64,000 nucleotides of DNA from positions 62,001-126,000 of the forward strand of contig JAQQAL010000008.1 in the NCBI GenBank assembly GCA_028532855.1, given 5' to 3'. Source of the stretch: Candidatus Thalassospirochaeta sargassi. GTDB lineage: Bacteria > Spirochaetota > Spirochaetia > UBA9216. Of the stretch, positions 1 through 64,000 are shown one piece after another. The translations under genes were made by a program, and so were the position numbers. Below the pieces are notes generated by a model. The model did no database searches. It had not been told where the DNA came from and saw only the letters and a program-made list of their open reading frames with translations. How positions within the stretch are numbered: the first letter of the stretch is position 1; each line of letters starts with the position of its first letter.

Positions 1-254
1 TAGACTCCTGCTGATATTGAGGGAAGATCAAGAGAAGTAGCACTTGTCGAGCTTGCAGCCACCCTAACCCCCAGCTTTTCAAGTTCGGCAGATCTTTCCC
101 TGCTTCTGAAATACGGATTTATAACATCTATATCGGCCAGCATGGGGTGCCCCCCCTCAGCGGCCAGTTTAACAGCATAATTTACAGCAAATTCAGTCTT
201 ACCGCTGCCGTAATGCCCGCATATTATGCGGACACGTCTGTCTTCTTTTAACAA
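1..254 (-). CDS. P-loop ATPase, CobQ/MinD/ParA-like (partial, 3' end outside window)
   Basis: This is the N-terminal part of a nucleotide-binding protein that runs off the left edge. The translation begins MLKEDRRVRIICGHYGSGKT, giving a Walker A motif GHYGSGKTE near residue 13, followed by a DIDVINPYFRSRE stretch typical of MinD/CobQ-like ATPases. I place the start at TTG 252-254 because an AAGG lies 8 nt upstream; GTG 258-260 is only 2 nt from that AAGG. A good promoter lies at 316-344. The substrate or partner cannot be told from the part visible. Confidence 0.7.
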   Translation of the reverse strand, partial: MLKEDRRVRIICGHYGSGKTEFAVNYAVKLAAEGGHPMLADIDVINPYFRSRERSAELEKLGVRVAASSTSATSLDLPSISAGV

Positions 255-315
255 GTACACAACCTTGAATTTTTATTGGGATACGGACCATACTATCAGC
301 CGCCGCCCGATATAC

Positions 316-344
316 ATTGTAGCAGCAGCTGCAGAAAATTGCAA
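316..344 (-). promoter_or_regulatory. Promoter for the ATPase gene
   Basis: Read on the minus strand: TTGCAA (344-339), a 17-bp spacer, TACAAT (321-316). The start site would fall near 309, about 55 nt before the start codon. Confidence 0.55.
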
Positions 345-490
345 ATGGTAGTATTAGTACACAAAATTTTTGTTAAAAAAGCCGGATATTGTCCGAATCC
401 TTGTATGTTAAGATTTTCGTGCTTGACTAGTAAGAGTAAATGCTCTACGCTTGTATAAGAAAATCTGTTCTGTATTATCTTTTATTTTTC

Positions 491-519
491 TTGTCGTATT
501 TGTTTTTCAGTCCTACAGT
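491..519 (+). promoter_or_regulatory. Possible promoter for the RRM gene
   Basis: TTGTCG (491-496), 17-bp spacer, TACAGT (514-519), about 75 nt upstream of the start codon. The match to consensus is moderate and other weak matches exist nearby. Confidence 0.35.
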
Positions 520-595
520 TAAGCATATCAATTATCACAAGATTTAAAAAAGCAGTAAGACTGAATCAGGTTAAAGAAACTTATAGAGGATTTAA

Positions 596-862
596 ATGGC
601 AAAGACAATCTACGTGGGTAATCTCAATTACTCTACCACTGAAGAGGATCTTAACGAACTCTTCTCACAGTATGGCGAAGTTGAAAGCGTAAAGCTTATC
701 ATGGATCGCGAGACAAACAGACCAAGAGGCTTTGGCTTCGTTGAAATGGTTGAAGAAGATGCAGCTACTGCAGCAGTATCTATGCTCAACGACAAAGACT
801 TCAAAGGCAGAAACCTCAGAGTTAATGAGGCTCGTGAACGCCGTCCAAGAAGAGAGTTCTAA
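596..862 (+). CDS. RRM-domain RNA-binding protein
   Basis: An 88-residue protein made almost entirely of one RNA recognition motif. RNP2 (IYVGNL) is at residues 5-10 and RNP1 (RGFGFVEM) at 44-51, with a short basic tail (RERRPRREF) that would help bind RNA. Proteins of this size and form occur in cyanobacteria, spirochaetes and other bacteria and are often cold-inducible; targets here are unknown. The start is fixed by AGAGGA upstream. The gene is monocistronic: it has its own upstream region and a strong terminator at 896-930. Confidence 0.9.
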   Translation: MAKTIYVGNLNYSTTEEDLNELFSQYGEVESVKLIMDRETNRPRGFGFVEMVEEDAATAAVSMLNDKDFKGRNLRVNEARERRPRREF

Positions 863-895
863 TTATATTTTTACATCTGAATTGGAGAATTATGA

Positions 896-930
896 GGGAA
901 TCAGCCTGGAAGGGCTGATTCCCTTTTTTT
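896..930 (+). terminator. Rho-independent terminator of the RRM gene
   Basis: An 11-bp perfect stem (GGGAATCAGCC with GGCTGATTCCC), a 6-nt loop, then seven T, 33 nt after the stop codon. Confidence 0.9.
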
Positions 931-955
931 GATCAAAATTAAAAAACATTTCAGC

Positions 956-1333
956 TTAAACAAGCTTCTCAGAACCGGAATAAACAGCTTCAATTTTGAT
1001 TTCCGCTGCTCCGTGTCCGGGATGCTGTTCAGGGTTCCAGCTCTTCATGAAATCGAAAACAGGACCGTTGTCATGATATTCGATACTTCCCTTCACCTGA
1101 TAGGCTTTCTTTTCATCAGTGATAAAAACAACAGAGGCCTTGCTGCCGTTTTTTATGTTCTTCATTGTTTTGTCAAAATAATTATTGGCTACAACAACAG
1201 CGCGGTCTTCAAACAACCCTACGCAGGTAGCATAGATTGAGTTAGGGGTTCCGTCAGGGTCAACAGTTGAAAAAACAACTGCTCCTGCACGTTTTTCCCA
1301 GTCTGCTTTAACATTTTCGGGTAATTTAGGCAT
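956..1333 (-). CDS. Pyridoxamine 5'-phosphate oxidase-like flavin split-barrel protein
   Basis: A 125-residue single-domain protein of the PNPOx-like FMN-binding fold. The N-terminal VVFSTVDPDGTPNSIYA matches the first strands of the barrel, and NYFDKTMKNIKNGSKASVVF is the usual FMN phosphate-facing region. Such small cytoplasmic proteins bind FMN and act as reductases or oxidases of unknown substrate; the domain does not show pyridoxine biosynthesis here. AGGAG lies 7 nt before the ATG. It is followed by the RRM terminator region and preceded by a short gap after typA, so it is probably its own unit. Confidence 0.8.
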   Translation of the reverse strand: MPKLPENVKADWEKRAGAVVFSTVDPDGTPNSIYATCVGLFEDRAVVVANNYFDKTMKNIKNGSKASVVFITDEKKAYQVKGSIEYHDNGPVFDFMKSWNPEQHPGHGAAEIKIEAVYSGSEKLV

Positions 1334-1394
1334 ATATTCTCCTGAGATACTTAATTTAACTCAGATTATCTCATTTTGCACATAAGCTCAATAT

Positions 1395-3224
1395 CTACTT
1401 ACGTTTCTGATCAACTTTACGATCCTGAGCAGATAGGATTTTCTTTCTCAGCCTTATAGATTCCGGAGTAATCTCAACCATCTCGTCTTCTTTTATATAC
1501 TGAATTGCACGCTCAATTGTAAGCGGTATGACGGGAGTAAGAATAACAGCTTCATCCTTCCCGGATGCCCGCATGTTCGACAGCTTTTTAGTTTTAATCG
1601 GGTTTACATTCAGATCATTGTCGCGTGAGTGCTCACCTACAATCATTCCTTCATATACCACATCGCCTGGAACGACAAACATGTTACCGCGTGGCTCAAG
1701 ATTGAAAATAGCATACGGCACACATTCTCCCGCCCTGTCCGCTACAAGAGAGCCTGTATGTCGTTCTGGAAAATCGCCCCGGTATGCTTCGTATCCGCTG
1801 ATGTAGCTGCTCATGATACCGGTACCGCGGGTGTCGGTTAGAAACTCATCTCTATAGCCAATCAAAGCCCTTGATGGCACGGAGAACTCAAGTCTTGCAC
1901 GACCGTTTTCATGGGTTATAAAATTGGTCATCCGGCCTTTTCGCTGGGACAACTTCTCGGTAACAACACCGGTATAAATCTCTTCACAGTCAACAAAGAG
2001 ATGCTCGATAGGCTCAAGTGTTTTACCATCCTCATCTTTTTTATAGATTACATGCGGCCGGCCCACACTAAGCTCAAAGCCTTCACGCCTCATAGTTTCA
2101 ATAAGTATGACCATCTGAAACTCACCGCGGCCCTTTACAATAAAGCCTTCTCCGCTTTTAAGCTGCTCAACATTAATCGAAACATTAAGCATGGTCTCTT
2201 TCTCTAATCGCTCACCAATCTTCGTGCTCTGGACGAATTTACCTTCCTTACCGAGAAGCGGTGACGTATTAGGAGCAAAGAGCATGGATACCGTCGGTTC
2301 ATCAACAGTAATTCGCGGAAGGGCTTTGGGGTTCTCACGAGTACAGATTGTATCCCCGATAAAAACCTTATCAATTCCGGAGATTACAACAATATCGCCG
2401 GGGTTAACCTCATTTGTTTCCGACAGCCCGGGGCCGTCATACACCTGCAGCTTGGTAACATTCAGGTTCTGAGCCTTTCCTTCATAATTTATACAGGCAA
2501 GACTGTCCTTTGAATGTACGGAACCGTGAATAACCTTTCCCACTGCGAGCCTTCCAAGATAATCTGAATATGAAAGGTCGGACACAAGCATCTGAAAGGG
2601 TTCGTTATCTCTGAAAGAAGGTCCAGGGACCTCATCTATAATTGCATTAAACAGACATTTCAGGTCTTTTCCTTTTTCTTCCAGGCTCTCGGAAGCAATA
2701 CCGTCACGGCCAACTGCATAGAACAGTGGGAATTCCAGCTGATCTTCATCAGCATCAAGGTCAATAAGGAGCTCGTAAACCTCATCAAGGACTTCTTTAC
2801 AGCGTGCATCGGCACGATCAATCTTATTGATTACTACAATAATCTTGAGACCGGCAGCGAGTGCTTTTGCGAGCACAAAACGAGTCTGTGGCAGCGGGCC
2901 TTCTGAGGCATCTACAAGCAGTATCGCACCGTCAACCATTGAGAGTGCACGCTCAACCTCGCCGCCGAAGTCGGCATGACCCGGGGTATCAAGGATGTTT
3001 ATCTTAATATCGCGCCACTCTACCGAACAATTCTTGGCGGCTATCGTTATTCCACGTTCCCGCTCAAGATCCATATTATCCATCAGCCGCTCGGCAGTTT
3101 CCTGGTTATCACGGAAGGTTCCGCTCTGTCTAAACATCGCATCAACAAGGGTTGTTTTGCCATGGTCTACATGCGCAATTATCGCTATATTACGTATATT
3201 TTCGTTAATTTTCTGGTGTTTCAT
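1395..3224 (-). CDS. typA: Ribosome-associated GTPase TypA/BipA
   Basis: A 609-residue translational GTPase of full family length. G motifs are visible: AHVDHGKT (17-24), RGITI (57-61), DTPGH (79-83) and NKID (133-136). These are followed by domain II, two EF-G-like alpha/beta domains and the BipA C-terminal domain ending in a basic tail. BipA binds the 70S ribosome and helps 50S assembly and stress adaptation. No Shine-Dalgarno is evident before the ATG. A TATACA box lies only 9 nt upstream, with TGGACA 15 bp before it, so the mRNA may have almost no leader. Confidence 0.95.
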
Positions 3225-3300
3225 GATGGTGAATGTATAGATTTATTCCAACAATGTCCAGTGTTGACCGTTATTGTCTATCGAATTCTTAACCTGTATT

Positions 3301-3891
3301 TCAGTCTTTCCTGAATAGGATCTCAAACGACGGGTTTGGGCTTCGGGTAATGATCATTTCAGCATCCATATCCTCAACTAACTTTTTAACCAATAAAATT
3401 CCCAGAGATTTTGGAGTCTCGAAATCCAAATCATCTGATAGTGCTATTCCATCATTACGGACCGTCAATCTATAATCTTGCTTATCGATTTTATCAAGAA
3501 TTACCTCGATTAATCCGTCGATTCTGTCGGGATAGCCGTATTTTAAAGCATTTGTTACAAGCTCTGTAATAATAAGTCCAAGCAAGGATATCAGTTTGGC
3601 CTCAAAAATAACATCAACCGAATCAGATTCTATTTTAATATCGGGTTTGCCATCTCCTCGTGTACTTCTAATTCCAGCAATCAGCTCCCGGAGATAATCA
3701 CGCATAGCAATATTCCTCAAATCAACTGATAACGAAAGCTTCTCATGAAGCAATACTATTGATTGGATTCGATCTGATACCAGTTTCATCTTGTCTCTAT
3801 CATCAGGATCCGCGAGTTCTGAAGCTTGGAGATTTACGAGACTGGAGACAAGACTGAGGTTGTTTTTTACCCTGTGTTCAGCCTCCCGCAT
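3301..3891 (-). CDS. Sensor histidine kinase core (HisKA_2 + HATPase), probably 5'-truncated
   Basis: A 196-residue frame that starts inside a HisKA_2 dimerisation helix: EAEHRVKNN (residues 3-11) carries the phospho-accepting His. The HATPase N-box follows (ELVTNALKYG) and ends with SLGILLVKKL. The G1-like segment reads RNDGIAL, a departure from DNGxG. The frame stays open upstream to a TGA at 3964-3966 and still reads as kinase coiled coil (REEQLKKLIAEKDLL), but holds no ATG, GTG or TTG. Beyond the TGA, in the same frame, lies an ATG at 4029. So either a sensor-less kinase starts at 3891 (AAGGA 7 nt upstream), or a stop mutation or truncation removed the N terminus. No response regulator is adjacent. 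Confidence 0.7.
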   Translation of the reverse strand: MREAEHRVKNNLSLVSSLVNLQASELADPDDRDKMKLVSDRIQSIVLLHEKLSLSVDLRNIAMRDYLRELIAGIRSTRGDGKPDIKIESDSVDVIFEAKLISLLGLIITELVTNALKYGYPDRIDGLIEVILDKIDKQDYRLTVRNDGIALSDDLDFETPKSLGILLVKKLVEDMDAEMIITRSPNPSFEILFRKD

Positions 3892-4081
3892 AAGCAGGTC
3901 CTTCTCTGCTATTAATTTTTTAAGCTGCTCTTCCCGCTTGCAAGATGAGTTTTTGACTAGTATTCAAGAAATTAAGCTTATTCCAGCTTTAAGTATCCTG
4001 ATACAATATTGCTTTAGTACAAATTTCATACTTGAAAAATGGGACTCCCTATAAACAGGCTCTACTCCTAATAGCAGCCTC

Positions 4082-5050
4082 CTACAGCAATTTATTGATA
4101 AAGGCTTTTATTTCATTCTCGTCCGGCATTGAACTTATTGCCCCTTGCCGGCTTGAAACAATTGCGCCACAGGCATTCGACCACTCCAGAAGTTCTGCCG
4201 CATAGGCATCGTCAATATCCTCGATTATCTTTCCGTCGTTCATCATCTTTCCGATAAACCCTCCCAGAAATGCATCTCCAGCCCCGGTTGTATCAATTGC
4301 GTCGACCTTGAATCCGGCGGCAGCTGCTCTGACTTTGGGGGTGAACAGCTTTGCACCGTCTTTGCCCTCAGTATAGATAAATAGCTTCACACCCTTAGAA
4401 AACAGAAAATCTGCAGCCTTTTTCTCATCAGGGGTTCCGGTTATAAACTCAAGCTCTTCGTCGCTGATCTTGACCACATCAGCATACTCCATAAACTCAA
4501 GACATGTTTCCTTCAGAGCATCACGATCTGGCCAGAGGGGAAACCTCAGATTCGGATCAAAATAAATTACACCGTTCTTGCCCTTCACAATATCAATAAC
4601 ACGCCTGTGGGCATCTCTGACAGGAGATGCCGGCGGAAGGCTGACAGTGCAGAACTGCATGATATCGCCGGATTGAAACCAGTCTGAATCAATCTCTTCA
4701 GGTGATAGGAGCAGATCAGCGCTTGGCTTCCGATAAAAAGAAAACTCGCGGTTACCGTCGCTCTTAAGTGAAACAAATGCAAGACAGGTGTTTGCCTCAT
4801 CGGTACGGCTGACATGGGCGGTATTGATTCCTACCCCGTTCATTGTCTCCAGCAGATAATCGCCGAAAGCATCTGAACCGAGTTTACCGATAAAAAAGGC
4901 CTCATTTTCGAGTTTCGCTACAGCCGCCGCAACATTGGCAGGTGCTCCACCGGGTTTTTTACTAAATCCACTCACATTCTTCAAGTCGGTATCTATATCT
5001 GTTGGAATGAAATCTATAAGTGCCTCACCCATACTGAAAAATCTGGCCAA
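4082..5050 (-). CDS. PfkB-family sugar kinase, probably fructokinase
   Basis: A 322-residue ribokinase-fold kinase. GGAPANVA (34-41) is the N-terminal PfkB signature and DTTGAGDAF (253-261) the C-terminal one, with D259 as the expected catalytic base. MGEALIDFIP near the N terminus and DPNLRFPLW (165-173) are typical of fructokinases that phosphorylate fructose to fructose-6-phosphate in the cytoplasm. The start is TTG, chosen because AAGGAG lies 7 nt upstream. The amidohydrolase gene ends 63 nt upstream on the same strand with no clear terminator, so cotranscription is possible. Exact sugar is inferred, not shown. Confidence 0.85.
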   Translation of the reverse strand: MARFFSMGEALIDFIPTDIDTDLKNVSGFSKKPGGAPANVAAAVAKLENEAFFIGKLGSDAFGDYLLETMNGVGINTAHVSRTDEANTCLAFVSLKSDGNREFSFYRKPSADLLLSPEEIDSDWFQSGDIMQFCTVSLPPASPVRDAHRRVIDIVKGKNGVIYFDPNLRFPLWPDRDALKETCLEFMEYADVVKISDEELEFITGTPDEKKAADFLFSKGVKLFIYTEGKDGAKLFTPKVRAAAAGFKVDAIDTTGAGDAFLGGFIGKMMNDGKIIEDIDDAYAAELLEWSNACGAIVSSRQGAISSMPDENEIKAFINKLL

Positions 5051-5113
5051 AATTCTGCTCCTTCTTTAATCGAAACAATGTAAATAATAGTCTACCACAT
5101 TAAGAATGATATA

Positions 5114-5977
5114 CTAATCGAGATTCAATAAACCTTCCGCATTTCTGCAGCAGATCATCTCAAGCTCTTCCCGCCCAAGTCCAGATGCATCCAGCTCTTT
5201 AATATATCGATCAATGGAAAGCAGTGGAAAATCCGTGCCCAGCAGGATTCTTTCGGGGCCTATGATATCAACAGCTGTCTTCCAAATGGTTTTATCGTAG
5301 AGATAGGGTGATGCGGCGCTGTCGTACCAGACATTTTTAAGAAGCTGTTTTGCTTCCTTCTTAAGACTGTGAAAAAAGAAGAGTCCTCCTCCCCAATGGG
5401 CCAGGATGATTCTATTGTCCGGATAGGCTTTCACGAAATTATATATACCGCTAATGGTCATAGGAGCCTTTCCGCTGTAGTTGTGACCGATTGGTTCATT
5501 GACATGCATCATAACAGGTTTCTCCCGCTCAAGAGCAGCCTTCATAACCGGTTCCATTGCATCAATATATTCTGTATCAAGGTCGCGGTCATACAGCCCA
5601 ACCTCGCCTATACCGGAAGCTCCTGCATCAAGGCAGCGTTCAGCCTCATCTGCGGCTCCGCGGCCCGGCGCAAACGGATAAATGCATGTAAAACCGTACA
5701 GCCCTGGGTGTTGTTTTCTGCAATCGGCAAGAATCATGTCGTTATGCATAGCCAGCAGCTTAGGATCGCGCCAGGCAAAACCAAGAATTACCGATGCCTC
5801 CACCCCGCATTGCTCCATATGCTTGAGTACGTCCCTGCTTGACGAAAGAGTATATTTAGGATTTTCATAAAGTGTTTTGAAATCAGGCTCCGTTTCAACA
5901 AAGGGCCTGCGGTCGGCAATAACCGTCGCAGGCTGAACATGGGTATGTATATCTATTATTCTGCCGGAATAGCTCAT
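5114..5977 (-). CDS. Amidohydrolase-family metal-dependent hydrolase
   Basis: A 287-residue TIM-barrel hydrolase of the amidohydrolase 2 type. Metal ligands are visible: DIHTH at residues 9-13, MHVNEPIGH in the middle, LAHWGGG, and GTDFP near the C terminus. I start it at ATG 5977, one nucleotide after the S-component stop (TAA-T-ATG), which suggests translational coupling; the frame is open further upstream but that would overlap the neighbour by 80 bp. Its place directly after an ECF S component suggests it acts on the imported compound, perhaps a ring or amide hydrolysis. That link is inference. Confidence 0.8.
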   Translation of the reverse strand: MSYSGRIIDIHTHVQPATVIADRRPFVETEPDFKTLYENPKYTLSSSRDVLKHMEQCGVEASVILGFAWRDPKLLAMHNDMILADCRKQHPGLYGFTCIYPFAPGRGAADEAERCLDAGASGIGEVGLYDRDLDTEYIDAMEPVMKAALEREKPVMMHVNEPIGHNYSGKAPMTISGIYNFVKAYPDNRIILAHWGGGLFFFHSLKKEAKQLLKNVWYDSAASPYLYDKTIWKTAVDIIGPERILLGTDFPLLSIDRYIKELDASGLGREELEMICCRNAEGLLNLD

Positions 5978-5978
5978 A

Positions 5979-6506
5979 TTACCAGGCAAGCCGGGATACC
6001 GGCGGGTATGCTTTTTTAACAGCTCGCGAAAGTACAAAACCGCCAAAAACACCGACAGCATTCTGAATGATGTTCATAGGGACCTCAACAACAGCTGCTG
6101 CGAAACCAACCATGAAAGCTCCACCGGCAAGATACAGCCCTGCCATCACTATCATACCGGCAAGGCCGGCTGCCGCTTCTGCGACTTTGCGATTACCGAG
6201 TGATTTTATAACCAGTGCTGCGGCCAGCCCCTGAAGACCGTGGGCAGCAAAGGTGATTGGGGCCCATTGTGAATAACCTGCGACAATATCGGCAATCGCC
6301 GGTCCCAGGCCGCCCGATATAAGTGCAGTAAATGGGCCGAAAGTGAATGCCGTAAAGAAAACGGCTACATCTCCGAGGTTTATATATCCGCGAGTGGGAG
6401 CTATAGGTATTCTAACAACATAGGTGAAAACCATCGTAACCGCTGTCATTACCGCGATAGCGGCAATTCTACCGGATACATTCTTCTTATCTTCATTACT
6501 GTTCAT
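5979..6506 (-). CDS. ECF transporter substrate-binding S component
   Basis: A hydrophobic protein of about 175 residues with five to six membrane segments. The segment PTRGYINLGDVAVFFTAF followed by FGPFTALISGGLGPAIADI is characteristic of ECF S components for vitamins and related small molecules. The ligand cannot be told from sequence. Two ATGs are possible (6512 and 6506). A promoter at 6513-6541 predicts transcription starting at 6506, so I use the second ATG; there is no Shine-Dalgarno for either. The gene lies in an operon with the matching ATPase and T component. Confidence 0.85.
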   Translation of the reverse strand: MNSNEDKKNVSGRIAAIAVMTAVTMVFTYVVRIPIAPTRGYINLGDVAVFFTAFTFGPFTALISGGLGPAIADIVAGYSQWAPITFAAHGLQGLAAALVIKSLGNRKVAEAAAGLAGMIVMAGLYLAGGAFMVGFAAAVVEVPMNIIQNAVGVFGGFVLSRAVKKAYPPVSRLAW

Positions 6507-6512
6507 GTGCAT

Positions 6513-6541
6513 ATATTAGCATGTCGGGACGGTCAGCTCAA
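6513..6541 (-). promoter_or_regulatory. Internal promoter for the S component, leaderless type
   Basis: Minus strand: TTGAGC (6541-6536), 17-bp spacer, TAATAT (6518-6513). The seventh base after the -10 box is the A of ATG 6506. Confidence 0.45.
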
Positions 6542-6570
6542 TTATAGCGGCTGATTTTATTATGATCTGA

Positions 6571-7263
6571 TTATGATTTTATCAGACCGAAGACGAATGG
6601 TGTCCACAGGCCGGTTGGGATACCGGCAGATTTTAATAGACTGTTCACCCAGTTGTTACTGGTAAAAAACAGCGTATAATGACCGCGCGATTCATAAAAG
6701 CTGTAGCCGCGGTAAGATGGATGAACAAGCTCCTGCGGTACCGGCAAAAGCAGGGGAATACCCTCTGCAGCAACAGAGTCGGCCATCTGAAACCGGCTGA
6801 GAATCTTTTTCGACACCACCGTCAACTGCCCGTCCGACGCTTTTATCCTGGTTGCCGACACACCTGAAGGCGGTTCAGGCGAATATTGAACAGCAAGTAC
6901 CGACCGGCTCGGCAGAAACAGAGCGTTCAACAGCAGCCCCGGTTTCAAATCACCGGCATACGGAGTATTCAGAAAAAAAGCGCGATCACCCCAGCCGAAT
7001 CCGTACCAGCCGGTATCTGCCTCAGGGTCGGTATCTTCGACGCCGACGTTGCCGCCGGAAAGAAATTCACAGTACCGGGCGGGAATCCAGATGTCAAAAT
7101 GCCTTCCGTTGTTATCGAGGATTAACGCAGTTTCGAACTTTTCTATCCCGGTGTCCCCGCCAACGGAAATGATCCCGCCGACAAGGACAGCAGCAAAATA
7201 CAGAACTACAAAGAGAACTACCCCTATAACAGCTGCTGAAAGCCATTTTAAAGACAGGGACAC
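6571..7263 (-). CDS. DUF2459-like membrane-anchored protein
   Basis: A 230-residue protein starting at GTG 7263, chosen for GGAGG 8 nt upstream; a longer frame would overlap ecfT. Residues 6-32 form one membrane segment. The rest resembles DUF2459 proteins: NNGRHFDIWIP, then WYGFGWGDRAFFLNTP, and a C-terminal YSFYESRGHYTLFFTSNNWVN region. The family has been noted near urease genes but has no established activity; the conserved H, W, GD and YES..H positions suggest an enzyme acting outside the membrane. Here it sits between the T and S genes of an ECF transporter, 23 nt after ecfT. Confidence 0.75.
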   Translation of the reverse strand: MSLSLKWLSAAVIGVVLFVVLYFAAVLVGGIISVGGDTGIEKFETALILDNNGRHFDIWIPARYCEFLSGGNVGVEDTDPEADTGWYGFGWGDRAFFLNTPYAGDLKPGLLLNALFLPSRSVLAVQYSPEPPSGVSATRIKASDGQLTVVSKKILSRFQMADSVAAEGIPLLLPVPQELVHPSYRGYSFYESRGHYTLFFTSNNWVNSLLKSAGIPTGLWTPFVFGLIKS

Positions 7264-7286
7264 AATTGCTCCCTCCCGATGTTTGG

Positions 7287-8066
7287 TCACAGCGGCAGCA
7301 GCACGGCAACTGCCGTCAAGACCGTCATTAAAAATGCTGTCAGGAAAAGCTGACGGCTTATGGCCATCCATGGCTCTAATTTCCGGCAGGATGTGCGGGG
7401 GTTCGCCCTCCCGAGCCCCTTCGAATCCAGCGCCATTGCCAGTGACGGTATTGTTTTTACAGCATGAATAAGTATTGAAATAAGTACCGGAAAAAGACTG
7501 CCCAGCCTGTGACGAAACCCTCCGTTTTCCCTGCCCGTACCGGCTGTTCTTAATTTGTGAGCATCGGTAATCCGATGATAAGTATTAAACATATCCGGTA
7601 TATAGCGCAGTGAGATTGTGACCGTCAGTGCCGCGCGGTAAGGCAGCCCCAGCGAACGGAGCGCCAGGATAAATGACTCCGTTCTGGTTGTGCTGAAAAA
7701 CAGGTAAAAAACAGAGGTTATGCCGGTAAAGCGGAGAATCAACACCAGAGTCAGCCGCACCCCCCCATCGGTCAATATCGTGTGTTCACCAAGGTTCAGG
7801 AGAACGCTTCCTTCGGTATTAAAGGGGGGGGTAAGCACAGCTGTCAGGATCAGAATAGGCAGAATAGATTTAACGGGGATCCAGGACTTTTTGAATCCGA
7901 GACTACCCCATATCAGGAGTAAAACTGCCAGCACCAGTATACCCGCAATAAGTGCTGAAGAAACCGATAGAAACAGTACAACCAGATAAACAAGCAGGAT
8001 AAATTTGGGTCGCGGATCGAATGAGTAAAGAGGCCCCCTCCCCCTGACAAAGGTTTCCGTAATCAT
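7287..8066 (-). CDS. ecfT: ECF transporter transmembrane T component
   Basis: A 259-residue CbiQ/EcfT-family membrane protein. It has the usual N-terminal sequence (PLYSFDPRPKFILLV), several hydrophobic helices, and two coupling-helix motifs facing the ATPases (HKLRTAG and ALDSKGLGR). It transmits ATP hydrolysis to the S component. Its ATG overlaps the stop of the ATPase gene by 4 nt, so the two are coupled. Confidence 0.92.
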   Translation of the reverse strand: MITETFVRGRGPLYSFDPRPKFILLVYLVVLFLSVSSALIAGILVLAVLLLIWGSLGFKKSWIPVKSILPILILTAVLTPPFNTEGSVLLNLGEHTILTDGGVRLTLVLILRFTGITSVFYLFFSTTRTESFILALRSLGLPYRAALTVTISLRYIPDMFNTYHRITDAHKLRTAGTGRENGGFRHRLGSLFPVLISILIHAVKTIPSLAMALDSKGLGRANPRTSCRKLEPWMAISRQLFLTAFLMTVLTAVAVLLPL

Positions 8067-9589
8067 TCTTCATCCCCGTGTTTGTCCACGGATTCAGTCA
8101 GCCACTCATTCAGACGATCAGCTGAGAAATCCAGGATATCCTTATATATTTTTCCACCGCTCATTCCCACAACCCTGTCTGATACAGCCGCGGCAAGCTC
8201 CAGATTATGGGTGATTATTATAAGACCGCGGCAGATCTGTTTAAGGCGCTCAACAAGGTCAATAAAGTCGCTGAATGAAAGCCCTGTATCAGCCTCATCA
8301 AGAATAAATACCGGTCTTTTCAATAGATAGTAGATAGCAGCCTGCAGCCGCTTGCGTGCGCTGAAGCTCATCATGGCAGGTGGTGTTGAGGCATCCGGAA
8401 GCCCAAATTCAACTATGGTGCTCTCTACCCTGGCCTTGATAATATCCGGAGAACAGCCGGCTTCCTTCAACCCCCAGGCAAGTTCATCATAAACAGTGGG
8501 AAGAAAAATCTGGTAATCCGGATTCTGAAACATGTAAGCACAATGAGCGTTAAGCTGCGCAGGCAACGCCCCATTACCGGGGGGCACACCTTCTATCCCC
8601 GCAGCATGAATAGCCCCCCCGGAGGGTTCAATCAACCCGCATAAAAGCATTGCAAGGGTTGATTTACCGCAGCCGTTTCTTCCTACAATTGACAGGGTCT
8701 CTCCTTCAGACAGGGTGAAGCTATCAATAAAAAGTTGAAATCCACCGTCATACCGATACAGCAGATTTTCGGCGGTCAGCAAACTGTCGGGTCTTCCAGC
8801 AGTAAAACCGGAATTCACAGGCTTGCTGCGCTCTAATTTACTGAAATCCGGAATTATACCTTCTTCAGTAAGAAGCTTTTTAAAGCCACGGCTGAAAACA
8901 CCAGTCTCCCGGGGACTCAGCGTTCCGTCTTTAAGAAGATAAAATGAATCGGCCTTTTTGAATACGCTGAAATATTTAGACGTTAGAATAAGAATAGTTT
9001 TACCGGATGCTTTAAGCTTCTCCATAAGTTCAACGCGGTACGGATTATCCAGCTCTTCCATAGTTTCATCAAGAATCCAGAGATCCGGAGCTACGACAAA
9101 AAGACCTGCAAGAGCAATCTTCTTCTTTTCTCCGCCAGAAGTCTCACCGACAGGTTTATCGACAAGATGAGAAATACCAAGTATATCAAAGTTTTTTCGA
9201 ATGCGGTCATCCATTTCATCAAATGGGACGCCCAGAGATTCCAGTGGAAAAGCTACCTCTGTATAACATTCCGTTGTAACAGTCTGCCGCTCAGGATCCT
9301 GAAAAACAATTCCGCAGTTTTCAGTTAACTCCGCAGGCCCGGTTCCGGGAATATTCAGGCCGTCAAGGTCTATGGACCCTGATATTTTTCCGCCGGTATG
9401 CTTTGGAACAAGAGCTGAAATTACGAGTGCCAAACTGCTTTTTCCGGATTCAGCCCCCCCGAATATGACAGAGATCTCGCCCGGTAACAATTCAAGCGAT
9501 ACATCAGTAAAAATCTGTCGCTCAGAGACCCCGGACCAGGAAGGATAGCGGAAATTCAGTTCTTTGATGGTTAAATGCCCTTTTTTCAC
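8063..9589 (-). CDS. ECF transporter ATPase, two fused nucleotide-binding domains
   Basis: A 508-residue protein holding two ABC ATPase domains, replacing the usual EcfA/EcfA' pair. Domain 1: Walker A GGAESGKSS (44-52), signature TSGGEKKK (150-157), Walker B LWILDE (170-175), but LTSKYF where a switch His is expected. Domain 2: Walker A GRNGCGKST (303-311), Walker B FILDE (428-432), switch His in ITHNLE, but a degraded signature MSFSARKRL (407-415). Combined, one composite ATP site looks intact and the other degenerate. The start is GTG with no Shine-Dalgarno; a strong promoter places the transcript start on that GTG. Confidence 0.92.
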   Translation of the reverse strand: MKKGHLTIKELNFRYPSWSGVSERQIFTDVSLELLPGEISVIFGGAESGKSSLALVISALVPKHTGGKISGSIDLDGLNIPGTGPAELTENCGIVFQDPERQTVTTECYTEVAFPLESLGVPFDEMDDRIRKNFDILGISHLVDKPVGETSGGEKKKIALAGLFVVAPDLWILDETMEELDNPYRVELMEKLKASGKTILILTSKYFSVFKKADSFYLLKDGTLSPRETGVFSRGFKKLLTEEGIIPDFSKLERSKPVNSGFTAGRPDSLLTAENLLYRYDGGFQLFIDSFTLSEGETLSIVGRNGCGKSTLAMLLCGLIEPSGGAIHAAGIEGVPPGNGALPAQLNAHCAYMFQNPDYQIFLPTVYDELAWGLKEAGCSPDIIKARVESTIVEFGLPDASTPPAMMSFSARKRLQAAIYYLLKRPVFILDEADTGLSFSDFIDLVERLKQICRGLIIITHNLELAAAVSDRVVGMSGGKIYKDILDFSADRLNEWLTESVDKHGDEE

Positions 9590-9595
9590 GATCTG

Positions 9596-9624
9596 ATTAT
9601 ATTTTTATTATCAAAGTCGTTCAA
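9596..9624 (-). promoter_or_regulatory. Strong leaderless-type promoter of the ECF operon
   Basis: Minus strand: TTGAAC (9624-9619), 17-bp spacer, perfect TATAAT (9601-9596). Only six bases lie between the -10 box and the GTG start codon of the ATPase gene. Confidence 0.7.
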
Positions 9625-9775
9625 GCACAGGCTGAATGGTAAAGGATATGTAAACAGATCGTAAACTCATCGTGATTAGAGGAGAATTCTATTGAATATT
9701 CAGGATTTTCGTGTGACAACGTGATAACGTTTAAAAGATTTAGTTTTCAGAATAAATGAAAACGGGAGGAAGGCT

Positions 9776-10504
9776 ATGAATTATGATTTTACTTTCGGAA
9801 GCAAAATTCAATGTTCCGAAAATGAAAAAAAACATTCACTTATACTTCTCAAGGAAATACTCGAACAAACAAAAAAAGCCCGAACTGCCGGTTTTCTGGT
9901 ACTGGGTCAGGATTCTGACTCTATAACCAACGCGTTCCTCAAAGACAGCGTTAAACTAATCGGAAAGGGTTATGACTATCAGGCTGTCGAGAAAATACTT
10001 GAGATTAAAATGGCGGTAAGAAACGCCGAAGGCATTCACCTACTGGAAATGGCAATGGTGAAAGAGGGAATCCTTTCGATACTGCGGGGGGATCCTGTAT
10101 CTCTGACAGAGGAGATTCTTTTTTCTTTTCTGGGAACAGCTATCTATGAGGCGCATAAAAAAGAACAAAACGATGAGTTTACACGACACATAATACAGCT
10201 ATCGCAGGGAGAGAGAACAGCCCGTTCTGAATGTGGATTCTGGCTTCTTAATGCGAGTGACAATGAAATAAGCTTTCTGCTGAAAGCCTTCGACTGGGAA
10301 TCTCTCGGTGTACTGATGAAGGTAGAAACAGACGCGGTGCTCTACCGGATTTACAGTAATCTCAGCAAGGAGGCTGGGAAACTTTTCCGCGAAAGGCTGC
10401 AGATGCAGAAAGCTCCTGATGCCAAAACCATCAATAGCGCGGAAAATAAATTCCGTACAATCACCGCCAAAATATCCGGCAGCAAAGAAACAGCTGCTGT
10501 ATAG
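9776..10504 (+). CDS. Soluble MotA-cytoplasmic-like / FliG C-terminal-like hybrid protein
   Basis: A 242-residue protein without membrane segments. Residues 30-120 resemble the cytoplasmic parts of the stator protein MotA: ARTAGFLVLGQDSD (35-48), then a GYDYQAVEKILEI helix, then AMVKEGILSILRGDP (93-107) and a following helix matching the MotA C-terminal tail, as if the last two membrane helices had been deleted. Residues 158-215 resemble the rotor protein FliG: LLNASDNEISFLLKAFDWESL followed by RIYSNLSKEAGKLFRERL, then a helix like the VEEAQ helix of FliG. The start has GGGAGGAAGG upstream. A terminator follows. Role unknown; a regulator or adaptor of the flagellar motor is a guess. Confidence 0.65.
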   Translation: MNYDFTFGSKIQCSENEKKHSLILLKEILEQTKKARTAGFLVLGQDSDSITNAFLKDSVKLIGKGYDYQAVEKILEIKMAVRNAEGIHLLEMAMVKEGILSILRGDPVSLTEEILFSFLGTAIYEAHKKEQNDEFTRHIIQLSQGERTARSECGFWLLNASDNEISFLLKAFDWESLGVLMKVETDAVLYRIYSNLSKEAGKLFRERLQMQKAPDAKTINSAENKFRTITAKISGSKETAAV

Positions 10505-10516
10505 TTCAATCATTAG

Positions 10517-10554
10517 AGCCTTTTTTATGACCGTAAAACGTGAAAAAGGCTTTT
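10517..10554 (+). terminator. Probable terminator after the MotA/FliG-like gene
   Basis: A 9-bp stem AGCCTTTTT with AAAAAGGCT around a 17-nt loop, ending in TTTT. It lies 13 nt after the stop and just before the helicase promoter. Confidence 0.6.
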
Positions 10555-10556
10555 GC

Positions 10557-10585
10557 TTGCCCCAAAACAATTTAACTGATAAAAT
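10557..10585 (+). promoter_or_regulatory. Promoter of the XPB helicase gene
   Basis: TTGCCC (10557-10562), 17-bp spacer, TAAAAT (10580-10585). The ATG begins 9 nt after the -10 box, so the leader would be 1-2 nt, and no Shine-Dalgarno is present. Confidence 0.55.
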
Positions 10586-10593
10586 ATCTGGCT

Positions 10594-12273
10594 ATGGCAG
10601 AAACCGACAGTAAACCTCTTATCGTTCAGAGCGACAGTTCTCTGATGCTTGATGTTCACCACGCATCATTTGAAAATGCACGAAACGACATTGCAGCCTT
10701 CGCTGAACTTGAAAAGTCACCGGAACATATTCATACATACCGCATTACTCCGCTTTCACTCTGGAATGCGGCTTCAGCGGGAATACCCGCGGATGAAGTT
10801 GAGTCCAGACTTTCACGCTGGTCCAGATTTGACGTTCCCGAAAACGTTCTGTTCTCCGTTCGTCAAACCATTAACCGTTTCGGCCAGCTTGTTCTGAAGG
10901 AGACGGAGAATCCGGATCTGCTTTTGCTCGAGGCGGAGAATCAGAATATAGTAGTAGAACTTGAATCACGCAAAAGCCTTTCCAAACTGCTTATGCGCGA
11001 AGGCGACGGTTTTCTTGTTAAATTAGTTGACAGGGGAACAGTAAAGGTTGAGTTGATTAAAGCCGGCTGGCCGGTAAAAGATATTGCCCCGCTGACTGAA
11101 GGCGAACCGCTTGAGTTCAGCCTGCGGGAACAGACCCTGGGCGGTAAAGAGTTCAGCATCCGGGACTATCAGATAGAGGCTGCGTCGGCTTTTTACGGCG
11201 AAGGTAAGCAGGGGTTCGGATTCGGCACAATTGTAATGCCCTGCGGTTCGGGTAAAACGATAGTCGGAATGAAGGCCATGGATCTCTGCCGGACAAACAC
11301 ATTGATCATCACAACAAATATTGCAGCCGTCCATCAGTGGATGAGGGAACTAATAGATAAATCAGCGATTGACCCGGAACTCATCGGGGAATATACCGGC
11401 TCACGAAAAGAGATAAAACCTGTAACAATTGCCACTTACCAGATACTGACATGGCGACCTGACAAAGAAAGCGAGTTTCCGCATTTCAAACTTTTCAGTG
11501 AAGGCGGTTGGGGACTAATAATCTATGATGAAGTTCACCTGCTTCCTGCTCCGGTGTTCAGGGTAACGGCAGAAATTCAGGCCGTAAGACGCATAGGCCT
11601 TACAGCCACCCTGCTTCGTGAAGACGGACGCGAGGCGGATGTATTCTCACTTGTCGGCCCCAAGAGGTTTGATGTTCCATGGAAGGAACTTGAAGCCAAA
11701 GGCTGGATTGCCGAGGCTGGCTGTAATGAGATTCGGGTTGACTTGCCTGAAGATCTGCTCATTCAATATGCCGCAGCGGACAAGCGGCAGAAATTCAGGA
11801 TAGCCAGCGAGAACCCACGTAAACTGGAGATAGTGAAGCAGCTTGTAGAAAACCATAATGAGGATATGATCCTGATCATCGGACAATACCTGAAACAGCT
11901 GCACTCCGTTGCAAAGATGCTCAAAGCACCCATTATTACCGGCAAGACACCGAACGCTGAACGCGAGGTTATTTATCAGGATTTCAGGGAAGGAAAAGTC
12001 CGCGTAATCGTTGTGTCCAAGGTTGCCAATTTCGCAATTGATCTCCCGGATGCCTCAGTCGCAATACAGCTTTCAGGAACCTTCGGTTCGAGGCAGGAAG
12101 AGGCCCAGCGGCTCGGCAGGATTCTGAGGCCGAAAGAACGGAACTCATGGTTTTATTCCGTTGTTTCCAACTACACCACAGAAGAAGTCTTTTCCGCCAA
12201 CCGTCAGAAGTTTCTAACCGAGCAGGGATATAAATACAATATTGAAATCTGGGACGATATAGTTGATGAATAA
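10594..12273 (+). CDS. XPB/Rad25-type DNA helicase
   Basis: A 559-residue superfamily 2 helicase like the bacterial XPB proteins of spirochaetes and mycobacteria. An N-terminal damage-recognition region (1-180) precedes the helicase core: RDYQ (190-193), Walker A MPCGSGKT (215-222), DEVH box (312-315), the XPB-specific RED motif (342-344), SGTFGSRQEEAQRLGRILRP motif VI. It is a 3'-5' helicase expected to open DNA in repair. The ATG has no Shine-Dalgarno and follows a promoter at leaderless distance. The next gene encodes its likely partner. Confidence 0.93.
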   Translation: MAETDSKPLIVQSDSSLMLDVHHASFENARNDIAAFAELEKSPEHIHTYRITPLSLWNAASAGIPADEVESRLSRWSRFDVPENVLFSVRQTINRFGQLVLKETENPDLLLLEAENQNIVVELESRKSLSKLLMREGDGFLVKLVDRGTVKVELIKAGWPVKDIAPLTEGEPLEFSLREQTLGGKEFSIRDYQIEAASAFYGEGKQGFGFGTIVMPCGSGKTIVGMKAMDLCRTNTLIITTNIAAVHQWMRELIDKSAIDPELIGEYTGSRKEIKPVTIATYQILTWRPDKESEFPHFKLFSEGGWGLIIYDEVHLLPAPVFRVTAEIQAVRRIGLTATLLREDGREADVFSLVGPKRFDVPWKELEAKGWIAEAGCNEIRVDLPEDLLIQYAAADKRQKFRIASENPRKLEIVKQLVENHNEDMILIIGQYLKQLHSVAKMLKAPIITGKTPNAEREVIYQDFREGKVRVIVVSKVANFAIDLPDASVAIQLSGTFGSRQEEAQRLGRILRPKERNSWFYSVVSNYTTEEVFSANRQKFLTEQGYKYNIEIWDDIVDE

Positions 12274-12365
12274 AAATGATCATAAGTATTTGAATGTGTT
12301 ATTCGGGGGACGTTTTGCTGCAGGCAAAACTCCAAATCATCCTGATAAACCGGAGGGTTTTCAGG

Positions 12366-14375
12366 ATGATCAATAGCTGGAAAAATAATCTTCTAAGTCT
12401 ACCTGACTCTATTTTCTTTGATATTATGCGGAATTATCTCGGAGATCTTAAAACCCCTTTTAATAAACACGATCTGATCAGATCATTGACTACAATGATT
12501 TCGAAGACTGAGGTTCGCAGCCGAATCTTCGAACTGCTTGATGACGATGACGTAAGACTGCTCACGGCAGTGGCTTTACTTGATGCTGCCGGAATTGAAG
12601 AGTTATATGACTTCACCCGGCAGTACTACTCTTTCCTCGAGCTTCATAACAGAATCGCAAACCTTCAGGAGAGACTCCTGATTTGCATCGAATATCCGGA
12701 TCAGAATAATCGTTCAGGAAAAAAATTAATCAGATTAAACCCGGTTTTTGAGGATGAACTCACAGCCTCATACCTTGATAATTCAAAGATTTTTAGAAGC
12801 CTCTCAACAACCGACACAAGACGTTCACCGCTGTTGAATGAACAACTTATTTCAGCATTCATATCATACACGATTAACAATCAGGGAATCTTCGACACAA
12901 GCGGCGTCGCAAAAAAGAGAGCGGAAGCTGCCTGGTCAAATATTTTCAGCAACAGCATTGATGAGGATGACATCTCGCTCTTTATCAGATTAAAAGAAAT
13001 TTGCAGCAGGCTTGGATTTATATCAGCCGAACCGGGGAACTTCTCAATAAAATTCGGACAGATAGAAGACTTTGGTAAGTTTACCGCAACCGAACGCATC
13101 AACCTGCTGGCAGCCGCTGCAGTTTCCAGTTTCAGACCGGAGGCATCATGCAGCCTTGAGACATCGGTTAAGATTGTTTCCCACCTTTTCAACAGCCTGT
13201 GCAGCGGAACAAGAATACATGCTGACGACCTGCATTCATACTTCTATTTAATCAGGCGGACAGCTTCAAAATCCAGCACTGACACTGCGCTCTTCACCGA
13301 TGAACTTCTTACTGATGCTTTGAGTTTCTTCGGTTTTATTGTAAAGGAAGATGATTTCAGGATGCTTTATCTCGACAGCACCGTGGCAAACGATGAAAAA
13401 CTCAGGCTACAGTCAAACTTTGAGATTAGTGCACCTGCGGGCTTTCCGCTGTCTATGGAAATTCATGCTGCATGCTGCTGTGAAATAAAGAACTTCGATA
13501 TAACCCGTAACTATGAGCTGACAAAATCCGCTTATGCAGCGGCCCTTGATTCCGGACTCAAACCTGAGACAATTGAATCAGGCCTGAAAAATGCGTCTAC
13601 GGGCGGCATTCCACAGAATATCGGATTTTCACTTAAAGCCTGGGCAAAAGAGTACAGCAGCATAGGGCTGAACTACGGCGTCGTTATGACGGTTAGCCCT
13701 GACAGACTCCCCCTCATTGAACATAATCCCGGGCTTAACGAGTTTTTTACGGCTGCCCCGGCACCCGGTGTATTCATCCTTGATCCGGCGCGTGAAAAAG
13801 AATGGAGGAAGGCATTTAAAGACGCCGGCTTTGACATGCTTCCCAGCATCCCCTTATCATCTCCGAATATTCAGACTGCCGGTTCATCTGTCAGACTCCG
13901 GTCATACGGCGATGCAGTTGAAAGATGGCAGGGAGGTTGTGAAACAAAATCAGAAGAACTTATTGAAAACCTTGCAGGAAGAATCAGCAAACTCCGGATG
14001 AATACTGAAAACAAGCTCAAGCTTGAAGCACGGGCTCGAAAAAAACTCATACTTTCTGAATCCCAGCTGATTGCCTCCAACAGACCCGAGGAACGCGGTG
14101 AAGCAGGAGGGCTTGATCACCGGGCAAAAATAAGGCTTACAGAGAGGGCTCTTGAGCTAGATAATCTTCTTGAGGTCACCACAGCAAGGGATTTTGACCT
14201 GGAAAAAAGGCTGGTTAAACCTTTAAGACTTTTAAAATCGGAATCAGAAACACAGGGAAAACCCCCTGTTTTTTATATTGAAGGCATTGAACTGCCGAAT
14301 GAAAAAGAAATTCGGGTGCCTATTACAAAGATCAGCTATCTTAAAATGCTGAAAAGCTCACTCTTCACTCCATAA
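12366..14375 (+). CDS. Helicase_C_3 (XPB-associated) domain protein
   Basis: A 669-residue protein of unknown activity. The region IGFSLKAWAKEYSSIGLNYG followed by LIEHNPGLNEFFTAAPAPGVFIL and FKDAGFDMLPS matches the Helicase_C_3/XPB-associated domain found in the protein encoded next to XPB in actinobacteria. The N-terminal half is helical and winged-helix-like (LPDSIFFDIMRNYLGDLKTPFNKHDLI), and a helical, charged region fills 520-620. I use ATG 12366 because GGAGG lies 11 nt upstream; the frame opens earlier at 12294 without one. It probably works with XPB. Its 3' end overlaps the convergent aroDE gene by 11 bp. Confidence 0.75.
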   Translation: MINSWKNNLLSLPDSIFFDIMRNYLGDLKTPFNKHDLIRSLTTMISKTEVRSRIFELLDDDDVRLLTAVALLDAAGIEELYDFTRQYYSFLELHNRIANLQERLLICIEYPDQNNRSGKKLIRLNPVFEDELTASYLDNSKIFRSLSTTDTRRSPLLNEQLISAFISYTINNQGIFDTSGVAKKRAEAAWSNIFSNSIDEDDISLFIRLKEICSRLGFISAEPGNFSIKFGQIEDFGKFTATERINLLAAAAVSSFRPEASCSLETSVKIVSHLFNSLCSGTRIHADDLHSYFYLIRRTASKSSTDTALFTDELLTDALSFFGFIVKEDDFRMLYLDSTVANDEKLRLQSNFEISAPAGFPLSMEIHAACCCEIKNFDITRNYELTKSAYAAALDSGLKPETIESGLKNASTGGIPQNIGFSLKAWAKEYSSIGLNYGVVMTVSPDRLPLIEHNPGLNEFFTAAPAPGVFILDPAREKEWRKAFKDAGFDMLPSIPLSSPNIQTAGSSVRLRSYGDAVERWQGGCETKSEELIENLAGRISKLRMNTENKLKLEARARKKLILSESQLIASNRPEERGEAGGLDHRAKIRLTERALELDNLLEVTTARDFDLEKRLVKPLRLLKSESETQGKPPVFYIEGIELPNEKEIRVPITKISYLKMLKSSLFTP

Positions 14376-15855
14376 CACAGCCGGTAAAAAGCCTGAACTG
14401 CTCAACTGCCTGTGCCTTGAGCATGGGAAAGCCATTTATTATCCTGCATCCGGCGGATTCAGCAGAAGCCAGAAAAGCGGTTTTCTCAGGCGTGTAAATT
14501 ATGTCGTAGGCAGTCTCTACCCCGCTGAAATCAAACCCAGGAACAGGATTGTCTTCAATATTTGGCTCCATTCCAAGGCTTGTGGTCTGAACAACAAGGG
14601 GAAAGCAATCATCAGTATCATCAAGAAGTTCGAATCCTCCTCCCCTGCAACCGAAATCAGCCGCAAGGGATATAGCTTTTTCAGAACTCCGGTTTACAAT
14701 CAGAACATCCATCCCCTGCTTCACAAGGGCATAAACCACAGCCCGTGCGGCGCCGCCGGCGCCTATAACAAGGGCTTTTCTGTTTTCAAGCTCCATACCT
14801 TCAAGGGGTTTTAAGAATCCAATCCAGTCCGTGTTGTATCCTCTCCATTCATTGGTACTGCTATTACATACCAGGGTATTACATGCACCTATCGCCTGCA
14901 CTGAATTATCGATTGAATCAGCAAGACCTTTAACCCTCTGTTTGTGAGGAATTGTTACAGACAGCCCCCGAAGTCCAAGTTCCGCTGAGTGAGACAGGAG
15001 CAGTTCAGGCTGATCAGTCTCAAACGGCAGATACACAGCATCAAGACTGTTTGATTTAATTGCAGCATTGTGAATATTCGGTGACCTGCTGTGCATCACC
15101 GGATTACCGATTATCCCCAGCACAATGCTTTCACCGCTCAAAGCATTATAATTATATACATTTACAAGCTCAGCCGGACTGATATGCCCCGGGGCCGCTT
15201 CTGTGCTGCCTGCAGAACAAAAGGTCAGCATCCCGCCCCATGCCGAAGCCATAATACGTGATGGAACACCGACAGATCCCATTCCGACAAGGATATAGTC
15301 GCTTAACAGGGGGCCGTTGGTACATGAAAAGCCCTGCGAACCGCTCCGCATATCACTCAATTGTCGGTGAGCATCGAAAATCCGCAGCAAATCCGCAGTA
15401 GATTCAGGCATTACAGCCGCCTTTGGGATGTATCGATCCCCCTTGGAGTTCTCAATCATCCTTTCGGCCAGGTTGGCAGGTACACCTGTGAAATCATGAA
15501 ACGACAATATAATTCTTGTGCCTGCAGCCTCTGCGGCCTTCATCAGCTGCAATTCAGCGTCGGTATCGGCATCATCTTCAATATCAATATACCTCCATCC
15601 GCCTTCAAGCGCCTTCAGCATTACTGCAACCCTCTCTTCATTAGAAATAGAAGTATTAATGCCACCGTCTGCAGGCTTCCTGAATGTTAATATGCAGGGC
15701 AGTCCAGCAGCATCCGGTATTGTATGAAGTCCGTCATACTCAGACGAATTCAGAAAGTCGACCCGGATTTCCACGAGGTCAATAAATTCCCTGTTTTTAT
15801 TAATTATCTGAAGATTGGCATCTATACTTGTTTCGGTACAGCTTAGACAGATCAT
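14365..15855 (-). CDS. aroDE: Fused 3-dehydroquinate dehydratase (type I) / shikimate dehydrogenase
   Basis: A 496-residue bifunctional enzyme of the shikimate pathway, catalysing two successive steps: 3-dehydroquinate to 3-dehydroshikimate, then NADPH-dependent reduction to shikimate. Residues 1-235 are type I dehydroquinase, with the general base in SFHDF (H120) and the Schiff-base lysine in IPKAAVMP (K145). Residues 245-496 are AroE: GNPVMHSRSPNIHN, TIPHK (K305), GYNTDW (D343) and the nucleotide-binding GAGGAAR (365-371). Such fusions are known in plants, chlamydiae and some other bacteria. GGAGGA precedes the ATG. Confidence 0.95.
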   Translation of the reverse strand: MICLSCTETSIDANLQIINKNREFIDLVEIRVDFLNSSEYDGLHTIPDAAGLPCILTFRKPADGGINTSISNEERVAVMLKALEGGWRYIDIEDDADTDAELQLMKAAEAAGTRIILSFHDFTGVPANLAERMIENSKGDRYIPKAAVMPESTADLLRIFDAHRQLSDMRSGSQGFSCTNGPLLSDYILVGMGSVGVPSRIMASAWGGMLTFCSAGSTEAAPGHISPAELVNVYNYNALSGESIVLGIIGNPVMHSRSPNIHNAAIKSNSLDAVYLPFETDQPELLLSHSAELGLRGLSVTIPHKQRVKGLADSIDNSVQAIGACNTLVCNSSTNEWRGYNTDWIGFLKPLEGMELENRKALVIGAGGAARAVVYALVKQGMDVLIVNRSSEKAISLAADFGCRGGGFELLDDTDDCFPLVVQTTSLGMEPNIEDNPVPGFDFSGVETAYDIIYTPEKTAFLASAESAGCRIINGFPMLKAQAVEQFRLFTGCVME

Positions 15856-15875
15856 TTTATCCTCCGCTAAAAGTC

Positions 15876-16334
15876 TCAGCGGACGTAATAGAGATAAATC
15901 TCATCGAGTCCGGCCGGTGAAAAAACAAAGCGCAGACGGACTGGCCCGCCGTGCCATGGGAGATTATAATACAGCGAATCATGCGATTCAATCCATGGAC
16001 TGCCGCAGCGCCGTTTTACAGCATTCATTGACATGCCGGCTTTCAACCCCTCGATACTGCCTTCAGCGTTCGAATCGGCGCGAAGCTGGACAATCTCATC
16101 ACCTGAAAACCAGAGTGTGATACCGGCGTTATACCAGATAAGCCTGTCAGCCCGGCTGCCGACTGCCTCAGGCTCTATTTCCAAAAAATCCTTACCGAAT
16201 GCTTTTTCAGCCTCCTCTATTCCGCTGCCGAGCAGTTCCATCCAGTATCCGGCATCAGAAGGACTGATCTCACCCGGGAAAATGGGTGCTGAAATCATAA
16301 GAAATAAAGCCGCTGTAAACAGATGCCGGAGCAT
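15876..16334 (-). CDS. Exported protein, possibly BamE/SmpA-like
   Basis: A 152-residue protein with a signal peptide (residues 1-20, cleavage near PIFPG). The mature part contains GLKAGMSMNAVKRRCGSP and then a Tyr/Trp-rich YYNLPWHGGPVRLRFVF, a pattern reminiscent of the BamE/SmpA fold where a GMS-V-x-G-P turn is followed by strands. The resemblance is weak. Its ATG overlaps the stop of the preceding TPR lipoprotein by one base, so it is cotranscribed and the two may act together in the periplasm. Confidence 0.6.
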   Translation of the reverse strand: MLRHLFTAALFLMISAPIFPGEISPSDAGYWMELLGSGIEEAEKAFGKDFLEIEPEAVGSRADRLIWYNAGITLWFSGDEIVQLRADSNAEGSIEGLKAGMSMNAVKRRCGSPWIESHDSLYYNLPWHGGPVRLRFVFSPAGLDEIYLYYVR

Positions 16335-18022
16335 TATTGCAGCTGCTCCTCAAGTTCAGACATCTGTACTTTTATATCAGGATTCCCGGGTGCTATTGCA
16401 GCCGCCTGTTTTATATATCGGTATGCCTTTCTAATATCGCCCATCTCAGTGTATAAAGCTGAAATCCTCACAAGGGCTTCAACATTCTGCAGGTTCTCAA
16501 ATAATGCCGATCGCAGAGACTGAAGCTGCTCTTCCTCTCTGTCGTCGGTCAGGCTTTTAAGGTAGTATAATTCGCTGCGCTTTTCAGCATCTTTCTCGGT
16601 TGGAATCTTCCCGGCAATAATACGTTCTGCCTGAAGCCGTCGGTTCAAACTAAGCAGAGTCCTGATATATGTTATTGCGGCCTCAGTTGAGTCAGGGTAG
16701 TTTTCATAGAGGCTCTCCGCAATACCAAGAGCAGCTGTGAAATCTTCCTGCAAATACCAGACCTGCCATGATGTAATACCGGCTTTTAGCGAGGAATCGG
16801 AATCCATCAGTCTTGAGGCATATTCTTCGGCAGCCTTCCAGTCTTCCATTTCAACCGCGTCTTCTATCAACACAATAAGTCCTTCAGACCCGGTTCTTTC
16901 CGCTCCTCCCTCTCCGGTCAGGATCTCTCGAGCTTCCTCCCTCCGTCCGGAGAGCATGAGAACAGCCCCGTACGCCTCTTCAATCCTCTTACTCCCGGGG
17001 TGATTGCTTCTGGCCTCTTCAAGGGTATTGAGGGCACTGAGAATATCACCGGCGGTTCGCTCTATTTCAGATTTTACCAGATAATATTCTTCTTCCGTAC
17101 TGTTCAGTCGTTGAAGGACCTCTATAAGCCGACTGGCCTGCTGCAGGTTTTCCTGTTCAAGGAATATTTCAGCTCGGAGAAGAAGAATAGACGGGTCATC
17201 AGGTACAATCCTCAATGCTTCAGTGGAATACTCAAGGGCACCATTGTAATCATTAATTCGAAACCTTGCTTCGGCAGCTGTTATCAGTACATCAACGGAA
17301 TAAGGATACTGTGCTGAAAGCATATCCATAATCTCAACCGCCGCATCCTGCTGCCCGGTTTTAAGATATATACCGGCTGTGCCGAGTTCCGCGGGATAGC
17401 AGGAGGGGTCAAGTTCCAGAGCCCTGGAAAAATCAGCCAGAGCCTCGTCATATCGACCGTTTCGTTCGCTCACCAGGCCCCTGAGATAAAGAGGAAGAAC
17501 AGAGCGCTCATTCATCTGTATTGCCTGATTCATATATTCCAGGCTGAGCAGCTCAACATTTTTATCATCGGTATACAGAACGGCAGTAGAAACTATCAGC
17601 CCAGTTATAAATGAGATATCCTCCTGATTTATTTCAGGCATTACACCAGACTCTATATCACTGAATAGAGAAGGATAGATACTCCCGACAGGAGCCGAAG
17701 GGATGCTGAGTCCACCCATAACAACAGGATAAACCCTCGACATCAGTTCGGCGGCAACATAAGCATATTCCACACCCGCTTCGGATTTTCCTGCATCTGA
17801 TTCGGATAGAAGTCTAATGACTGCGCGAAGGGTATCGGGAGAAGCTATACTGAGATTTTTCCGGCATGTCTCTATGATGTTCAGCTCATTGCTGCTCACA
17901 TTGATTTCCGTGCTCTCCTGCGATTCCGGCCGGGTCGCACAGCCGAAGATAATCAGAGAAAGCAAAACTAAAAGACACGCAACAATTTTATTACACAGTG
18001 CAATATTCCTTCGGGGAATCAT
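16334..18022 (-). CDS. TPR-repeat lipoprotein
   Basis: A 562-residue protein with a signal sequence and lipobox (LIIFGC, Cys near residue 28). Tetratricopeptide repeats fill the rest; clear units are LRGLVSERNGRYDEALADFS with RALELDPSCYPAEL, and ALEYSTEALRIVPDDPSILL. A final pair ends with AYRYIKQAAAIAPGNPDI. It would be anchored to a membrane and hold a protein complex in the periplasm. No enzymatic motif is present. It forms an operon with the following exported protein. Confidence 0.8.
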   Translation of the reverse strand: MIPRRNIALCNKIVACLLVLLSLIIFGCATRPESQESTEINVSSNELNIIETCRKNLSIASPDTLRAVIRLLSESDAGKSEAGVEYAYVAAELMSRVYPVVMGGLSIPSAPVGSIYPSLFSDIESGVMPEINQEDISFITGLIVSTAVLYTDDKNVELLSLEYMNQAIQMNERSVLPLYLRGLVSERNGRYDEALADFSRALELDPSCYPAELGTAGIYLKTGQQDAAVEIMDMLSAQYPYSVDVLITAAEARFRINDYNGALEYSTEALRIVPDDPSILLLRAEIFLEQENLQQASRLIEVLQRLNSTEEEYYLVKSEIERTAGDILSALNTLEEARSNHPGSKRIEEAYGAVLMLSGRREEAREILTGEGGAERTGSEGLIVLIEDAVEMEDWKAAEEYASRLMDSDSSLKAGITSWQVWYLQEDFTAALGIAESLYENYPDSTEAAITYIRTLLSLNRRLQAERIIAGKIPTEKDAEKRSELYYLKSLTDDREEEQLQSLRSALFENLQNVEALVRISALYTEMGDIRKAYRYIKQAAAIAPGNPDIKVQMSELEEQLQ

Positions 18023-18151
18023 CCCCTACCGCTTGTTTTCAATTATTGCTATGCAACTGATTTTAACAGAATGAATTAGCCCTTGCAATCACCATCATGA
18101 ATTCTGATCAATGCTTTTAATTACAGACTTTATATGGTATATTCTTTTCGT

Positions 18152-19297
18152 ATGCGAAGAATAGTATTTACCCTGATTTTTATTGCTTCAGTTCTGCTGC
18201 TTTTTACCGGCTGCCGCAATCCCAAAGACTGGTTTTATACCAGATTTCTTGATCCAGTTAACTATTATATTGTTGGAAACTCCGATGAGCGTGATCAGCT
18301 TAGAAGGCTTTTCGCCGAAGCTGAAACCCGCCGGGGTGATTACGAGAGTTCTCTCACTGTAATACAGCAGATAATCAGAATACTGCATAATGCTGATCAA
18401 AAAGAGAAGCTGAACCTTTTTCTCACAGCCTATGTTGAAAACAATCCGGATGATCCGTTTAACGCATATTATCTGTTGATGGTTGCCGAAAACTATAACG
18501 AAAGCGGGGCCTACCCCTTTGCAACTCATTATTATGAAAGGATTCTAAAGAATTATCCGGATCTTCTTGTTCAGGGCGAGTCAATTCACAATGTCTGTCT
18601 AAAACACCTGATTCATATGATTGAAGAACCGGAAACAAGAGTCTACTACTATAAAGAACTTATAGCACGCTTCAGCGAACCGGATGAGAATTACCCGGAT
18701 CTTGATCTTATAGATAAGGGACCGGTTTACTACTATATGGCGAAAACCTATGAGGAGCTCGGCGAATGGGAACTTGCCGTTCAGGCATACCGTAACTTCC
18801 TGCTCTATCCTGACAGCAGAATCCCCGGAGAACCTCAGGCTCACAATGAAATAGCCGATCTCATAGCATTCTATGATTACCGTGACAAGAGCTGGATAAT
18901 GGACAGCCTTGAGGATCTTACTAAATATGTACAATGGGCAATCTGGGGCAGAAATTCCTCCAGACTGAATCGTTACAGGGCAAAGGTGAACTTTTTTGCA
19001 ACAGCCTGGGAAGAAGAAGTAATCGAAACAAACCAGATAGATGATCTGGAGGATTTCTACTCCGATCTAGGTGTATTCATGACATCAAGGCTGCGCTGTG
19101 CATCTGAACTTGATACCGACTCAAACCTGCAGGAAGCATACCTTGAAACATGGGGATGGTCATACCGAATACCATCCTGGTATTTTTATTTTAGAAAAAT
19201 TTCCTTTCCAGCTGACCCGGAGATTAACGGAAAATGGGAATGGGCCGGAATATATCTCGGTGAAAAACCCTTCTCCAGGCAGGAAGAAGCGGAATAA
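18152..19297 (+). CDS. TPR-like lipoprotein
   Basis: A 381-residue protein with signal sequence MRRIVFTLIFIASVLLLFTG and a lipobox Cys just after (LLFTGC). The mature part is rich in Tyr, acidic residues and TPR-like helices (PFNAYYLLMVAENYNESGAY, YYYMAKTYEELGEWELAVQA). I choose ATG 18152 over 18134 because it gives a normal signal peptide and follows TATATT by 8 nt; neither has a Shine-Dalgarno. It begins a run of three envelope genes including a lytic transglycosylase 26 nt downstream. No catalytic function is apparent. Confidence 0.7.
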   Translation: MRRIVFTLIFIASVLLLFTGCRNPKDWFYTRFLDPVNYYIVGNSDERDQLRRLFAEAETRRGDYESSLTVIQQIIRILHNADQKEKLNLFLTAYVENNPDDPFNAYYLLMVAENYNESGAYPFATHYYERILKNYPDLLVQGESIHNVCLKHLIHMIEEPETRVYYYKELIARFSEPDENYPDLDLIDKGPVYYYMAKTYEELGEWELAVQAYRNFLLYPDSRIPGEPQAHNEIADLIAFYDYRDKSWIMDSLEDLTKYVQWAIWGRNSSRLNRYRAKVNFFATAWEEEVIETNQIDDLEDFYSDLGVFMTSRLRCASELDTDSNLQEAYLETWGWSYRIPSWYFYFRKISFPADPEINGKWEWAGIYLGEKPFSRQEEAE

Positions 19298-19323
19298 GCT
19301 CAATGAAGAGCTCAGGAAAACTG

Positions 19324-20616
19324 ATGTCCAAAAAAATCTTGATATTAATCCTACTGTCAGCTCTAACCCTGAACGTTTTTGCTGACAACTGGATATATCA
19401 GCCCCCGGCAGGATTCAAAATGCCGACACAGGACATTGGCGGCCCGATTCTTCACTCCATTCCGACACCCGATGATCCGCTGATTCAGCATTACATCACT
19501 GAATACTCAACCTCAGGCGGCCAGAAAACGATGACCGCAATCCTGAAACGCGGAGCACCATACCTCGGTTTTATTTACGACCGTCTCCTTGACAAAGGAA
19601 TGCCTTTTGAATTGATGTACCTACCCGCAATAGAATCCGGCTTCAGGGCCTGGGCACTGTCCCGCTCGGGAGCAGCGGGTTTCTGGCAGTTCATGATGAA
19701 CAGCATTGCTCCCTATGATATTGAAGTGAATGAATGGCGGGACGACAGGCGGGACTTCTGGAAGGCAACGGACGCAGCTCTTGCAAAACTCCAGTACAAC
19801 TATCAGCGAACCGGCAGCTGGCCCCTTGCTGTAGCGGCATATAACTGCGGTCTCGGCAGAATTGAGCGGGCGGTAGCCGCCTCCGGCTCATCCGACTACA
19901 TTGAATTATATGAACAGGGCTATATTCCGCGTGAAACCCGCAATTATGTTCCGAAGTTTTTTGCCTTTGCTCATCTCGCTGGCTTTGCTGAAATCAGCAG
20001 GCTGTCCGCCGCAGCTGTATTCAGCATGGATACAGCCCGCAAATCAGCCGACTGGGAACGAATCGAGCTGAAACAGGCAGTTAATTTAGTAATTCTTGCC
20101 TCAAAAGCCGGGATTCCCGTAAACCTGCTGCATGAAGCAAACGCAGAACTGCGTCACGGCATTACCCCGCCGGCCGGCAGCGGCTATTTCCTGAAGGTTC
20201 CGGCCGCATATTCCGATAATGTAAGGAAGGTACTTGAGACGACCGAAGAACCGCTGATGAGATTCTACATTCATGAAATACAGGGCGGAGATACCCTCTA
20301 TGCCCTGTCGAGACACTTCGGTGTTTCAGTATCGATGATTGAGATGTATAATCCGGCGGCCGATGCAAGAGCGCTGAGAAGCGGTCAGAAAATCATTATC
20401 CCGGCGTTAAAAGAGACAGGCCCCTACCGTTCGGACTATAAAGCACCTGAACGGTGGACGGAAACAGCCTCCTACACAGTGAAGGCCGGCGACAGTCTAT
20501 GGAGCATCTCAAGGGCTTTTAATACCACTGTTGAAGAAATTACTTTCAACAACGGGATGAGCGCCAATGACACCCTTAAAGCAGGCCGTGTTATTCAAGT
20601 GCCGCAGGAGTTTTAA
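19324..20616 (+). CDS. MltD-like membrane lytic transglycosylase with LysM repeats
   Basis: A 430-residue exported enzyme. After a signal peptide (MSKKILILILLSALTLNVFA) comes an SLT domain with the catalytic Glu in YLPAIESGF, then SGAAGFWQFM and VAAYNCGLGRIERAV. Two LysM domains bind peptidoglycan: GDTLYALSRHFGVSVSMIEMYNP is the first, and GDSLWSISRAFNTTVEEI the second. It cleaves the glycan strand to 1,6-anhydro ends. ATG 19324 is chosen for AGGA 6 nt upstream; 19303 is an alternative. In spirochaetes such enzymes may help place periplasmic flagella; that is not shown here. Confidence 0.9.
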   Translation: MSKKILILILLSALTLNVFADNWIYQPPAGFKMPTQDIGGPILHSIPTPDDPLIQHYITEYSTSGGQKTMTAILKRGAPYLGFIYDRLLDKGMPFELMYLPAIESGFRAWALSRSGAAGFWQFMMNSIAPYDIEVNEWRDDRRDFWKATDAALAKLQYNYQRTGSWPLAVAAYNCGLGRIERAVAASGSSDYIELYEQGYIPRETRNYVPKFFAFAHLAGFAEISRLSAAAVFSMDTARKSADWERIELKQAVNLVILASKAGIPVNLLHEANAELRHGITPPAGSGYFLKVPAAYSDNVRKVLETTEEPLMRFYIHEIQGGDTLYALSRHFGVSVSMIEMYNPAADARALRSGQKIIIPALKETGPYRSDYKAPERWTETASYTVKAGDSLWSISRAFNTTVEEITFNNGMSANDTLKAGRVIQVPQEF

Positions 20617-20618
20617 TT

Positions 20619-21503
20619 ATGACTTTCACCAGACTAAACCGCACAACAGCGGGATTCAGATTATTCATTGCTGCAGGCGTCCTGCTTTTATACGCTTTGC
20701 TGCCGCTCTCAGCCCTTGACGATATTGAAACTACCACTGAAATTTCCTGGCTTACCGGTGATATGACGATATCGGCTTCAGCTGCGGTTCCGGCATCTGC
20801 TATCAATATCACAACTGAGAGGTTTAGAATTACCGAAGCAATCGACAGAAATCTGACGGAAATAGTAACCGGGGCATTCAGCAGCATCTATCTTGATTCT
20901 CTGCATACGCTTAAAGAAGGCTTCAATATGGACAGTCGAATGATGGCTGAATTCGATAACCTTAACCTTGGCAAAAACAGAACCTCAAGCAGTATAAGCC
21001 TTGATCTGGATGAAGTCACAAACATATATAAGTATAATATTTATTCTGAATTGATTCCTATTCTGACCAAACACAGACGAACAAGTCCTCCGCCTGTTCT
21101 GCTGAACTATGAACCCACCGCTGTATTCTCCGGTATCATAATATACGCTGCTGACCCCCTCCCTTATTACGGAGAATCGGGAAGCGGAATGCTTAATCCA
21201 GCCGTATTTCCGAAGATTTTCGATGAAAACATGGAACTAGTAGCCTCGGCCGGTATGGCCTCACCTGAGTACCTGGCGGAATGGGGATTTATCCTTTATA
21301 CCGATTCCTATGACGAAAAACAGTTTGAAGAGCGCATCGGCCTATATCCGTTCAGAACAACAGCGGAAGGGATATTCGGAAACAACAGAACCGACATCCT
21401 CATTACAGAGGAAGCTGCCCGGAAAATCCTCTACAACAGCAAAAACAGACGCCTGATTGAAGAGGGTCGGATTATGGTAATAACCGGAGCAGAACTTCAA
21501 TAA
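20619..21503 (+). CDS. Exported protein of unknown function
   Basis: A 294-residue protein with a signal peptide (hydrophobic 12-31, cleavage near LSALDD). The mature part is rich in Asn, Ser, Thr and Tyr and ends with a segment resembling secreted-protein C termini: FGNNRTDILITEEAARKILY. I do not recognise a family. It starts 2 nt after the transglycosylase stop with AGGAG in place, so it belongs to the same operon and probably acts in the same cell-envelope process. Confidence 0.65.
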   Translation: MTFTRLNRTTAGFRLFIAAGVLLLYALLPLSALDDIETTTEISWLTGDMTISASAAVPASAINITTERFRITEAIDRNLTEIVTGAFSSIYLDSLHTLKEGFNMDSRMMAEFDNLNLGKNRTSSSISLDLDEVTNIYKYNIYSELIPILTKHRRTSPPPVLLNYEPTAVFSGIIIYAADPLPYYGESGSGMLNPAVFPKIFDENMELVASAGMASPEYLAEWGFILYTDSYDEKQFEERIGLYPFRTTAEGIFGNNRTDILITEEAARKILYNSKNRRLIEEGRIMVITGAELQ

Positions 21504-21600
21504 TACATCCTTCAAGTTTGTCGTTTTGATGAATTTGCGTTAAAATGATCATCGTAAATTAAAAGTATTTTTCAATGGACTACATAATAATGCGGAGAAG

Positions 21601-21858
21601 ATGAACACCCCGGCAGAGAAGCTCACAGAGAAGACTGTAGAATAAATTCCTGAGAAAACCCCATCGGTAGAGAAAAAGTACGGACCCGAAGCAATTGCAG
21701 CCCAGGCCGGACCAGAACATGCAAGGGAATATATTGAGCATGAGTAGGATGACTATAAGGCGCCGCGAATGAAACTGACCTGCCTGGATCCGCGCCAGCA
21801 CAGCCTCTACCCAGACGCTTCAGTCATCGATGCCGGACTGCATATCCTTCTTAGCTAA
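21601..21858 (+). pseudogene. Possible decayed coding sequence with two in-frame stops
   Basis: One frame reads MNTPAEKLTEKTVE, stop (TAA 21643), IPEKTPSVEKKYGPEAIAAQ onward to a TAG at 21745, then DDYKAPRMKLTCLDPRQHSL to a TAA at 21856. Composition and flow look like protein over 85 codons but the two stops break it and no ribosome binding site is seen. I do not recognise the product. It fills most of the 21504-21932 gap between envelope genes. Chance is a real alternative. Confidence 0.3.
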
Positions 21859-21875
21859 TTAAACGGTATTTCCCC

Positions 21876-21903
21876 TTGCGTAAATGCCGATTAAAAGTAA
21901 AAT
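21876..21903 (+). promoter_or_regulatory. Promoter of the SH3 lipoprotein gene
   Basis: TTGCGT (21876-21881), 16-bp spacer, TAAAAT (21898-21903), about 30 nt before the start codon. Confidence 0.45.
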
Positions 21904-21932
21904 AGGAAAAAGAATAATACATGGAGGCTCTG

Positions 21933-23222
21933 ATGCGATCCTTTGCAAAAATCAGCCTGATAATCATCATATTGTCGACAGCTCTTTATTCATCCTGCGG
22001 ACAGCAGTATATCGGTTACGGCGTCCTATATATAGAGGATTCGGAACAGAACCTGAGCGAAGGGAAAATTTATCCTATTGTTCAGGAATCCGAAATCAGG
22101 AACGTCTATACAATAGAGGTTGAAGGTGCCGAGGCAGGTATTGATGTAACACGCTCAAGTATGTCTTTTCACGAGAAACTGACCGATGCCGAGGCATTCG
22201 CAAAAGACTACAGTCAGTGGATCGATCTTTATGCAGTATCTCTTCTCAACGGGTTATCTATACGGGAAGAAGCAGACGGCTCAGCCGAACGATTATACAA
22301 GCTTCGCGAAGGACAGATGATTAAAATCATCGGGAGGAATCCGGGACTTGTCAACATTGCCAATCATGACGGCTACTGGTATTTGGTTCTTACCGAAGAC
22401 GGAACATCGGGATACTGTTTCGACAAAAACCTCAGGATTTTTAATGCCAGAGAAGTCGATGCGGACAGTTCCAGCGTCCTCAACACTGAAAAACTTAATC
22501 TCTTCCTTGAACGTGTATACAGACCCGAGTATTTCCAGGACTTGATTCGTGACAACACCCTTGATCTTTCAAGATTTAGAACTACAAGGGGTATATTTGC
22601 ATATCCTGACGAAAATAAGGTAGTGCTGTCAACAAAAGAGCATCAGCTGACATTTGATTATACCTCAATCTCACAAAACAGCAGCGGGAGGTTCATATTT
22701 GAGGGCTCTTCTCTGGTAGTTGAGGTTAGAACACAGAATAGAATTGCTGTATATTTCAACGATAATAACCAGGAATACGCTGAAGTAATGATCTATATAG
22801 AAAATATGGAAGAGCTTATTGAAGCCGAACTCGAGCGCAGAGACCTGATTTTCGAAGAATTTGAGAATCTGGCAACCGTATCAAGCACTGCATACGGGAG
22901 AATCACCTTCGGCCCCGAAAAAACGTTCAGCTGGAACAGCTACAAACGGCTGGTACCTAATGTCATACCTGAAACCGCCGGAGATTCCGGCCATATTGCC
23001 CTCAGTTATTTCCCGGCCCCGGCCCTGCGAGCCGACTATGACGGAGTTGTTTCTTTCTCTTTCGATAATGTTCCCGGCGGTGGTCTCGTCAATTTCCTCT
23101 TCACTCTTTCCGAACTCGGTGTAAAACTTGTATACGTACCGCAGGGCGATATCAATAAAGGGATTGTAGAACAGGAAAGCAGTTCTCCACTGGTAATATT
23201 CATGTCGGGCGCCGGAGAATAG
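21933..23222 (+). CDS. Bacterial SH3-domain lipoprotein
   Basis: A 429-residue protein starting at ATG 21933, with GGAGG 5 nt upstream. This Shine-Dalgarno overlaps an earlier in-frame ATG at 21921, which rules that one out. The signal sequence ends with a lipobox (LYSSC). Residues about 100-165 form an SH3b domain: LNGLSIREEADGSAERLYKL, then DGYWYLVLTEDGTSGYCF. The C-terminal half is a beta-rich domain without recognised family. SH3b domains usually bind peptidoglycan or peptides, so a periplasmic scaffold is likely. The ABC-F gene follows 10 nt later. Confidence 0.75.
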   Translation: MRSFAKISLIIIILSTALYSSCGQQYIGYGVLYIEDSEQNLSEGKIYPIVQESEIRNVYTIEVEGAEAGIDVTRSSMSFHEKLTDAEAFAKDYSQWIDLYAVSLLNGLSIREEADGSAERLYKLREGQMIKIIGRNPGLVNIANHDGYWYLVLTEDGTSGYCFDKNLRIFNAREVDADSSSVLNTEKLNLFLERVYRPEYFQDLIRDNTLDLSRFRTTRGIFAYPDENKVVLSTKEHQLTFDYTSISQNSSGRFIFEGSSLVVEVRTQNRIAVYFNDNNQEYAEVMIYIENMEELIEAELERRDLIFEEFENLATVSSTAYGRITFGPEKTFSWNSYKRLVPNVIPETAGDSGHIALSYFPAPALRADYDGVVSFSFDNVPGGGLVNFLFTLSELGVKLVYVPQGDINKGIVEQESSSPLVIFMSGAGE

Positions 23223-23232
23223 AGCACATACA

Positions 23233-25197
23233 ATGGCATTCGTACAATTAAGTAATATTTCTCTCAGTTTCGGCGACAGGTCTATTATCGATGATATAAG
23301 TTTCAACATCTCACATGAGAGCCGAACAGCCCTGTCCGGCGGAAACGGAAGCGGAAAGTCAACCCTGATGAAGATTATCGCCGGTCTGAACCAGGCTGAC
23401 AGTGGTAAAATTGTCAAAGACAGAGAATCAAGGGTAGCCTACCTTCCTCAGTCAGGCATTATACTCAGCGGGAAAACCCTGCTCCAGGACGTAGAAACAG
23501 CCTTTGAACATGTAATGCCTGTCATTGCCGAAAAGGAAGCTGTTGAGCTGGAATTGTCCAGGATGGATGAAACATCCGGGGGAACCGGTTCAAAACTTGA
23601 ACGCCTTCATGAGCTGCAGGAACAAATAAACAACAGTGGATATTATTCTCGAAAAGAAGCCGCATCAGTTATTCTGACCGGTCTGGGTTTTTCTCCGGGT
23701 GACATGGACAGAACTACCGGCGAATTCTCGGGCGGCTGGCAGATGAGAATAGCCCTTGCAAGGCTGCTGCTTTCCAACCCCGATATTATGCTGCTTGATG
23801 AGCCAACAAATTATCTTGATCTTGAAGCCCGTAACTGGCTTGAGGGCTATCTGAACAGCTACAGCGGCGGTTTCATAGTTGTATCGCATGACCGCTACTT
23901 TCTCGACTCTACCGTTACCGATGTGGCCGAGCTATTTAACGGAAAGCTGAGAATCTACAAGGGCAATTATTCGAACTACGAGAAAAGGCGCGAGGTGGAA
24001 CTTCAGCAGCTGATTAAGGACTATAACCGGCAACAGGAAGAAATAGCTAAGACCGAGGATTTCATTAACCGTTTCAGATATCAGGCTACTAAGGCGAAGC
24101 AGGTGCAGAGCAGGATAAAGCAGCTCGAAAAGATTGAGCGGATTGTTCTGCCTGAAAATATGAAAAAGATCAATTTCCATTTCCCCCAGCCGCCTCATTC
24201 CGGGAAACAGGTTCTACGAATTAACAGCCTTTTTAAGGCCTATGGTGAAAACAGGGTTATTAATGATCTGGAACTCCAGCTTGAAGCTGGAGAAAAACTT
24301 GTTATAGCCGGACGCAACGGCGCGGGAAAATCAACTCTTATGCGAATTATTGCAGGCATCGATTCGGATTATACAGGCAGTATTGAATACGGCAGCGGCG
24401 TTACCGCCGGTTATTTCTCACAGGATGTAGATAATGCGCTGACGCCGGAGAGCAGCGTCCTCGAAGAGATTGAGTCCGCTGCGCCGACGCATTTAATCCC
24501 CGATGTCAGGGGTATGCTCGGTGCATTTCTGTTTCGCGGCGACGACATCTATAAATCGACTAATGTACTCTCAGGCGGTGAAAAAAACAGGCTGTCGCTA
24601 CTTAAACTCCTTCTGCATCCATCAAACCTCCTGATACTTGATGAGCCGACAAATCACCTTGACCTCCAGTCAAAACAGGTTCTGCTTGAAGCTCTTAAGG
24701 GCTACGAGGGAACACTTGTGTTCGTGTCACACGATAGATATTTTATTGAACGCCTTGCAACGAAGGTGCTGGAAATTGAGGACGGTAAACACAAACTCTT
24801 CCCGGGAGATTACGAATACTTTCTGTGGCGTAAGGAACAGGAAGCCCTTGGAGAGCCTGAGCCTGCAAAGAACGGTTCTGGTGCGGATAAAACAAGGCCG
24901 GAAGCGGTGCCGTCTGAGTCTAGTGCAAAACTCTCGCATCAGGAAGAAAAACGGATTAAGAACAGGCTCCGGAAACTCGAACGCGAAGAAGAAGAAATAA
25001 TGACAATCGTTGAAAAACTTGAAGCAGAGGCGGAAGAACTAGGGAAGCAACTTCACAATCCCGATGTATATTCTTCTGCCCAGAAAGCGGCGGAAGTTCA
25101 ACTAGCTGTCTCTGAAAAAGAAGATATGCAGGCTGAGCTTCTTCAGAAATGGGAAGACCTTGAATCGGAAAAAGCTGAACTCACCGCCGGGAACTGA
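23233..25197 (+). CDS. ABC-F family ATPase
   Basis: A 654-residue soluble protein with two ABC domains and no membrane part. Walker A motifs are GGNGSGKST (first) and GRNGAGKST (second); signatures are FSGGWQMRIALARLL and LSGGEKNRLSLLKLL; both Walker B motifs read LLLDEPTN or LILDEPTN. A linker of about 80 residues rich in Lys, Arg and Glu (the P-site tRNA interaction motif region) separates the domains, and a C-terminal coiled coil (about 555-650) resembles Uup and YdiF. ABC-F proteins act on the ribosome, in translation control or antibiotic protection. The subtype is not certain. Confidence 0.92.
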   Translation: MAFVQLSNISLSFGDRSIIDDISFNISHESRTALSGGNGSGKSTLMKIIAGLNQADSGKIVKDRESRVAYLPQSGIILSGKTLLQDVETAFEHVMPVIAEKEAVELELSRMDETSGGTGSKLERLHELQEQINNSGYYSRKEAASVILTGLGFSPGDMDRTTGEFSGGWQMRIALARLLLSNPDIMLLDEPTNYLDLEARNWLEGYLNSYSGGFIVVSHDRYFLDSTVTDVAELFNGKLRIYKGNYSNYEKRREVELQQLIKDYNRQQEEIAKTEDFINRFRYQATKAKQVQSRIKQLEKIERIVLPENMKKINFHFPQPPHSGKQVLRINSLFKAYGENRVINDLELQLEAGEKLVIAGRNGAGKSTLMRIIAGIDSDYTGSIEYGSGVTAGYFSQDVDNALTPESSVLEEIESAAPTHLIPDVRGMLGAFLFRGDDIYKSTNVLSGGEKNRLSLLKLLLHPSNLLILDEPTNHLDLQSKQVLLEALKGYEGTLVFVSHDRYFIERLATKVLEIEDGKHKLFPGDYEYFLWRKEQEALGEPEPAKNGSGADKTRPEAVPSESSAKLSHQEEKRIKNRLRKLEREEEEIMTIVEKLEAEAEELGKQLHNPDVYSSAQKAAEVQLAVSEKEDMQAELLQKWEDLESEKAELTAGN

Positions 25198-25202
25198 TTA
25201 AT

Positions 25203-26141
25203 ATGGAAATATTTCTTCATATACTGACTCATAATATTATTCCGATCTTTATTCTGATAGGAACCGGCGCATTAATTGGCTGGAGATTTAAGCTTGATGT
25301 AACAACACTGAGTAAGATTAACTTTTACGCTTTTATGCCATTTTATGCCTTCGTTGTTATATATACAAATGATCTTTCAGCAAATATGGCCGTCACCCTG
25401 CTGTTTTCAATTTTATTTCTTTTTATTAACGCAGCTCTGGCTTATCTCACAGCTGCAGCAAGACGTATGGGCAGCCGCAAAAAACACGCACTTGCTAATT
25501 CAATTATGTTCTATAATACCGGTAATATTGGGATTCCCCTGATAACACTTATCTATGCAGGCACGCCCTGGCTTAACCAGGCCCTGGTGATTCAGATAAC
25601 TATTATGCTTTTTATTGCATTAACAACAAATACTATTGGTTTTTATAATGCTGGCCGAGGCAGTATGCACTGGAAAGATTCTATCTTCAGTGTCCTGAAA
25701 ATGCCTGCTATCTGGGCAATTTTATCAGCAAGCCTGCTGAAGCACTTTGACTTCGATCTGCAGACATCCTTTATCTGGCCGGCATTTATTTATCTTAAAC
25801 AGGCAATGATAGGATTTGTACTCGTTACTCTTGGTGTACAACTCTCAGCTACAAAGATTAAAAACAGGGATCCCGATGTCGCGGTTGCCGTAATACTAAG
25901 GTTGCTCTTAAGTCCGACCCTGGGCCTGCTGATACTGAAGCTTCTCCGTATTGACGGCCTTACAGGACAGGTGCTGTTTGTTTCATCCTCAGCACCGACG
26001 GCGGTGACCGCTGCGCTCATTGCAATTGAGCGAAACTGCGAACCGGAATTTGCATCAAAAACTGCATTGTTTTCTACAATCCTGTGTTCAGTCAGTCTTG
26101 TCTTTGTTGTATACTTCTCGAAAATATTATTTCCGGTTTAA
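25203..26141 (+). CDS. AEC-family permease (auxin efflux carrier-like)
   Basis: A 312-residue inner-membrane protein with about ten hydrophobic segments. The motif ANSIMFYNTGNIGIPLITLI in the middle is the conserved broken helix of the AEC/BASS fold, and SSSAPTAVTAALIAIERNCE near the C terminus is the matching C-terminal one. Family members export or import organic acids or amino-acid-like anions (e.g. malate); the substrate here is unknown. It starts 5 nt after the ABC-F stop and is followed 14 nt later by exonuclease III, so these genes are cotranscribed without obvious functional connection. Confidence 0.85.
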   Translation: MEIFLHILTHNIIPIFILIGTGALIGWRFKLDVTTLSKINFYAFMPFYAFVVIYTNDLSANMAVTLLFSILFLFINAALAYLTAAARRMGSRKKHALANSIMFYNTGNIGIPLITLIYAGTPWLNQALVIQITIMLFIALTTNTIGFYNAGRGSMHWKDSIFSVLKMPAIWAILSASLLKHFDFDLQTSFIWPAFIYLKQAMIGFVLVTLGVQLSATKIKNRDPDVAVAVILRLLLSPTLGLLILKLLRIDGLTGQVLFVSSSAPTAVTAALIAIERNCEPEFASKTALFSTILCSVSLVFVVYFSKILFPV

Positions 26142-26155
26142 AACAGGGGGACATT

Positions 26156-26917
26156 TTGAAAACACTTATATCATGGAACGTAAACGGTATCAGAGCCGCT
26201 GAGAAAAAAGGCCTTTTCGACTGGATGGCTGAAAAAGATGCCGACTTTGTCTGCCTGCAGGAAACCAAGGCACAGATTGAGCAGCTGAACGAAACATTCA
26301 CCGCTCCCGACGGATATAAATCCTGGTTCGCATCAGCAGAAAAAAAGGGTTACAGCGGGGTTGTCACCTACGCAAAAGAAGAGCCTCTTTCAGTTTCGAC
26401 CCTGGATATTGACGAATTCGACGCCGAAGGTCGGAGCATCATCCTTGAATACCCTGATTACAATCTGATTAACTGTTATTTCCCAAACAGCCAGGATGCC
26501 GGCAAACGAATAGACTACAAGATCCGCTTCTGCGATGCCGTGATGGAATACTGCGATAAAACAGTTGCCGATGGAAAGAATATAATCCTCTGTGGAGACT
26601 ATAATGTTGCCCATAAACCGATTGACCTTGCCCGCCCCAAACAGAATGAGAAAAATCCCGGCTACCTGCCGGAAGAACGAGCCTGGATGGATAAGTTCAC
26701 CGGCGCAGGCTATATAGACACCTTCAGAAAATACTGTCAAGACCCGGAACGATACAGCTGGTGGTCATACCGCTTCAAGGCGCGTGAGAACAACACAGGG
26801 TGGCGCATCGACTACTTCTGTGTTAACCCCGGTTTTGAAGACCGGCTCGAAAGCGCCGACATCCTTGATCAGGTCATGGGTTCCGACCACTGCCCCGTCG
26901 AACTCGTAATTAAATAG
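26156..26917 (+). CDS. xth: Exodeoxyribonuclease III
   Basis: A 253-residue base-excision-repair nuclease with AP endonuclease and 3'-5' exonuclease activity. Motifs of the ExoIII/APE1 family are present: SWNVNGIRA, the metal-binding Glu in CLQETKAQ, GYSGVVTYAK, CGDYNVAHKPIDLA, WWSYR, GWRIDYF and SDHCPVEL at the end. The start is TTG 26156, preceded by AGGGGG 5 nt upstream; the longer open frame overlaps the permease gene and has no family support. Confidence 0.95.
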   Translation: MKTLISWNVNGIRAAEKKGLFDWMAEKDADFVCLQETKAQIEQLNETFTAPDGYKSWFASAEKKGYSGVVTYAKEEPLSVSTLDIDEFDAEGRSIILEYPDYNLINCYFPNSQDAGKRIDYKIRFCDAVMEYCDKTVADGKNIILCGDYNVAHKPIDLARPKQNEKNPGYLPEERAWMDKFTGAGYIDTFRKYCQDPERYSWWSYRFKARENNTGWRIDYFCVNPGFEDRLESADILDQVMGSDHCPVELVIK

Positions 26918-26922
26918 GGCTT

Positions 26923-27159
26923 ATGAAGGTCACAAACAAAAACCTGGGAAAGTTCATCGGCTTCATGATTATGCTCTGTGTCGCCGGAACCCTTGCCTGG
27001 GAACTGTTCGAACTTATCCTGAATACAGTCGGTATAGGCCTCAACCTCAGCGCCGGCCCTGTCGGCTTCGACATTGATATTCTTTCGGTGTACATGTCAA
27101 TTAATCCGGGCTCACTTGCCGGACTCGCCGCCGGCTGGTTTTTATTTAGAAGGGTATAG
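26923..27159 (+). CDS. Small two-helix membrane protein, DUF4321-like
   Basis: A 78-residue protein with hydrophobic segments at about 10-30 and 58-76. The ending GSLAGLAAGWFLFRRV resembles DUF4321 proteins, which in clostridia also lie next to maf and end in a similar LGLLLYRR sequence. Function is unknown. AGGG lies shortly upstream of the ATG, and the maf gene starts 6 nt after its stop. Confidence 0.6.
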   Translation: MKVTNKNLGKFIGFMIMLCVAGTLAWELFELILNTVGIGLNLSAGPVGFDIDILSVYMSINPGSLAGLAAGWFLFRRV

Positions 27160-27165
27160 ATACCA

Positions 27166-27795
27166 ATGAATAACGCTGAAATCATCCTCGCATCGGGATC
27201 GCCGCGGCGGCAGGATATACTGAAACAGATGGGACTGAGGTATACAGTCGAACCGCAGGATGTAGACGAAAGCTTTGCCGGCATGACGGCTGAAAATGAG
27301 GCGAGGCGCCTTGCAGCAAAGAAGGTGCAGACCTGCATCGACAACCGGTGGCCGGTCAGCGGCAGGGAGAATCCTTTAGGGGACTGGATCCTCGGCGCGG
27401 ACACCTTTATTGTTTATAAAGGATTGTTCATGGGCAAACCTGCCGACCGAAGCGATGCCCGACGAATGCTGAAATTACTTGCGGACAATACACATACAGT
27501 CATAACAGGCCTTGCCCTGAATATAGCCTGTGACATTGCCCCCCGAGACGGCAAACCGCTTATGACAACAGCAGTCTGCCGTACTGAGGTTACTTTTGCC
27601 CCGATGTCGGATGATGAAATTGAATGGTATCTGGACACGGACGAATGGCGGGATGTTGCTGCCGCATACCGGATACAGGAGAAAGCAGCTATGTTTATCA
27701 GCTCAATTCAAGGCTCCTGGTCCAACGTGATGGGGTTGCCAATTAATACATTTTATGGCATGCTCAGGGCAAATAATTTTAACTTCCGAAGCTGA
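27166..27795 (+). CDS. maf: Maf-family nucleoside triphosphate pyrophosphatase
   Basis: A 209-residue cytoplasmic enzyme that hydrolyses non-canonical or modified nucleoside triphosphates to monophosphates. Family motifs: ILASGSPRRQDILKQMG (7-23), VDESFAG, ARRLAAKKV, the catalytic Asp in LGADTFIVY, GKP..RSDARRML, and YRIQEKAAMFISSIQGSWSN followed by VMGLP. It is of normal length. It is the last gene of the run starting with the ABC-F gene; a weak AT-rich hairpin overlaps its stop codon. Confidence 0.93.
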   Translation: MNNAEIILASGSPRRQDILKQMGLRYTVEPQDVDESFAGMTAENEARRLAAKKVQTCIDNRWPVSGRENPLGDWILGADTFIVYKGLFMGKPADRSDARRMLKLLADNTHTVITGLALNIACDIAPRDGKPLMTTAVCRTEVTFAPMSDDEIEWYLDTDEWRDVAAAYRIQEKAAMFISSIQGSWSNVMGLPINTFYGMLRANNFNFRS

Positions 27796-27836
27796 AATTT
27801 TTACTTTTCAGTTTTGAGAAAAAGAGAAGGATACCG

Positions 27837-27893
27837 GAGAAATCAACATTGTTTCGCAATTTTTGATTTCTCTGAAGAACCGTTGGTTCTTCA
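27837..27893 (+). promoter_or_regulatory. Two adjacent hairpins in the rpsB leader
   Basis: First hairpin: 9-bp stem GAGAAATCA (27837-27845) with TGATTTCTC (27864-27872), and an inner ATTG/CAAT stem. Second: perfect 9-bp stem TGAAGAACC (27873-27881) with GGTTCTTCA (27885-27893) and a 3-nt loop. No T run follows, so neither is a typical terminator. They lie 80-136 nt before the rpsB start and could be an autoregulatory binding site for S2. Confidence 0.45.
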
Positions 27894-27972
27894 AGGATAA
27901 GCTGTTTCAGGAATGAATTTCCTCATTTCTGATATAAAAGCTAATCCCGGTAAGTACTCAGGAGGAATCACA

Positions 27973-28839
27973 TTGGCAGTAGTAACAATGAAGAACCTGC
28001 TTGAGTCAGGTGTACACTTCGGACACCAGACCAAGAGGTGGGACCCGCGGATGAAGAAATTCATCTTTGCAGAAAGAAACGGTATTCACATCATCGACCT
28101 GCAGAAAACTATCGTTTCAATCAAGGAAGCATACGAAGTAGTACGCGGCCTTGTTCATAACGGACAGACAATACTTTTTGTCGGCACCAAGAAGCAGGCC
28201 CAGGCAGCCATTCAGCGCGAAGCTGAAAGATGCGGTATGTTTTATGTAAACAACCGATGGCTCGGCGGTATGCTCACAAACTTTTCAACAATCAAAAAAT
28301 CAATTCTCAGACTCAAAAAGATTGAGAAGATGGAAGTAGACGGTACTTTCGAAAGCCTGACAAAGAAAGAGGTTGCAAAACTCAATAGAGAAAAGGCAAA
28401 GCTCGAAAAGAACCTAGGCGGCATCAAGGAGATGAAAGATCTTCCCGGTGCAATCTTCATAATCGACACAAGAAAGGAAGCAATTGCAGTTGCCGAAGCA
28501 AAAAGAATGGGTATTCCCGTTATTGCTGTAGTCGACACAAACTGCGACCCCACCGACATTGACTTCCCGGTACCGGGTAATGATGATGCAATCAGAGCAA
28601 TCACGCTTTTTACTCAGATTATTGCAAACGCTGTTGTAGAAGCGGATAACGAAATAGGTCTTGAAGTAATTGAAACACTCCAGGATGACGACGAGGGCGC
28701 AGAAGCTCCCGCAAAGGCAGCTGAAACTGTTGAAGAGACAGTAGAACAAGTCGCGGCACCCGCCGAAGAAGAGACTGCAACAGAAGTATTTAATTCTGAA
28801 GATGCGCCCGCCGAAGAAGAAAAAAAAGAAGAAGAATAG
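27973..28839 (+). CDS. rpsB: 30S ribosomal protein uS2
   Basis: A 288-residue ribosomal protein. [20 protein letters not shown] is the standard S2 beginning; [15 protein letters not shown] and [12 protein letters not shown] follow, and [13 protein letters not shown]-type sequence occurs near residue 190. The start is TTG 27973, set by AGGAGGA 7 nt upstream. Beyond the normal end (about residue 235) is a tail of about 45 residues made mostly of Glu, Ala, Pro and Thr. It begins the rpsB-tsf-frr-uppS-cdsA-dxr-rseP series. Confidence 0.97.
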
Positions 28840-28856
28840 AAATCAGGAGTAAACCA

Positions 28857-29702
28857 ATGGCAGATGTAAAACCAGCTGACGTAAAGAAGCTCCGGGATAA
28901 AACCGGAGCAGGTATGTTGGACTGCAAAAAAGCCCTTGTTGAAGCAGAAGGCGATTTCGCTAAGGCGGAAAAGCTTCTTAAGGAACAGGGACTTGCAGCA
29001 GCAGCAAAAAGAGGCGACCGGGCAACAAACGAAGGCCGTATATTCACAAAAATCGCAGACGGCAAGGCAGCAATTCTTGAACTTGCTTGTGAAACCGACT
29101 TTGTAGCGATAAATGAAAACTTTGTAAACGCAGGCAAAGAGCTTGTTGAAGCTATAGTTGCCGACAATCTCACCGAAATTACTCCTGATCTTGAAGAAAA
29201 GGTAAAACTGGCAATCAGTAAACTTAAAGAGAACATGTCTATCAAAAGGTTCAAAAGCTTTGTACTTGCCGACAATGAGTTCTGCATGGACTACATTCAC
29301 GGCGAAGGCGGTATCGGTGTACTTGTAAAGCTGTCCGCTGATGATAAGTCGCTCTTCGACAATGATGCAGTAAAGGAATTTGCATTCGACTGTGCGCTGC
29401 ACATTGCTGCTTTCAACCCCCTTTACCTTTCAAAAGAAGTTGTCGATGAAGCTTACACAAAAGAACAGACTGAAATATTCATGAAGCAGGCTGAAAACCT
29501 CGGAAAACCAGAAAAGGTACTCCAGGGAATTGTAAAAGGCAAACTCAATAAACATTTCGCACAGATCTGTCTCCTTGATCAGCCTTTCGTAAAGGATGAC
29601 AAAAACAGCCTCGCTAATGTTCTTGCTTCAGTCGGTAAGGAAGCCGGTGGAAAACTTAAAATCGAAGATTTTGTATACTACAGGGTCGGAGAAGAAGTTT
29701 AA
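28857..29702 (+). CDS. tsf: Translation elongation factor Ts
   Basis: A 281-residue nucleotide-exchange factor for EF-Tu. The N-terminal UBA-like domain reads VKKLRDKTGAGMLDCKKALV; the TDFV motif, which inserts into EF-Tu, is in ACETDFVA at about residue 78. The core and the dimerisation region follow, and CLLDQPFVKDD marks the C-terminal part. It starts 17 nt after rpsB with AGGAG in place. Confidence 0.97.
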   Translation: MADVKPADVKKLRDKTGAGMLDCKKALVEAEGDFAKAEKLLKEQGLAAAAKRGDRATNEGRIFTKIADGKAAILELACETDFVAINENFVNAGKELVEAIVADNLTEITPDLEEKVKLAISKLKENMSIKRFKSFVLADNEFCMDYIHGEGGIGVLVKLSADDKSLFDNDAVKEFAFDCALHIAAFNPLYLSKEVVDEAYTKEQTEIFMKQAENLGKPEKVLQGIVKGKLNKHFAQICLLDQPFVKDDKNSLANVLASVGKEAGGKLKIEDFVYYRVGEEV

Positions 29703-29726
29703 TCCCGAAGGATCTGATATAAATAG

Positions 29727-29752
29727 ATGCTGCCCCCCGGGGCAGCATTTTT
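29727..29752 (+). terminator. Terminator or attenuator between tsf and frr
   Basis: A 10-bp perfect stem ATGCTGCCCC/GGGGCAGCAT followed by TTTTT, 24 nt after the tsf stop. The frr ribosome binding site (AAAAGGAG) follows within a few bases, so this probably lowers rather than abolishes expression of downstream genes. Confidence 0.75.
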
Positions 29753-29767
29753 CAAAAGGAGATAAAA

Positions 29768-30322
29768 ATGCAGGAATCAATATCCAAAGCCGAAGATAAA
29801 ATGAAAAAATCGGTTGCAGCTCTTGAAGATGAGTTCAAAACCATCAGAACAGGACGAGCCTCGGCGGCTCTTTTTGATCAGGTAAAGGTTGAGGCATACG
29901 GCACCCCTACCCCGCTGAGCCAGGTTGCTACTGTGTCAGTTCCTGAAGCCAGACTGGTAGTCATTCAGCCGTGGGACAAGGGGCTTCTATCCGAAATTGA
30001 AAGAGCAATACAGAAATCAGAGCTCTCCGTTAACCCGAGCAACGACGGTAAGGTGATCAGAATTGCAATTCCGCCTCTGACTGAAGACAGAAGAAAAGAA
30101 TTTGTAAAGGTTGCAAAAAATATGGCTGAACAGAGCCGTGTAGCCGTTAGAAATGTTCGCCGCGAAGCGAATGACAACCTTAAAAAGAAACAGAAAGCAA
30201 GCGAAATAACTGAAGATGATGAAAAGAAGGGAGCTGATGAAGTACAGAAGCTCACCGATAACTATATAAAAGAAATAAATCTCCTTCTCGAAGAAAAAGA
30301 AAAGGAAATAATGGAAATATAA
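29768..30322 (+). CDS. frr: Ribosome recycling factor
   Basis: A 184-residue two-domain protein that splits post-termination ribosomes together with EF-G. Conserved sequence includes RTGRASAALFD, YGTPTPLSQVA, the VIQPWDK segment, IRIAIPPLTEDRRKEFVK and RNVRREAND. Length is normal. It has its own ribosome binding site straight after the tsf terminator and is followed 6 nt later by uppS. Confidence 0.97.
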   Translation: MQESISKAEDKMKKSVAALEDEFKTIRTGRASAALFDQVKVEAYGTPTPLSQVATVSVPEARLVVIQPWDKGLLSEIERAIQKSELSVNPSNDGKVIRIAIPPLTEDRRKEFVKVAKNMAEQSRVAVRNVRREANDNLKKKQKASEITEDDEKKGADEVQKLTDNYIKEINLLLEEKEKEIMEI

Positions 30323-30328
30323 TCCGTA

Positions 30329-31045
30329 ATGGCAGATTTTCAGGTAGATAAAACCCGCCTGCCGCTGCACATGGCATTCATCATGGACGGTAACGGCAGA
30401 TGGGCTAAACAACAGGGCAAAGCCAGGACAGCCGGACACCGCGAAGGCCTTGACGCCGCAAAACGTATCGTCAAGGCAGCTTCGGATATGGGTATAAAAT
30501 TCATAACCCTCTATACATTTTCTACCGAAAACTGGAAACGTGCCGAGGAAGAGGTTTCTTTTCTGATGAACCTCATCAGCCGTCATTTAAAAAAAGAAAT
30601 GGATTTTTACTGTAAAAATGAAATCCGTGTCGTACACAGCGGTGACCTTGAGGGCCTCCCTGCTGCGGTTCAGGATGAAATAAAGACTGTTGCCGAGGCC
30701 ACATCCGGTTTTACAGGAACTGCTGTTAATCTTGCGATTAACTACGGTGGAAAAAATGAGATAATCAGAGCCGTAAACAGATGGACAGCCTCTGAAGCCT
30801 CCCGGAATGCGCTGACGGAATCTACACTTTCTAAGTATCTTGACTGCCCGGATTTCCCGGATCCGGATCTAATTGTAAGAACCGCCGGCGAACAGCGATT
30901 GAGCAACTTCCTCATATGGCAATGCGCCTATTCGGAATTCTACTACAGCAACAAACTCTGGCCTGACTGGGATGCTAACGACCTTGAACAAGCGGTTTTG
31001 AGCTTCCAGAACAGGGACAGAAAATTCGGAGGGATCAATGAATAA
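30329..31045 (+). CDS. uppS: Isoprenyl transferase (undecaprenyl diphosphate synthase)
   Basis: A 238-residue cis-prenyltransferase that makes the lipid carrier for peptidoglycan. Motifs: AFIMDGNGRWA (catalytic Asp and phosphate loop), GHREG, TLYTFSTENWKR, NYGGKNEI, PDPDLIVRTAGEQRLSNFLI followed by WQCAYSEFYY. The 3' end overlaps the cdsA start by 8 nt, so translation is coupled. Confidence 0.95.
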   Translation: MADFQVDKTRLPLHMAFIMDGNGRWAKQQGKARTAGHREGLDAAKRIVKAASDMGIKFITLYTFSTENWKRAEEEVSFLMNLISRHLKKEMDFYCKNEIRVVHSGDLEGLPAAVQDEIKTVAEATSGFTGTAVNLAINYGGKNEIIRAVNRWTASEASRNALTESTLSKYLDCPDFPDPDLIVRTAGEQRLSNFLIWQCAYSEFYYSNKLWPDWDANDLEQAVLSFQNRDRKFGGINE

Positions 31046-31883
31046 TCTGGCTAAACGCATTCTTCTTGCAGTTGTAGCGCTACCATTATTGATAGTACTT
31101 ATATTTATTCTGCCTCATAACTCTCATTTGCTTCTTAACATACTGATTCTGGCATTATCCGTAATAGGCGGACTTGAAGCAAGAAATCTTTTTACAAAAC
31201 GAAAGACCATTCTTAGTCCGGTTAAAACTGCTATTTTTTCGGGTATTTTTCCACTTTTCAGCATTTTCATTGTTATGGGCCTTTTGTCTGAGCAGATGAT
31301 CATCCCGCTTCTGGCTATATCAATAGGTATTCTTTTTATGCGCGAGGCGCTGATGCGCGACAAGGATCTTATACAGTCAGTACTTGAAAGACTTCCAGCA
31401 TACTGTTTCCTTCTGATATTCCCCGGCTTCTTTATTTCTTTTCTAATCAGGTTGAATATTTTCGCAGAATCCTCACTGATGCTTGTAATATTTCTTACCT
31501 TCGTTTTCAGCAATGATACCTTTGCCTACTTCTCAGGAATGCTGTTCGGTCAAAACAGCAGAGGTATTTTTCCTGTAAGCGCGAAAAAAAGCCTCGCCGG
31601 CTTGATTGGCGGTCTGACGGCAGCAGGAATCGCAGGATATATTTATTTTATATTCTTTCCCCATATTTTTAAAAACAACCCTGCCTTCGCCATTCTCACA
31701 GGCCTGGGTATCGGTTTCACTTCGGTTATCGGAGATCTGGTTGAGTCAGCTTTGAAAAGATCTGCCGACGAAAAAGACAGTGGAACATTAATGGGAGGAA
31801 GAGGAGGAGTTCTTGATTCTATAGATTCAATACTCTTCAGCGCTCCTCTATACTACTACATTATGCTCTACATGCAGAATTAA
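31038..31883 (+). CDS. cdsA: Phosphatidate cytidylyltransferase
   Basis: A 281-residue integral membrane enzyme that makes CDP-diacylglycerol. Six to eight hydrophobic segments are present, with NDTFAYFSGMLFG and the C-terminal signature GDLVESALKRSADEKDSG before GGRGGVLDSIDS. The usual signature has HGG and DR at the last two positions; here Arg and Ser stand there. Lys-Asp and the final Asp residues are kept, so activity is likely. The gene overlaps uppS and lies 9 nt before dxr. Confidence 0.92.
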   Translation: MNNLAKRILLAVVALPLLIVLIFILPHNSHLLLNILILALSVIGGLEARNLFTKRKTILSPVKTAIFSGIFPLFSIFIVMGLLSEQMIIPLLAISIGILFMREALMRDKDLIQSVLERLPAYCFLLIFPGFFISFLIRLNIFAESSLMLVIFLTFVFSNDTFAYFSGMLFGQNSRGIFPVSAKKSLAGLIGGLTAAGIAGYIYFIFFPHIFKNNPAFAILTGLGIGFTSVIGDLVESALKRSADEKDSGTLMGGRGGVLDSIDSILFSAPLYYYIMLYMQN

Positions 31884-31892
31884 GAGATTTCA

Positions 31893-33026
31893 ATGAAAAG
31901 AAAAAAACTTATTATTCTTGGCTGTACCGGTTCAATAGGTCGCAATACCGCCACCGTACTTAAAGCAAATAAAGAATTCTTTGAGGTTGCAGGAATATCA
32001 GCACACACCGATGAGAGCAGCCTGATGAAATTCTCCGAGACCTTCGGTGTTAAGAATATCTGTCTCTCGGGCCGCACCCCTTCCTACCCCGGAATAAACT
32101 ATACCGGCGAAGATGGGCTGATTGAAATGATTCGGGAAACTGAAGCTGATCTGGTACTTAATGGTATTGCAGGTTCAGCAGGACTTGCCTCATCTATAGC
32201 ATGCCTTGAGGCGGGAATGGATCTTGCATGCGCAAACAAAGAAACAATCGTTATGGCCGGGGAATTAATCCTTGAGCTTGCGAATGCAAATAACGCTAAA
32301 ATAATACCCGTTGACTCAGAACATTCAGCCATATGGCAGCTGATGCGCGGTTTTAACAAAGACTATATTGCGGAACTGATTCTAACTGCATCCGGCGGCG
32401 CATTCAGGAACAGATCCATTCAGTCATTGGAAAATGTAACTGTCAACGCCGCCCTGGCTCATCCGACCTGGGAGATGGGTCCGAAAATCACAATTGACAG
32501 TGCGACAATGGCAAACAAGGGCCTTGAAATTATTGAAGCACATTTCCTTTTCGGAATACCGGCTGAAAAGATAAAAATTGTAATTCATCCAAAAAGCTAT
32601 GTTCATTCATTCATCAGAACAATAGACGGCTACCTGTATTCACAGATCAGCCTGCCCGATATGTCCATACCTATCCAGAACGCTCTGAGCTGGCCGGATA
32701 TTATTCCAGCTAATTTTGCGGCTCTGGATCTGCCGGGGGTAGCGCTGGAGTTTCAAAAACTTGATAAATTAAAATATCCTATTGTAAAAAGCGCATATTC
32801 AGCGCTTGAACAGAAAGGAGCCTACCCACTTGCATTCAATGCTGCAAATGAGGTAGCGGTTGCTTCTTTTATTGAAGAAAGCATAGGATTTACAGATATT
32901 GCAGCTCTTGTAGAGGATGTAATGCAAATGAACTGGCCGGGAACGATTGAATCTTTCGAGCATATTTTTACCATAGACTCGGAAGTACGGGCTAAAACAA
33001 TAAAAATGATAGAGAAAATCAGGTAG
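31893..33026 (+). CDS. dxr: 1-deoxy-D-xylulose-5-phosphate reductoisomerase
   Basis: A 377-residue enzyme of the non-mevalonate isoprenoid pathway, converting DXP to MEP with NADPH. Motifs: [10 protein letters not shown] (nucleotide binding), [21 protein letters not shown] (metal-binding Asp and Glu), [27 protein letters not shown] followed by GLEIIEAH, and FNAANEVAV near the end. It supplies precursor for UppS encoded two genes upstream. Confidence 0.97.
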
Positions 33027-33031
33027 GAATA

Positions 33032-34393
33032 ATGATAATAAATATTTTAATTGGATTAATCGGACTGGGTATAGTCGTATCGATCCACGAATTCGGGCAT
33101 TTCACGGCAGCCAAACTAACGGGGATTGAGGTTGAGGCCTTCTCCCTCGGTTGGGGAAAATCCATATATCGTCATAAATTCAAAACTACGGAATTCAGGC
33201 TCTCTATTTTCCCAGTAGGCGGATACTGCAAGATGAAGGGCGAAGAAATGTTTCAGAAAGCCCTGACTGATGGTTCTGTAAATATACCTCAGGAAGAGGG
33301 TTCTCTGTTCGCCGCCCACCCGCTCAAAAGGATAATCACCTATCTTGCCGGTCCAGGCTTCAATTTTATATTCTCAATCCTGTCGCTGGCGGTAATCTGG
33401 TTCGTCGGCTTCACAACATACACCTACGATAATAAAATCATCCTCGCTTCCGATTACCAGACTACAGCTGCTGAACAAGTGCTGCCAGCCGACGAAGCGG
33501 GCATCATGACCGGCGACCGAATTATATCAATCAACGGAAAGCCTGTCGAAAGTTTCTACGATTGTCAGAATTATATTTCTCAGAATCCGGAAGAACCCCT
33601 GTTGATAACAATCGACCGTGACGGACTTATAATCGAAACAACCGTCACCCCCGAGTTAGACCGTACAACCGGCATGGGCTATATAGGTATTTCCGCCTGG
33701 ATTGAACCGGTTATTGGCTGGGTTCAGCCTGATTCATCCGCAGCTGTAGCAGGGCTGATTGAGGGCGACAGAATCGTCAGTATTAATGATATAGACATTG
33801 CGCATCAGGTTCAGCTTTCGGCAATCATCAGAGAAAACCCGGCTCGACTTAACCTGGTCTACGAACGCAACGGAACCCTTTATGATACAGTACTTATTCC
33901 GCATATAAACGAGGAAGGCATACCTGCTATGGGGGTATCCTTCGCCGGTATAGAGATTGTATCTCCTGATTTGAACATCTTTCAGGCAATAGCTCATGGA
34001 GCCGAGGAAACCTTCACTACTTTGGCCCTCAGCATCAAAAGCATTGGTCTCCTATTCAGAGGCGTGGATGTGAAGGAAGCGGTTGCAGGACCTGTGAAAC
34101 TGACCTATTATATGGGAGAAGTTGCATCTTCAGGTTTTAAAACCGGTATAGGAGAAGGATTTTCCAATTTCTTCAGATTTATGAGTCTTATCAGTGTTGC
34201 GTTGGGGTTCATGAACCTTTTACCAATACCTGTAATCGACGGCGGAATGATAGTATTCAATATTGCAGAACTGATAACCGGCCGAACGCCAAAAACTAAA
34301 TCGCTTTACCGATACCAAATGATTGGATCTTTCGTGATTCTTCTGTTACTATTGTTAGCTGTATTCAGCGACTTGAATTTCCTGTTCGGCTGA
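33032..34393 (+). CDS. rseP: RIP metalloprotease RseP
   Basis: A 453-residue site-2 protease. The zinc site HEFGHF is in the first membrane helix (about residues 19-24), the third zinc ligand in [11 protein letters not shown] near residue 395. Two PDZ domains lie between ([16 protein letters not shown] and [16 protein letters not shown]). It cleaves membrane proteins such as anti-sigma factors and signal-peptide remnants. Its position after dxr is the same as in many bacteria. Confidence 0.95.
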
Positions 34394-34411
34394 GACCGGA
34401 GGACTTTATTA

Positions 34412-35002
34412 ATGATTAAAATACCCTGCCATTGCGGCAATATAATTGAATCTGATATGAATACCGAGATAGATCTTGCATCAACGCCCGAAATCTATGC
34501 CCGGATAATTGACGGCACATTCATGACTTTCAGCTGCCCACAATGCGGCAATGAGCTGAAAACCGAGGTTGAATTACACCTATTCGACAAGGGAGAAGAT
34601 TTCGACATACAGTTCCTGCCGGAACTCGAAAGGGCAAACTTTCTCAGCGGAGGGATTACTGCCACCTCAAAAAGAATAGCGATCGGTTATAATGAACTTG
34701 TTGAAAAAACAATAATTGCCGGAACCAAACTGGATGATCGCATCATCGAAATTATAAAATTCAGAATGCTTGAAAAAGCAGATAAGGACAATCTCAGCAT
34801 CACTTTTAATTCCGTAGAAGGTAGTGATCTTGTCTTTCATATTGCGGGGCTCAAACCCGATCAGATAGGAATTTCACATATTCCAATGTCCGTTTATCAG
34901 AATCTCGAAAATAAGATTGATGAACTGCTTGTAGATGATGATATTAAACTTTTCACCGACGGCCCGTATGTTTCCGTCAGCCGAGTTTACCTGGAGGACT
35001 AA
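34412..35002 (+). CDS. CpXC-domain protein
   Basis: A 196-residue protein beginning MIKIPCHCGNIIE, with a second cysteine pair in FSCPQCGNELKTEVE (about residues 41-55). This is the pattern of the CpXC domain, in which the four cysteines probably bind zinc. The rest is alpha/beta, without membrane segments. Function is unknown. It lies between rseP and the WD40 gene and its stop is followed within 2 nt by the next GTG. Confidence 0.75.
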   Translation: MIKIPCHCGNIIESDMNTEIDLASTPEIYARIIDGTFMTFSCPQCGNELKTEVELHLFDKGEDFDIQFLPELERANFLSGGITATSKRIAIGYNELVEKTIIAGTKLDDRIIEIIKFRMLEKADKDNLSITFNSVEGSDLVFHIAGLKPDQIGISHIPMSVYQNLENKIDELLVDDDIKLFTDGPYVSVSRVYLED

Positions 35003-35003
35003 G

Positions 35004-37046
35004 GTGCAGAGAACAACCGCATTGCTTTTACTTTTATTATTGATTTTCTCAACTGCAGTATTTGCAGATAATACCCGTTTTATAGTAAACAGTGGACATA
35101 CTGATTCCGTATCCTCCCTCAACTATCTGGAAAACCGGGACCTGTTAATATCTGGGAGTTATGACGGCACCGTAAAATTATGGGACCGCTTCACCGGAAA
35201 GATCAAATATCAGCTTCAGATCTCTCATATGCCGGTTAGAAAGATAGCAGCCAGTCCTGATAGTCCTGTCATCGCAACAGTTGTCAGCGACGGACTGGGT
35301 TCCGTCAATCTTAACGTGTGGAACTGGGAAACAGGAGAAATGGTTTTCCGGCACAGGCTTGCCGAAACCCCTCTCTTTGTAAAGTTTTCACCACAGGGCA
35401 ACTTTCTCGTATATGGTAAAACCGACTGGAACAGTCTGATCTTCCTCGATGCGGAAACAGGTAAAAACCTAAATCTTCTGCCTGAAGGTTTCGGAATAGT
35501 ATCGTCAGCATTCATCTCAGACAGTGAAAAAACCCTGCTCACATATAATAATTCCGGATCAATACAGTACTGGGATCTTTTAAACGGTAACCGGAAAACC
35601 AGGATAAACACGATTCCCAACCTCGAAGGAATATCATTTTCATCCAACGGCCGTTATATGACGGGCTATACAGGAAGAGAACTACTGCTTGTTGATCTCC
35701 TCGATGGCTCAAAAATAGACTCAATTTCGACTGAAACCCTATCCGGTTCGTTTATAGATCAGAGCAGCGACAAACTCATCTGGGTTACAAAAGAATCAAG
35801 AGATATAATGATTCACACTGCTTCAATATCAAGCAGCGGCATCAGTATTCCGGAGGAGACAAGAGTACGAAGATTTAATTCACCTACAGTAGTTCTTGCT
35901 GCCGCAGGAACCGTCTATACAGCCTACAATTCAGGTGCAATCTATTCAAAATCAGAATTTTCAGAAGAAAACAGGCTGTTTGCAGAAAACAACCTGCTTG
36001 AAATTAATGATTTCGCTATAAACGAAACTTCACTTGCGATAACAGCACCGGGAAAACTACTCTCGATTTCATCTGATTTTTTCACTGATAGAACGGGGAA
36101 GGTCCTGGATCATAAGGCAGCGTCGACGGTAGAAGATACGGATGAGGACAGCAGATTCGGAGTCAGCGCCGGCAGCGACAGCGACTTTCTTATCTGGGAA
36201 TCCGATAGTAAGTCAGGCGGCTCAATCAGAATATTCGACAGCCTAACCGGAAGAATGACCCCGCTCGCCGAAATTACAGCACCTCTTATATCGGCCGATT
36301 ACAACAACGGCAAACTTCTGACGCTGGATAAAAACGGCGAATGCAGGATTATAGACTACCTTACAGGCGAAGATGATTTCCGCTACACATCATACGGCCT
36401 GCGTACAATAGATTTTATAGACGGCACAAATATAATTGCCGGACGCAACAGCTCTTCAACTATGCAGACACCGCTGATGCACATCAACACACGCACTGGC
36501 GAAACTGTTCCCATTGAAGACAATAACCTTCTTGTGTTTGATCTTGAATACGATGAGCTTACCCGCAGCCTTTACACACTCGGATTTGAAGAACGCAACG
36601 GGATAATGCGAACGGTACTGAAACAACACACCGGCCGAAGCCATGACAGGGCTGAAACAGTTCTCGCATTTCCGGGTGAAAATATTGAATCATCTTTTAC
36701 CTCTGATATAAACAGCTCAAAGATCTTTACATCTCTTGGATACGGAGGAATAAAGATGATGTACTGGGGCGGATTCACATCTCTTGAAAAGACTTTCAGT
36801 ATTCCCCGAACTCTTAAACTTCGCGGCAATCTGCTTGCCTCTCTGAACAAGGACTCATCTTTTACGATCTTCAACCCGTCCAACGGGGCCAAGGTAATGG
36901 ATCTGTTCATATTCAGCGATCTTAGCTGGGCGGCCCTGCTTGAAGGCGATGTTTTCTATGCATCACCCGGTGCTGAAAAATATGTCAATATCTATGACGG
37001 CAACACAGAAAAGGAACTTAGAAAATCTGATTACATATTAAAGTGA
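35004..37046 (+). CDS. Exported WD40-repeat protein
   Basis: A 680-residue protein with a signal peptide (VQRTTALLLLLLLIFSTAVF, cleavage near FADN). The start is GTG 35004, preceded by GGAGG at 6 nt. WD40 repeats are clear at the N terminus: GHTDSVSSLNYLENRDLLIS followed by GSYDGTVKLWDRFTGK, and VNLNVWNWETGE; later repeats are degenerate but strand-rich. Two beta-propellers would fit the length. It is probably a periplasmic scaffold; no enzyme motif was seen. It ends the operon that began with rpsB. Confidence 0.8.
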   Translation: MQRTTALLLLLLLIFSTAVFADNTRFIVNSGHTDSVSSLNYLENRDLLISGSYDGTVKLWDRFTGKIKYQLQISHMPVRKIAASPDSPVIATVVSDGLGSVNLNVWNWETGEMVFRHRLAETPLFVKFSPQGNFLVYGKTDWNSLIFLDAETGKNLNLLPEGFGIVSSAFISDSEKTLLTYNNSGSIQYWDLLNGNRKTRINTIPNLEGISFSSNGRYMTGYTGRELLLVDLLDGSKIDSISTETLSGSFIDQSSDKLIWVTKESRDIMIHTASISSSGISIPEETRVRRFNSPTVVLAAAGTVYTAYNSGAIYSKSEFSEENRLFAENNLLEINDFAINETSLAITAPGKLLSISSDFFTDRTGKVLDHKAASTVEDTDEDSRFGVSAGSDSDFLIWESDSKSGGSIRIFDSLTGRMTPLAEITAPLISADYNNGKLLTLDKNGECRIIDYLTGEDDFRYTSYGLRTIDFIDGTNIIAGRNSSSTMQTPLMHINTRTGETVPIEDNNLLVFDLEYDELTRSLYTLGFEERNGIMRTVLKQHTGRSHDRAETVLAFPGENIESSFTSDINSSKIFTSLGYGGIKMMYWGGFTSLEKTFSIPRTLKLRGNLLASLNKDSSFTIFNPSNGAKVMDLFIFSDLSWAALLEGDVFYASPGAEKYVNIYDGNTEKELRKSDYILK

Positions 37047-37072
37047 ACAGATTAATAATTCTTTTCTGGATA

Positions 37073-37102
37073 TTGATATAGTAGACAAACACTTTATAGA
37101 AT
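37073..37102 (+). promoter_or_regulatory. Promoter of the LVIVD pseudogene
   Basis: TTGATA (37073-37078), 18-bp spacer, TAGAAT (37097-37102), 50 nt before ATG 37152, which still has GGAGG upstream. Confidence 0.5.
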
Positions 37103-37151
37103 TCTGAGCAAATTCGTGGTAGACTCATAATCAAACGGAGGACCGTTGATT

Positions 37152-37479
37152 ATGAAAAGTAAACCAATATTCCTACTCATCTTATTTTCTATTGCAAGTG
37201 CAGTATGTATATATTCACAGAACACTGACGAGATTAATCTCAATGTTAAATACAAATTATGCTGAAGGAATTCTATTCAGGGGTACTCAGCTTTACCTTG
37301 CTGAAGGTTATAAGGGGCTGTCTGTATTCGATATCAGCACCCCTCAAAATCCTGTTCAACTCAGCACCTGCGATACACTCTATGCCTCAGATATTGCAAT
37401 ACAGGATGATTACGCTTTTATTACCGACGGGACCGGACTTAATACTGTAAAGATATTTATTCCTGACTGGCTGAAATAA
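37152..37479 (+). pseudogene. Frameshifted remnant of an exported LVIVD-repeat protein
   Basis: The frame starts with a good GGAGG and encodes a signal peptide (MKSKPIFLLILFSIASAVCI) and 17 further residues before TGA. Coding sense then continues in another frame from about 37250: AEGILFRGTQLYLAEGYKGL, then SVFDISTPQNPVQLSTC and DDYAFITDG, which are LVIVD beta-propeller repeats. Family members normally have several repeats; barely two are left. A frameshift near 37240-37260 and loss of the 3' part would explain this. Confidence 0.65.
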
Positions 37480-37518
37480 AAAACCGCCCGTAAAAAGTGG
37501 GAACCACAAAACGGACGG
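37475..37518 (-). terminator. Terminator of the FecR/TPR gene
   Basis: On the minus strand: CCGTCCGT and ACGGGCGG form an 8-bp stem with one G-U pair, an inner GTGG/CCAC stem lies in the loop, and TTTTTTATTT follows. It lies 22 nt after the stop. Confidence 0.7.
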
Positions 37519-37540
37519 CTATGATTTGTTTAATCAGAAT

Positions 37541-38437
37541 TTAAAGATTCCCTCTATAACCCTTAGCGGCCTTCCCTGTTTCAGAGTTCGCATCAAGCGA
37601 TACGCATTTACTCAAAGCTGTTCTCGCCGCTGCTGTATCACCGTTATTATTAGCGGCAATTGCCATCAGAAAATATACCTCCTGAAGCTTGGCAGGCATG
37701 AGTCTTCCGGCTGCAGTGTCATATCCCTCCAGAAAACCCTGTGCTTCAGCATACGCATAGCTTTCAACAAGCAACTGCCCTTTCAGCAGATAAAAATCAG
37801 TATAGAATTCAGAATCTTCATCAATTTCCACCATGTCAAGATTCATCAGTGCATCAGAATAGTCGCCCTGCACCGCGGATGAAAGACCGAGAAAATAAAG
37901 TGCCTCGCTTTCTTCATATTCGTCAGCAGAGAAATCATAGGCTTCCATAAAGAGATCGTAGGCATCATCAAGCTCGCCCGCGTCCAGAGCAGCCCTGCCG
38001 TCTGCAATCAAATCCGCAGTCTCACTACTCATCCAGTCGATAGTGACGGTTTCAGCCTCGGCTGCGCGAACCCCACCGACAGTGGACTGTGTCTTTGTTG
38101 AATCTTCTTTCAATAGTGTTCTGAACTTTCCGGAAAAAAGTGAAGTTGAACCGGAGCTTGCAACCTCACGCTTTGAGTTTACAAGTTTTCCAAGTTCATA
38201 TACACCGGGTCTTGAAAGTTTGATTATCTCGGAACCATATGAAAGTTCCGCATAAGAGTCGTTATCAAGCTTCACAACAGCATCTGGAGGCAGCATATCG
38301 CCTATATAGACCTCATACCAGCTGCCGTCTTCTTTGACGTCGAGGTAACCGTCTACATAATCAGCTGAAAAATCCATTGAAAATACAGCGCCAGCTGCTA
38401 AAACGGTTAGAATAAGTAAAAAAGCCAATTTTTTCAT
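37541..38437 (-). CDS. Exported FecR-like / TPR protein
   Basis: A 298-residue protein with signal peptide MKKLAFLLILTVLAAGAVFS. The first domain (30-110) has the look of a FecR domain: EDGSWYEVYIGDMLPPDAVV, then LDNDSYAELSYGSEIIKLSRPG. The second half is TPR-like helices (ALDAGELDDAYDLFMEAYDF; ALYFLGLSSAVQGDYSDALM). Such proteins act as periplasmic assembly scaffolds. AGAAGG precedes the ATG. The insertion sequence lies just upstream of its promoter. Confidence 0.75.
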   Translation of the reverse strand: MKKLAFLLILTVLAAGAVFSMDFSADYVDGYLDVKEDGSWYEVYIGDMLPPDAVVKLDNDSYAELSYGSEIIKLSRPGVYELGKLVNSKREVASSGSTSLFSGKFRTLLKEDSTKTQSTVGGVRAAEAETVTIDWMSSETADLIADGRAALDAGELDDAYDLFMEAYDFSADEYEESEALYFLGLSSAVQGDYSDALMNLDMVEIDEDSEFYTDFYLLKGQLLVESYAYAEAQGFLEGYDTAAGRLMPAKLQEVYFLMAIAANNNGDTAAARTALSKCVSLDANSETGKAAKGYRGNL

Positions 38438-38471
38438 TTTATACCTTCTGTAATGAGGATTATCATTAACT

Positions 38472-38500
38472 ATAGTATCACAAATCAGCTTACATCACAA
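38472..38500 (-). promoter_or_regulatory. Promoter of the FecR/TPR gene
   Basis: Minus strand: TTGTGA (38500-38495), 17-bp spacer, TACTAT (38477-38472) with a TG one base before it (extended -10). Its -35 box begins 3 bp from the target duplication of the insertion sequence. Confidence 0.6.
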
Positions 38501-38503
38501 TTA

Positions 38504-38519
38504 ATGAGCAGGATTAACC
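38504..38519. repeat. Target site duplication, left copy
   Basis: ATGAGCAGGATTAACC, identical to 39723-39738. Read on the minus strand this copy keeps the original last codons of comFB and its natural TAA stop at 38503-38501. Confidence 0.85.
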
Positions 38520-38553
38520 TGATCAGAGAAGAAACATGGTTCCCCCCTGTTGC
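38520..38553. repeat. Left inverted repeat of the insertion sequence
   Basis: Begins TGATCAGAGAAGAAACATGG and ends in GTTCCCCCCTGTTGC. It pairs with 39690-39722; the inner 15 bp are identical and the outer part is about two-thirds identical. Confidence 0.8.
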
Positions 38554-38614
38554 CCAAGATCAACGAAATCGGGCAGCATAGGGTTACACAAAAAACCAAC
38601 CCAAGGAAGGAACC

Positions 38615-39679
38615 ATGTATACATACTACCAACTTATCAAAAACAGTAAAGACCCTGTACCGCATAGAGCAGAATTAGTGAAATATGCCATCAAGCATGG
38701 AAACAAGCCTGCAGCACGAAAGTTTCAAACTAGCGCAAAAACAGTTCGTAAATGGCGCAAGCGATATGAAGACGGCAAACGGCCTGCATTACGAGATAAA
38801 TCAAGACGTCCTCATCATTCTCCAAATGAAATTATGCCATTTTGGCGATTCAAGATACTTAATATCTGTGAAACAGCAAAAAAAAGAAGAAAGCGAATAA
38901 ACGCGGTACTTATCAAACGTAAACATGATATTCCGTATTCAACCAAAACCATTTTGAAAATAATGCATGAATCAGGCTTTCTTCCCCAGAAACGGCGGAA
39001 ATATCAGAGGAAACGCGACCTTAGAGAACTCAAAAAGATGCTAAAACCGTTTGAGAGAATACAGGTAGATATAAAGTATCTTGATGATATTCCAGAGTTC
39101 TACACTGCGTATAGAGTTTTCAGACTTCCAAAATACCAAATTACAGCCAGATGTGTACGAACAGGAGCCTTATTTTATGCATATGCAGAACAAAAGACAT
39201 CTACCGCTACAACGATGTTTCTGTTGAGGCTTGGAGAACATCTACATAATCATGGAGTTGATTTGAAGGCGGTAAGAATCCAGACCGACAACGGAACTGA
39301 GTTCGCCTCAACCTGGAACAGTCTAAATAAATGTGTCTTCACAAAAGCTGTTGAGCAGGTTTGGAAGTCTGAACATAATACAATTCCGCCAGGGGCTAAA
39401 ACATGGCAGAGCGATGTTGAGACATCTCACAGGTTGATTGAGGACGAGTTTTATGCTTTTGAAGAGTTTCCAACACGCTTTCAATTCTTCCGAAAAGCAG
39501 CTAAATATCAGCGCTGGTTTAATTGTGAACGAAACAATTCATACAAGCAAGGTACACCACTAAAGATTATGCAGCAGGCACAGGTAGAATATGATTCAGG
39601 TATAATGATTTTGAAACCTATACGAATTGACACTATGTATAAAAAATACAAAGATGTATTTAAGACCCTTGCTGCCTGA
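38615..39679 (+). CDS. DDE transposase of the insertion sequence
   Basis: A 354-residue integrase-fold transposase. An N-terminal helix-turn-helix (PAARKFQTSAKTVRKWRKRY, residues 32-51) is followed by a linker region and the rve core. The catalytic triad fits QVDIKYL (first Asp), IQTDNGTEF (second Asp) and SHRLIEDEFY (Glu). It would cut and rejoin the element ends. GGAAGGAA precedes the ATG. The frame is intact, so the element may be active. Codon use is more A-rich than in neighbouring genes, as expected of acquired DNA. Confidence 0.9.
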   Translation: MYTYYQLIKNSKDPVPHRAELVKYAIKHGNKPAARKFQTSAKTVRKWRKRYEDGKRPALRDKSRRPHHSPNEIMPFWRFKILNICETAKKRRKRINAVLIKRKHDIPYSTKTILKIMHESGFLPQKRRKYQRKRDLRELKKMLKPFERIQVDIKYLDDIPEFYTAYRVFRLPKYQITARCVRTGALFYAYAEQKTSTATTMFLLRLGEHLHNHGVDLKAVRIQTDNGTEFASTWNSLNKCVFTKAVEQVWKSEHNTIPPGAKTWQSDVETSHRLIEDEFYAFEEFPTRFQFFRKAAKYQRWFNCERNNSYKQGTPLKIMQQAQVEYDSGIMILKPIRIDTMYKKYKDVFKTLAA

Positions 39680-39689
39680 TTTCATCTTT

Positions 39690-39722
39690 GCAACAGGGGG
39701 GAACAATCACTTTTCAGATCCC
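39690..39722. repeat. Right inverted repeat of the insertion sequence
   Basis: On the minus strand it begins GGGATCTGAAAAGTGATT and continues GTTCCCCCCTGTTGC, matching the left end. Its outermost bases supply the present stop codon of comFB. Confidence 0.8.
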
Positions 39723-40013
39723 ATGAGCAGGATTAACCGATATTTTAACGATAGAGTCGTTTACTGCCTTTTTTACTTCTTCAGCATAGGCCGATTCATT
39801 GAGACTACCTGCATAAACTTTACCAAGAAGAGAAACACGATAAAACGGTTTAACAGAATTCAAGGCCAGAGCAGCCATATCCAGGACGCAGTCCTGACAC
39901 TTACAAATATCAGCAGCCCAATCTTCGGCAAGCTGACGTTCCAGCTCTTCGAAAACAAGACTTTCAGCTTCATTTTCCAGGAAATCAAGCTCATATTCTT
40001 CTCTGAAACCCAT
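39714..40013 (-). CDS. ComFB-family protein
   Basis: A 99-residue protein with the ComFB pattern: an N-terminal helix (AESLVFEELERQLAED), a cysteine pair in ICKCQDCVLDMAALALN and then VKPFYRVSLLGKVYAG. ComFB was named from the Bacillus competence operon, and related proteins in cyanobacteria have been reported as cyclic dinucleotide receptors. Its role here is unknown. AGGGAG precedes the ATG. The insertion sequence changed the C terminus only from NPAH to NPAHGI, so the protein should still work. Confidence 0.8.
   Translation of the reverse strand: MGFREEYELDFLENEAESLVFEELERQLAEDWAADICKCQDCVLDMAALALNSVKPFYRVSLLGKVYAGSLNESAYAEEVKKAVNDSIVKISVNPAHGI
39723..39738. repeat. Target site duplication, right copy
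   Basis: ATGAGCAGGATTAACC, identical to 38504-38519; here it encodes the VNPAH segment at the end of ComFB. Confidence 0.85.
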
Positions 40014-40024
40014 AGTACACTCCC

Positions 40025-41365
40025 TTAGTTGTAATCTTTTGATAATGATTCAAACCTAGTATATTGCGGAACAAAGACGAGATCAACCTTTCCTACCGGA
40101 CCGTTTCGCTGTTTCGCAACAATCAACTCAGTTTTTCGACCTGCGTCGTTTCCATCTTCATCAGAAGACATTCTTTCCCTGTGCAAAAACATAACAACAT
40201 CAGCATCCTGTTCAATTGAACCTGATTCACGAAGGTCAGACAGCTTGGGCGGTTCACCTTCAGCCTGCCGGCCTACCTGAGAAAGACAGACAACCGGTAT
40301 TTCCAACTCTCGCGCAAGCGCCTTCAAAGAGCGGGAGATTTCTCCAATTTGTTCATGTCTCGGTGTTCTACCTTTATTTTCAGGTTCAATAAGACCGATA
40401 TAGTCTATAAAGATGATCTTTACGTCCTCATGAGCTTTTAGTCTCCGTGCGGTGGATCTAATCTGCAGAAGTTTCATATTTGGGGTATCGTCGATATATA
40501 ACGGCGATTCATAAATTCGCGATGCAGCCTCAGTCAATTTTGAGAAGTCCGACATCTTGAACATTCCTGATCGAAGGGCACTTGAGTTTATTCTCGCTTC
40601 AGATGCGACAAGACGCTGCATCAACGCCATGTCCGACATTTCAAGTGAAAAGAAACCGGCACTGATTTTCTGGTGGATACTGATGTTTGCTGCCATTGTC
40701 AGTGCAAGCGCAGTTTTACCAATAGATGGTCTTGCCCCGATTATTATAAACTCCGAATTCTGAAAACCGCTTGTCATCTGATCAAGTTCAGTAAAGCCCG
40801 AGGGTACACCAGTGTAGGCATCTTTGGTATGATAAAGCTTTTCTATAGCTTCAATGGTTTTTGAGACTACCTCACCGGCGTTTTTGTAGTCAGAGGTATT
40901 AGTATCCGTCGTAATTTCGAAGATTCGTTTTTCCGACTCCTCGATAATCTCGTTTCCTTCCCGGGTATCATCATGGGCATCAGCAATCATCTGACTTGCC
41001 GTCATAATAAGTCTTCGTCTTACGCTTGAATCTTTTACAATTTTTGCGTAGTACTCAACATTTGCACTTGTAGGTACAAAATCGGAAAGGGTTGATATGT
41101 ATGCCGCACCGCCGCAGGCTTCAAGATCACCCTTGTCTCGAAGTTTTTCAGCCAGGGTGATAAGGTCTACAGGCTGGGATTGATTGGAAAGATCAGTTAT
41201 AGCCTGGAAGATTTTCTTGTGGGCAGTACGGTAAAAATCGTCAGCCCTCAAAAAATTGAGGACTGTATCGATTGCGTCCTGATCTAGAAGCACCGCCCCG
41301 AGGGAAGCCTTTTCAGCATCATCATTATGGGGCGGAACCTTATCTTTCAGAACTTCTGGCGTCAT
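40025..41365 (-). CDS. dnaB: Replicative DNA helicase DnaB
   Basis: A 446-residue hexameric replicative helicase. The N-terminal domain starts with PPHNDDAEKASLGAVLLDQD; the RecA-like domain has Walker A GARPSIGKTALA, the FFSLEM motif, IIFIDYIGL (Walker B), and ESGSIEQDADVVMFLHRE near the end. It lies at the end of the rpsF-ssb-rpsR-DUF2232-rplI operon and overlaps the rplI stop by one base (TAATG). Confidence 0.97.
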   Translation of the reverse strand: MTPEVLKDKVPPHNDDAEKASLGAVLLDQDAIDTVLNFLRADDFYRTAHKKIFQAITDLSNQSQPVDLITLAEKLRDKGDLEACGGAAYISTLSDFVPTSANVEYYAKIVKDSSVRRRLIMTASQMIADAHDDTREGNEIIEESEKRIFEITTDTNTSDYKNAGEVVSKTIEAIEKLYHTKDAYTGVPSGFTELDQMTSGFQNSEFIIIGARPSIGKTALALTMAANISIHQKISAGFFSLEMSDMALMQRLVASEARINSSALRSGMFKMSDFSKLTEAASRIYESPLYIDDTPNMKLLQIRSTARRLKAHEDVKIIFIDYIGLIEPENKGRTPRHEQIGEISRSLKALARELEIPVVCLSQVGRQAEGEPPKLSDLRESGSIEQDADVVMFLHRERMSSDEDGNDAGRKTELIVAKQRNGPVGKVDLVFVPQYTRFESLSKDYN

Positions 41366-42030
41366 TATTCTTTTTCAGAATCCCCGTCTTCTGCATCAGC
41401 TTCCTCGACTACAGTCTCTTCTTCTGCAGCCTCTTCTTCAGCTTCTACTTCTTCCTCTACTTCAATATACTCTTCACCATCTTCATCATCTGCATATGCG
41501 TCTTCGCCGGCGCCAACAGCTTTTTCCTCACTCTTGGTCTTTGCAGCTTCAAGCTTCTTGGCTAATGCAGCTTCGGCCTTACCGTCCGTAGATGCAACTA
41601 ATAATTCAATTTTTGCAACCTCACCGCTGTAAAGCTTGATGAGAACAGTATATTTACCGATGTTTTTAATTGAAGTTGTGGGAACATCAATTTTCTTTCT
41701 TTCGATTTCGACGCCCTCTTTTTCAAGAGCTTCCGCAACAACTGCGTTATTAACCGACCCGAACAGCTTACCTGTTTCACCGGCAGGCATTTTAACGGTC
41801 AGAGAAAGTCCTTCAAGTTTCTGCTTGAGACTCTGTGCCGCCGCACGTTTCTCTTCTTTTCTCTTTTCAATTGCAGCCTTTCGGCTTTTGAAAACAGCCT
41901 GGGTCTGTTTATTGTAAACAACAGCCAGTCCCTGGGGAAGAAGGTAGTTTCTTGCGTAACCGTTGGCTACTTCGCGAACGTCCCCTTCTTCTCCGAGATT
42001 ATATACATCTTCGTTAAGTATAATCTTCAC
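41365..42030 (-). CDS. rplI: 50S ribosomal protein bL9 with acidic C-terminal extension
   Basis: A 221-residue protein; usual L9 has about 150. The start MKIILNEDVYNLGEEGDVRE and VANGYARNYLLPQGLAV are the conserved RNA-binding part, joined by the long helix to a C-terminal domain ending near residue 150. The last 60-70 residues consist mostly of Glu, Ala, Asp and Val. The neighbour genes confirm identity. The tail would be strongly negative and disordered. Confidence 0.95.
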   Translation of the reverse strand: MKIILNEDVYNLGEEGDVREVANGYARNYLLPQGLAVVYNKQTQAVFKSRKAAIEKRKEEKRAAAQSLKQKLEGLSLTVKMPAGETGKLFGSVNNAVVAEALEKEGVEIERKKIDVPTTSIKNIGKYTVLIKLYSGEVAKIELLVASTDGKAEAALAKKLEAAKTKSEEKAVGAGEDAYADDEDGEEYIEVEEEVEAEEEAAEEETVVEEADAEDGDSEKE

Positions 42031-42032
42031 GA

Positions 42033-43025
42033 CTAAGTACTCCTTATAGGTTTTCGTAAATTTATCCAGGTTTCGGAAATACCCAAAACCGGGAGTCCTA
42101 TTATCACAATATAATTTACTCCAGGCATCATCAGAATTATTACCAGTATCATCTCAACCAGCACTCTTAGACCGTGCGGTGTATTGAATTTACCGAAGAG
42201 GCTTCGAATTATTCCGAGGCCCTGAAGACCGTAAATAAACATCAGTATCAGACCTGCGTTCCATATGAACGGTGATGCATAACTTAAATCAACAAGCTCG
42301 AAAATCTCAACCAGCATACCTCCAGCTGCAAGCAACATCGGCCATAATGCCGATAAAGGCACCCTGAACTCAGTAAGCGGTAAAACCTTCGTTTTCTGCA
42401 ACCTGAACATAATCATTTCGGATGCTCTCGCGCCAATCAGCAGAATCAGAAAAAGCATAGCAGCGGCTGATCTCATGTAAAAGCTTCGCATGTAGCCTAG
42501 AATACCTTCTTCACCGAGATATGTTTTCATAACCTCGCTTTCAAAAGTTTCAGAACCCTCACCAAGGAAGACTCCTGCAATTGCAGTTATCTGACTGCCG
42601 ACTGCTTCGATGAACACCTCGTTTCGCATAAGAAGCATGAATACCGGTACAAATACAAGTACTGCCGCCCCTGTTGCGATAAACAGTCTATACAATCTTC
42701 TAAATCCTGAAATACCAGGAATTATATCAATGACAAAGAACATACCAAGCATTAATAAAACCGGGATAACCATCTCGATTAATACCAATGCGCCCCTTAA
42801 ATCGGTGTCAAGCACCGACCGGGTCTTCCATACTGTTAAAACCAGTAGAATAACAATTACGCTCCCGGCTCCAATCAGCAGATCTTTAGACCCTCTTCTG
42901 TAATACAGGGTATATAGCGGAACGGTAAAGAGAAGAACCAGAAAACCTATCTGACTGAATACGACAGAAAGAATAACGGCTGCTGAAAGCTCTCTTAACC
43001 TGCTGCTGCCCTGAAATTGAAGCAT
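42033..43025 (-). CDS. DUF2232-family membrane protein
   Basis: A 330-residue integral membrane protein with about eight hydrophobic helices. Its place between rpsR and rplI and its layout match the DUF2232 (YybS-like) family, which has this same position in many bacteria. The C-terminal region FGKFNTPHGLRVLVEMILVI is typical. The function is unknown. It ends 2 nt before rplI starts. Confidence 0.75.
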   Translation of the reverse strand: MLQFQGSSRLRELSAAVILSVVFSQIGFLVLLFTVPLYTLYYRRGSKDLLIGAGSVIVILLVLTVWKTRSVLDTDLRGALVLIEMVIPVLLMLGMFFVIDIIPGISGFRRLYRLFIATGAAVLVFVPVFMLLMRNEVFIEAVGSQITAIAGVFLGEGSETFESEVMKTYLGEEGILGYMRSFYMRSAAAMLFLILLIGARASEMIMFRLQKTKVLPLTEFRVPLSALWPMLLAAGGMLVEIFELVDLSYASPFIWNAGLILMFIYGLQGLGIIRSLFGKFNTPHGLRVLVEMILVIILMMPGVNYIVIIGLPVLGISETWINLRKPIRST

Positions 43026-43029
43026 ATTG

Positions 43030-43320
43030 CTATCTCTTCATGAACGGCAACAGCGCAATAACCCTTGCCCGCTTGATTTCTCTCGCAAGCTGTCTCTGGT
43101 GCTTGGCACATGTACCGGTAATTCTTCTCGGAAGAATTTTTCCGCTTTCCGTTACGAATCTTCTTAGTACTTCAGGGTTCTTGTAATCCATCACAACCTT
43201 CTGAGTACAGAATCTGCAAACCTTCTTCCTAAAGAAGGATTTGTTTCTGGGGCCGCGGTTGTAGCCGCCCTTGTCGTCACCGCCCCTGTCTTCGGGACCT
43301 TTCTTTATTTCATCACTCAT
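43030..43320 (-). CDS. rpsR: 30S ribosomal protein bS18
   Basis: A 96-residue protein with the S18 core: [40 protein letters not shown] and [12 protein letters not shown]. The first 30 residues are a charged Gly-rich extension. It binds S6 on the small subunit platform; rpsF is two genes upstream in the operon. Confidence 0.96.
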
Positions 43321-43335
43321 GTGTAAAATCTCCTG

Positions 43336-43851
43336 TTAGAATGGTATATCATCCTCAAAATCCGCGGAATAATTATTATCCGGCTGGAATCTCTCGCCGC
43401 CGCCCTGAGGCTGGTTGTTAAACCCGCCCTGAGGTGCACCGCCGTAGCCTCCACCCTGATTTTGATTCATTCCGCCCTGCTGATAACCGCCGCCCTGGGC
43501 TGAGCCCTGCATTCCGCCGCCTTGACCGCGGCCTCCTAACAACTGAATGTTGTTGGCGATGATTTTCACCTTGCTTCTCTTCTGTCCGTCCTGCTCCCAT
43601 CGATCCTGAGTCAGGGAACCCTCTACGGCTACCTGCTGACCCTTTGTAAGATACTGATTGAGAGATTCCGCCCGTTTTCCAAACAGCGCCAGATCAAAAA
43701 ATGACACTTCGTCTTCCCAGTTATCGCCGGACCTCTTTCTGCGGTTAACTGCTAAGGAAAAACTGCTCACTGCAAGACCTGAATTTGTGTATTTCAATTC
43801 AGCATCGCGTGTGAGCCGGCCAATTATTATAACGTAATTTACATCTTCCAT
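43336..43851 (-). CDS. ssb: Single-stranded DNA-binding protein
   Basis: A 171-residue SSB: an N-terminal OB fold (NYVIIIGRLTRDAELKYTNS; SFFDLALFGKRAE), a Gly/Gln-rich flexible linker (about 105-155), and the acidic tip DFEDDIPF that binds partner proteins. It lies between rpsF and rpsR, as in many bacteria. Confidence 0.96.
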   Translation of the reverse strand: MEDVNYVIIIGRLTRDAELKYTNSGLAVSSFSLAVNRRKRSGDNWEDEVSFFDLALFGKRAESLNQYLTKGQQVAVEGSLTQDRWEQDGQKRSKVKIIANNIQLLGGRGQGGGMQGSAQGGGYQQGGMNQNQGGGYGGAPQGGFNNQPQGGGERFQPDNNYSADFEDDIPF

Positions 43852-43874
43852 GTCGGCTCCTGTTTTAAGACTTA

Positions 43875-44153
43875 CTAGTCTTTCTTAACGAACATGAATT
43901 TCAGAACTTCATTAAAGAGTTTGATATCTTTATCTAATTTTACGATTGAATCAGGTGCAAGTTCTACATCGAAGAAGTGGTAATGTCCTCGTGATTCTTT
44001 CTTAATCTGGTAGGCAAGTTCGCGGTCGCCCATATCGTCCTCTTTAACGATATTTGCACCGACCTTCTTAAACTGTTCTCTTACCTTTTCAAGCCCGCCG
44101 TTGTAGGCGTCAGCTTCAGTCCGAAAAATAAAAACTGCTTCGTAGTTTCTCAT
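43875..44153 (-). CDS. rpsF: 30S ribosomal protein bS6
   Basis: A 92-residue protein of normal length: MRNYEAVFIFRTEA at the start, then GDRELAYQIKKESRGHYHFF and VLKFMFVKKD at the end. It is the first gene of the operon. GGGAGG lies just before the ATG, and a promoter and a hairpin lie upstream. Confidence 0.96.
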   Translation of the reverse strand: MRNYEAVFIFRTEADAYNGGLEKVREQFKKVGANIVKEDDMGDRELAYQIKKESRGHYHFFDVELAPDSIVKLDKDIKLFNEVLKFMFVKKD

Positions 44154-44176
44154 TTTTCCTCCCTATGGTCTTAATG

Positions 44177-44199
44177 ATCCGCATTCATACGACGCGGAT
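44177..44199 (-). promoter_or_regulatory. Hairpin in the rpsF leader
   Basis: A perfect 6-bp stem ATCCGC/GCGGAT with an 11-nt loop, in the leader between promoter and rpsF ribosome binding site. It could be an S6:S18 feedback-binding element, but I cannot confirm the conserved CCG-containing internal structure. Confidence 0.35.
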
Positions 44200-44213
44200 A
44201 AAGAGGTCACGAT

Positions 44214-44242
44214 AAACTACCACAGGGGAAAGACTTGGTCAA
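44214..44242 (-). promoter_or_regulatory. Promoter of the rpsF-dnaB operon
   Basis: Minus strand: TTGACC (44242-44237), 17-bp spacer, TAGTTT (44219-44214), about 60 nt upstream of rpsF. Confidence 0.55.
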
Positions 44243-44311
44243 GGCAGGCTGTATGATGGACCATTGTTTTTATCAGTTGTCATAACTCCTATCTTCCTTT
44301 AGGATGCATCC

Positions 44312-46588
44312 ATGAAACGAATTATCTTTTTCCTTATTATAGGCATAACTTTTACAGCTCCCCTATTCTCTGACATCGTATCAACCCATCTTGGAAACCA
44401 GCTCCGGTCAATCTTCCCGGAACTGAAGAAGGACTATATCGACTTAAACCGCAACGGAACGCTGGACAGGCTTGAGGATATGGATGAGCAGATATCTGAT
44501 TATCTTGTTCAGGATGATCAGCTGCAGGTACAGGAAACCCTTGAGTTTATCAGGAATAATTACAGATACTTTCCGATCAGGACCCTTGTAGCCGTACGCG
44601 ACGCGCTGAACAGCCCTGAGGGAACCATCAATGAACTTATCGGTCTTAATTACAGTACAGCAATTAACCAGCTGATTGAAAAACGTAAAGCCATGGGCGA
44701 ATACGGTCTGTATCTTCCACCCTCCGCACGCAAAAAAGCGATGGACGAGATGTCTTCATATTTGTCCTCAATGGATATTGCCTACAAGAGAGAAGGCAGC
44801 GGTGCAGAATCAGATTTCAGGGATGCAAAAGGATCACTTTATAAAATGCTGGAAAACGGCTATCCCCTACCGGAGCCTATGACGACAAAAGAGAAAGATA
44901 TTCTTGAATCAACATTAATCAATTCGCTTATACGTGAACAATCCGACAGAAAGGCAGTAAAAACAGCCCTCTACACCCTGGGAATAATGCGATCAAGCAG
45001 AGCAATACCCTACATTCTTCCGCTTGCATCCGATGAAATATACGACATCGACAGCATTCGGGCGCTAGGCTCAATAGGTAATCTTGAAGCTCTTGATCTT
45101 CTCCTACTGAAGCTGTCGGAAGCTCCTGAAGAGAATCGGAGAATAGAAATAATAAGGGCGTTAGGTTCAATAGGGGCAAAAGAAGGCCTCCAGCCGCTGT
45201 TTAACCTCCTTAAAGAAGAAGAGCTGTCTCTGGTTTCTTTGAAATCAGTCCTTGAATCTCTTGGTAAAATTGCAGCAGCCGGAACTAAGGACAGAAGAAT
45301 ATCAAACACCTTATCCGAATACCTGAACTCGGCTGATCCTGCACTTAGAATAACTGCAATTAATGGCTTGTCGTCGTTCAGCGATGCAAATACGGTGGCC
45401 TCACTGGTTGGATTGTTAAAGAATGAACGTTCTGAAAATGTTCTATTAGCTCTGGTTGAAAAAGCCGGCAGTATTGATAATCCCTCAATAGTTCCCTCCA
45501 TCATCGGCCTTCTCCAGAGTCCGCAGACATCAATTGAACTGCAGACCGGCTGTCTTGCCACAATCGGAGCAAACCCGGAGGGCATTAAGGGTATCAATGG
45601 AGTACTTGATGCGCTGACCTCAGATATCGAAGAAATCCGTTCGGCTGCATATGATGCTGCAAAAGCCCTATACAACACCGACAGTACAGCTCTTATCGGC
45701 GGGTTGGCGCGTGCGGCAAACAGCAATAAAGAGGCTTTATTTCAACAGCAGGCAGCAAAATTATTTGCAGAACTGCCCGACAGCGCCTCCGCAGTAAGTC
45801 TGCTGAACATGCTGAGCTCGGATGATTCGGAGGTGAAGCGTTATGCAACACTTGCCCTCTATAGAATCAGACCTGCCGGCAACATCAGAATAACCGCGGC
45901 ACTTAATAAGATTGTATCAAATGAGACCGAAGCGCTTGATGTCAGGATAAACGCTGTACGAGCCATTGGCGCCGCTGGTTTCGACAATGCTTCAATTAAC
46001 GCTGAGTTGACCTTAATTACCGCTGCCGGCATGCGTGATGAAAAGTATGCACAGCTCAAGCTTCATGCTGTCAGGGCCCTTGGCCAAATGAACAGCCTTA
46101 GGGCTGAATCTATTGAGAAAATAATCGATATCGCTGTGCGTGAAAGAGATTCTTCAATTAAGGCTGAAGCTGTTCGCACCCTGTCCGGGTTAGGCATTAC
46201 CGAAATGTCTGGAATAAGACGGATTTCTGAAACACTGGATAAGCTGGACCTGAAAACCAACTCAAGTGTAGCCCTTCTGATCTGCGAACTTTTGGGTGAA
46301 GCCGGAACGGCGGATTTTATCTCGAAAGGCATGGAACTCGGAAATTTACTGACGGATGAGAGCAGCATAAGAAGGCTAACCTACACCTTTTATCTCAGCG
46401 GCACTATCGAGGGATATGAAGCAATGATTCTGCAGGGTAAAAACACCGCACTGACTGATTTCATCATTTCTCTTTCAGACAGCATGGATAAAACGATCCT
46501 CGGAAGGGTTTTGGAGAATCTGAGAAGAACTGAAACCAATAAAAATGTTCTGAACCTGATTGATATCCTTGAAACGGATGCCATCTGA
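44312..46588 (+). CDS. Exported HEAT-repeat protein
   Basis: A 758-residue protein with signal peptide MKRIIFFLIIGITFTAPLFS. Near the N terminus is an EF-hand-like loop (DLNRNGTLDRLED, residues 43-55). From about 210 on there are many HEAT-type repeats, such as SRAIPYILPLASDEIYDIDS followed by IRALGSIGNLEALDLLLL, and IRAVGAIG- or VRALGQM-like helices to the end. It is a long periplasmic helical scaffold without enzyme motifs. AGGA precedes the ATG. It is divergent from rpsF. Confidence 0.8.
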   Translation: MKRIIFFLIIGITFTAPLFSDIVSTHLGNQLRSIFPELKKDYIDLNRNGTLDRLEDMDEQISDYLVQDDQLQVQETLEFIRNNYRYFPIRTLVAVRDALNSPEGTINELIGLNYSTAINQLIEKRKAMGEYGLYLPPSARKKAMDEMSSYLSSMDIAYKREGSGAESDFRDAKGSLYKMLENGYPLPEPMTTKEKDILESTLINSLIREQSDRKAVKTALYTLGIMRSSRAIPYILPLASDEIYDIDSIRALGSIGNLEALDLLLLKLSEAPEENRRIEIIRALGSIGAKEGLQPLFNLLKEEELSLVSLKSVLESLGKIAAAGTKDRRISNTLSEYLNSADPALRITAINGLSSFSDANTVASLVGLLKNERSENVLLALVEKAGSIDNPSIVPSIIGLLQSPQTSIELQTGCLATIGANPEGIKGINGVLDALTSDIEEIRSAAYDAAKALYNTDSTALIGGLARAANSNKEALFQQQAAKLFAELPDSASAVSLLNMLSSDDSEVKRYATLALYRIRPAGNIRITAALNKIVSNETEALDVRINAVRAIGAAGFDNASINAELTLITAAGMRDEKYAQLKLHAVRALGQMNSLRAESIEKIIDIAVRERDSSIKAEAVRTLSGLGITEMSGIRRISETLDKLDLKTNSSVALLICELLGEAGTADFISKGMELGNLLTDESSIRRLTYTFYLSGTIEGYEAMILQGKNTALTDFIISLSDSMDKTILGRVLENLRRTETNKNVLNLIDILETDAI

Positions 46589-46650
46589 TAAAATGAACTG
46601 TTGTTTCTATCCTACAGCCCAGCCTTGTTTCGTCCGAAAATATAGGTATT

Positions 46651-47106
46651 ATGGCAAGTAAGATTCACTATGAAGAAGACATTTTTCTCCTTAAAGAAAT
46701 GCTGCGTACACTCAGACGCGGCTGTTTAATCAGTATCGATTCGTCGATCTTTTTAGAATATACCGTAAATCAGCTTCTGTTCATCAGCAAGGCGCTCAAA
46801 GAGCTGTACTCAACCATTTCCGAAGCAAATTATATAAAATCTCCCGAGCAGATAAGAAACCTGCTTCGGGTATCATCCGGATTCCGCGAACTTCTCAACG
46901 ATTTAATCAATGAGAGACTGAAATTCTCCGAGTTCACCCGAAGCTACACCGAAGATTTCAGAACTATCGAGGCTGAGCACATAAAAGAATCAGCACGGAT
47001 TAAAGAGCTGCTGCTGTCACTTTCAGACGAGGAAGAAAATGAAGATCTTGTCTCCGAAGAAGAGTTCATGTTTCTATTCCAGGATTCTGGTGACGAGGAA
47101 GAATAA
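46651..47106 (+). CDS. Small acidic helical protein of unknown function
   Basis: A 151-residue protein without signal peptide or membrane segment. It appears all-helical (EDIFLLKEMLRTLRRGCLIS; QIRNLLRVSSGFRELLNDLI) and ends in an acidic tail (FLFQDSGDEEE). I recognise no family; it may be spirochaete-specific. The ATG has only a weak AGG upstream. It converges with osmC, with a 9-bp gap. Confidence 0.55.
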   Translation: MASKIHYEEDIFLLKEMLRTLRRGCLISIDSSIFLEYTVNQLLFISKALKELYSTISEANYIKSPEQIRNLLRVSSGFRELLNDLINERLKFSEFTRSYTEDFRTIEAEHIKESARIKELLLSLSDEEENEDLVSEEEFMFLFQDSGDEEE

Positions 47107-47115
47107 CTCTTACTG

Positions 47116-47517
47116 CTAATCTATAAATTCTATTACTGGTCTTATTTCGGCTACCTTGCTTAAGGTCTGGTAAATTGAACAATATTTACAAGCAAGAGCA
47201 AACGACTTTTCAAAACCTGTCTGTTTATCAGCACCTTTCACGGTAAATTTCACGTCACAGTGTTCAAGGTATTTAGGAACAGGCTCTCTCTTGTTACCGC
47301 TTATGTCAACCTCGACCAATTCACAGCTTAACCTCTTTTTTTCAAATATTTCCTCGAAGGTGGAATAGAGGCAGGACGCAAGAGACATAAAAAGCAGTTC
47401 ATAGGGTCGTACGCTGTTATCTCCTCCCAGAATATTTACATGATAGCCTGAATCTGTAACAGCCCGACCCCCCTCATCCTGAAAAAAATCAACCTTTGTG
47501 TGTATTATATCTGCCAT
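47116..47517 (-). CDS. OsmC-family protein
   Basis: A 133-residue protein of the OsmC/Ohr fold, which reduces organic or fatty-acid hydroperoxides with two cysteines. Here candidates are the Cys in LASCLYSTFEE and those in ACKYCSIYQTL. The family turn GGDNSVRPYELLFMSLASC is present. AGGAGA lies before the ATG. It has its own promoter at 47539-47567. Confidence 0.85.
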   Translation of the reverse strand: MADIIHTKVDFFQDEGGRAVTDSGYHVNILGGDNSVRPYELLFMSLASCLYSTFEEIFEKKRLSCELVEVDISGNKREPVPKYLEHCDVKFTVKGADKQTGFEKSFALACKYCSIYQTLSKVAEIRPVIEFID

Positions 47518-47538
47518 GAAGATTCTCCTTGTATAATA

Positions 47539-47567
47539 ATTCTAAGATTTGAATTATCAGAAAGCAA
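47539..47567 (-). promoter_or_regulatory. Promoter of the osmC-family gene
   Basis: Minus strand: TTGCTT (47567-47562), 17-bp spacer, TAGAAT (47544-47539), with the ribosome binding site about 15 nt further on. Confidence 0.6.
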
Positions 47568-47607
47568 GCATAGGTTTCAGGGATTTTAAGATCTGGTTTT
47601 ATTACAT

Positions 47608-47640
47608 AAAAGGACAGTCCGGTGATCAGCCGGACTGTCC
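47608..47640 (-). terminator. Terminator of the oxoacid dehydrogenase-etf operon
   Basis: A perfect 11-bp stem GGACAGTCCGG/CCGGACTGTCC with a 7-nt loop, followed by TTTT on the minus strand. It lies about 145 nt after the etfA stop. A 12-bp palindrome GGGGCATGCCCC abuts it upstream (47642-47653). Confidence 0.8.
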
Positions 47641-47783
47641 AGGGGCATGCCCCCACACTATATAAAGAAGGGAATATATAGTTAGACTTTGTAAACCAAG
47701 TCATAAAAATCATTTTGACAACAAATCAGCATGATATCAACCATTTAGTCATCAAAATATATTAGAAATTAAAAAAGAGAGCG

Positions 47784-48794
47784 TTATTCCTGTACCAGCC
47801 TTTCTTCAAACGCAGTCAGTATTTTCACCGCGTCACCGACAATTTTAATGTCCGAGACGTTAAAAATATCGGCATTTTCATCTTTATTTATGCTCACAAT
47901 AAACTCAGCGTCACTGATACCGCAGACATGGTGCATGGCGCCGCTTATTCCGGCACCGATATACAGTTTTGGCCTGACTGTTTTACCGCTGGTACCAATC
48001 ATAGTGCCGTCGTCGTCAGTCCAGTCTTCATCAAGCGCCGGACGGGTACAGCCTACTGCCGAGTTCTCAAAATAGTTTGCAATCCTATCAAGAACCTCCC
48101 AGTTTTCGTCGCATCCCATTCCGAAACCGCCGCAGATTATTGTCTCTGCCTGCTCGACTGGCAGAGAATCTCGATCTTTGACGTGTACGTCCTTCAACAC
48201 TATCCCGTCTAATACTGTAGAATCGAGCGAAGGAGAAAATTTCTTTACCTCGGCTGACTTTGCGGCGAGGCACTCACACTGAAAGATTCCGGGCTTAACA
48301 GTCGCAATCTGGGGCAGCGTGTCGGGAGTAAGTATTTCACCTATCACCTTGCCGCCGAATGCCGGAACATCCTGAATAAACGCCCCGCTATCATCAAACC
48401 GCAGATCTACGCAATGTGCCGAGACGCCGGTATGAAGCTTTACGCCAAGGCTTGGAGCAAGTTCGGTTCCCATTGCCGTCGAAGCGAACAGAAAGATGTA
48501 CGGCTCCTCAAGCTTACATAATTGTGCAACAGCCTCGGAATACACAGCAGGATTATATACAGTCAAACTTTCATCGGTGATGCTGTATACCACATCCGTT
48601 CCTGATTCAACCAGGCTGTTAAGAGAATCTTCACCAAGCTCGCCAACAGTAACAGCGCAAAGCTGGGCGGGGGCCCCCTCAAGCTCGGTCAGCTTTACAT
48701 TAAGGGCTGCCGCCTTGGAAAGCAGTTCAAAATACGAATTCTCGATGGCACCGCAGTCGTTTTCCGCGTATATAAAAATCTTCCTGTTACTCAC
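47784..48794 (-). CDS. etfA: Electron transfer flavoprotein alpha subunit
   Basis: A 336-residue subunit with an N-terminal alpha/beta domain and the C-terminal FAD domain: GGFGMGCDENWEVLDRIANY, then GTSGKTVRPKLYIGAGISGA, and VSINKDENADIFNVSDIKIV. The last pieces hold the ADP and flavin of FAD. The start is GTG, overlapping the end of etfB by 8 nt. It accepts electrons from the acyl-CoA dehydrogenase of the same operon, or donates to it. Whether this Etf bifurcates electrons cannot be decided here. Confidence 0.93.
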   Translation of the reverse strand: MSNRKIFIYAENDCGAIENSYFELLSKAAALNVKLTELEGAPAQLCAVTVGELGEDSLNSLVESGTDVVYSITDESLTVYNPAVYSEAVAQLCKLEEPYIFLFASTAMGTELAPSLGVKLHTGVSAHCVDLRFDDSGAFIQDVPAFGGKVIGEILTPDTLPQIATVKPGIFQCECLAAKSAEVKKFSPSLDSTVLDGIVLKDVHVKDRDSLPVEQAETIICGGFGMGCDENWEVLDRIANYFENSAVGCTRPALDEDWTDDDGTMIGTSGKTVRPKLYIGAGISGAMHHVCGISDAEFIVSINKDENADIFNVSDIKIVGDAVKILTAFEERLVQE

Positions 48795-49629
48795 GACAGC
48801 CGCCCCCTGAGTTAATAGTCACACCGATAGCCTTAATTCTTTTTACAAGCTCTTCAGCAATCTCTTCGGGACTGCCGGAGAGCTCTTCACTCTTTCGGCC
48901 TGTATCGGGTGTAAAGATGGCACCGGCCTTAGTCGGTGAACCCTCAATTCCGATACGTGATTTATCGGGAGAAAGAGCTTCGCAATCATAGGTATCAAAG
49001 GGTTTTTTCTTCGCCTTGATAACTCCCATAGCTGATGTATAGCGAGGTTTGTTAATGTCACGGGTTACCCCGATAACAGCCGGAAGCTTTATCTCAAATT
49101 CATTTTTCCCATTTTCTATTTTCTGAAAAACAGTTAATGAATCAGGCCTACCCTCACCTTCAGCTACAATTTGAACAATGGCGCTGAGGTGATTAAAACC
49201 CAGCATCTCGCCGACCTGGGCAGGTACATGCCCGGTTGCACCGTCCGCACTCTCGTTACCTGAAAGTATAAGATCAAAAGACTCACTCTCCGCAGACTTT
49301 TTCTCTACGGCTTTAACAAGGGTATAAGAGGTAGCAAGGGTGTCGGCACCGCCGAATTCCCTATCGCTTACAAGAACAGCCTCATCGGCACCCATTGCAA
49401 GAACCTCCATCAGCTTCTCCCGGCCATCAGGCGGAGCCATCGTAAAAATTACAATTTTACCACCGAACTTTTCTTTAAGTTTCAGAGCTGCCTCAACAGC
49501 GCATTTATCAGAGGGGTTCACAATTGTCGGAACCCCGGACCTGTTCAATCTCTTGGTTTCAGGATCTATAGTAATACTGTTGTATTGTTCTGGATCAGGA
49601 ACAGGTTTAACTAAAACACCTATGTTCAT
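48787..49629 (-). CDS. etfB: Electron transfer flavoprotein beta subunit
   Basis: A 280-residue subunit with the beta-ETF pattern: NIGVLVKPVPDPE at the N terminus, VNPSDKCAVEAALKLKEKFG, and GADEAVLVSDREFGGADTLA. The AMP/second flavin loop region is SGNESADGATGHVPAQVGEM. It pairs with EtfA. The gene lies 12 nt after the acyl-CoA dehydrogenase gene with a ribosome binding site (AGGAG). Confidence 0.94.
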   Translation of the reverse strand: MNIGVLVKPVPDPEQYNSITIDPETKRLNRSGVPTIVNPSDKCAVEAALKLKEKFGGKIVIFTMAPPDGREKLMEVLAMGADEAVLVSDREFGGADTLATSYTLVKAVEKKSAESESFDLILSGNESADGATGHVPAQVGEMLGFNHLSAIVQIVAEGEGRPDSLTVFQKIENGKNEFEIKLPAVIGVTRDINKPRYTSAMGVIKAKKKPFDTYDCEALSPDKSRIGIEGSPTKAGAIFTPDTGRKSEELSGSPEEIAEELVKRIKAIGVTINSGGGCRE

Positions 49630-49641
49630 TCCAGCTCCTGT

Positions 49642-50799
49642 TCAGGCCGTAAATGCTCTTAAAGTATCGCCAGCGATAATCAGTTTCTGAATCTCAGTTG
49701 TTCCACCTGAAGAAATACTTGCCAGAGCATCTCTGTGGAACCTTTCAACCGGGTATTCGTTCATGACGCCGTAGCCGCCCATCAGTTCAATTGCATTCTG
49801 AGAAGCCTTGACAGACATATCAACAGAAAACCCCTTGGCCATTGCAAACTCAGTTATTGCCGGCTGGCCTTTATCCTTGAGAGATGCAGCTCTATATGTA
49901 AGAAGACGTGAAGCCTCATACCACATTCTCATTTCTGCAATGTGGAACTGAATGGCCTGGATTTTACTGATAGGTTTGCCGTAAAGGACTCTCTCATTTG
50001 CAAATTTTACAGATTCCTCAATACAACCCCTGATAATTCCACAGGCTATTGCAGACATCGAAGCACGGCCTATTTCACCGATAGCCTTCATACCTACTCC
50101 TGCACCCTTTCCTTCTGCACCCATGAGTCTGTCGGCACTGAGTCTCACTTCGTCCATGATAACATCGCCGGTCCATGAACCTCTAAGGCCCATTTTATGT
50201 TCTTTTCTGCCCGGGCCAAAACCTTCGTCTTCCTTCTCGAAGATAAAACATGAGAGCTGGTTTCTTCCGCGGTCGTCCTGACCGGTAACAGCTGTGCAGA
50301 CGGTAATATCCGCCGGTCCGCCGTTTGTGATAAAACACTTCCGACCGTTCACAATCCAGCCCTCGCCGTCCTTAACCCCGGTGGTTTTCTGTCCCATGTA
50401 GTCGGATCCGCCGCCTGGTTCGGTAACGGCAAGCCCGCATATCTTTGAACCGTCGCAAAGCGAAGGCATATATTTCTTTTTCTGATCCTCTGATGCCCCG
50501 TCAAGAATTGCCCCCATACAGAGGTGGTGTGTGAATACGGCAATCGCAAGACCTGCACTGTGCCGGGCAATTTCTTCAATAACCATTACTCGTTCAATAT
50601 GACCGAGTCCGGCACCGCCGAGTTCTTCCGGTACAAAAATACCAAGCATTCCGACCTCACCCATTTTGGGCCATAATTCTACGGGACAATAATCATCCGC
50701 ATCCCATTTTGCTGCATGAGGCGCAATCTCCGCTTCGATAAATTCCCTGAAAGCTGCTCTCAGCATTTCCTGATCTTCAGTAAAAGTAAAATCAACCAT
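49642..50799 (-). CDS. Acyl-CoA dehydrogenase (atypical catalytic position)
   Basis: A 385-residue FAD enzyme of the ACAD family with all main motifs: FTEDQEMLRAAFREFIE at the N terminus, CGLAVTEPGGGSDYM (flavin contact), GRKCFITNGG, and AIELMGGYGVMNEYPVER. In the butyryl- and medium-chain enzymes the catalytic base is the Glu of YEGT; here the segment reads SSGGTTEIQ with Gly365 at that place. The base may be at another position, as in isovaleryl-CoA dehydrogenase, or the reaction may differ. Next to crotonase and EtfBA it fits short-chain or branched acyl-CoA chemistry. Confidence 0.88.
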   Translation of the reverse strand: MVDFTFTEDQEMLRAAFREFIEAEIAPHAAKWDADDYCPVELWPKMGEVGMLGIFVPEELGGAGLGHIERVMVIEEIARHSAGLAIAVFTHHLCMGAILDGASEDQKKKYMPSLCDGSKICGLAVTEPGGGSDYMGQKTTGVKDGEGWIVNGRKCFITNGGPADITVCTAVTGQDDRGRNQLSCFIFEKEDEGFGPGRKEHKMGLRGSWTGDVIMDEVRLSADRLMGAEGKGAGVGMKAIGEIGRASMSAIACGIIRGCIEESVKFANERVLYGKPISKIQAIQFHIAEMRMWYEASRLLTYRAASLKDKGQPAITEFAMAKGFSVDMSVKASQNAIELMGGYGVMNEYPVERFHRDALASISSGGTTEIQKLIIAGDTLRAFTA

Positions 50800-50810
50800 T
50801 CTTCAAACTC

Positions 50811-51596
50811 CTATTTTTTCGACTTAAAATCAGCTGCACGTTTTTCAAGGAAGGCAGCCATTCCCTCTTCCTGTTCGTCAGTAGCAAAAGTAAGACTGAA
50901 CAATTCAATCTCGTTATTTAATGCCGATTTCTGGTCGGCCTCAAGACCGTTGTTTATCGCCTTTTTCGCGAGCTTAACCGCAAAGGGGCCTTTTTGATTT
51001 ATTGCTGCAAGAACCTTCTCACATTCAGCTATCAGCTCTGAAGGAGCTGCAACCTTCTGAACGAGTCCTATTCGATAGGCTTCCGCAGCATCAATCATCC
51101 CGGCAGTCAAAATCAGGTATTTTGCCATTCCCTTCCCGACAAGCCGGGGAAGACGCTGCGTTCCGCCGAAGCCGGGGATAATTCCTAGGTTAACCTCAGG
51201 CTGCCCCATCCTCGCTGTCTCAGAAGCTATTCTTATATCACACGCCATGGCCAGCTCGCAGCCGCCGCCGAGAGCGAAGCCGTTGATAGCTGCAATTACG
51301 GGTTTTGAACATTCTTCGATAGAGTTCATTACCTTATGTGCCGCGGCAGCCATCGCACGGCTTTCAAGTGCAGTCATATCCTTCATCTGAGCGATGTCAG
51401 CACCGGCAACAAAGGCCTTCTCCCCCTCACCGGTTAGAATAACTCCGGTAACACCATCATCCGCTTCAATATGCTCAAAAACAGTCTTTAGCTCAGCGAT
51501 AACATCTATATTCAGCGCATTTAAAGCCTTCGGTCTGTTTATTGTCACATAGGCCGTAAAATCTTTAACCTTGTATTTTACATTAATCAGTTCCAT
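50811..51596 (-). CDS. Enoyl-CoA hydratase / 3-hydroxybutyryl-CoA dehydratase (crotonase)
   Basis: A 261-residue crotonase. Both catalytic glutamates are present: E114 in GGGCELAMACD and E134 in GQPEVNLGIIPGFGGTQRLP. The oxyanion region AFVAGADIAQM (61-71) is intact. It interconverts enoyl-CoA and 3-hydroxyacyl-CoA. Together with the neighbouring dehydrogenase and Etf it can make or use crotonyl-CoA or a branched analogue. No thiolase or hydroxyacyl-CoA dehydrogenase gene is in the operon. Confidence 0.92.
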   Translation of the reverse strand: MELINVKYKVKDFTAYVTINRPKALNALNIDVIAELKTVFEHIEADDGVTGVILTGEGEKAFVAGADIAQMKDMTALESRAMAAAAHKVMNSIEECSKPVIAAINGFALGGGCELAMACDIRIASETARMGQPEVNLGIIPGFGGTQRLPRLVGKGMAKYLILTAGMIDAAEAYRIGLVQKVAAPSELIAECEKVLAAINQKGPFAVKLAKKAINNGLEADQKSALNNEIELFSLTFATDEQEEGMAAFLEKRAADFKSKK

Positions 51597-51618
51597 CTAT
51601 ATCCTCCTGAATTTTCCG

Positions 51619-53325
51619 CTAAAAATGTATTGCTTTGCCGTGAACAGCCTCGCAGGCTTCCATAACAGCTTCAGCAAGAGTCGGATGAGCATGAACTGCT
51701 GAGGCAAGTTCTTCAACTGTCGATTCAAGATGAATCGCCGCTCCTGCTTCTGAAACGAGGTCGGCAGCATGCGGGCCTATTATATGAATGCCAAGAATCT
51801 CGCCCCAACGCTCATCAACAATCACCTTAACAAAACCTTCAGTATCACCGGCAGCCAGGGCCTTACCGATTGCCTTAAAGGGAAACTTGCCTACCTTGAT
51901 CGGAATCCCCCCGGCTCTTGCTTCAGCCTCGGTCATTCCCACCCAGGCAATCTCGGGTTTGGTAAAGATGCATGATGGAACAGCATTGTAGTTGACCTTT
52001 GCGTCCTTCCCGTCAAACAACTGCTCAGCAACCTGAATACCCTGGGCACTCGCGACATGGGCAAGAAGGATTCGATCTGTTATATCACCGATGGCATAAA
52101 TTCTGTCGACGGAGGTTTTAAGACTGTCGTCTGTTTCAATAAAGCCCTTTGCATCTAATTTTACACCTGCATCAGCTCCGAGTGAGTCGGTAACAGGTTT
52201 CCGTCCGACAGCAATAAGTACTGCTTCAGCTTCAATTGCATCACCGCTATCAAGTAATACCCTGCCGCCCTTTACTGCTTTAAAACCGGCGGATGTTTTT
52301 ATATCAACTCCGGACTTTTTCAGTTCGGCTGTAAGCAGCTCTGCCACCTCAGCATCTGCCATGGCAATAATACTGTCGAGCTTCTCTACCACAGCAACCT
52401 TCACGCCGAATGCGGCATAAATCGATGCCATCTCAACGCCTATGACGCCGCCGCCGACAATTACGATTGATTCCGGCAGCTTCTCAATCGAAAGAAGCTC
52501 AGCTGAATTGTAAACCTTAACGCTGCCGTCATTCTCGAAGGGAATCTCAAGCGGCCTGGTTCCTGTAGCAAGCACTACATTCGCTGCAGCATAGGTTTTT
52601 CCACCACTCGTTATCTTGCCGCCGGCTGAAACAGCAGCCTCACCAGAAATCACCTCGACATTATTCTTTCTCAGAAGACCCTCAACTCCGCTGACAAGGG
52701 TATGCACAACCTTATCCTTGCGTGCAAGTATTTTACTCCAGTCGAAGGACGGATCGGATAAGCTTATCCCCATTTCAGCTGCATTCAGCACCTCCTGCCA
52801 GGCTTCAGCATTGCGTACCAGGGCTTTTGTAGGAATACATCCCCTGTTCAGACAGACACCGCCTATAGCATCTTTTTCAAAAAGAACAACCCTTGCACCT
52901 AGCTGAGAGGCTCTGATTGCACAGACATATCCGCCTGGACCTCCGCCGACAACTGCCAGATCATACCCGGGGGCTGCCGGATCAGCTTTCGAAGCTGTTG
53001 AATCCTCTGTTTCAACCGTCTTCAGTGCAGCTGCCCCGTCCTGAGCCTCCGGGCGGCTTTTTTCAACAGCCGGCGGCTCTTCTCCTTCTTCACCGATGTA
53101 CATAATCGGTTCATTAACCTTGATAGTATCTCCCGGCTCAGCGTAGAGTGCAAGAATAACTCCGTCAGCCGTGGGATTATCTACCTCAAGACTCAACTTC
53201 CCGGTTTCTATCTCAACGACGATATCGCCGCGTTCTGTTGTATCTCCAACCTTAACCATCCAGTCGACAATAATGCCTTCTTCCATCGACATGTCGAGTT
53301 TAGGCATTGTCATAAACTTTCCCAT
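51619..53325 (-). CDS. lpdA: Dihydrolipoamide dehydrogenase (E3) with N-terminal lipoyl domain
   Basis: A 568-residue flavoprotein. Residues 1-80 are a lipoyl domain: PKLDMSMEEGIIVDWMVKVG, then VVEIETGKLSLEV with K43 as the lipoylated lysine. An Ala/Glu/Pro-rich hinge follows to residue 118. The E3 part has the FAD motif VVGGGPGGYV (125-134), redox cysteines C158 and C163 in GGVCLNRGCIPTK, the NAD motif IVGGGVIGVE, and the active-site base in HAHPTLAEA. It reoxidises the dihydrolipoyl group with NAD. The neighbouring E2 lacks a lipoyl domain, so this one probably serves the complex. Confidence 0.95.
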   Translation of the reverse strand: MGKFMTMPKLDMSMEEGIIVDWMVKVGDTTERGDIVVEIETGKLSLEVDNPTADGVILALYAEPGDTIKVNEPIMYIGEEGEEPPAVEKSRPEAQDGAAALKTVETEDSTASKADPAAPGYDLAVVGGGPGGYVCAIRASQLGARVVLFEKDAIGGVCLNRGCIPTKALVRNAEAWQEVLNAAEMGISLSDPSFDWSKILARKDKVVHTLVSGVEGLLRKNNVEVISGEAAVSAGGKITSGGKTYAAANVVLATGTRPLEIPFENDGSVKVYNSAELLSIEKLPESIVIVGGGVIGVEMASIYAAFGVKVAVVEKLDSIIAMADAEVAELLTAELKKSGVDIKTSAGFKAVKGGRVLLDSGDAIEAEAVLIAVGRKPVTDSLGADAGVKLDAKGFIETDDSLKTSVDRIYAIGDITDRILLAHVASAQGIQVAEQLFDGKDAKVNYNAVPSCIFTKPEIAWVGMTEAEARAGGIPIKVGKFPFKAIGKALAAGDTEGFVKVIVDERWGEILGIHIIGPHAADLVSEAGAAIHLESTVEELASAVHAHPTLAEAVMEACEAVHGKAIHF

Positions 53326-53344
53326 TTACATCTCCTGTTAAAAC

Positions 53345-54325
53345 CTAAAGGTCTACGAGGACACACATCGGATTTGCAAGAAGTTCTTCAAGTGTCTTGA
53401 GAAACTTAGCACCTTCAATGCCGTCGATTATTCTATGATCCAGTGTAAGACTGAATCCGGTCATTGTTCTTATTACAATCTCATCATCCATAACTACCGG
53501 CTTCTTCGATGTTTTCGATATACCGAGGATACCGCCCTCAGGGGTGTTGATTATCGGCGTAGAAAAATCTACGGGATAATTCCCAAGGTTGCTGATACTG
53601 AAACTTGAACCGCTGTATTGATCCTTGGTCAGCCTGTTTTCGCGGGCCTTTGTAATAAGATCATGTCCGAGCCTGTTTATAGCCGACAATGACAATCTGT
53701 CTGCATATTTAACAACTGGAACAATAAGACCTTCGTCAAGGGCTACCGCGATTCCAACGTGTGCGGTGTTATATCTTCTTATTGTACCGTCAACAAGCGA
53801 TGAGTTTACCTTCGGATGCAGCCGTAGAGCTACCGCCGTCATCTTTACCATGACATCAGTAAATGTGAGCTTTGTACCGGCATAAGCTGAAAATGCCTTT
53901 TTAGCCTCAGCAAGGAATTTAAAAACCTCAGTTGTATCAAGCTCAGCACACATAGTGTACTGAGGCTGGGTACTCAAACTGTTAAGCATATTCTCCGCAA
54001 TAACATTTCTCATTCCGTTCATCGGCATCTCATCAAACTCGGCTGCAGACCCGTCTTCAGCCCCCCCGCCCATTGAGTTCAACTGGGCAAGGATGTCAGC
54101 CTTTTTAATTTTACCGCTTCCACTGCTTATAGATGCGGTATCGATTTGATAGTAATCAGCCATCGCAGCGGCAACAGGAGTGAGTTTAACACTCTCTGCC
54201 TTGCAGGCGAGAATATCACGTGTAAGAACAGCTCCGTAATCACCGGTCCCTTTGACAGCAGATAAATCTATATTCCGTTCAGAAGCAATTCTTCTGGCTG
54301 CCGGAACAGCTGGTATAATTTTCAT
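53345..54325 (-). CDS. 2-oxoacid dehydrogenase acyltransferase (E2) without lipoyl domain
   Basis: A 326-residue E2. It starts directly with a peripheral-subunit-binding domain (PAARRIASERNIDLSAVKGT, residues about 8-27). A second one follows (LTPVAAAMADYYQIDTASIS, 48-67), then the catalytic domain with MRNVIAENMLNSLSTQPQYT, GSSFSISNLGNY and the active-site LDHRIIDG near the C terminus. No lipoyl domain precedes it: the ATG has GGAGGA in place and upstream is only a 34-nt gap. The acyl group must be carried by another lipoyl domain, most likely the one on E3. Confidence 0.9.
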   Translation of the reverse strand: MKIIPAVPAARRIASERNIDLSAVKGTGDYGAVLTRDILACKAESVKLTPVAAAMADYYQIDTASISSGSGKIKKADILAQLNSMGGGAEDGSAAEFDEMPMNGMRNVIAENMLNSLSTQPQYTMCAELDTTEVFKFLAEAKKAFSAYAGTKLTFTDVMVKMTAVALRLHPKVNSSLVDGTIRRYNTAHVGIAVALDEGLIVPVVKYADRLSLSAINRLGHDLITKARENRLTKDQYSGSSFSISNLGNYPVDFSTPIINTPEGGILGISKTSKKPVVMDDEIVIRTMTGFSLTLDHRIIDGIEGAKFLKTLEELLANPMCVLVDL

Positions 54326-54359
54326 ATTGATCCTCCGTTAAATGACAACATCATTCCGC

Positions 54360-55340
54360 CTATTTCTTAATCATTTTCCTGACTGATTCCATTATGTCGT
54401 CTACAACGGGAACAATCTGCTTTTCAAGATCCGGATTATAAGGCACCGGCATTTCTTTTCCGCCGAGTCGTTCTACCGGAGAATCAAGATAATAGAAGGC
54501 CTCGCTCTCCATAATTGAAGAAACCACCTCACCGGCGAATCCGCCGAAAACCGGAGCTTCATGAACTACCAGCGCCCTTGAAGTCTTTTTAACCGACTCT
54601 ACAATCGTTTCAGTATCAAGCGGCTTGAGCGATCTCAGGTCCACCACCTCTGCATTTATTCCTTCATCAGCAAGCTTTGCTGCTGCTTCCAGACATACTG
54701 GGAGCATTCTTGAATAAGAAATAATACTCACATCATTTCCCTCTCGCTTGATATCGGCCTTTCCAATTTCAACAGTGTATTCACCCTCGGGAACCTCGCC
54801 CCTGGTTCTGTAAAGAAGCTTGTTCTCAAAGAAAAGAACAGGTCCGTCGTCCTGAATGGCTGATTTTAAAAGACCCTTTGCATCATACGGAGTTGCCGGG
54901 TAAACAATCTTCAGACCCGGAGTATTTGTATACATAGTCTCAAGACTCTGCGAATGCTGTGCTGCAGCCCCTGTTCCTGAACCGAATGGAGCTCTGAAGA
55001 CCAGAGGTACATCCACCTGGCCGCCCGTCATGAAACGATACTTTGCAGCATGGTTGATAAGACCGTCTGATACAAGTGTGGAAAAGTCACCGAACATTAT
55101 TTCGACGATAGGCCGCATGCCGACCATTGAGGCACCCATTGCCATATCCATAAACCCTTCTTCCGAAATAGGGGTTTCCAGCATCTGTTCGGTACCGAAC
55201 TCAGCAAGCATTCCACGCGATACGCCGAAGCAGCCGCCGTATACTCCAATATCTTCACCGACAAGAACGACATTTTTGTCATTCCTCATCTCTTCGCTCA
55301 TTGCTTCCCTTATTGCATCTAAAAATGTTTTTTCTGCCAT
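54360..55340 (-). CDS. 2-oxoacid dehydrogenase E1 component, beta subunit
   Basis: A 326-residue transketolase-like subunit: FLDAIREAMSEEMRNDKNVV then LVGEDIGVYGGCFGVS at the N terminus, TPISEEGFMDMAMGASMVGM, AAQHSQSLE and the C-terminal part RALVVHEAPVFGGFAGEVVS. It forms the heterotetramer with E1alpha and binds the pyrimidine of thiamine diphosphate. It lies 9 nt after E1alpha. Confidence 0.93.
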   Translation of the reverse strand: MAEKTFLDAIREAMSEEMRNDKNVVLVGEDIGVYGGCFGVSRGMLAEFGTEQMLETPISEEGFMDMAMGASMVGMRPIVEIMFGDFSTLVSDGLINHAAKYRFMTGGQVDVPLVFRAPFGSGTGAAAQHSQSLETMYTNTPGLKIVYPATPYDAKGLLKSAIQDDGPVLFFENKLLYRTRGEVPEGEYTVEIGKADIKREGNDVSIISYSRMLPVCLEAAAKLADEGINAEVVDLRSLKPLDTETIVESVKKTSRALVVHEAPVFGGFAGEVVSSIMESEAFYYLDSPVERLGGKEMPVPYNPDLEKQIVPVVDDIMESVRKMIKK

Positions 55341-55349
55341 TTCTGTCCC

Positions 55350-56318
55350 CTAACTGCTGTAAACGTAATTAAGTGCTTCTTCAAGCTGGACCCTGTCCTT
55401 GCCCTTGCACTTCTCTGTTGCTGCATCAATCTCAGCCTCAACCTCTGCCTTCATCTTATCGAAGGCCTTATCAGTGATAAAACCGCGCTCAATCATCTTC
55501 ACCTTGAAATTAGCAATGGGACATTTTTTCTTCCATGCTGCTTCTTCTTCTTTAGTCCGGTATTCCCGTCTATCAGACTTTGAATGCCCAAGCCAGCGGT
55601 AGGTTTTAGCTTCAAGGAGAAAGGGACGTGGATTTTCACGCATGCTGTCGGCAATCTCTTTAATAGTGCTGTAAACAAGTTCAACATCGTTTCCATCGAT
55701 TATTCTGCTTTCCATACTATACGATTTAGCCCGGACAGCAATGTCCTCAACCGAAACTGAGTATTTTGCTGGCACAGACATCCCGTACATATTGTTTTCA
55801 CAGAGAAAAAGAGCCGGAACCTTCCAGATTGACGCCATGTTAAGTGCTTCGTGAAATGTTCCTCGGTTGCTTGCAGCGTCTCCGAACATAGTACAGACCA
55901 CATTCTTCCTGCCTTCCCGCTTCAACTGAAGGGCCATCCCTGCAGCAAGTGGTATTGCCGAACCTACGATTCCCGAGCTTCCCATGTTCTTGTATCTTGT
56001 ATCTATAATATGCATAGAACCGCCCATTCCTTTGCAGACACCGTCGCGAACTGCCATAAGTTCAGCCATTATGTCATAGGGAGTCGATCCCTTAGCTATG
56101 CAATGACCATGACCGCGATGATTAGGTAAGATCCAATCATCTGCATCAAGTGCAGGGCTTACACCTGCGTGAAGAGCTTCCTGACCTATTCCAAGGTGAG
56201 TTGTACCATGGATAAGCCCCTGCATGAACATTTCATTTACCTTCTCTTCAAAACGTCGTGATGTAAGCATCAGCTTCATTGTTTCGAGAGACTGTTTTTT
56301 GCCGAATTCAAAAGCCAT
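55350..56318 (-). CDS. 2-oxoacid dehydrogenase E1 component, alpha subunit
   Basis: A 322-residue thiamine-diphosphate subunit. Motifs: HLGIGQEALHAGVSPAL, RGHGHCIAKG, CKGMGGSMHI, and the cofactor motif GDAASNRGTFHEALN to CENN, in which the common GDGA is GDAA. The sequence resembles AcoA/PdhA proteins; pyruvate, acetoin or a branched 2-oxoacid are all possible substrates. The start is ATG 56318, with GAGGAGG 5 nt upstream; the frame opens further upstream without support. It is the first gene of the eight-gene operon. No convincing promoter was found. Confidence 0.9.
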   Translation of the reverse strand: MAFEFGKKQSLETMKLMLTSRRFEEKVNEMFMQGLIHGTTHLGIGQEALHAGVSPALDADDWILPNHRGHGHCIAKGSTPYDIMAELMAVRDGVCKGMGGSMHIIDTRYKNMGSSGIVGSAIPLAAGMALQLKREGRKNVVCTMFGDAASNRGTFHEALNMASIWKVPALFLCENNMYGMSVPAKYSVSVEDIAVRAKSYSMESRIIDGNDVELVYSTIKEIADSMRENPRPFLLEAKTYRWLGHSKSDRREYRTKEEEAAWKKKCPIANFKVKMIERGFITDKAFDKMKAEVEAEIDAATEKCKGKDRVQLEEALNYVYSS

Positions 56319-56523
56319 CATTGCCTCCTCGGGCATTTTCTTAATATCTTCAATACCGGCAAACAGCCGGTAAATTACAAAACATATGCTTACAATAGAA
56401 CCAACGCCCTTCGACGGCACCCCTCAATGCGTGACATATGCTCAATACTGTTACATTTATAACTATATATTATTACATAAAGACTGAATCCGCAAGAGGT
56501 ATACGCGCTTCTTCATTTTTTTT

Positions 56524-56554
56524 TTGAATAAAACCTCGGAGAAACTGTTATTAT
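56524..56554 (+). promoter_or_regulatory. Possible promoter of the PH-like gene
   Basis: TTGAAT (56524-56529), 19-bp spacer, TATTAT (56549-56554) preceded by TGT, an extended -10. About 32 nt before the start codon. Confidence 0.4.
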
Positions 56555-56586
56555 AGGTAAATCTATTCTTTTAACAGGAGATTGAA

Positions 56587-57078
56587 ATGATTATTACACT
56601 AAGCATGGGAACAAACCTGCTGATAGCCTTCGGCATAATTATGGCTATAGTTTTAGTTTTGATGATACTTCGTCCCGGACAAACAAACCAGAAACTACTT
56701 TCCATAGGAATTCTACTTGTAACATTCACGGTAATTTACTTCATTCTCGGCCGCCCTGCAAATGTAGTAATCGATGAAAAAGGCATTCATACTGAATCAT
56801 ACGGGAAAATAGATTTTGAATGGTCTGAAGTAGAATCAGCAGCTATAGTTGAAGATTATAGAAACAGCAAGTGGAACCCGGAAGTAAAAATTACCGGGTC
56901 AGGTATGCCCGGTTTCAAGACGGGGAGATACCGGCTTGATAACGGAGAGACAGCGAAGATTATTACCCAGAAATCAAATAAAGCGGTTGTTTTTCAGACA
57001 GATGACGCGATATACCTGTTTGCATTCGACGAAATAGAAAAAATTATTGAAACCGCATCGGAATATGTAGCGTTTTAG
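56587..57078 (+). CDS. Membrane-anchored bacterial PH-domain-like protein
   Basis: A 163-residue protein with two hydrophobic segments (about 8-28 and 36-54). The following domain resembles bacterial PH domains: NVVIDEKGIHTESYGKIDFE then WSEVESAAIVED, and GSGMPGFKTGRYRLDNGE. The fold usually binds lipids or peptides; no function is known for this protein. AGGAGA lies before the ATG. Confidence 0.7.
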   Translation: MIITLSMGTNLLIAFGIIMAIVLVLMILRPGQTNQKLLSIGILLVTFTVIYFILGRPANVVIDEKGIHTESYGKIDFEWSEVESAAIVEDYRNSKWNPEVKITGSGMPGFKTGRYRLDNGETAKIITQKSNKAVVFQTDDAIYLFAFDEIEKIIETASEYVAF

Positions 57079-57088
57079 GCATCCGGAA

Positions 57089-57097
57089 TGTTATAAT
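57089..57097 (+). promoter_or_regulatory. Extended -10 promoter, leaderless type
   Basis: TGTTATAAT: a perfect TATAAT (57092-57097) with TG one base before it. ATG 57106 follows after 8 nt. The -35 region is poor. Confidence 0.45.
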
Positions 57098-57105
57098 TTG
57101 GTAAT

Positions 57106-58035
57106 ATGAAGGAAAGTTATACTGAAACAGTACTTCAGGCTATTACCAGAACACTTAATGAAGGAATAAATGAACGAAGCACGATGCTAATCATTGTTTC
57201 TGTTATTGTTCTTTTCGTGATTGTTCTAACGATAGTTTTGAGTCTAAGGAACCGGAACAGGAATATTTCCGCCGCTGAAGCGAGCTATCAGAAACTGATT
57301 CGTAAATACAATCTCACTATTCTTGAGATGGATTACATAGAGGAGCTTGCCGCCACCCTGAAAAAACCTTCTGATAAGTACCATCTGCTACAGAATTCCA
57401 GCAGATTCAGAGCCGCAGAACATAAGCTGGACGAACCTGATGAAAAAACCGGTGAGATTATTGAAGGCCTGAAATTAAAACTTGGGTTCATCTCTACACA
57501 GTCAGAGGACGGTGTGATATCTACCTCAGACCTTCAGCAGGGACAGCAGGTATCCGTATTTTACGGCAGCGAAGAACTCGCGGCAGAGATCTATTCCGTT
57601 GCCGAAATGAATATAACCATAAAATGCCCCGGTCAGACTGTTCCGGTAACAGCTGCTCAGGAACTTCGTCTGATTGCAATATCGGACGGAGGCTTCAGGG
57701 TGTTTTTCCTCCGCCCCGACAAGATTAAAGGCGATCTATTTTCCACTCCCCATGCAACCGCTGCTGAAACTGAAAAGATTAACACGAAAATTCATATAAC
57801 CGCTGAGGTATTCAGAGATGACGATGAGGTTTCCGCCTCAGCCTTTAAGCTTGTTATGCTATCTGAAAACGGAGCATTTATCCGCTACGCAAACGACGGA
57901 CTCAGTCCCGGCGACAGATTACGAATCTTTTTCGCCGGAGATCATAAAAAAGCGAACCCGGTATCTGCTGAGGTTGTAAAAATCTCGGAAGAAAAGATGC
58001 TTGCGGCAGTCAAGTTTACCGGGGCTCACCAATAA
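57106..58035 (+). CDS. Membrane protein with C-terminal PilZ-like domain
   Basis: A 309-residue protein with one membrane helix (about 26-46), a helical linker, then a beta domain (150-215; LQQGQQVSVFYGSEELAAEI) like the YcgR N-terminal domain, and a C-terminal PilZ-like barrel (MLSENGAFIRYANDGLSPGD). The usual c-di-GMP motifs RxxxR and DxSxxG are incomplete: only SxxG is visible. It may be a non-binding PilZ relative. No Shine-Dalgarno; the -10 box is 8 nt away. It lies 2 nt before the next gene. Confidence 0.65.
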   Translation: MKESYTETVLQAITRTLNEGINERSTMLIIVSVIVLFVIVLTIVLSLRNRNRNISAAEASYQKLIRKYNLTILEMDYIEELAATLKKPSDKYHLLQNSSRFRAAEHKLDEPDEKTGEIIEGLKLKLGFISTQSEDGVISTSDLQQGQQVSVFYGSEELAAEIYSVAEMNITIKCPGQTVPVTAAQELRLIAISDGGFRVFFLRPDKIKGDLFSTPHATAAETEKINTKIHITAEVFRDDDEVSASAFKLVMLSENGAFIRYANDGLSPGDRLRIFFAGDHKKANPVSAEVVKISEEKMLAAVKFTGAHQ

Positions 58036-58037
58036 GC

Positions 58038-58844
58038 ATGCCGGTGTCGCCCAAACAACCTTCAGCTAATCCACAGGTATCTCTTCTTCCGTCAACCGAT
58101 GCGAAGCGGCATTGCCGCGCGCTCATGAAAAAACTTGATAAATTCGGCCGTATCAACCTCAGCTCAGAGGCTCTGCAAGATTCAAGATTATCCACAGCGC
58201 CTCTTTTCGGAGATGCACGCGGTCAGATGTTCGGAATACTGCTATGCAAGGTTGAAAAGAGCGGCAGAGACTTCAAGGCCGGTCAGAGCAGTCCGCCCCC
58301 CGAACCGGTCATACTCAAAGCCTTCTCGGGTCAATTCAACGGCTTATGGGAAGCCCCCGGCTGGGCACCTCCGCTGCTTGATGCAGGGGTTTTCAGGAAT
58401 GCTGTGTTACACGCCGACCCGCCTATAAAAAAACTGACAGCCGAAATAAACAACCTGTCCAGAGATAATCCTCAAGGAGGCAGCCAGCTGCTAACCGGAT
58501 TAATTGAGAAGCGCCGTCTGCTCTCACAGCGGCATATGAATGAAATACACAGGATGTACCGCATCCACAGCTTCAGCGGAGAGGAGACCGACCTCTTCAG
58601 CCTGTTTGCAGATCGATCAGGGATTCCCGCGGGGACCGGCGACTGCTGCGCACCGAAACTGCTTAATCTTGCAATTCAACTTGGGCTGCAGCCCATAAGC
58701 CTTGCCGAGTTCTACTGGGGCAGGGAAAACCGCTCAGGAACAAAGCAGCACGGATATTTTTATCCGCCCTGCTCTGATAAATGCGGCCCTGTTCTTCCTT
58801 TCATGCTTCAGGGAACAGAGTTCACCGGAGCGGAAATTGACTGA
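58038..58844 (+). CDS. RluA-associated N-terminal domain protein (split form)
   Basis: A 268-residue protein. RGQMFGILLCK, LKAFSGQFNGLWEAPGWAPP and GTGDCCAPKLLNLAIQLGLQ followed by PISLAEFYWG and HGYFYPPC match the long N-terminal region that in many bacteria is fused to an RluA-type pseudouridine synthase. Here it is a separate gene that overlaps the synthase gene by 8 nt. The conserved Cys and His residues suggest a metal or nucleic-acid binding role. Its exact job is unknown. Confidence 0.7.
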   Translation: MPVSPKQPSANPQVSLLPSTDAKRHCRALMKKLDKFGRINLSSEALQDSRLSTAPLFGDARGQMFGILLCKVEKSGRDFKAGQSSPPPEPVILKAFSGQFNGLWEAPGWAPPLLDAGVFRNAVLHADPPIKKLTAEINNLSRDNPQGGSQLLTGLIEKRRLLSQRHMNEIHRMYRIHSFSGEETDLFSLFADRSGIPAGTGDCCAPKLLNLAIQLGLQPISLAEFYWGRENRSGTKQHGYFYPPCSDKCGPVLPFMLQGTEFTGAEID

Positions 58845-59499
58845 TATCAAAATACTCTACTCCGACGAATCAATTGCCGTTATCCATAAACCCGCCGGCA
58901 TGCTGTCTATCCCCGGACGCGGTACCGAAAAATCGGATAGTGCGGCTACCCGCCTGCAAGCAGCCTACCCAGGCTGCATCGAACAGCCTTCGGTACACCG
59001 CCTTGATATGGATACCTCTGGAATAATGATCTTCGCGCTTACGACTGAAGCTCATCGCAGCCTGTCTATACAGTTTCAGAACGCGGAGGTAAAAAAGGAA
59101 TATACGGCCATACTCGAAGGCAATCCTGCCGATGGGATAGGTGAATCAGGCCGTATTGAGCTGAGATTCAGACTTGATCCGGAAAACAGACCGCATCAGA
59201 TATACGATCCCGTTCAGGGAAAGACGGGGGTTACTATATGGAAGAAACTGGGCATCGAAGCTGACGGCCGCAGCAGAATCAGCTTCACACCAATTACAGG
59301 ACGCACACATCAGCTGCGACTGCACGCATCGCATCCCCTGGGACTCGACTGCCCAATCGCAGGCGACAGACTGTACGGCTCAAGCAGCGACGCCGACCAT
59401 AAAAATGGGGAGAGGATGATGCTTCATGCCTGCAAAATTGAGTTCACGCATCCCGGAAACGGTGCGCTCATGAAATTTGAAAGTCCGGCTCCGTTTTAA
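58837..59499 (+). CDS. RluA-family pseudouridine synthase
   Basis: A 221-residue synthase that isomerises uridine in rRNA or tRNA. Motifs: DESIAVIHKPAGMLSIPG, the catalytic Asp in VHRLDMDTSGIMIFA, and TPITGRTHQLRLH followed by GDRLYG. No S4 domain is present. The start is TTG 58837, lying in the end of the previous gene and with GGAGCGGA upstream; a longer frame from 58702 runs wholly inside the neighbour. The 3' end overlaps the convergent gene by 4 nt. Confidence 0.9.
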   Translation: MTDIKILYSDESIAVIHKPAGMLSIPGRGTEKSDSAATRLQAAYPGCIEQPSVHRLDMDTSGIMIFALTTEAHRSLSIQFQNAEVKKEYTAILEGNPADGIGESGRIELRFRLDPENRPHQIYDPVQGKTGVTIWKKLGIEADGRSRISFTPITGRTHQLRLHASHPLGLDCPIAGDRLYGSSSDADHKNGERMMLHACKIEFTHPGNGALMKFESPAPF

Positions 59500-60173
59500 C
59501 CGGCAACCTTCTTTTCCTCAGAAAGCCAGCCCGGCAGATTTCCGGTCAATTCAGCCCGTTGATTAAAATGTCTGATAATGAAGCCTGCACTCGGTCCCAG
59601 AACCACCGCAAAGATGAAGGTAGCCCACCACACACCTTCAAGCCTGTCGAAAAGAAGTAGACTGATAATTACTGAAGCTGCAAGGTTAGACAGGTCAAAG
59701 ATCAGCTTCACCCTGCTGAACCTGTATCCAAAAGTGTCGGATAGTTTTCTTACGAAAATATCAAAGGGAAGCATAGGCAGGGTCGATACGACAAAAGTGG
59801 CAATACCTATACTCATCAACACTACAGAAGCAGCGAGGGTTACAAGCCTGACTGCAATTGTATCCGGGATAAATCCCCTAAGCAGCCATGTCCAGCCGTC
59901 AATGGCATAACCGAATATAACGGCGGAAAGAAAAGACAAAAAATATCTTAGTTTTATTTCACGTATTATTATCAGCATCAGCAGAAATATTAAACCCTGA
60001 TACAGATAACTGATTGTACCGAATGTGAGTTTCTCTACTGCGAGACTCAGTACATAGGCCGGGGAAGTTGCCACCGATATTCCGAAATCTGCCTTCACCG
60101 ATAGAATCAGCCCTGAGGACAACAGCAGCTGCGCAGAAAAGAATGCTACTGCCTTATTTATTCTTATTTTCAC
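59496..60173 (-). CDS. YczE/YitT-like membrane protein
   Basis: A 226-residue inner-membrane protein with about five or six helices. The pattern GLILSVKADFGISVATSPAY, LPMLPFDIFVRKLS and VVLGPSAGFIIRHF is typical of the YczE/YyaS/YitT group (DUF6198-like), which has no established transport substrate. The start is GTG 60173, with GAGGAG 6 nt upstream; the longer frame to 60221 lacks one. It is divergent from the MFS gene. Confidence 0.75.
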   Translation of the reverse strand: MKIRINKAVAFFSAQLLLSSGLILSVKADFGISVATSPAYVLSLAVEKLTFGTISYLYQGLIFLLMLIIIREIKLRYFLSFLSAVIFGYAIDGWTWLLRGFIPDTIAVRLVTLAASVVLMSIGIATFVVSTLPMLPFDIFVRKLSDTFGYRFSRVKLIFDLSNLAASVIISLLLFDRLEGVWWATFIFAVVLGPSAGFIIRHFNQRAELTGNLPGWLSEEKKVAG

Positions 60174-60197
60174 CTTGTACTCCTCTGTCCTGTTCTG

Positions 60198-60226
60198 TTG
60201 CTCATTGCCGCATATTAGCATAAAAT
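60198..60226 (+). promoter_or_regulatory. Leaderless-type promoter of the MFS gene
   Basis: TTGCTC (60198-60203), 17-bp spacer, TAAAAT (60221-60226). The seventh base after the -10 box is the A of ATG 60233, and no Shine-Dalgarno is present. Confidence 0.55.
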
Positions 60227-60232
60227 ACCTGC

Positions 60233-61477
60233 ATGGAGAAATGGCGCAGAAACCTCTACACAGTTTGGTTTACACAATTTCTGTCTCTGCTCGGATTCGG
60301 CTTCGGACTGCCTTTTATCCCCTACTATATTCAGGAGCTGGGGGTTACAGATCCTGAAGCCCTTAAACTCTGGACAGGGTGGCTGACATCATCGCCCGCG
60401 CTTGCACTTGCGATTATGGCGCCGGTATGGGGGTTACTTGCCGACAGACTTGGTAAGAAACTGATGCTTATCCGTGCAATGGCGGGAGGAACCCTTGTTC
60501 TTGCCGGCCTCGGTTTTGTTAATTCAGCTCAAGGCGTTCTGATACTGCGAATAGTACAGGGGCTGTTCACCGGCACAGTGACTTCAAGTGCAGCTCTGGT
60601 TGCGAGCGGAACACCGGATAAGAAACTTTCCTATGCGCTGGGATTCGTCTCATCCTCGACCTTCATAGGCTGGTCGCTCGGGCCGGCCGTCGGCGGGCTG
60701 GTTGCGGAACATTTTGGATACAGGCCCAGCTTTCTTATAGGATCAGGGATAATGTTCGCGGGTCTTCTGCTTGTTCTTCTTCTGATACAGGAACCCACAC
60801 CGGAAATGGCGGGGCGCCTATCCGCAACACCGGAAAAAAACTACACAGAAGGCAGGAAAACCGGAAAATCAGAAACCAGGGGGCTGAAACTTCTCACACC
60901 GCTGCTTTTTCTGTTGTTCTTCCTGTTCTTTTTCATCAGACTTTCACGCGTACTGCCTACCCCGTTTCTGCCGCTTCTTGTACAGGAAATGCGTGGAACC
61001 ATAGAAGGTAGCGCCCGGATAACAGGACTTATATCCGGAGGGGTGGCACTGGCGGCCGCAGTATCAGGACTGACTCTCGCAAGACTAGGCGACAGGATGG
61101 ACAGACTGAAACTGCTTTCACTGCTTATTGGAGCAGGCGCTTTTACATCCGCACTCATTCCGGCCTTCTCCGGATTTACGATAATAGTAATATCACAGCT
61201 GTTGACGTATTTCTTCATAGGCGGCGTCGAACCGCTATTGATGTCCATCACAAGTGAACAGGTTAACTCCGAAAGCCGCGGTTTCCTCTTCGGAATTCAA
61301 ACAGCTGTAGGCTCAGCCGCCTGGTTCTTCTCCCCCCTGATTGGCAGCCGAATATCTGTTGCCTACGGTACGCCGGCTATATTTGCTCTTTTCCCCGTCC
61401 TGTTGGGCTTTACGACTATTTTATCAATCGCTGTCCGGCGGGCGGCTAAACACGCGGTGCAAGCTCCCCCTTCATAA
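60233..61477 (+). CDS. MFS transporter (multidrug-efflux type)
   Basis: A 414-residue protein with twelve predicted membrane helices. The MFS motif A is WGLLADRLGKKLMLIRAM in the loop between helices 2 and 3, RIVQGLFTGTVTS resembles motif B, and SLGPAVGG motif C, which marks drug:H+ antiporters. An acidic/basic loop separates the halves at about residues 200-225. The drug or metabolite is unknown. Its 3' end overlaps the convergent gene by 32 bp. Confidence 0.88.
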   Translation: MEKWRRNLYTVWFTQFLSLLGFGFGLPFIPYYIQELGVTDPEALKLWTGWLTSSPALALAIMAPVWGLLADRLGKKLMLIRAMAGGTLVLAGLGFVNSAQGVLILRIVQGLFTGTVTSSAALVASGTPDKKLSYALGFVSSSTFIGWSLGPAVGGLVAEHFGYRPSFLIGSGIMFAGLLLVLLLIQEPTPEMAGRLSATPEKNYTEGRKTGKSETRGLKLLTPLLFLLFFLFFFIRLSRVLPTPFLPLLVQEMRGTIEGSARITGLISGGVALAAAVSGLTLARLGDRMDRLKLLSLLIGAGAFTSALIPAFSGFTIIVISQLLTYFFIGGVEPLLMSITSEQVNSESRGFLFGIQTAVGSAAWFFSPLIGSRISVAYGTPAIFALFPVLLGFTTILSIAVRRAAKHAVQAPPS

Positions 61478-62321
61478 TCAGGTACTGCTGATCTTCATAA
61501 ATAAAATCTGTAGAATAAAAGACTCGGGAAACATGCAAATCGTCAGGATTTCCAGGAAGCACAAAAATTTCGAGCTCCAGATTGCCTTCGGCATTATTGA
61601 CAATCCTTGTTTTTATTGGAAATCCGGTAGCAGTATCAACCCATACAGTCCCGGCCGTATCGGAATCGTCGCAAACAAGATCATATTGCATACAGGTAAA
61701 ACTAAAAACCCTTGATACTTCTCCGGTACAAACCGACTCAACAGAATCTAAACTTGATATCATCAAAAAATCCATTGCCTGATCCCACAAAGAGGCTGCC
61801 TGACCGGCCAGTTCAAGATTAAAATCAGTCTCGGCCATCCTGACGGAAGAGTCTTCATCAGGCTGGCTCATCTGTGGAGAGGTTCCCTCAGTCGTTCTAT
61901 CTCTCGGAGGACCTCCGTTACCGCCCCTTGAACCGCCGCCCTGCTGCATCCCGCTCCGTGATTCACCGTCTTCACCAGGGCCAGCCTCTGGAGGCCCCAT
62001 TGCTTCATCTTCCGGCTCAACCGGCGAGATCATTCTAACCAGTTCACCATCCGAAATCTCGTAGCTTACTTCCGCATTCTGAGTAAACAGTGTCTGATAT
62101 TTTGAATTTGTCAATTCAATAGTCATTGAAAGAGAATCATTTCGATTATCGTATAGGGTTAGAAAAGCATTTGAACTATGTCTCCATAATTCGACTGCTT
62201 CGCTATCAGAGAGTTCTATCTTTTCAGCCGCAGCCGGTTCTGCTTCCTGCGTACCGCCGCAAAATGCAGCAAGCGATATAAAAACCATGACGCAGGCTGC
62301 GGTCAATTTGTTTTTATTCAT
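61446..62321 (-). CDS. Exported lipoprotein of unknown function
   Basis: A 291-residue protein with signal MNKNKLTAACVMVFISLAAF and lipobox Cys (LAAFC). The mature part has a beta-rich N-terminal half (EVSYEISDGELVRM), a low-complexity stretch rich in Gly, Pro, Met and Arg (residues 105-150; MQQGGGSRGGNGGPPRD), and a C-terminal part with VWVDTATGFPIKT. The layout resembles LolA/outer-membrane lipoprotein-sorting-like domains, but I cannot confirm it. It is divergent from the TolC operon. Confidence 0.6.
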   Translation of the reverse strand: MNKNKLTAACVMVFISLAAFCGGTQEAEPAAAEKIELSDSEAVELWRHSSNAFLTLYDNRNDSLSMTIELTNSKYQTLFTQNAEVSYEISDGELVRMISPVEPEDEAMGPPEAGPGEDGESRSGMQQGGGSRGGNGGPPRDRTTEGTSPQMSQPDEDSSVRMAETDFNLELAGQAASLWDQAMDFLMISSLDSVESVCTGEVSRVFSFTCMQYDLVCDDSDTAGTVWVDTATGFPIKTRIVNNAEGNLELEIFVLPGNPDDLHVSRVFYSTDFIYEDQQYLIMKGELAPRV

Positions 62322-62395
62322 CGGTTTTCTCCTAAATCGGAATAGATGTTCACATTGGGATTCTATCGCGGGGTATAATAAATGTAAGCAGTATT

Positions 62396-62422
62396 TTTAC
62401 ATAGTTTACATTACTTTTACAT
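62396..62422. promoter_or_regulatory. Triple TTTACAT direct repeat, possible response-regulator site
   Basis: TTTACAT occurs at 62396, 62405 and 62416, with an inverted ATGTAA at 62382. Spacing of 9 and 11 bp is near one helical turn. On the minus strand this reads GTAAA-N6-GTAAA-N4-GTAAA, close to the CpxR-type box of OmpR-family regulators. It lies between the lipoprotein gene and the efflux operon. Confidence 0.45.
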
Positions 62423-62475
62423 TCTGTTTAAAAATGCCTAAACCGCTAATGGTAATATCATCCGGGAGGAATTTT

Positions 62476-63777
62476 ATGAAAAGATTTATTAAAACAGGTC
62501 TGCTTGCAGCAATAATTTGTTCAGCTGCAACTCTGAACACAGCGGCAGAAGCGCTGATCCTGGATATTGAAACATGTATTGAAATGGCTCTTGAGAATAA
62601 CCCTGACTTTTTAATATCAAATATCAGCCTGCGAACTGCCCAGCGTGATAATAATACTGTATGGAACAATTTCCTACCGACAGCATCTCTAAGCGGATAT
62701 CACGGCGGAAGCTCGGCAATCATCAGTGATACAGCGGATTTCAGCTGGAGCACCTACGGCAAACTCAGCATGAGTCTTTCCCTTAACGCGGAGGTATTCA
62801 AAACTATTGAATCTATACGACTGGCTTATGAAAACGAGCAGATTTCATACGAAACAGCAAAAAGAGAGCTTGTAAGCACTGTTGAAGAAGAGTTCTATTA
62901 TCTCATAACCAGCAAATCAAGCCTTGAGATAACAAAGGCCAGCCTCGAACTGGCACAAAAAAACTATGAACAGACCCTCAGTAATTATAACCACGGTATG
63001 GCATCAGAACTTTCCGTGCTTCAGGCTGAAATTAACGCCGCAAATCTTAAACCGACCTATAAACAATCTCTTTCCAATCATGAATCCCGTCTTAGAAATT
63101 TTCTTATAGTACTTGGTATGGATCCGGAACAAGAAATTGAACTTGAAGGGGAACTGAACACTAAAATAGTAGAATTTGATGCCGAACAACTCATTCCGGA
63201 GCTTTCAAATCGCCTTGATCTGCAAACAATAGAAAAGAATATTGAAATACTCTCGAACAGCAGAACCTTAACAGCTTTAAGCAATAAAAGTCCGACACTC
63301 ACGGCATCTGGAAGCTGGCAGGTTGAGGCGCTTCCATCATATGCTGACATCCTCTCACTCAGCCTCACTCTCAGCATACCGATAGATGACTTCATTCCAG
63401 GTTCATCGACCTCAGTATCGCTGGCTGAAATTGACGATCAGATTCAACAATACGAACTCAGGCTCGGCAAGGCAATGAATGAAGCAAGGATAGAAATAAT
63501 TAATCTTATTGAACAGCTTGAAACCGCAGCAGACAACATGGATATTTCAGCACTGAATATTACGCTTGCGGAAAAAACCTATGAAATGAGTCAGCAGAGT
63601 TTTGCCCGCGGAGTGGTCGAACGCCTTGATGTGGAAGACGCTCAGCAGGCATATCTTTCCGCCAAACACCAGTATCTTTCAAGCCAGTATGATTACCTCA
63701 CAGGATTAATAAGTCTGCGCGATGCACTTGGCCTTTCAACATTGGATGAATTATATTCAAAAGGAGAAATCGAATGA
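62476..63777 (+). CDS. TolC-family outer-membrane efflux protein
   Basis: A 433-residue exported protein with signal peptide (MKRFIKTGLLAAIICSAATL). The OEP repeats are clear: LDIETCIEMALENNPDFLIS and ANLKPTYKQSLSNHESRLRN in the first half, and VERLDVEDAQQAYLSAKHQY in the second. It forms a trimeric channel through the outer membrane and periplasm. ATG 62476 is chosen for GGGAGGA; the frame opens earlier. Its stop overlaps the next ATG by 4 nt, so both are cotranslated. Confidence 0.9.
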   Translation: MKRFIKTGLLAAIICSAATLNTAAEALILDIETCIEMALENNPDFLISNISLRTAQRDNNTVWNNFLPTASLSGYHGGSSAIISDTADFSWSTYGKLSMSLSLNAEVFKTIESIRLAYENEQISYETAKRELVSTVEEEFYYLITSKSSLEITKASLELAQKNYEQTLSNYNHGMASELSVLQAEINAANLKPTYKQSLSNHESRLRNFLIVLGMDPEQEIELEGELNTKIVEFDAEQLIPELSNRLDLQTIEKNIEILSNSRTLTALSNKSPTLTASGSWQVEALPSYADILSLSLTLSIPIDDFIPGSSTSVSLAEIDDQIQQYELRLGKAMNEARIEIINLIEQLETAADNMDISALNITLAEKTYEMSQQSFARGVVERLDVEDAQQAYLSAKHQYLSSQYDYLTGLISLRDALGLSTLDELYSKGEIE

Positions 63778-64000
63778 AAAATAAAGTCGATCTTATAATC
63801 AAACTTGTTATTACAGCCGCAATAATCACCGTACTTGTAATACTTGCACTTCCGGCACTTGAATCCCGGGGAGTTATCTCAAAAAACACTTCCGTACAGC
63901 AGATGCCGGCAAGCAATCAGCGACCGTCCGGACCTCCCTCCGAACAGCTTGATGCTTCTAATAAACAGCCGATTGAAGGGCAGAAGCAGGATGATTCAAA
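63774..64000 (+). CDS. Probable efflux periplasmic adaptor subunit (partial)
   Basis: The first 75 codons of a gene cut by the window end. It begins MKNKVDLIIKLVITAAIITV, a single membrane anchor, followed by a Gln/Ser/Pro-rich linker (SVQQMPASNQRPSGPPSEQL). Coupling to TolC suggests an HlyD/AcrA-type membrane fusion protein; the diagnostic domains lie outside. Confidence 0.6.
   Translation, partial: MKNKVDLIIKLVITAAIITVLVILALPALESRGVISKNTSVQQMPASNQRPSGPPSEQLDASNKQPIEGQKQDDS

Follow-up and report, generated by a model that had tools for sequence, protein, structure and literature searches.

A natural soluble protein of spirochaetes that fuses the cytoplasmic parts of MotA to the torque-helix end of FliG

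On the forward strand of the window, by which we mean the full 64,000-nt stretch of DNA analysed here and within which the positions of the gene are counted, lies a gene for a 242-residue protein that joins parts of the flagellar stator and rotor. The gene opens with an ATG at 9776, 6 bases downstream of a Shine-Dalgarno-like element that was read directly from the sequence, its stop codon ends at 10504, and its parts are arranged as follows.

9764–9769, forward strand: Shine-Dalgarno-like GGGAGG
9776–10504, forward strand: coding sequence of the MotA(cytoplasmic)-FliG(C) chimera, 242 amino acids
9833–10021, forward strand: residues 20–82, which match the cytoplasmic loop that connects TM2 to TM3 in MotA (phmmer, hhalign)
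10034–10141, forward strand: match to the MotA C-terminal cytoplasmic tail, residues 87–122, MVKEGILSILRGDP (phmmer, hhalign)
10142–10243, forward strand: poorly conserved linker, residues 123–156
10244–10468, forward strand: FliG C-terminal (torque-helix) domain, residues 157–231 (Pfam, AlphaFold2/Foldseek, hhalign)
10515–10553, forward strand: stable, terminator-like hairpin 3' of the chimera stop (-16.8 kcal/mol, z -4.4)

The hairpin suggests that the chimera gene is its own transcription unit; it was not seen in the relative from genome G004. The gene lies outside any flagellar operon, and in all five sampled members of the genus an XPB-type helicase gene comes next. The helicase start follows 10–20 bases after a conserved TGATAA-type box (window 10570–10597, with equivalents at loci L005, L006, L116 and L117), as if, judging by this spacing, the helicase were transcribed almost leaderless in genus members. 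Because the hairpin follows the stop and a separate box precedes the helicase, we argue that the two genes are transcribed separately and do not use their proximity as functional evidence. Sigma-70-like promoters were set aside, as their frequency was no higher than in shuffled sequence.

The first half of the protein matches the NCBIfam MotA model PRK08124 (E 2e-8) and is aligned by phmmer with MotA 9lu9 in two separate collinear stretches, residues 24–85 on the loop (77–138) and residues 77–119 on the tail (203–245). Comparison by hhalign, with alignments drawn from the genus only, matches it to spirochaete MotA at 97.0% probability (P 8.5e-11), and the alignment skips 66 MotA columns precisely at TM3–TM4; the tail part abuts the loop part directly, with these two helices missing between them. 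TM1–TM2 are missing as well, so that all four membrane helices are absent and the chimera is left with neither an ion channel nor a membrane-held pentamer. A sequence-only reading of the same DNA had proposed, for residues 30–120, the two cytoplasmic pieces of MotA joined with the last two helices missing; the joining stood, whereas the span is about 20–122 and the loss extends to all four helices. The same reading took the chain to be soluble, and rightly so: no membrane helix is predicted and no stretch is hydrophobic enough to form one (maximum 19-residue Kyte–Doolittle mean 1.04; the MotA encoded in the same genome reaches 1.89). Like the MotA/PomA stator, the chimera has loop helices that bear the R90-type arginine, followed by a tail of the form 'EGILSI..GD.P'; unlike the stator, it has none of the four membrane helices and carries a fused FliG_C.

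The second half matches Pfam FliG_C (E 1.4e-8; 35.4 bits, with the cut-off at 23.3) over residues 157–231, model positions 24–98, which bears out the assignment of residues 158–215 to the FliG C-terminal region. It also matches the Thermotoga maritima FliG C domain 1qc7 (phmmer) and, again by hhalign with genus-only alignments, FliG at 89.6% probability (P 1.9e-6). Both halves are thus significant in the profile–profile search proposed as a check, and controls with the halves swapped (MotA half against FliG, FliG half against MotA) returned 0.1% each. The proposed structural comparison could be made for one half: in an AlphaFold2 model built on an alignment of three close sequences, pLDDT is about 56–72 over the FliG half and a poor 26–43 over the MotA half, so only the former was compared. 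It has the FliG fold; the best 16 PDB matches found by Foldseek are all FliG, among them 1qc7_B (TM 0.80, rmsd 1.7, 82 columns) and 8ucs_H, the FliG of a MotAB-FliG complex (TM 0.80). FliG_N and FliG_M gave no Pfam match in the window protein at E up to 10, which leaves the chimera without the FliF- or FliM-binding part. It therefore shares with FliG the C-terminal domain match and fold, and differs in lacking the other two domains and, in the window's genus, in inverted charges at positions 281, 289 and 297. Matches to MgtE_N were left uncounted owing to the known distant likeness of that domain to FliG. Zorya, an anti-phage system, contains a MotA-like subunit; the window protein had no match among the PADLOC models.

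Together, these comparisons show, with near certainty as to identity, a conserved natural soluble chimera of the torque-generating cytoplasmic domain of MotA and the torque-helix domain of FliG. As read from its sequence, the chain holds the two meshing surfaces of stator and rotor without the parts that anchor them, TM1–4 of MotA and the N and M domains of FliG.

The 3.8-Mb genome that carries the window has its ordinary flagellar genes elsewhere: FliG (349 aa) and MotA (260 aa) share a contig with further flagellar genes, and there is a second FliG, which has the N, M and C domains. The window gene therefore encodes an extra protein. Each of the five genus members sampled has the gene, with an intact reading frame and at 53–84% identity; it was not found in two other genera of the family, and a contig search for relatives yielded two close relatives only. 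Both halves are under strong purifying selection in all genus pairs, with pS of 0.79–0.87, near saturation, and pN of 0.09–0.36 over the whole gene.

Beyond the family, a profile built from the window's genus alone finds relatives with both halves in other families of the phylum, for example in genome G168 (E 9.6e-22, positions 1–209). A later profile, which includes the other-family relatives found in this way, separates 11 proteins with MotA and FliG parts in a single chain (from 10 of the 393 genomes sampled; 248–337 bits) from the best ordinary FliG (108 bits); these scores come from a profile that contains the fusion rows themselves, and the fusions were also found independently of it. 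The FliG_C halves of these one-chain proteins match Pfam at E 1e-9 to 1e-36 and their MotA halves match MotA models. Genomes with a fusion also carry ordinary FliG, and most flagellated spirochaetes among the 393 genomes have no chimera. All fusions occur in genomes with flagellar genes, and the 45 sampled genomes free of such matches have no fusion either, although at a fusion frequency of about 3% these 45 are too few to test co-occurrence with flagella.

The same two modules recur in several arrangements. In G315 and G251, a MotA-like domain is joined to FliG_C-like parts and a separate soluble MotA gene precedes; in G019 the order is reversed within 217 aa (NCBIfam fliG 6–97, E 5.6e-10, then MotA 113–177, E 4.8e-17); and in G218 (locus L130, 4272–6689, reverse strand) an 805-aa protein, likewise in reverse order, starts with FliG_C and continues with leucine-rich repeats and a pair of soluble MotA domains. 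In another family, three genomes have the halves as separate neighbouring genes: G354 has a series of overlapping genes, two for FliG M-C and one for soluble MotA; in G197, soluble MotA follows FliG M-C after about 50 bases; and the order in G280 is FliG_C, PcfJ-like, soluble MotA, FliG_C. Three of the roughly six genomes having only stand-alone soluble MotA have a FliG_C neighbour within two genes, where less than 1% is expected by a rough, post hoc estimate that takes FliG_C genes to number about five in some 2800. That the modules recur in either order and side by side as genes argues that the two modules belong together, and as judged from these arrangements their joining is clearly not accidental. 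IQ-TREE trees, built separately for the two domains, place native MotA on one side of a branch (89/78) and scatter the fusion proteins on long branches; they give no count of fusion events. Three fusion loci that appear independent of one another (two in G077, one in G198) have a gene for a methyl-accepting protein (MCP) within 1 kb, and another such gene is near the G168 orthologue; MCP numbers predict about 5% per locus, in a post hoc comparison, and the proximity weakly hints at chemotaxis or motility.

Related architectures were noticed alongside. A 654-aa protein (L110, G176:C31, 1967–3931, reverse strand) joins the cytoplasmic domain of FlhA, without the membrane part (FHIPEP at positions 314–654, E 7.8e-61), to FliG_C (E 7.3e-26), a further case in which part of a membrane-bound flagellar protein exists in soluble form with FliG_C attached; its genome also has a MotA-FliG fusion. 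FliM, FliG_M and FliG_C form a single 630-aa chain at L111 (G251:C27, 2049–3941, reverse strand), and in a 132-aa protein at L070 (G036:C120, 7034–7432, reverse strand) FliG_C (E 3.5e-14) comes after a DNA-binding domain of the MazE/AbrB type. Three MotA-like soluble proteins are encoded in tandem by overlapping genes at L064 (G086:C4, 6830–9234, reverse strand): a MotA-FliG fusion of 266 aa, a 157-aa protein and a 391-aa protein with degenerate MotA-like parts. A further three soluble MotA proteins at L068 (G197:C12, 6085–13681, reverse strand) have C-terminal tails with motifs like the FliM N terminus (SQDEIDALLGG, SADEIDELL), in a setting of BspA-like leucine-rich repeat genes and two more proteins with TQDEIDSLL or SQDEIDQLL. 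Motifs of this type serve FliM as a binding site for CheY-P. Soluble FliG_C genes repeatedly adjoin PcfJ-like genes in G280 and G197 (L067, L113 and L114).

How far the contact surfaces themselves are preserved depends on the lineage. In Escherichia coli, MotA R90 contacts FliG D288/D289 and MotA E98 contacts FliG R281 (PMC12505986). In the window's MotA half, the R90 equivalent is kept (R36) and the E98 equivalent is lost (G44); in its FliG half, E. coli K264, R281, D288, D289 and R297 correspond to K182, E199, E206, R207 and D215. All five genus members keep R90, have G, D or A in place of E98, and carry E/D for R281, R for D289 and D/E for R297, so that three charges are inverted. Most fusions outside the genus retain R90/E98 and R281/E288/D289; the pairs are kept in fusions of families f25 (three of four), f38, f46, f56 and f59, with R and E on one side and R, E and D or E on the other. 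Confinement of the inversions to one lineage points to one event or a linked series. The pattern shows a FliG-like domain that is maintained but rewired in the window's genus, and the protein should not fit the resident stator there in the usual way. With the torque-helix charges reversed and E98 lost, the protein is unlikely to act in this genus as a simple decoy for the resident interface. The sequence-only reading had suggested a motor regulator, clutch or assembly decoy; the architecture behind that suggestion is confirmed and recurrent, whereas the genus protein is unlikely to mimic the resident MotA-FliG contact faithfully and its gene sits beside a helicase gene rather than in a flagellar operon.

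The literature searched holds no described natural protein that joins soluble MotA and FliG_C. The earlier remark that no such protein was known holds to that extent, with two qualifications, an engineered construct and an NCBIfam family left without explanation. The construct, the nearest case, is C. sporogenes MotA(1-262)-FliG(239-333) (PMC11302681; PDB 8ucs), in which a linker joins the FliG C domain behind the MotA tail in the same order as in the chimera; in that cryo-EM study, FliGc fused to the MotA C terminus docks between adjacent MotA cytoplasmic domains (PMC11302681). It is man-made, keeps its membrane helices and was co-expressed with MotB, whereas the natural chimera is soluble. 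The family is NF047717 (LIC10244), an entry with no function attached, which matches the window's MotA half (E 2.4e-7) and the G168 fusion in one stretch over nearly its full length (10–237 on 9–241 of 252). LIC10244 of Leptospira is a cytoplasmic hypothetical protein that is raised in a perRA/perRB double mutant (PMC8638967). By these matches, the family is probably a relative of the chimera, and for the window protein a distant one at most, since it scores 30.4 bits against a family cut-off of 475. Functional analogues may be found in YcgR, a c-di-GMP brake proposed to straddle MotA and FliGC (PMC12713396), and in the EpsE clutch, proposed to break the FliG-MotA contact (PMC3000366). Like the chimera, both are soluble, and they act at the MotA-FliG contact; their folds (PilZ/YcgR_N and glycosyltransferase, respectively) are unrelated to it, and no homology was found. 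The novelty appears to lie in the architecture, a soluble stator-rotor chimera; the function is inferred.

Taking identity and mechanism jointly, we favour, at a probability of about 0.4, a cytoplasmic two-headed motor accessory that would serve as a brake, clutch or stator-recruitment factor. One head would recognize a rotor or stator partner and the other would contact, cap or compete with the opposite surface, and the protein could thereby tune torque, stator recruitment or engagement, with an outcome comparable to that of YcgR or EpsE. Given the reversed charges and the loss of E98, the FliG-like head in the window's genus most likely binds a different partner, not the resident stator canonically; this partner could be its own MotA-like head within an oligomer, or the native FliG ring. 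The motor-accessory reading has to contend with the gene lying in no flagellar operon and next to an XPB-type helicase gene (5/5), the inverted charges, the absence from most flagellated spirochaetes, and related architectures found with LRR, BspA-like or PcfJ proteins, which have no obvious motor role.

The main rival, a serious possibility that we hold at clearly less than even odds, is that the MotA-cytoplasmic and FliG-C domains have found a second use, as interacting partners within a cytoplasmic scaffold or signalling complex unrelated to the motor, binding each other or their homologues and leaving the motor untouched. What makes it the main rival are the FlhA-, FliM- and MazE-FliG_C and MotA-LRR architectures, together with the helicase neighbour in 5/5 genus members; it would also accommodate the inverted torque charges and lost E98, and soluble MotA beside PcfJ and BspA-like genes. 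Other families nevertheless keep the canonical interface residues, the partners of FliG_C are mostly flagellar (MotA, FlhA, FliM), and fusions occur only in genomes with flagellar genes, a pattern that the 45 match-free genomes are too few to weigh at the frequency of the fusions. An assembly or storage factor, which would bind stator or rotor subunits that are not yet assembled (or FliG rings that stators have yet to reach) and block premature contact in a chaperone-like manner, fits a protein that is extra to the normal motor genes and has precisely the two surfaces that complement each other, with neither a catalytic nor a ligand-binding domain; we consider it unlikely, as most flagellated spirochaetes assemble motors without the chimera, its gene lies outside flagellar operons and the charges are inverted in the window's genus. 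Far less probable still is a decaying relic or a chance, functionless fusion of duplicated motor genes: patchy distribution and drifted interface residues in the genus would agree with it, but low pN with near-saturated pS in both halves across all genus pairs, the intact reading frame in 5/5 members and the recurrence in both orders and as operons contradict it.

More broadly, and at slightly short of even odds, spirochaetes may carry an unrecognized class of soluble proteins built from the two mating faces of the motor and, among relatives, from cytoplasmic parts of FlhA and FliM. Its members would be either cytoplasmic regulators of torque and stator engagement or a second, non-rotary use of the interface, with the contact rewired by charge reversal in the window's genus. 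Both domain orders and the operons would follow if the MotA-FliG contact, the site where ion flow turns into rotation, is itself the working part. Spirochaetes, whose periplasmic flagella are unusual, coordinate motors at both cell ends, and the chimera is a candidate regulator of these motors. As a soluble protein of natural origin that unites the two sides of the contact, it is also a ready tool, a minimal and membrane-free version of the interface, and the chimera family an evolutionary record of which contact residues can be rewired.
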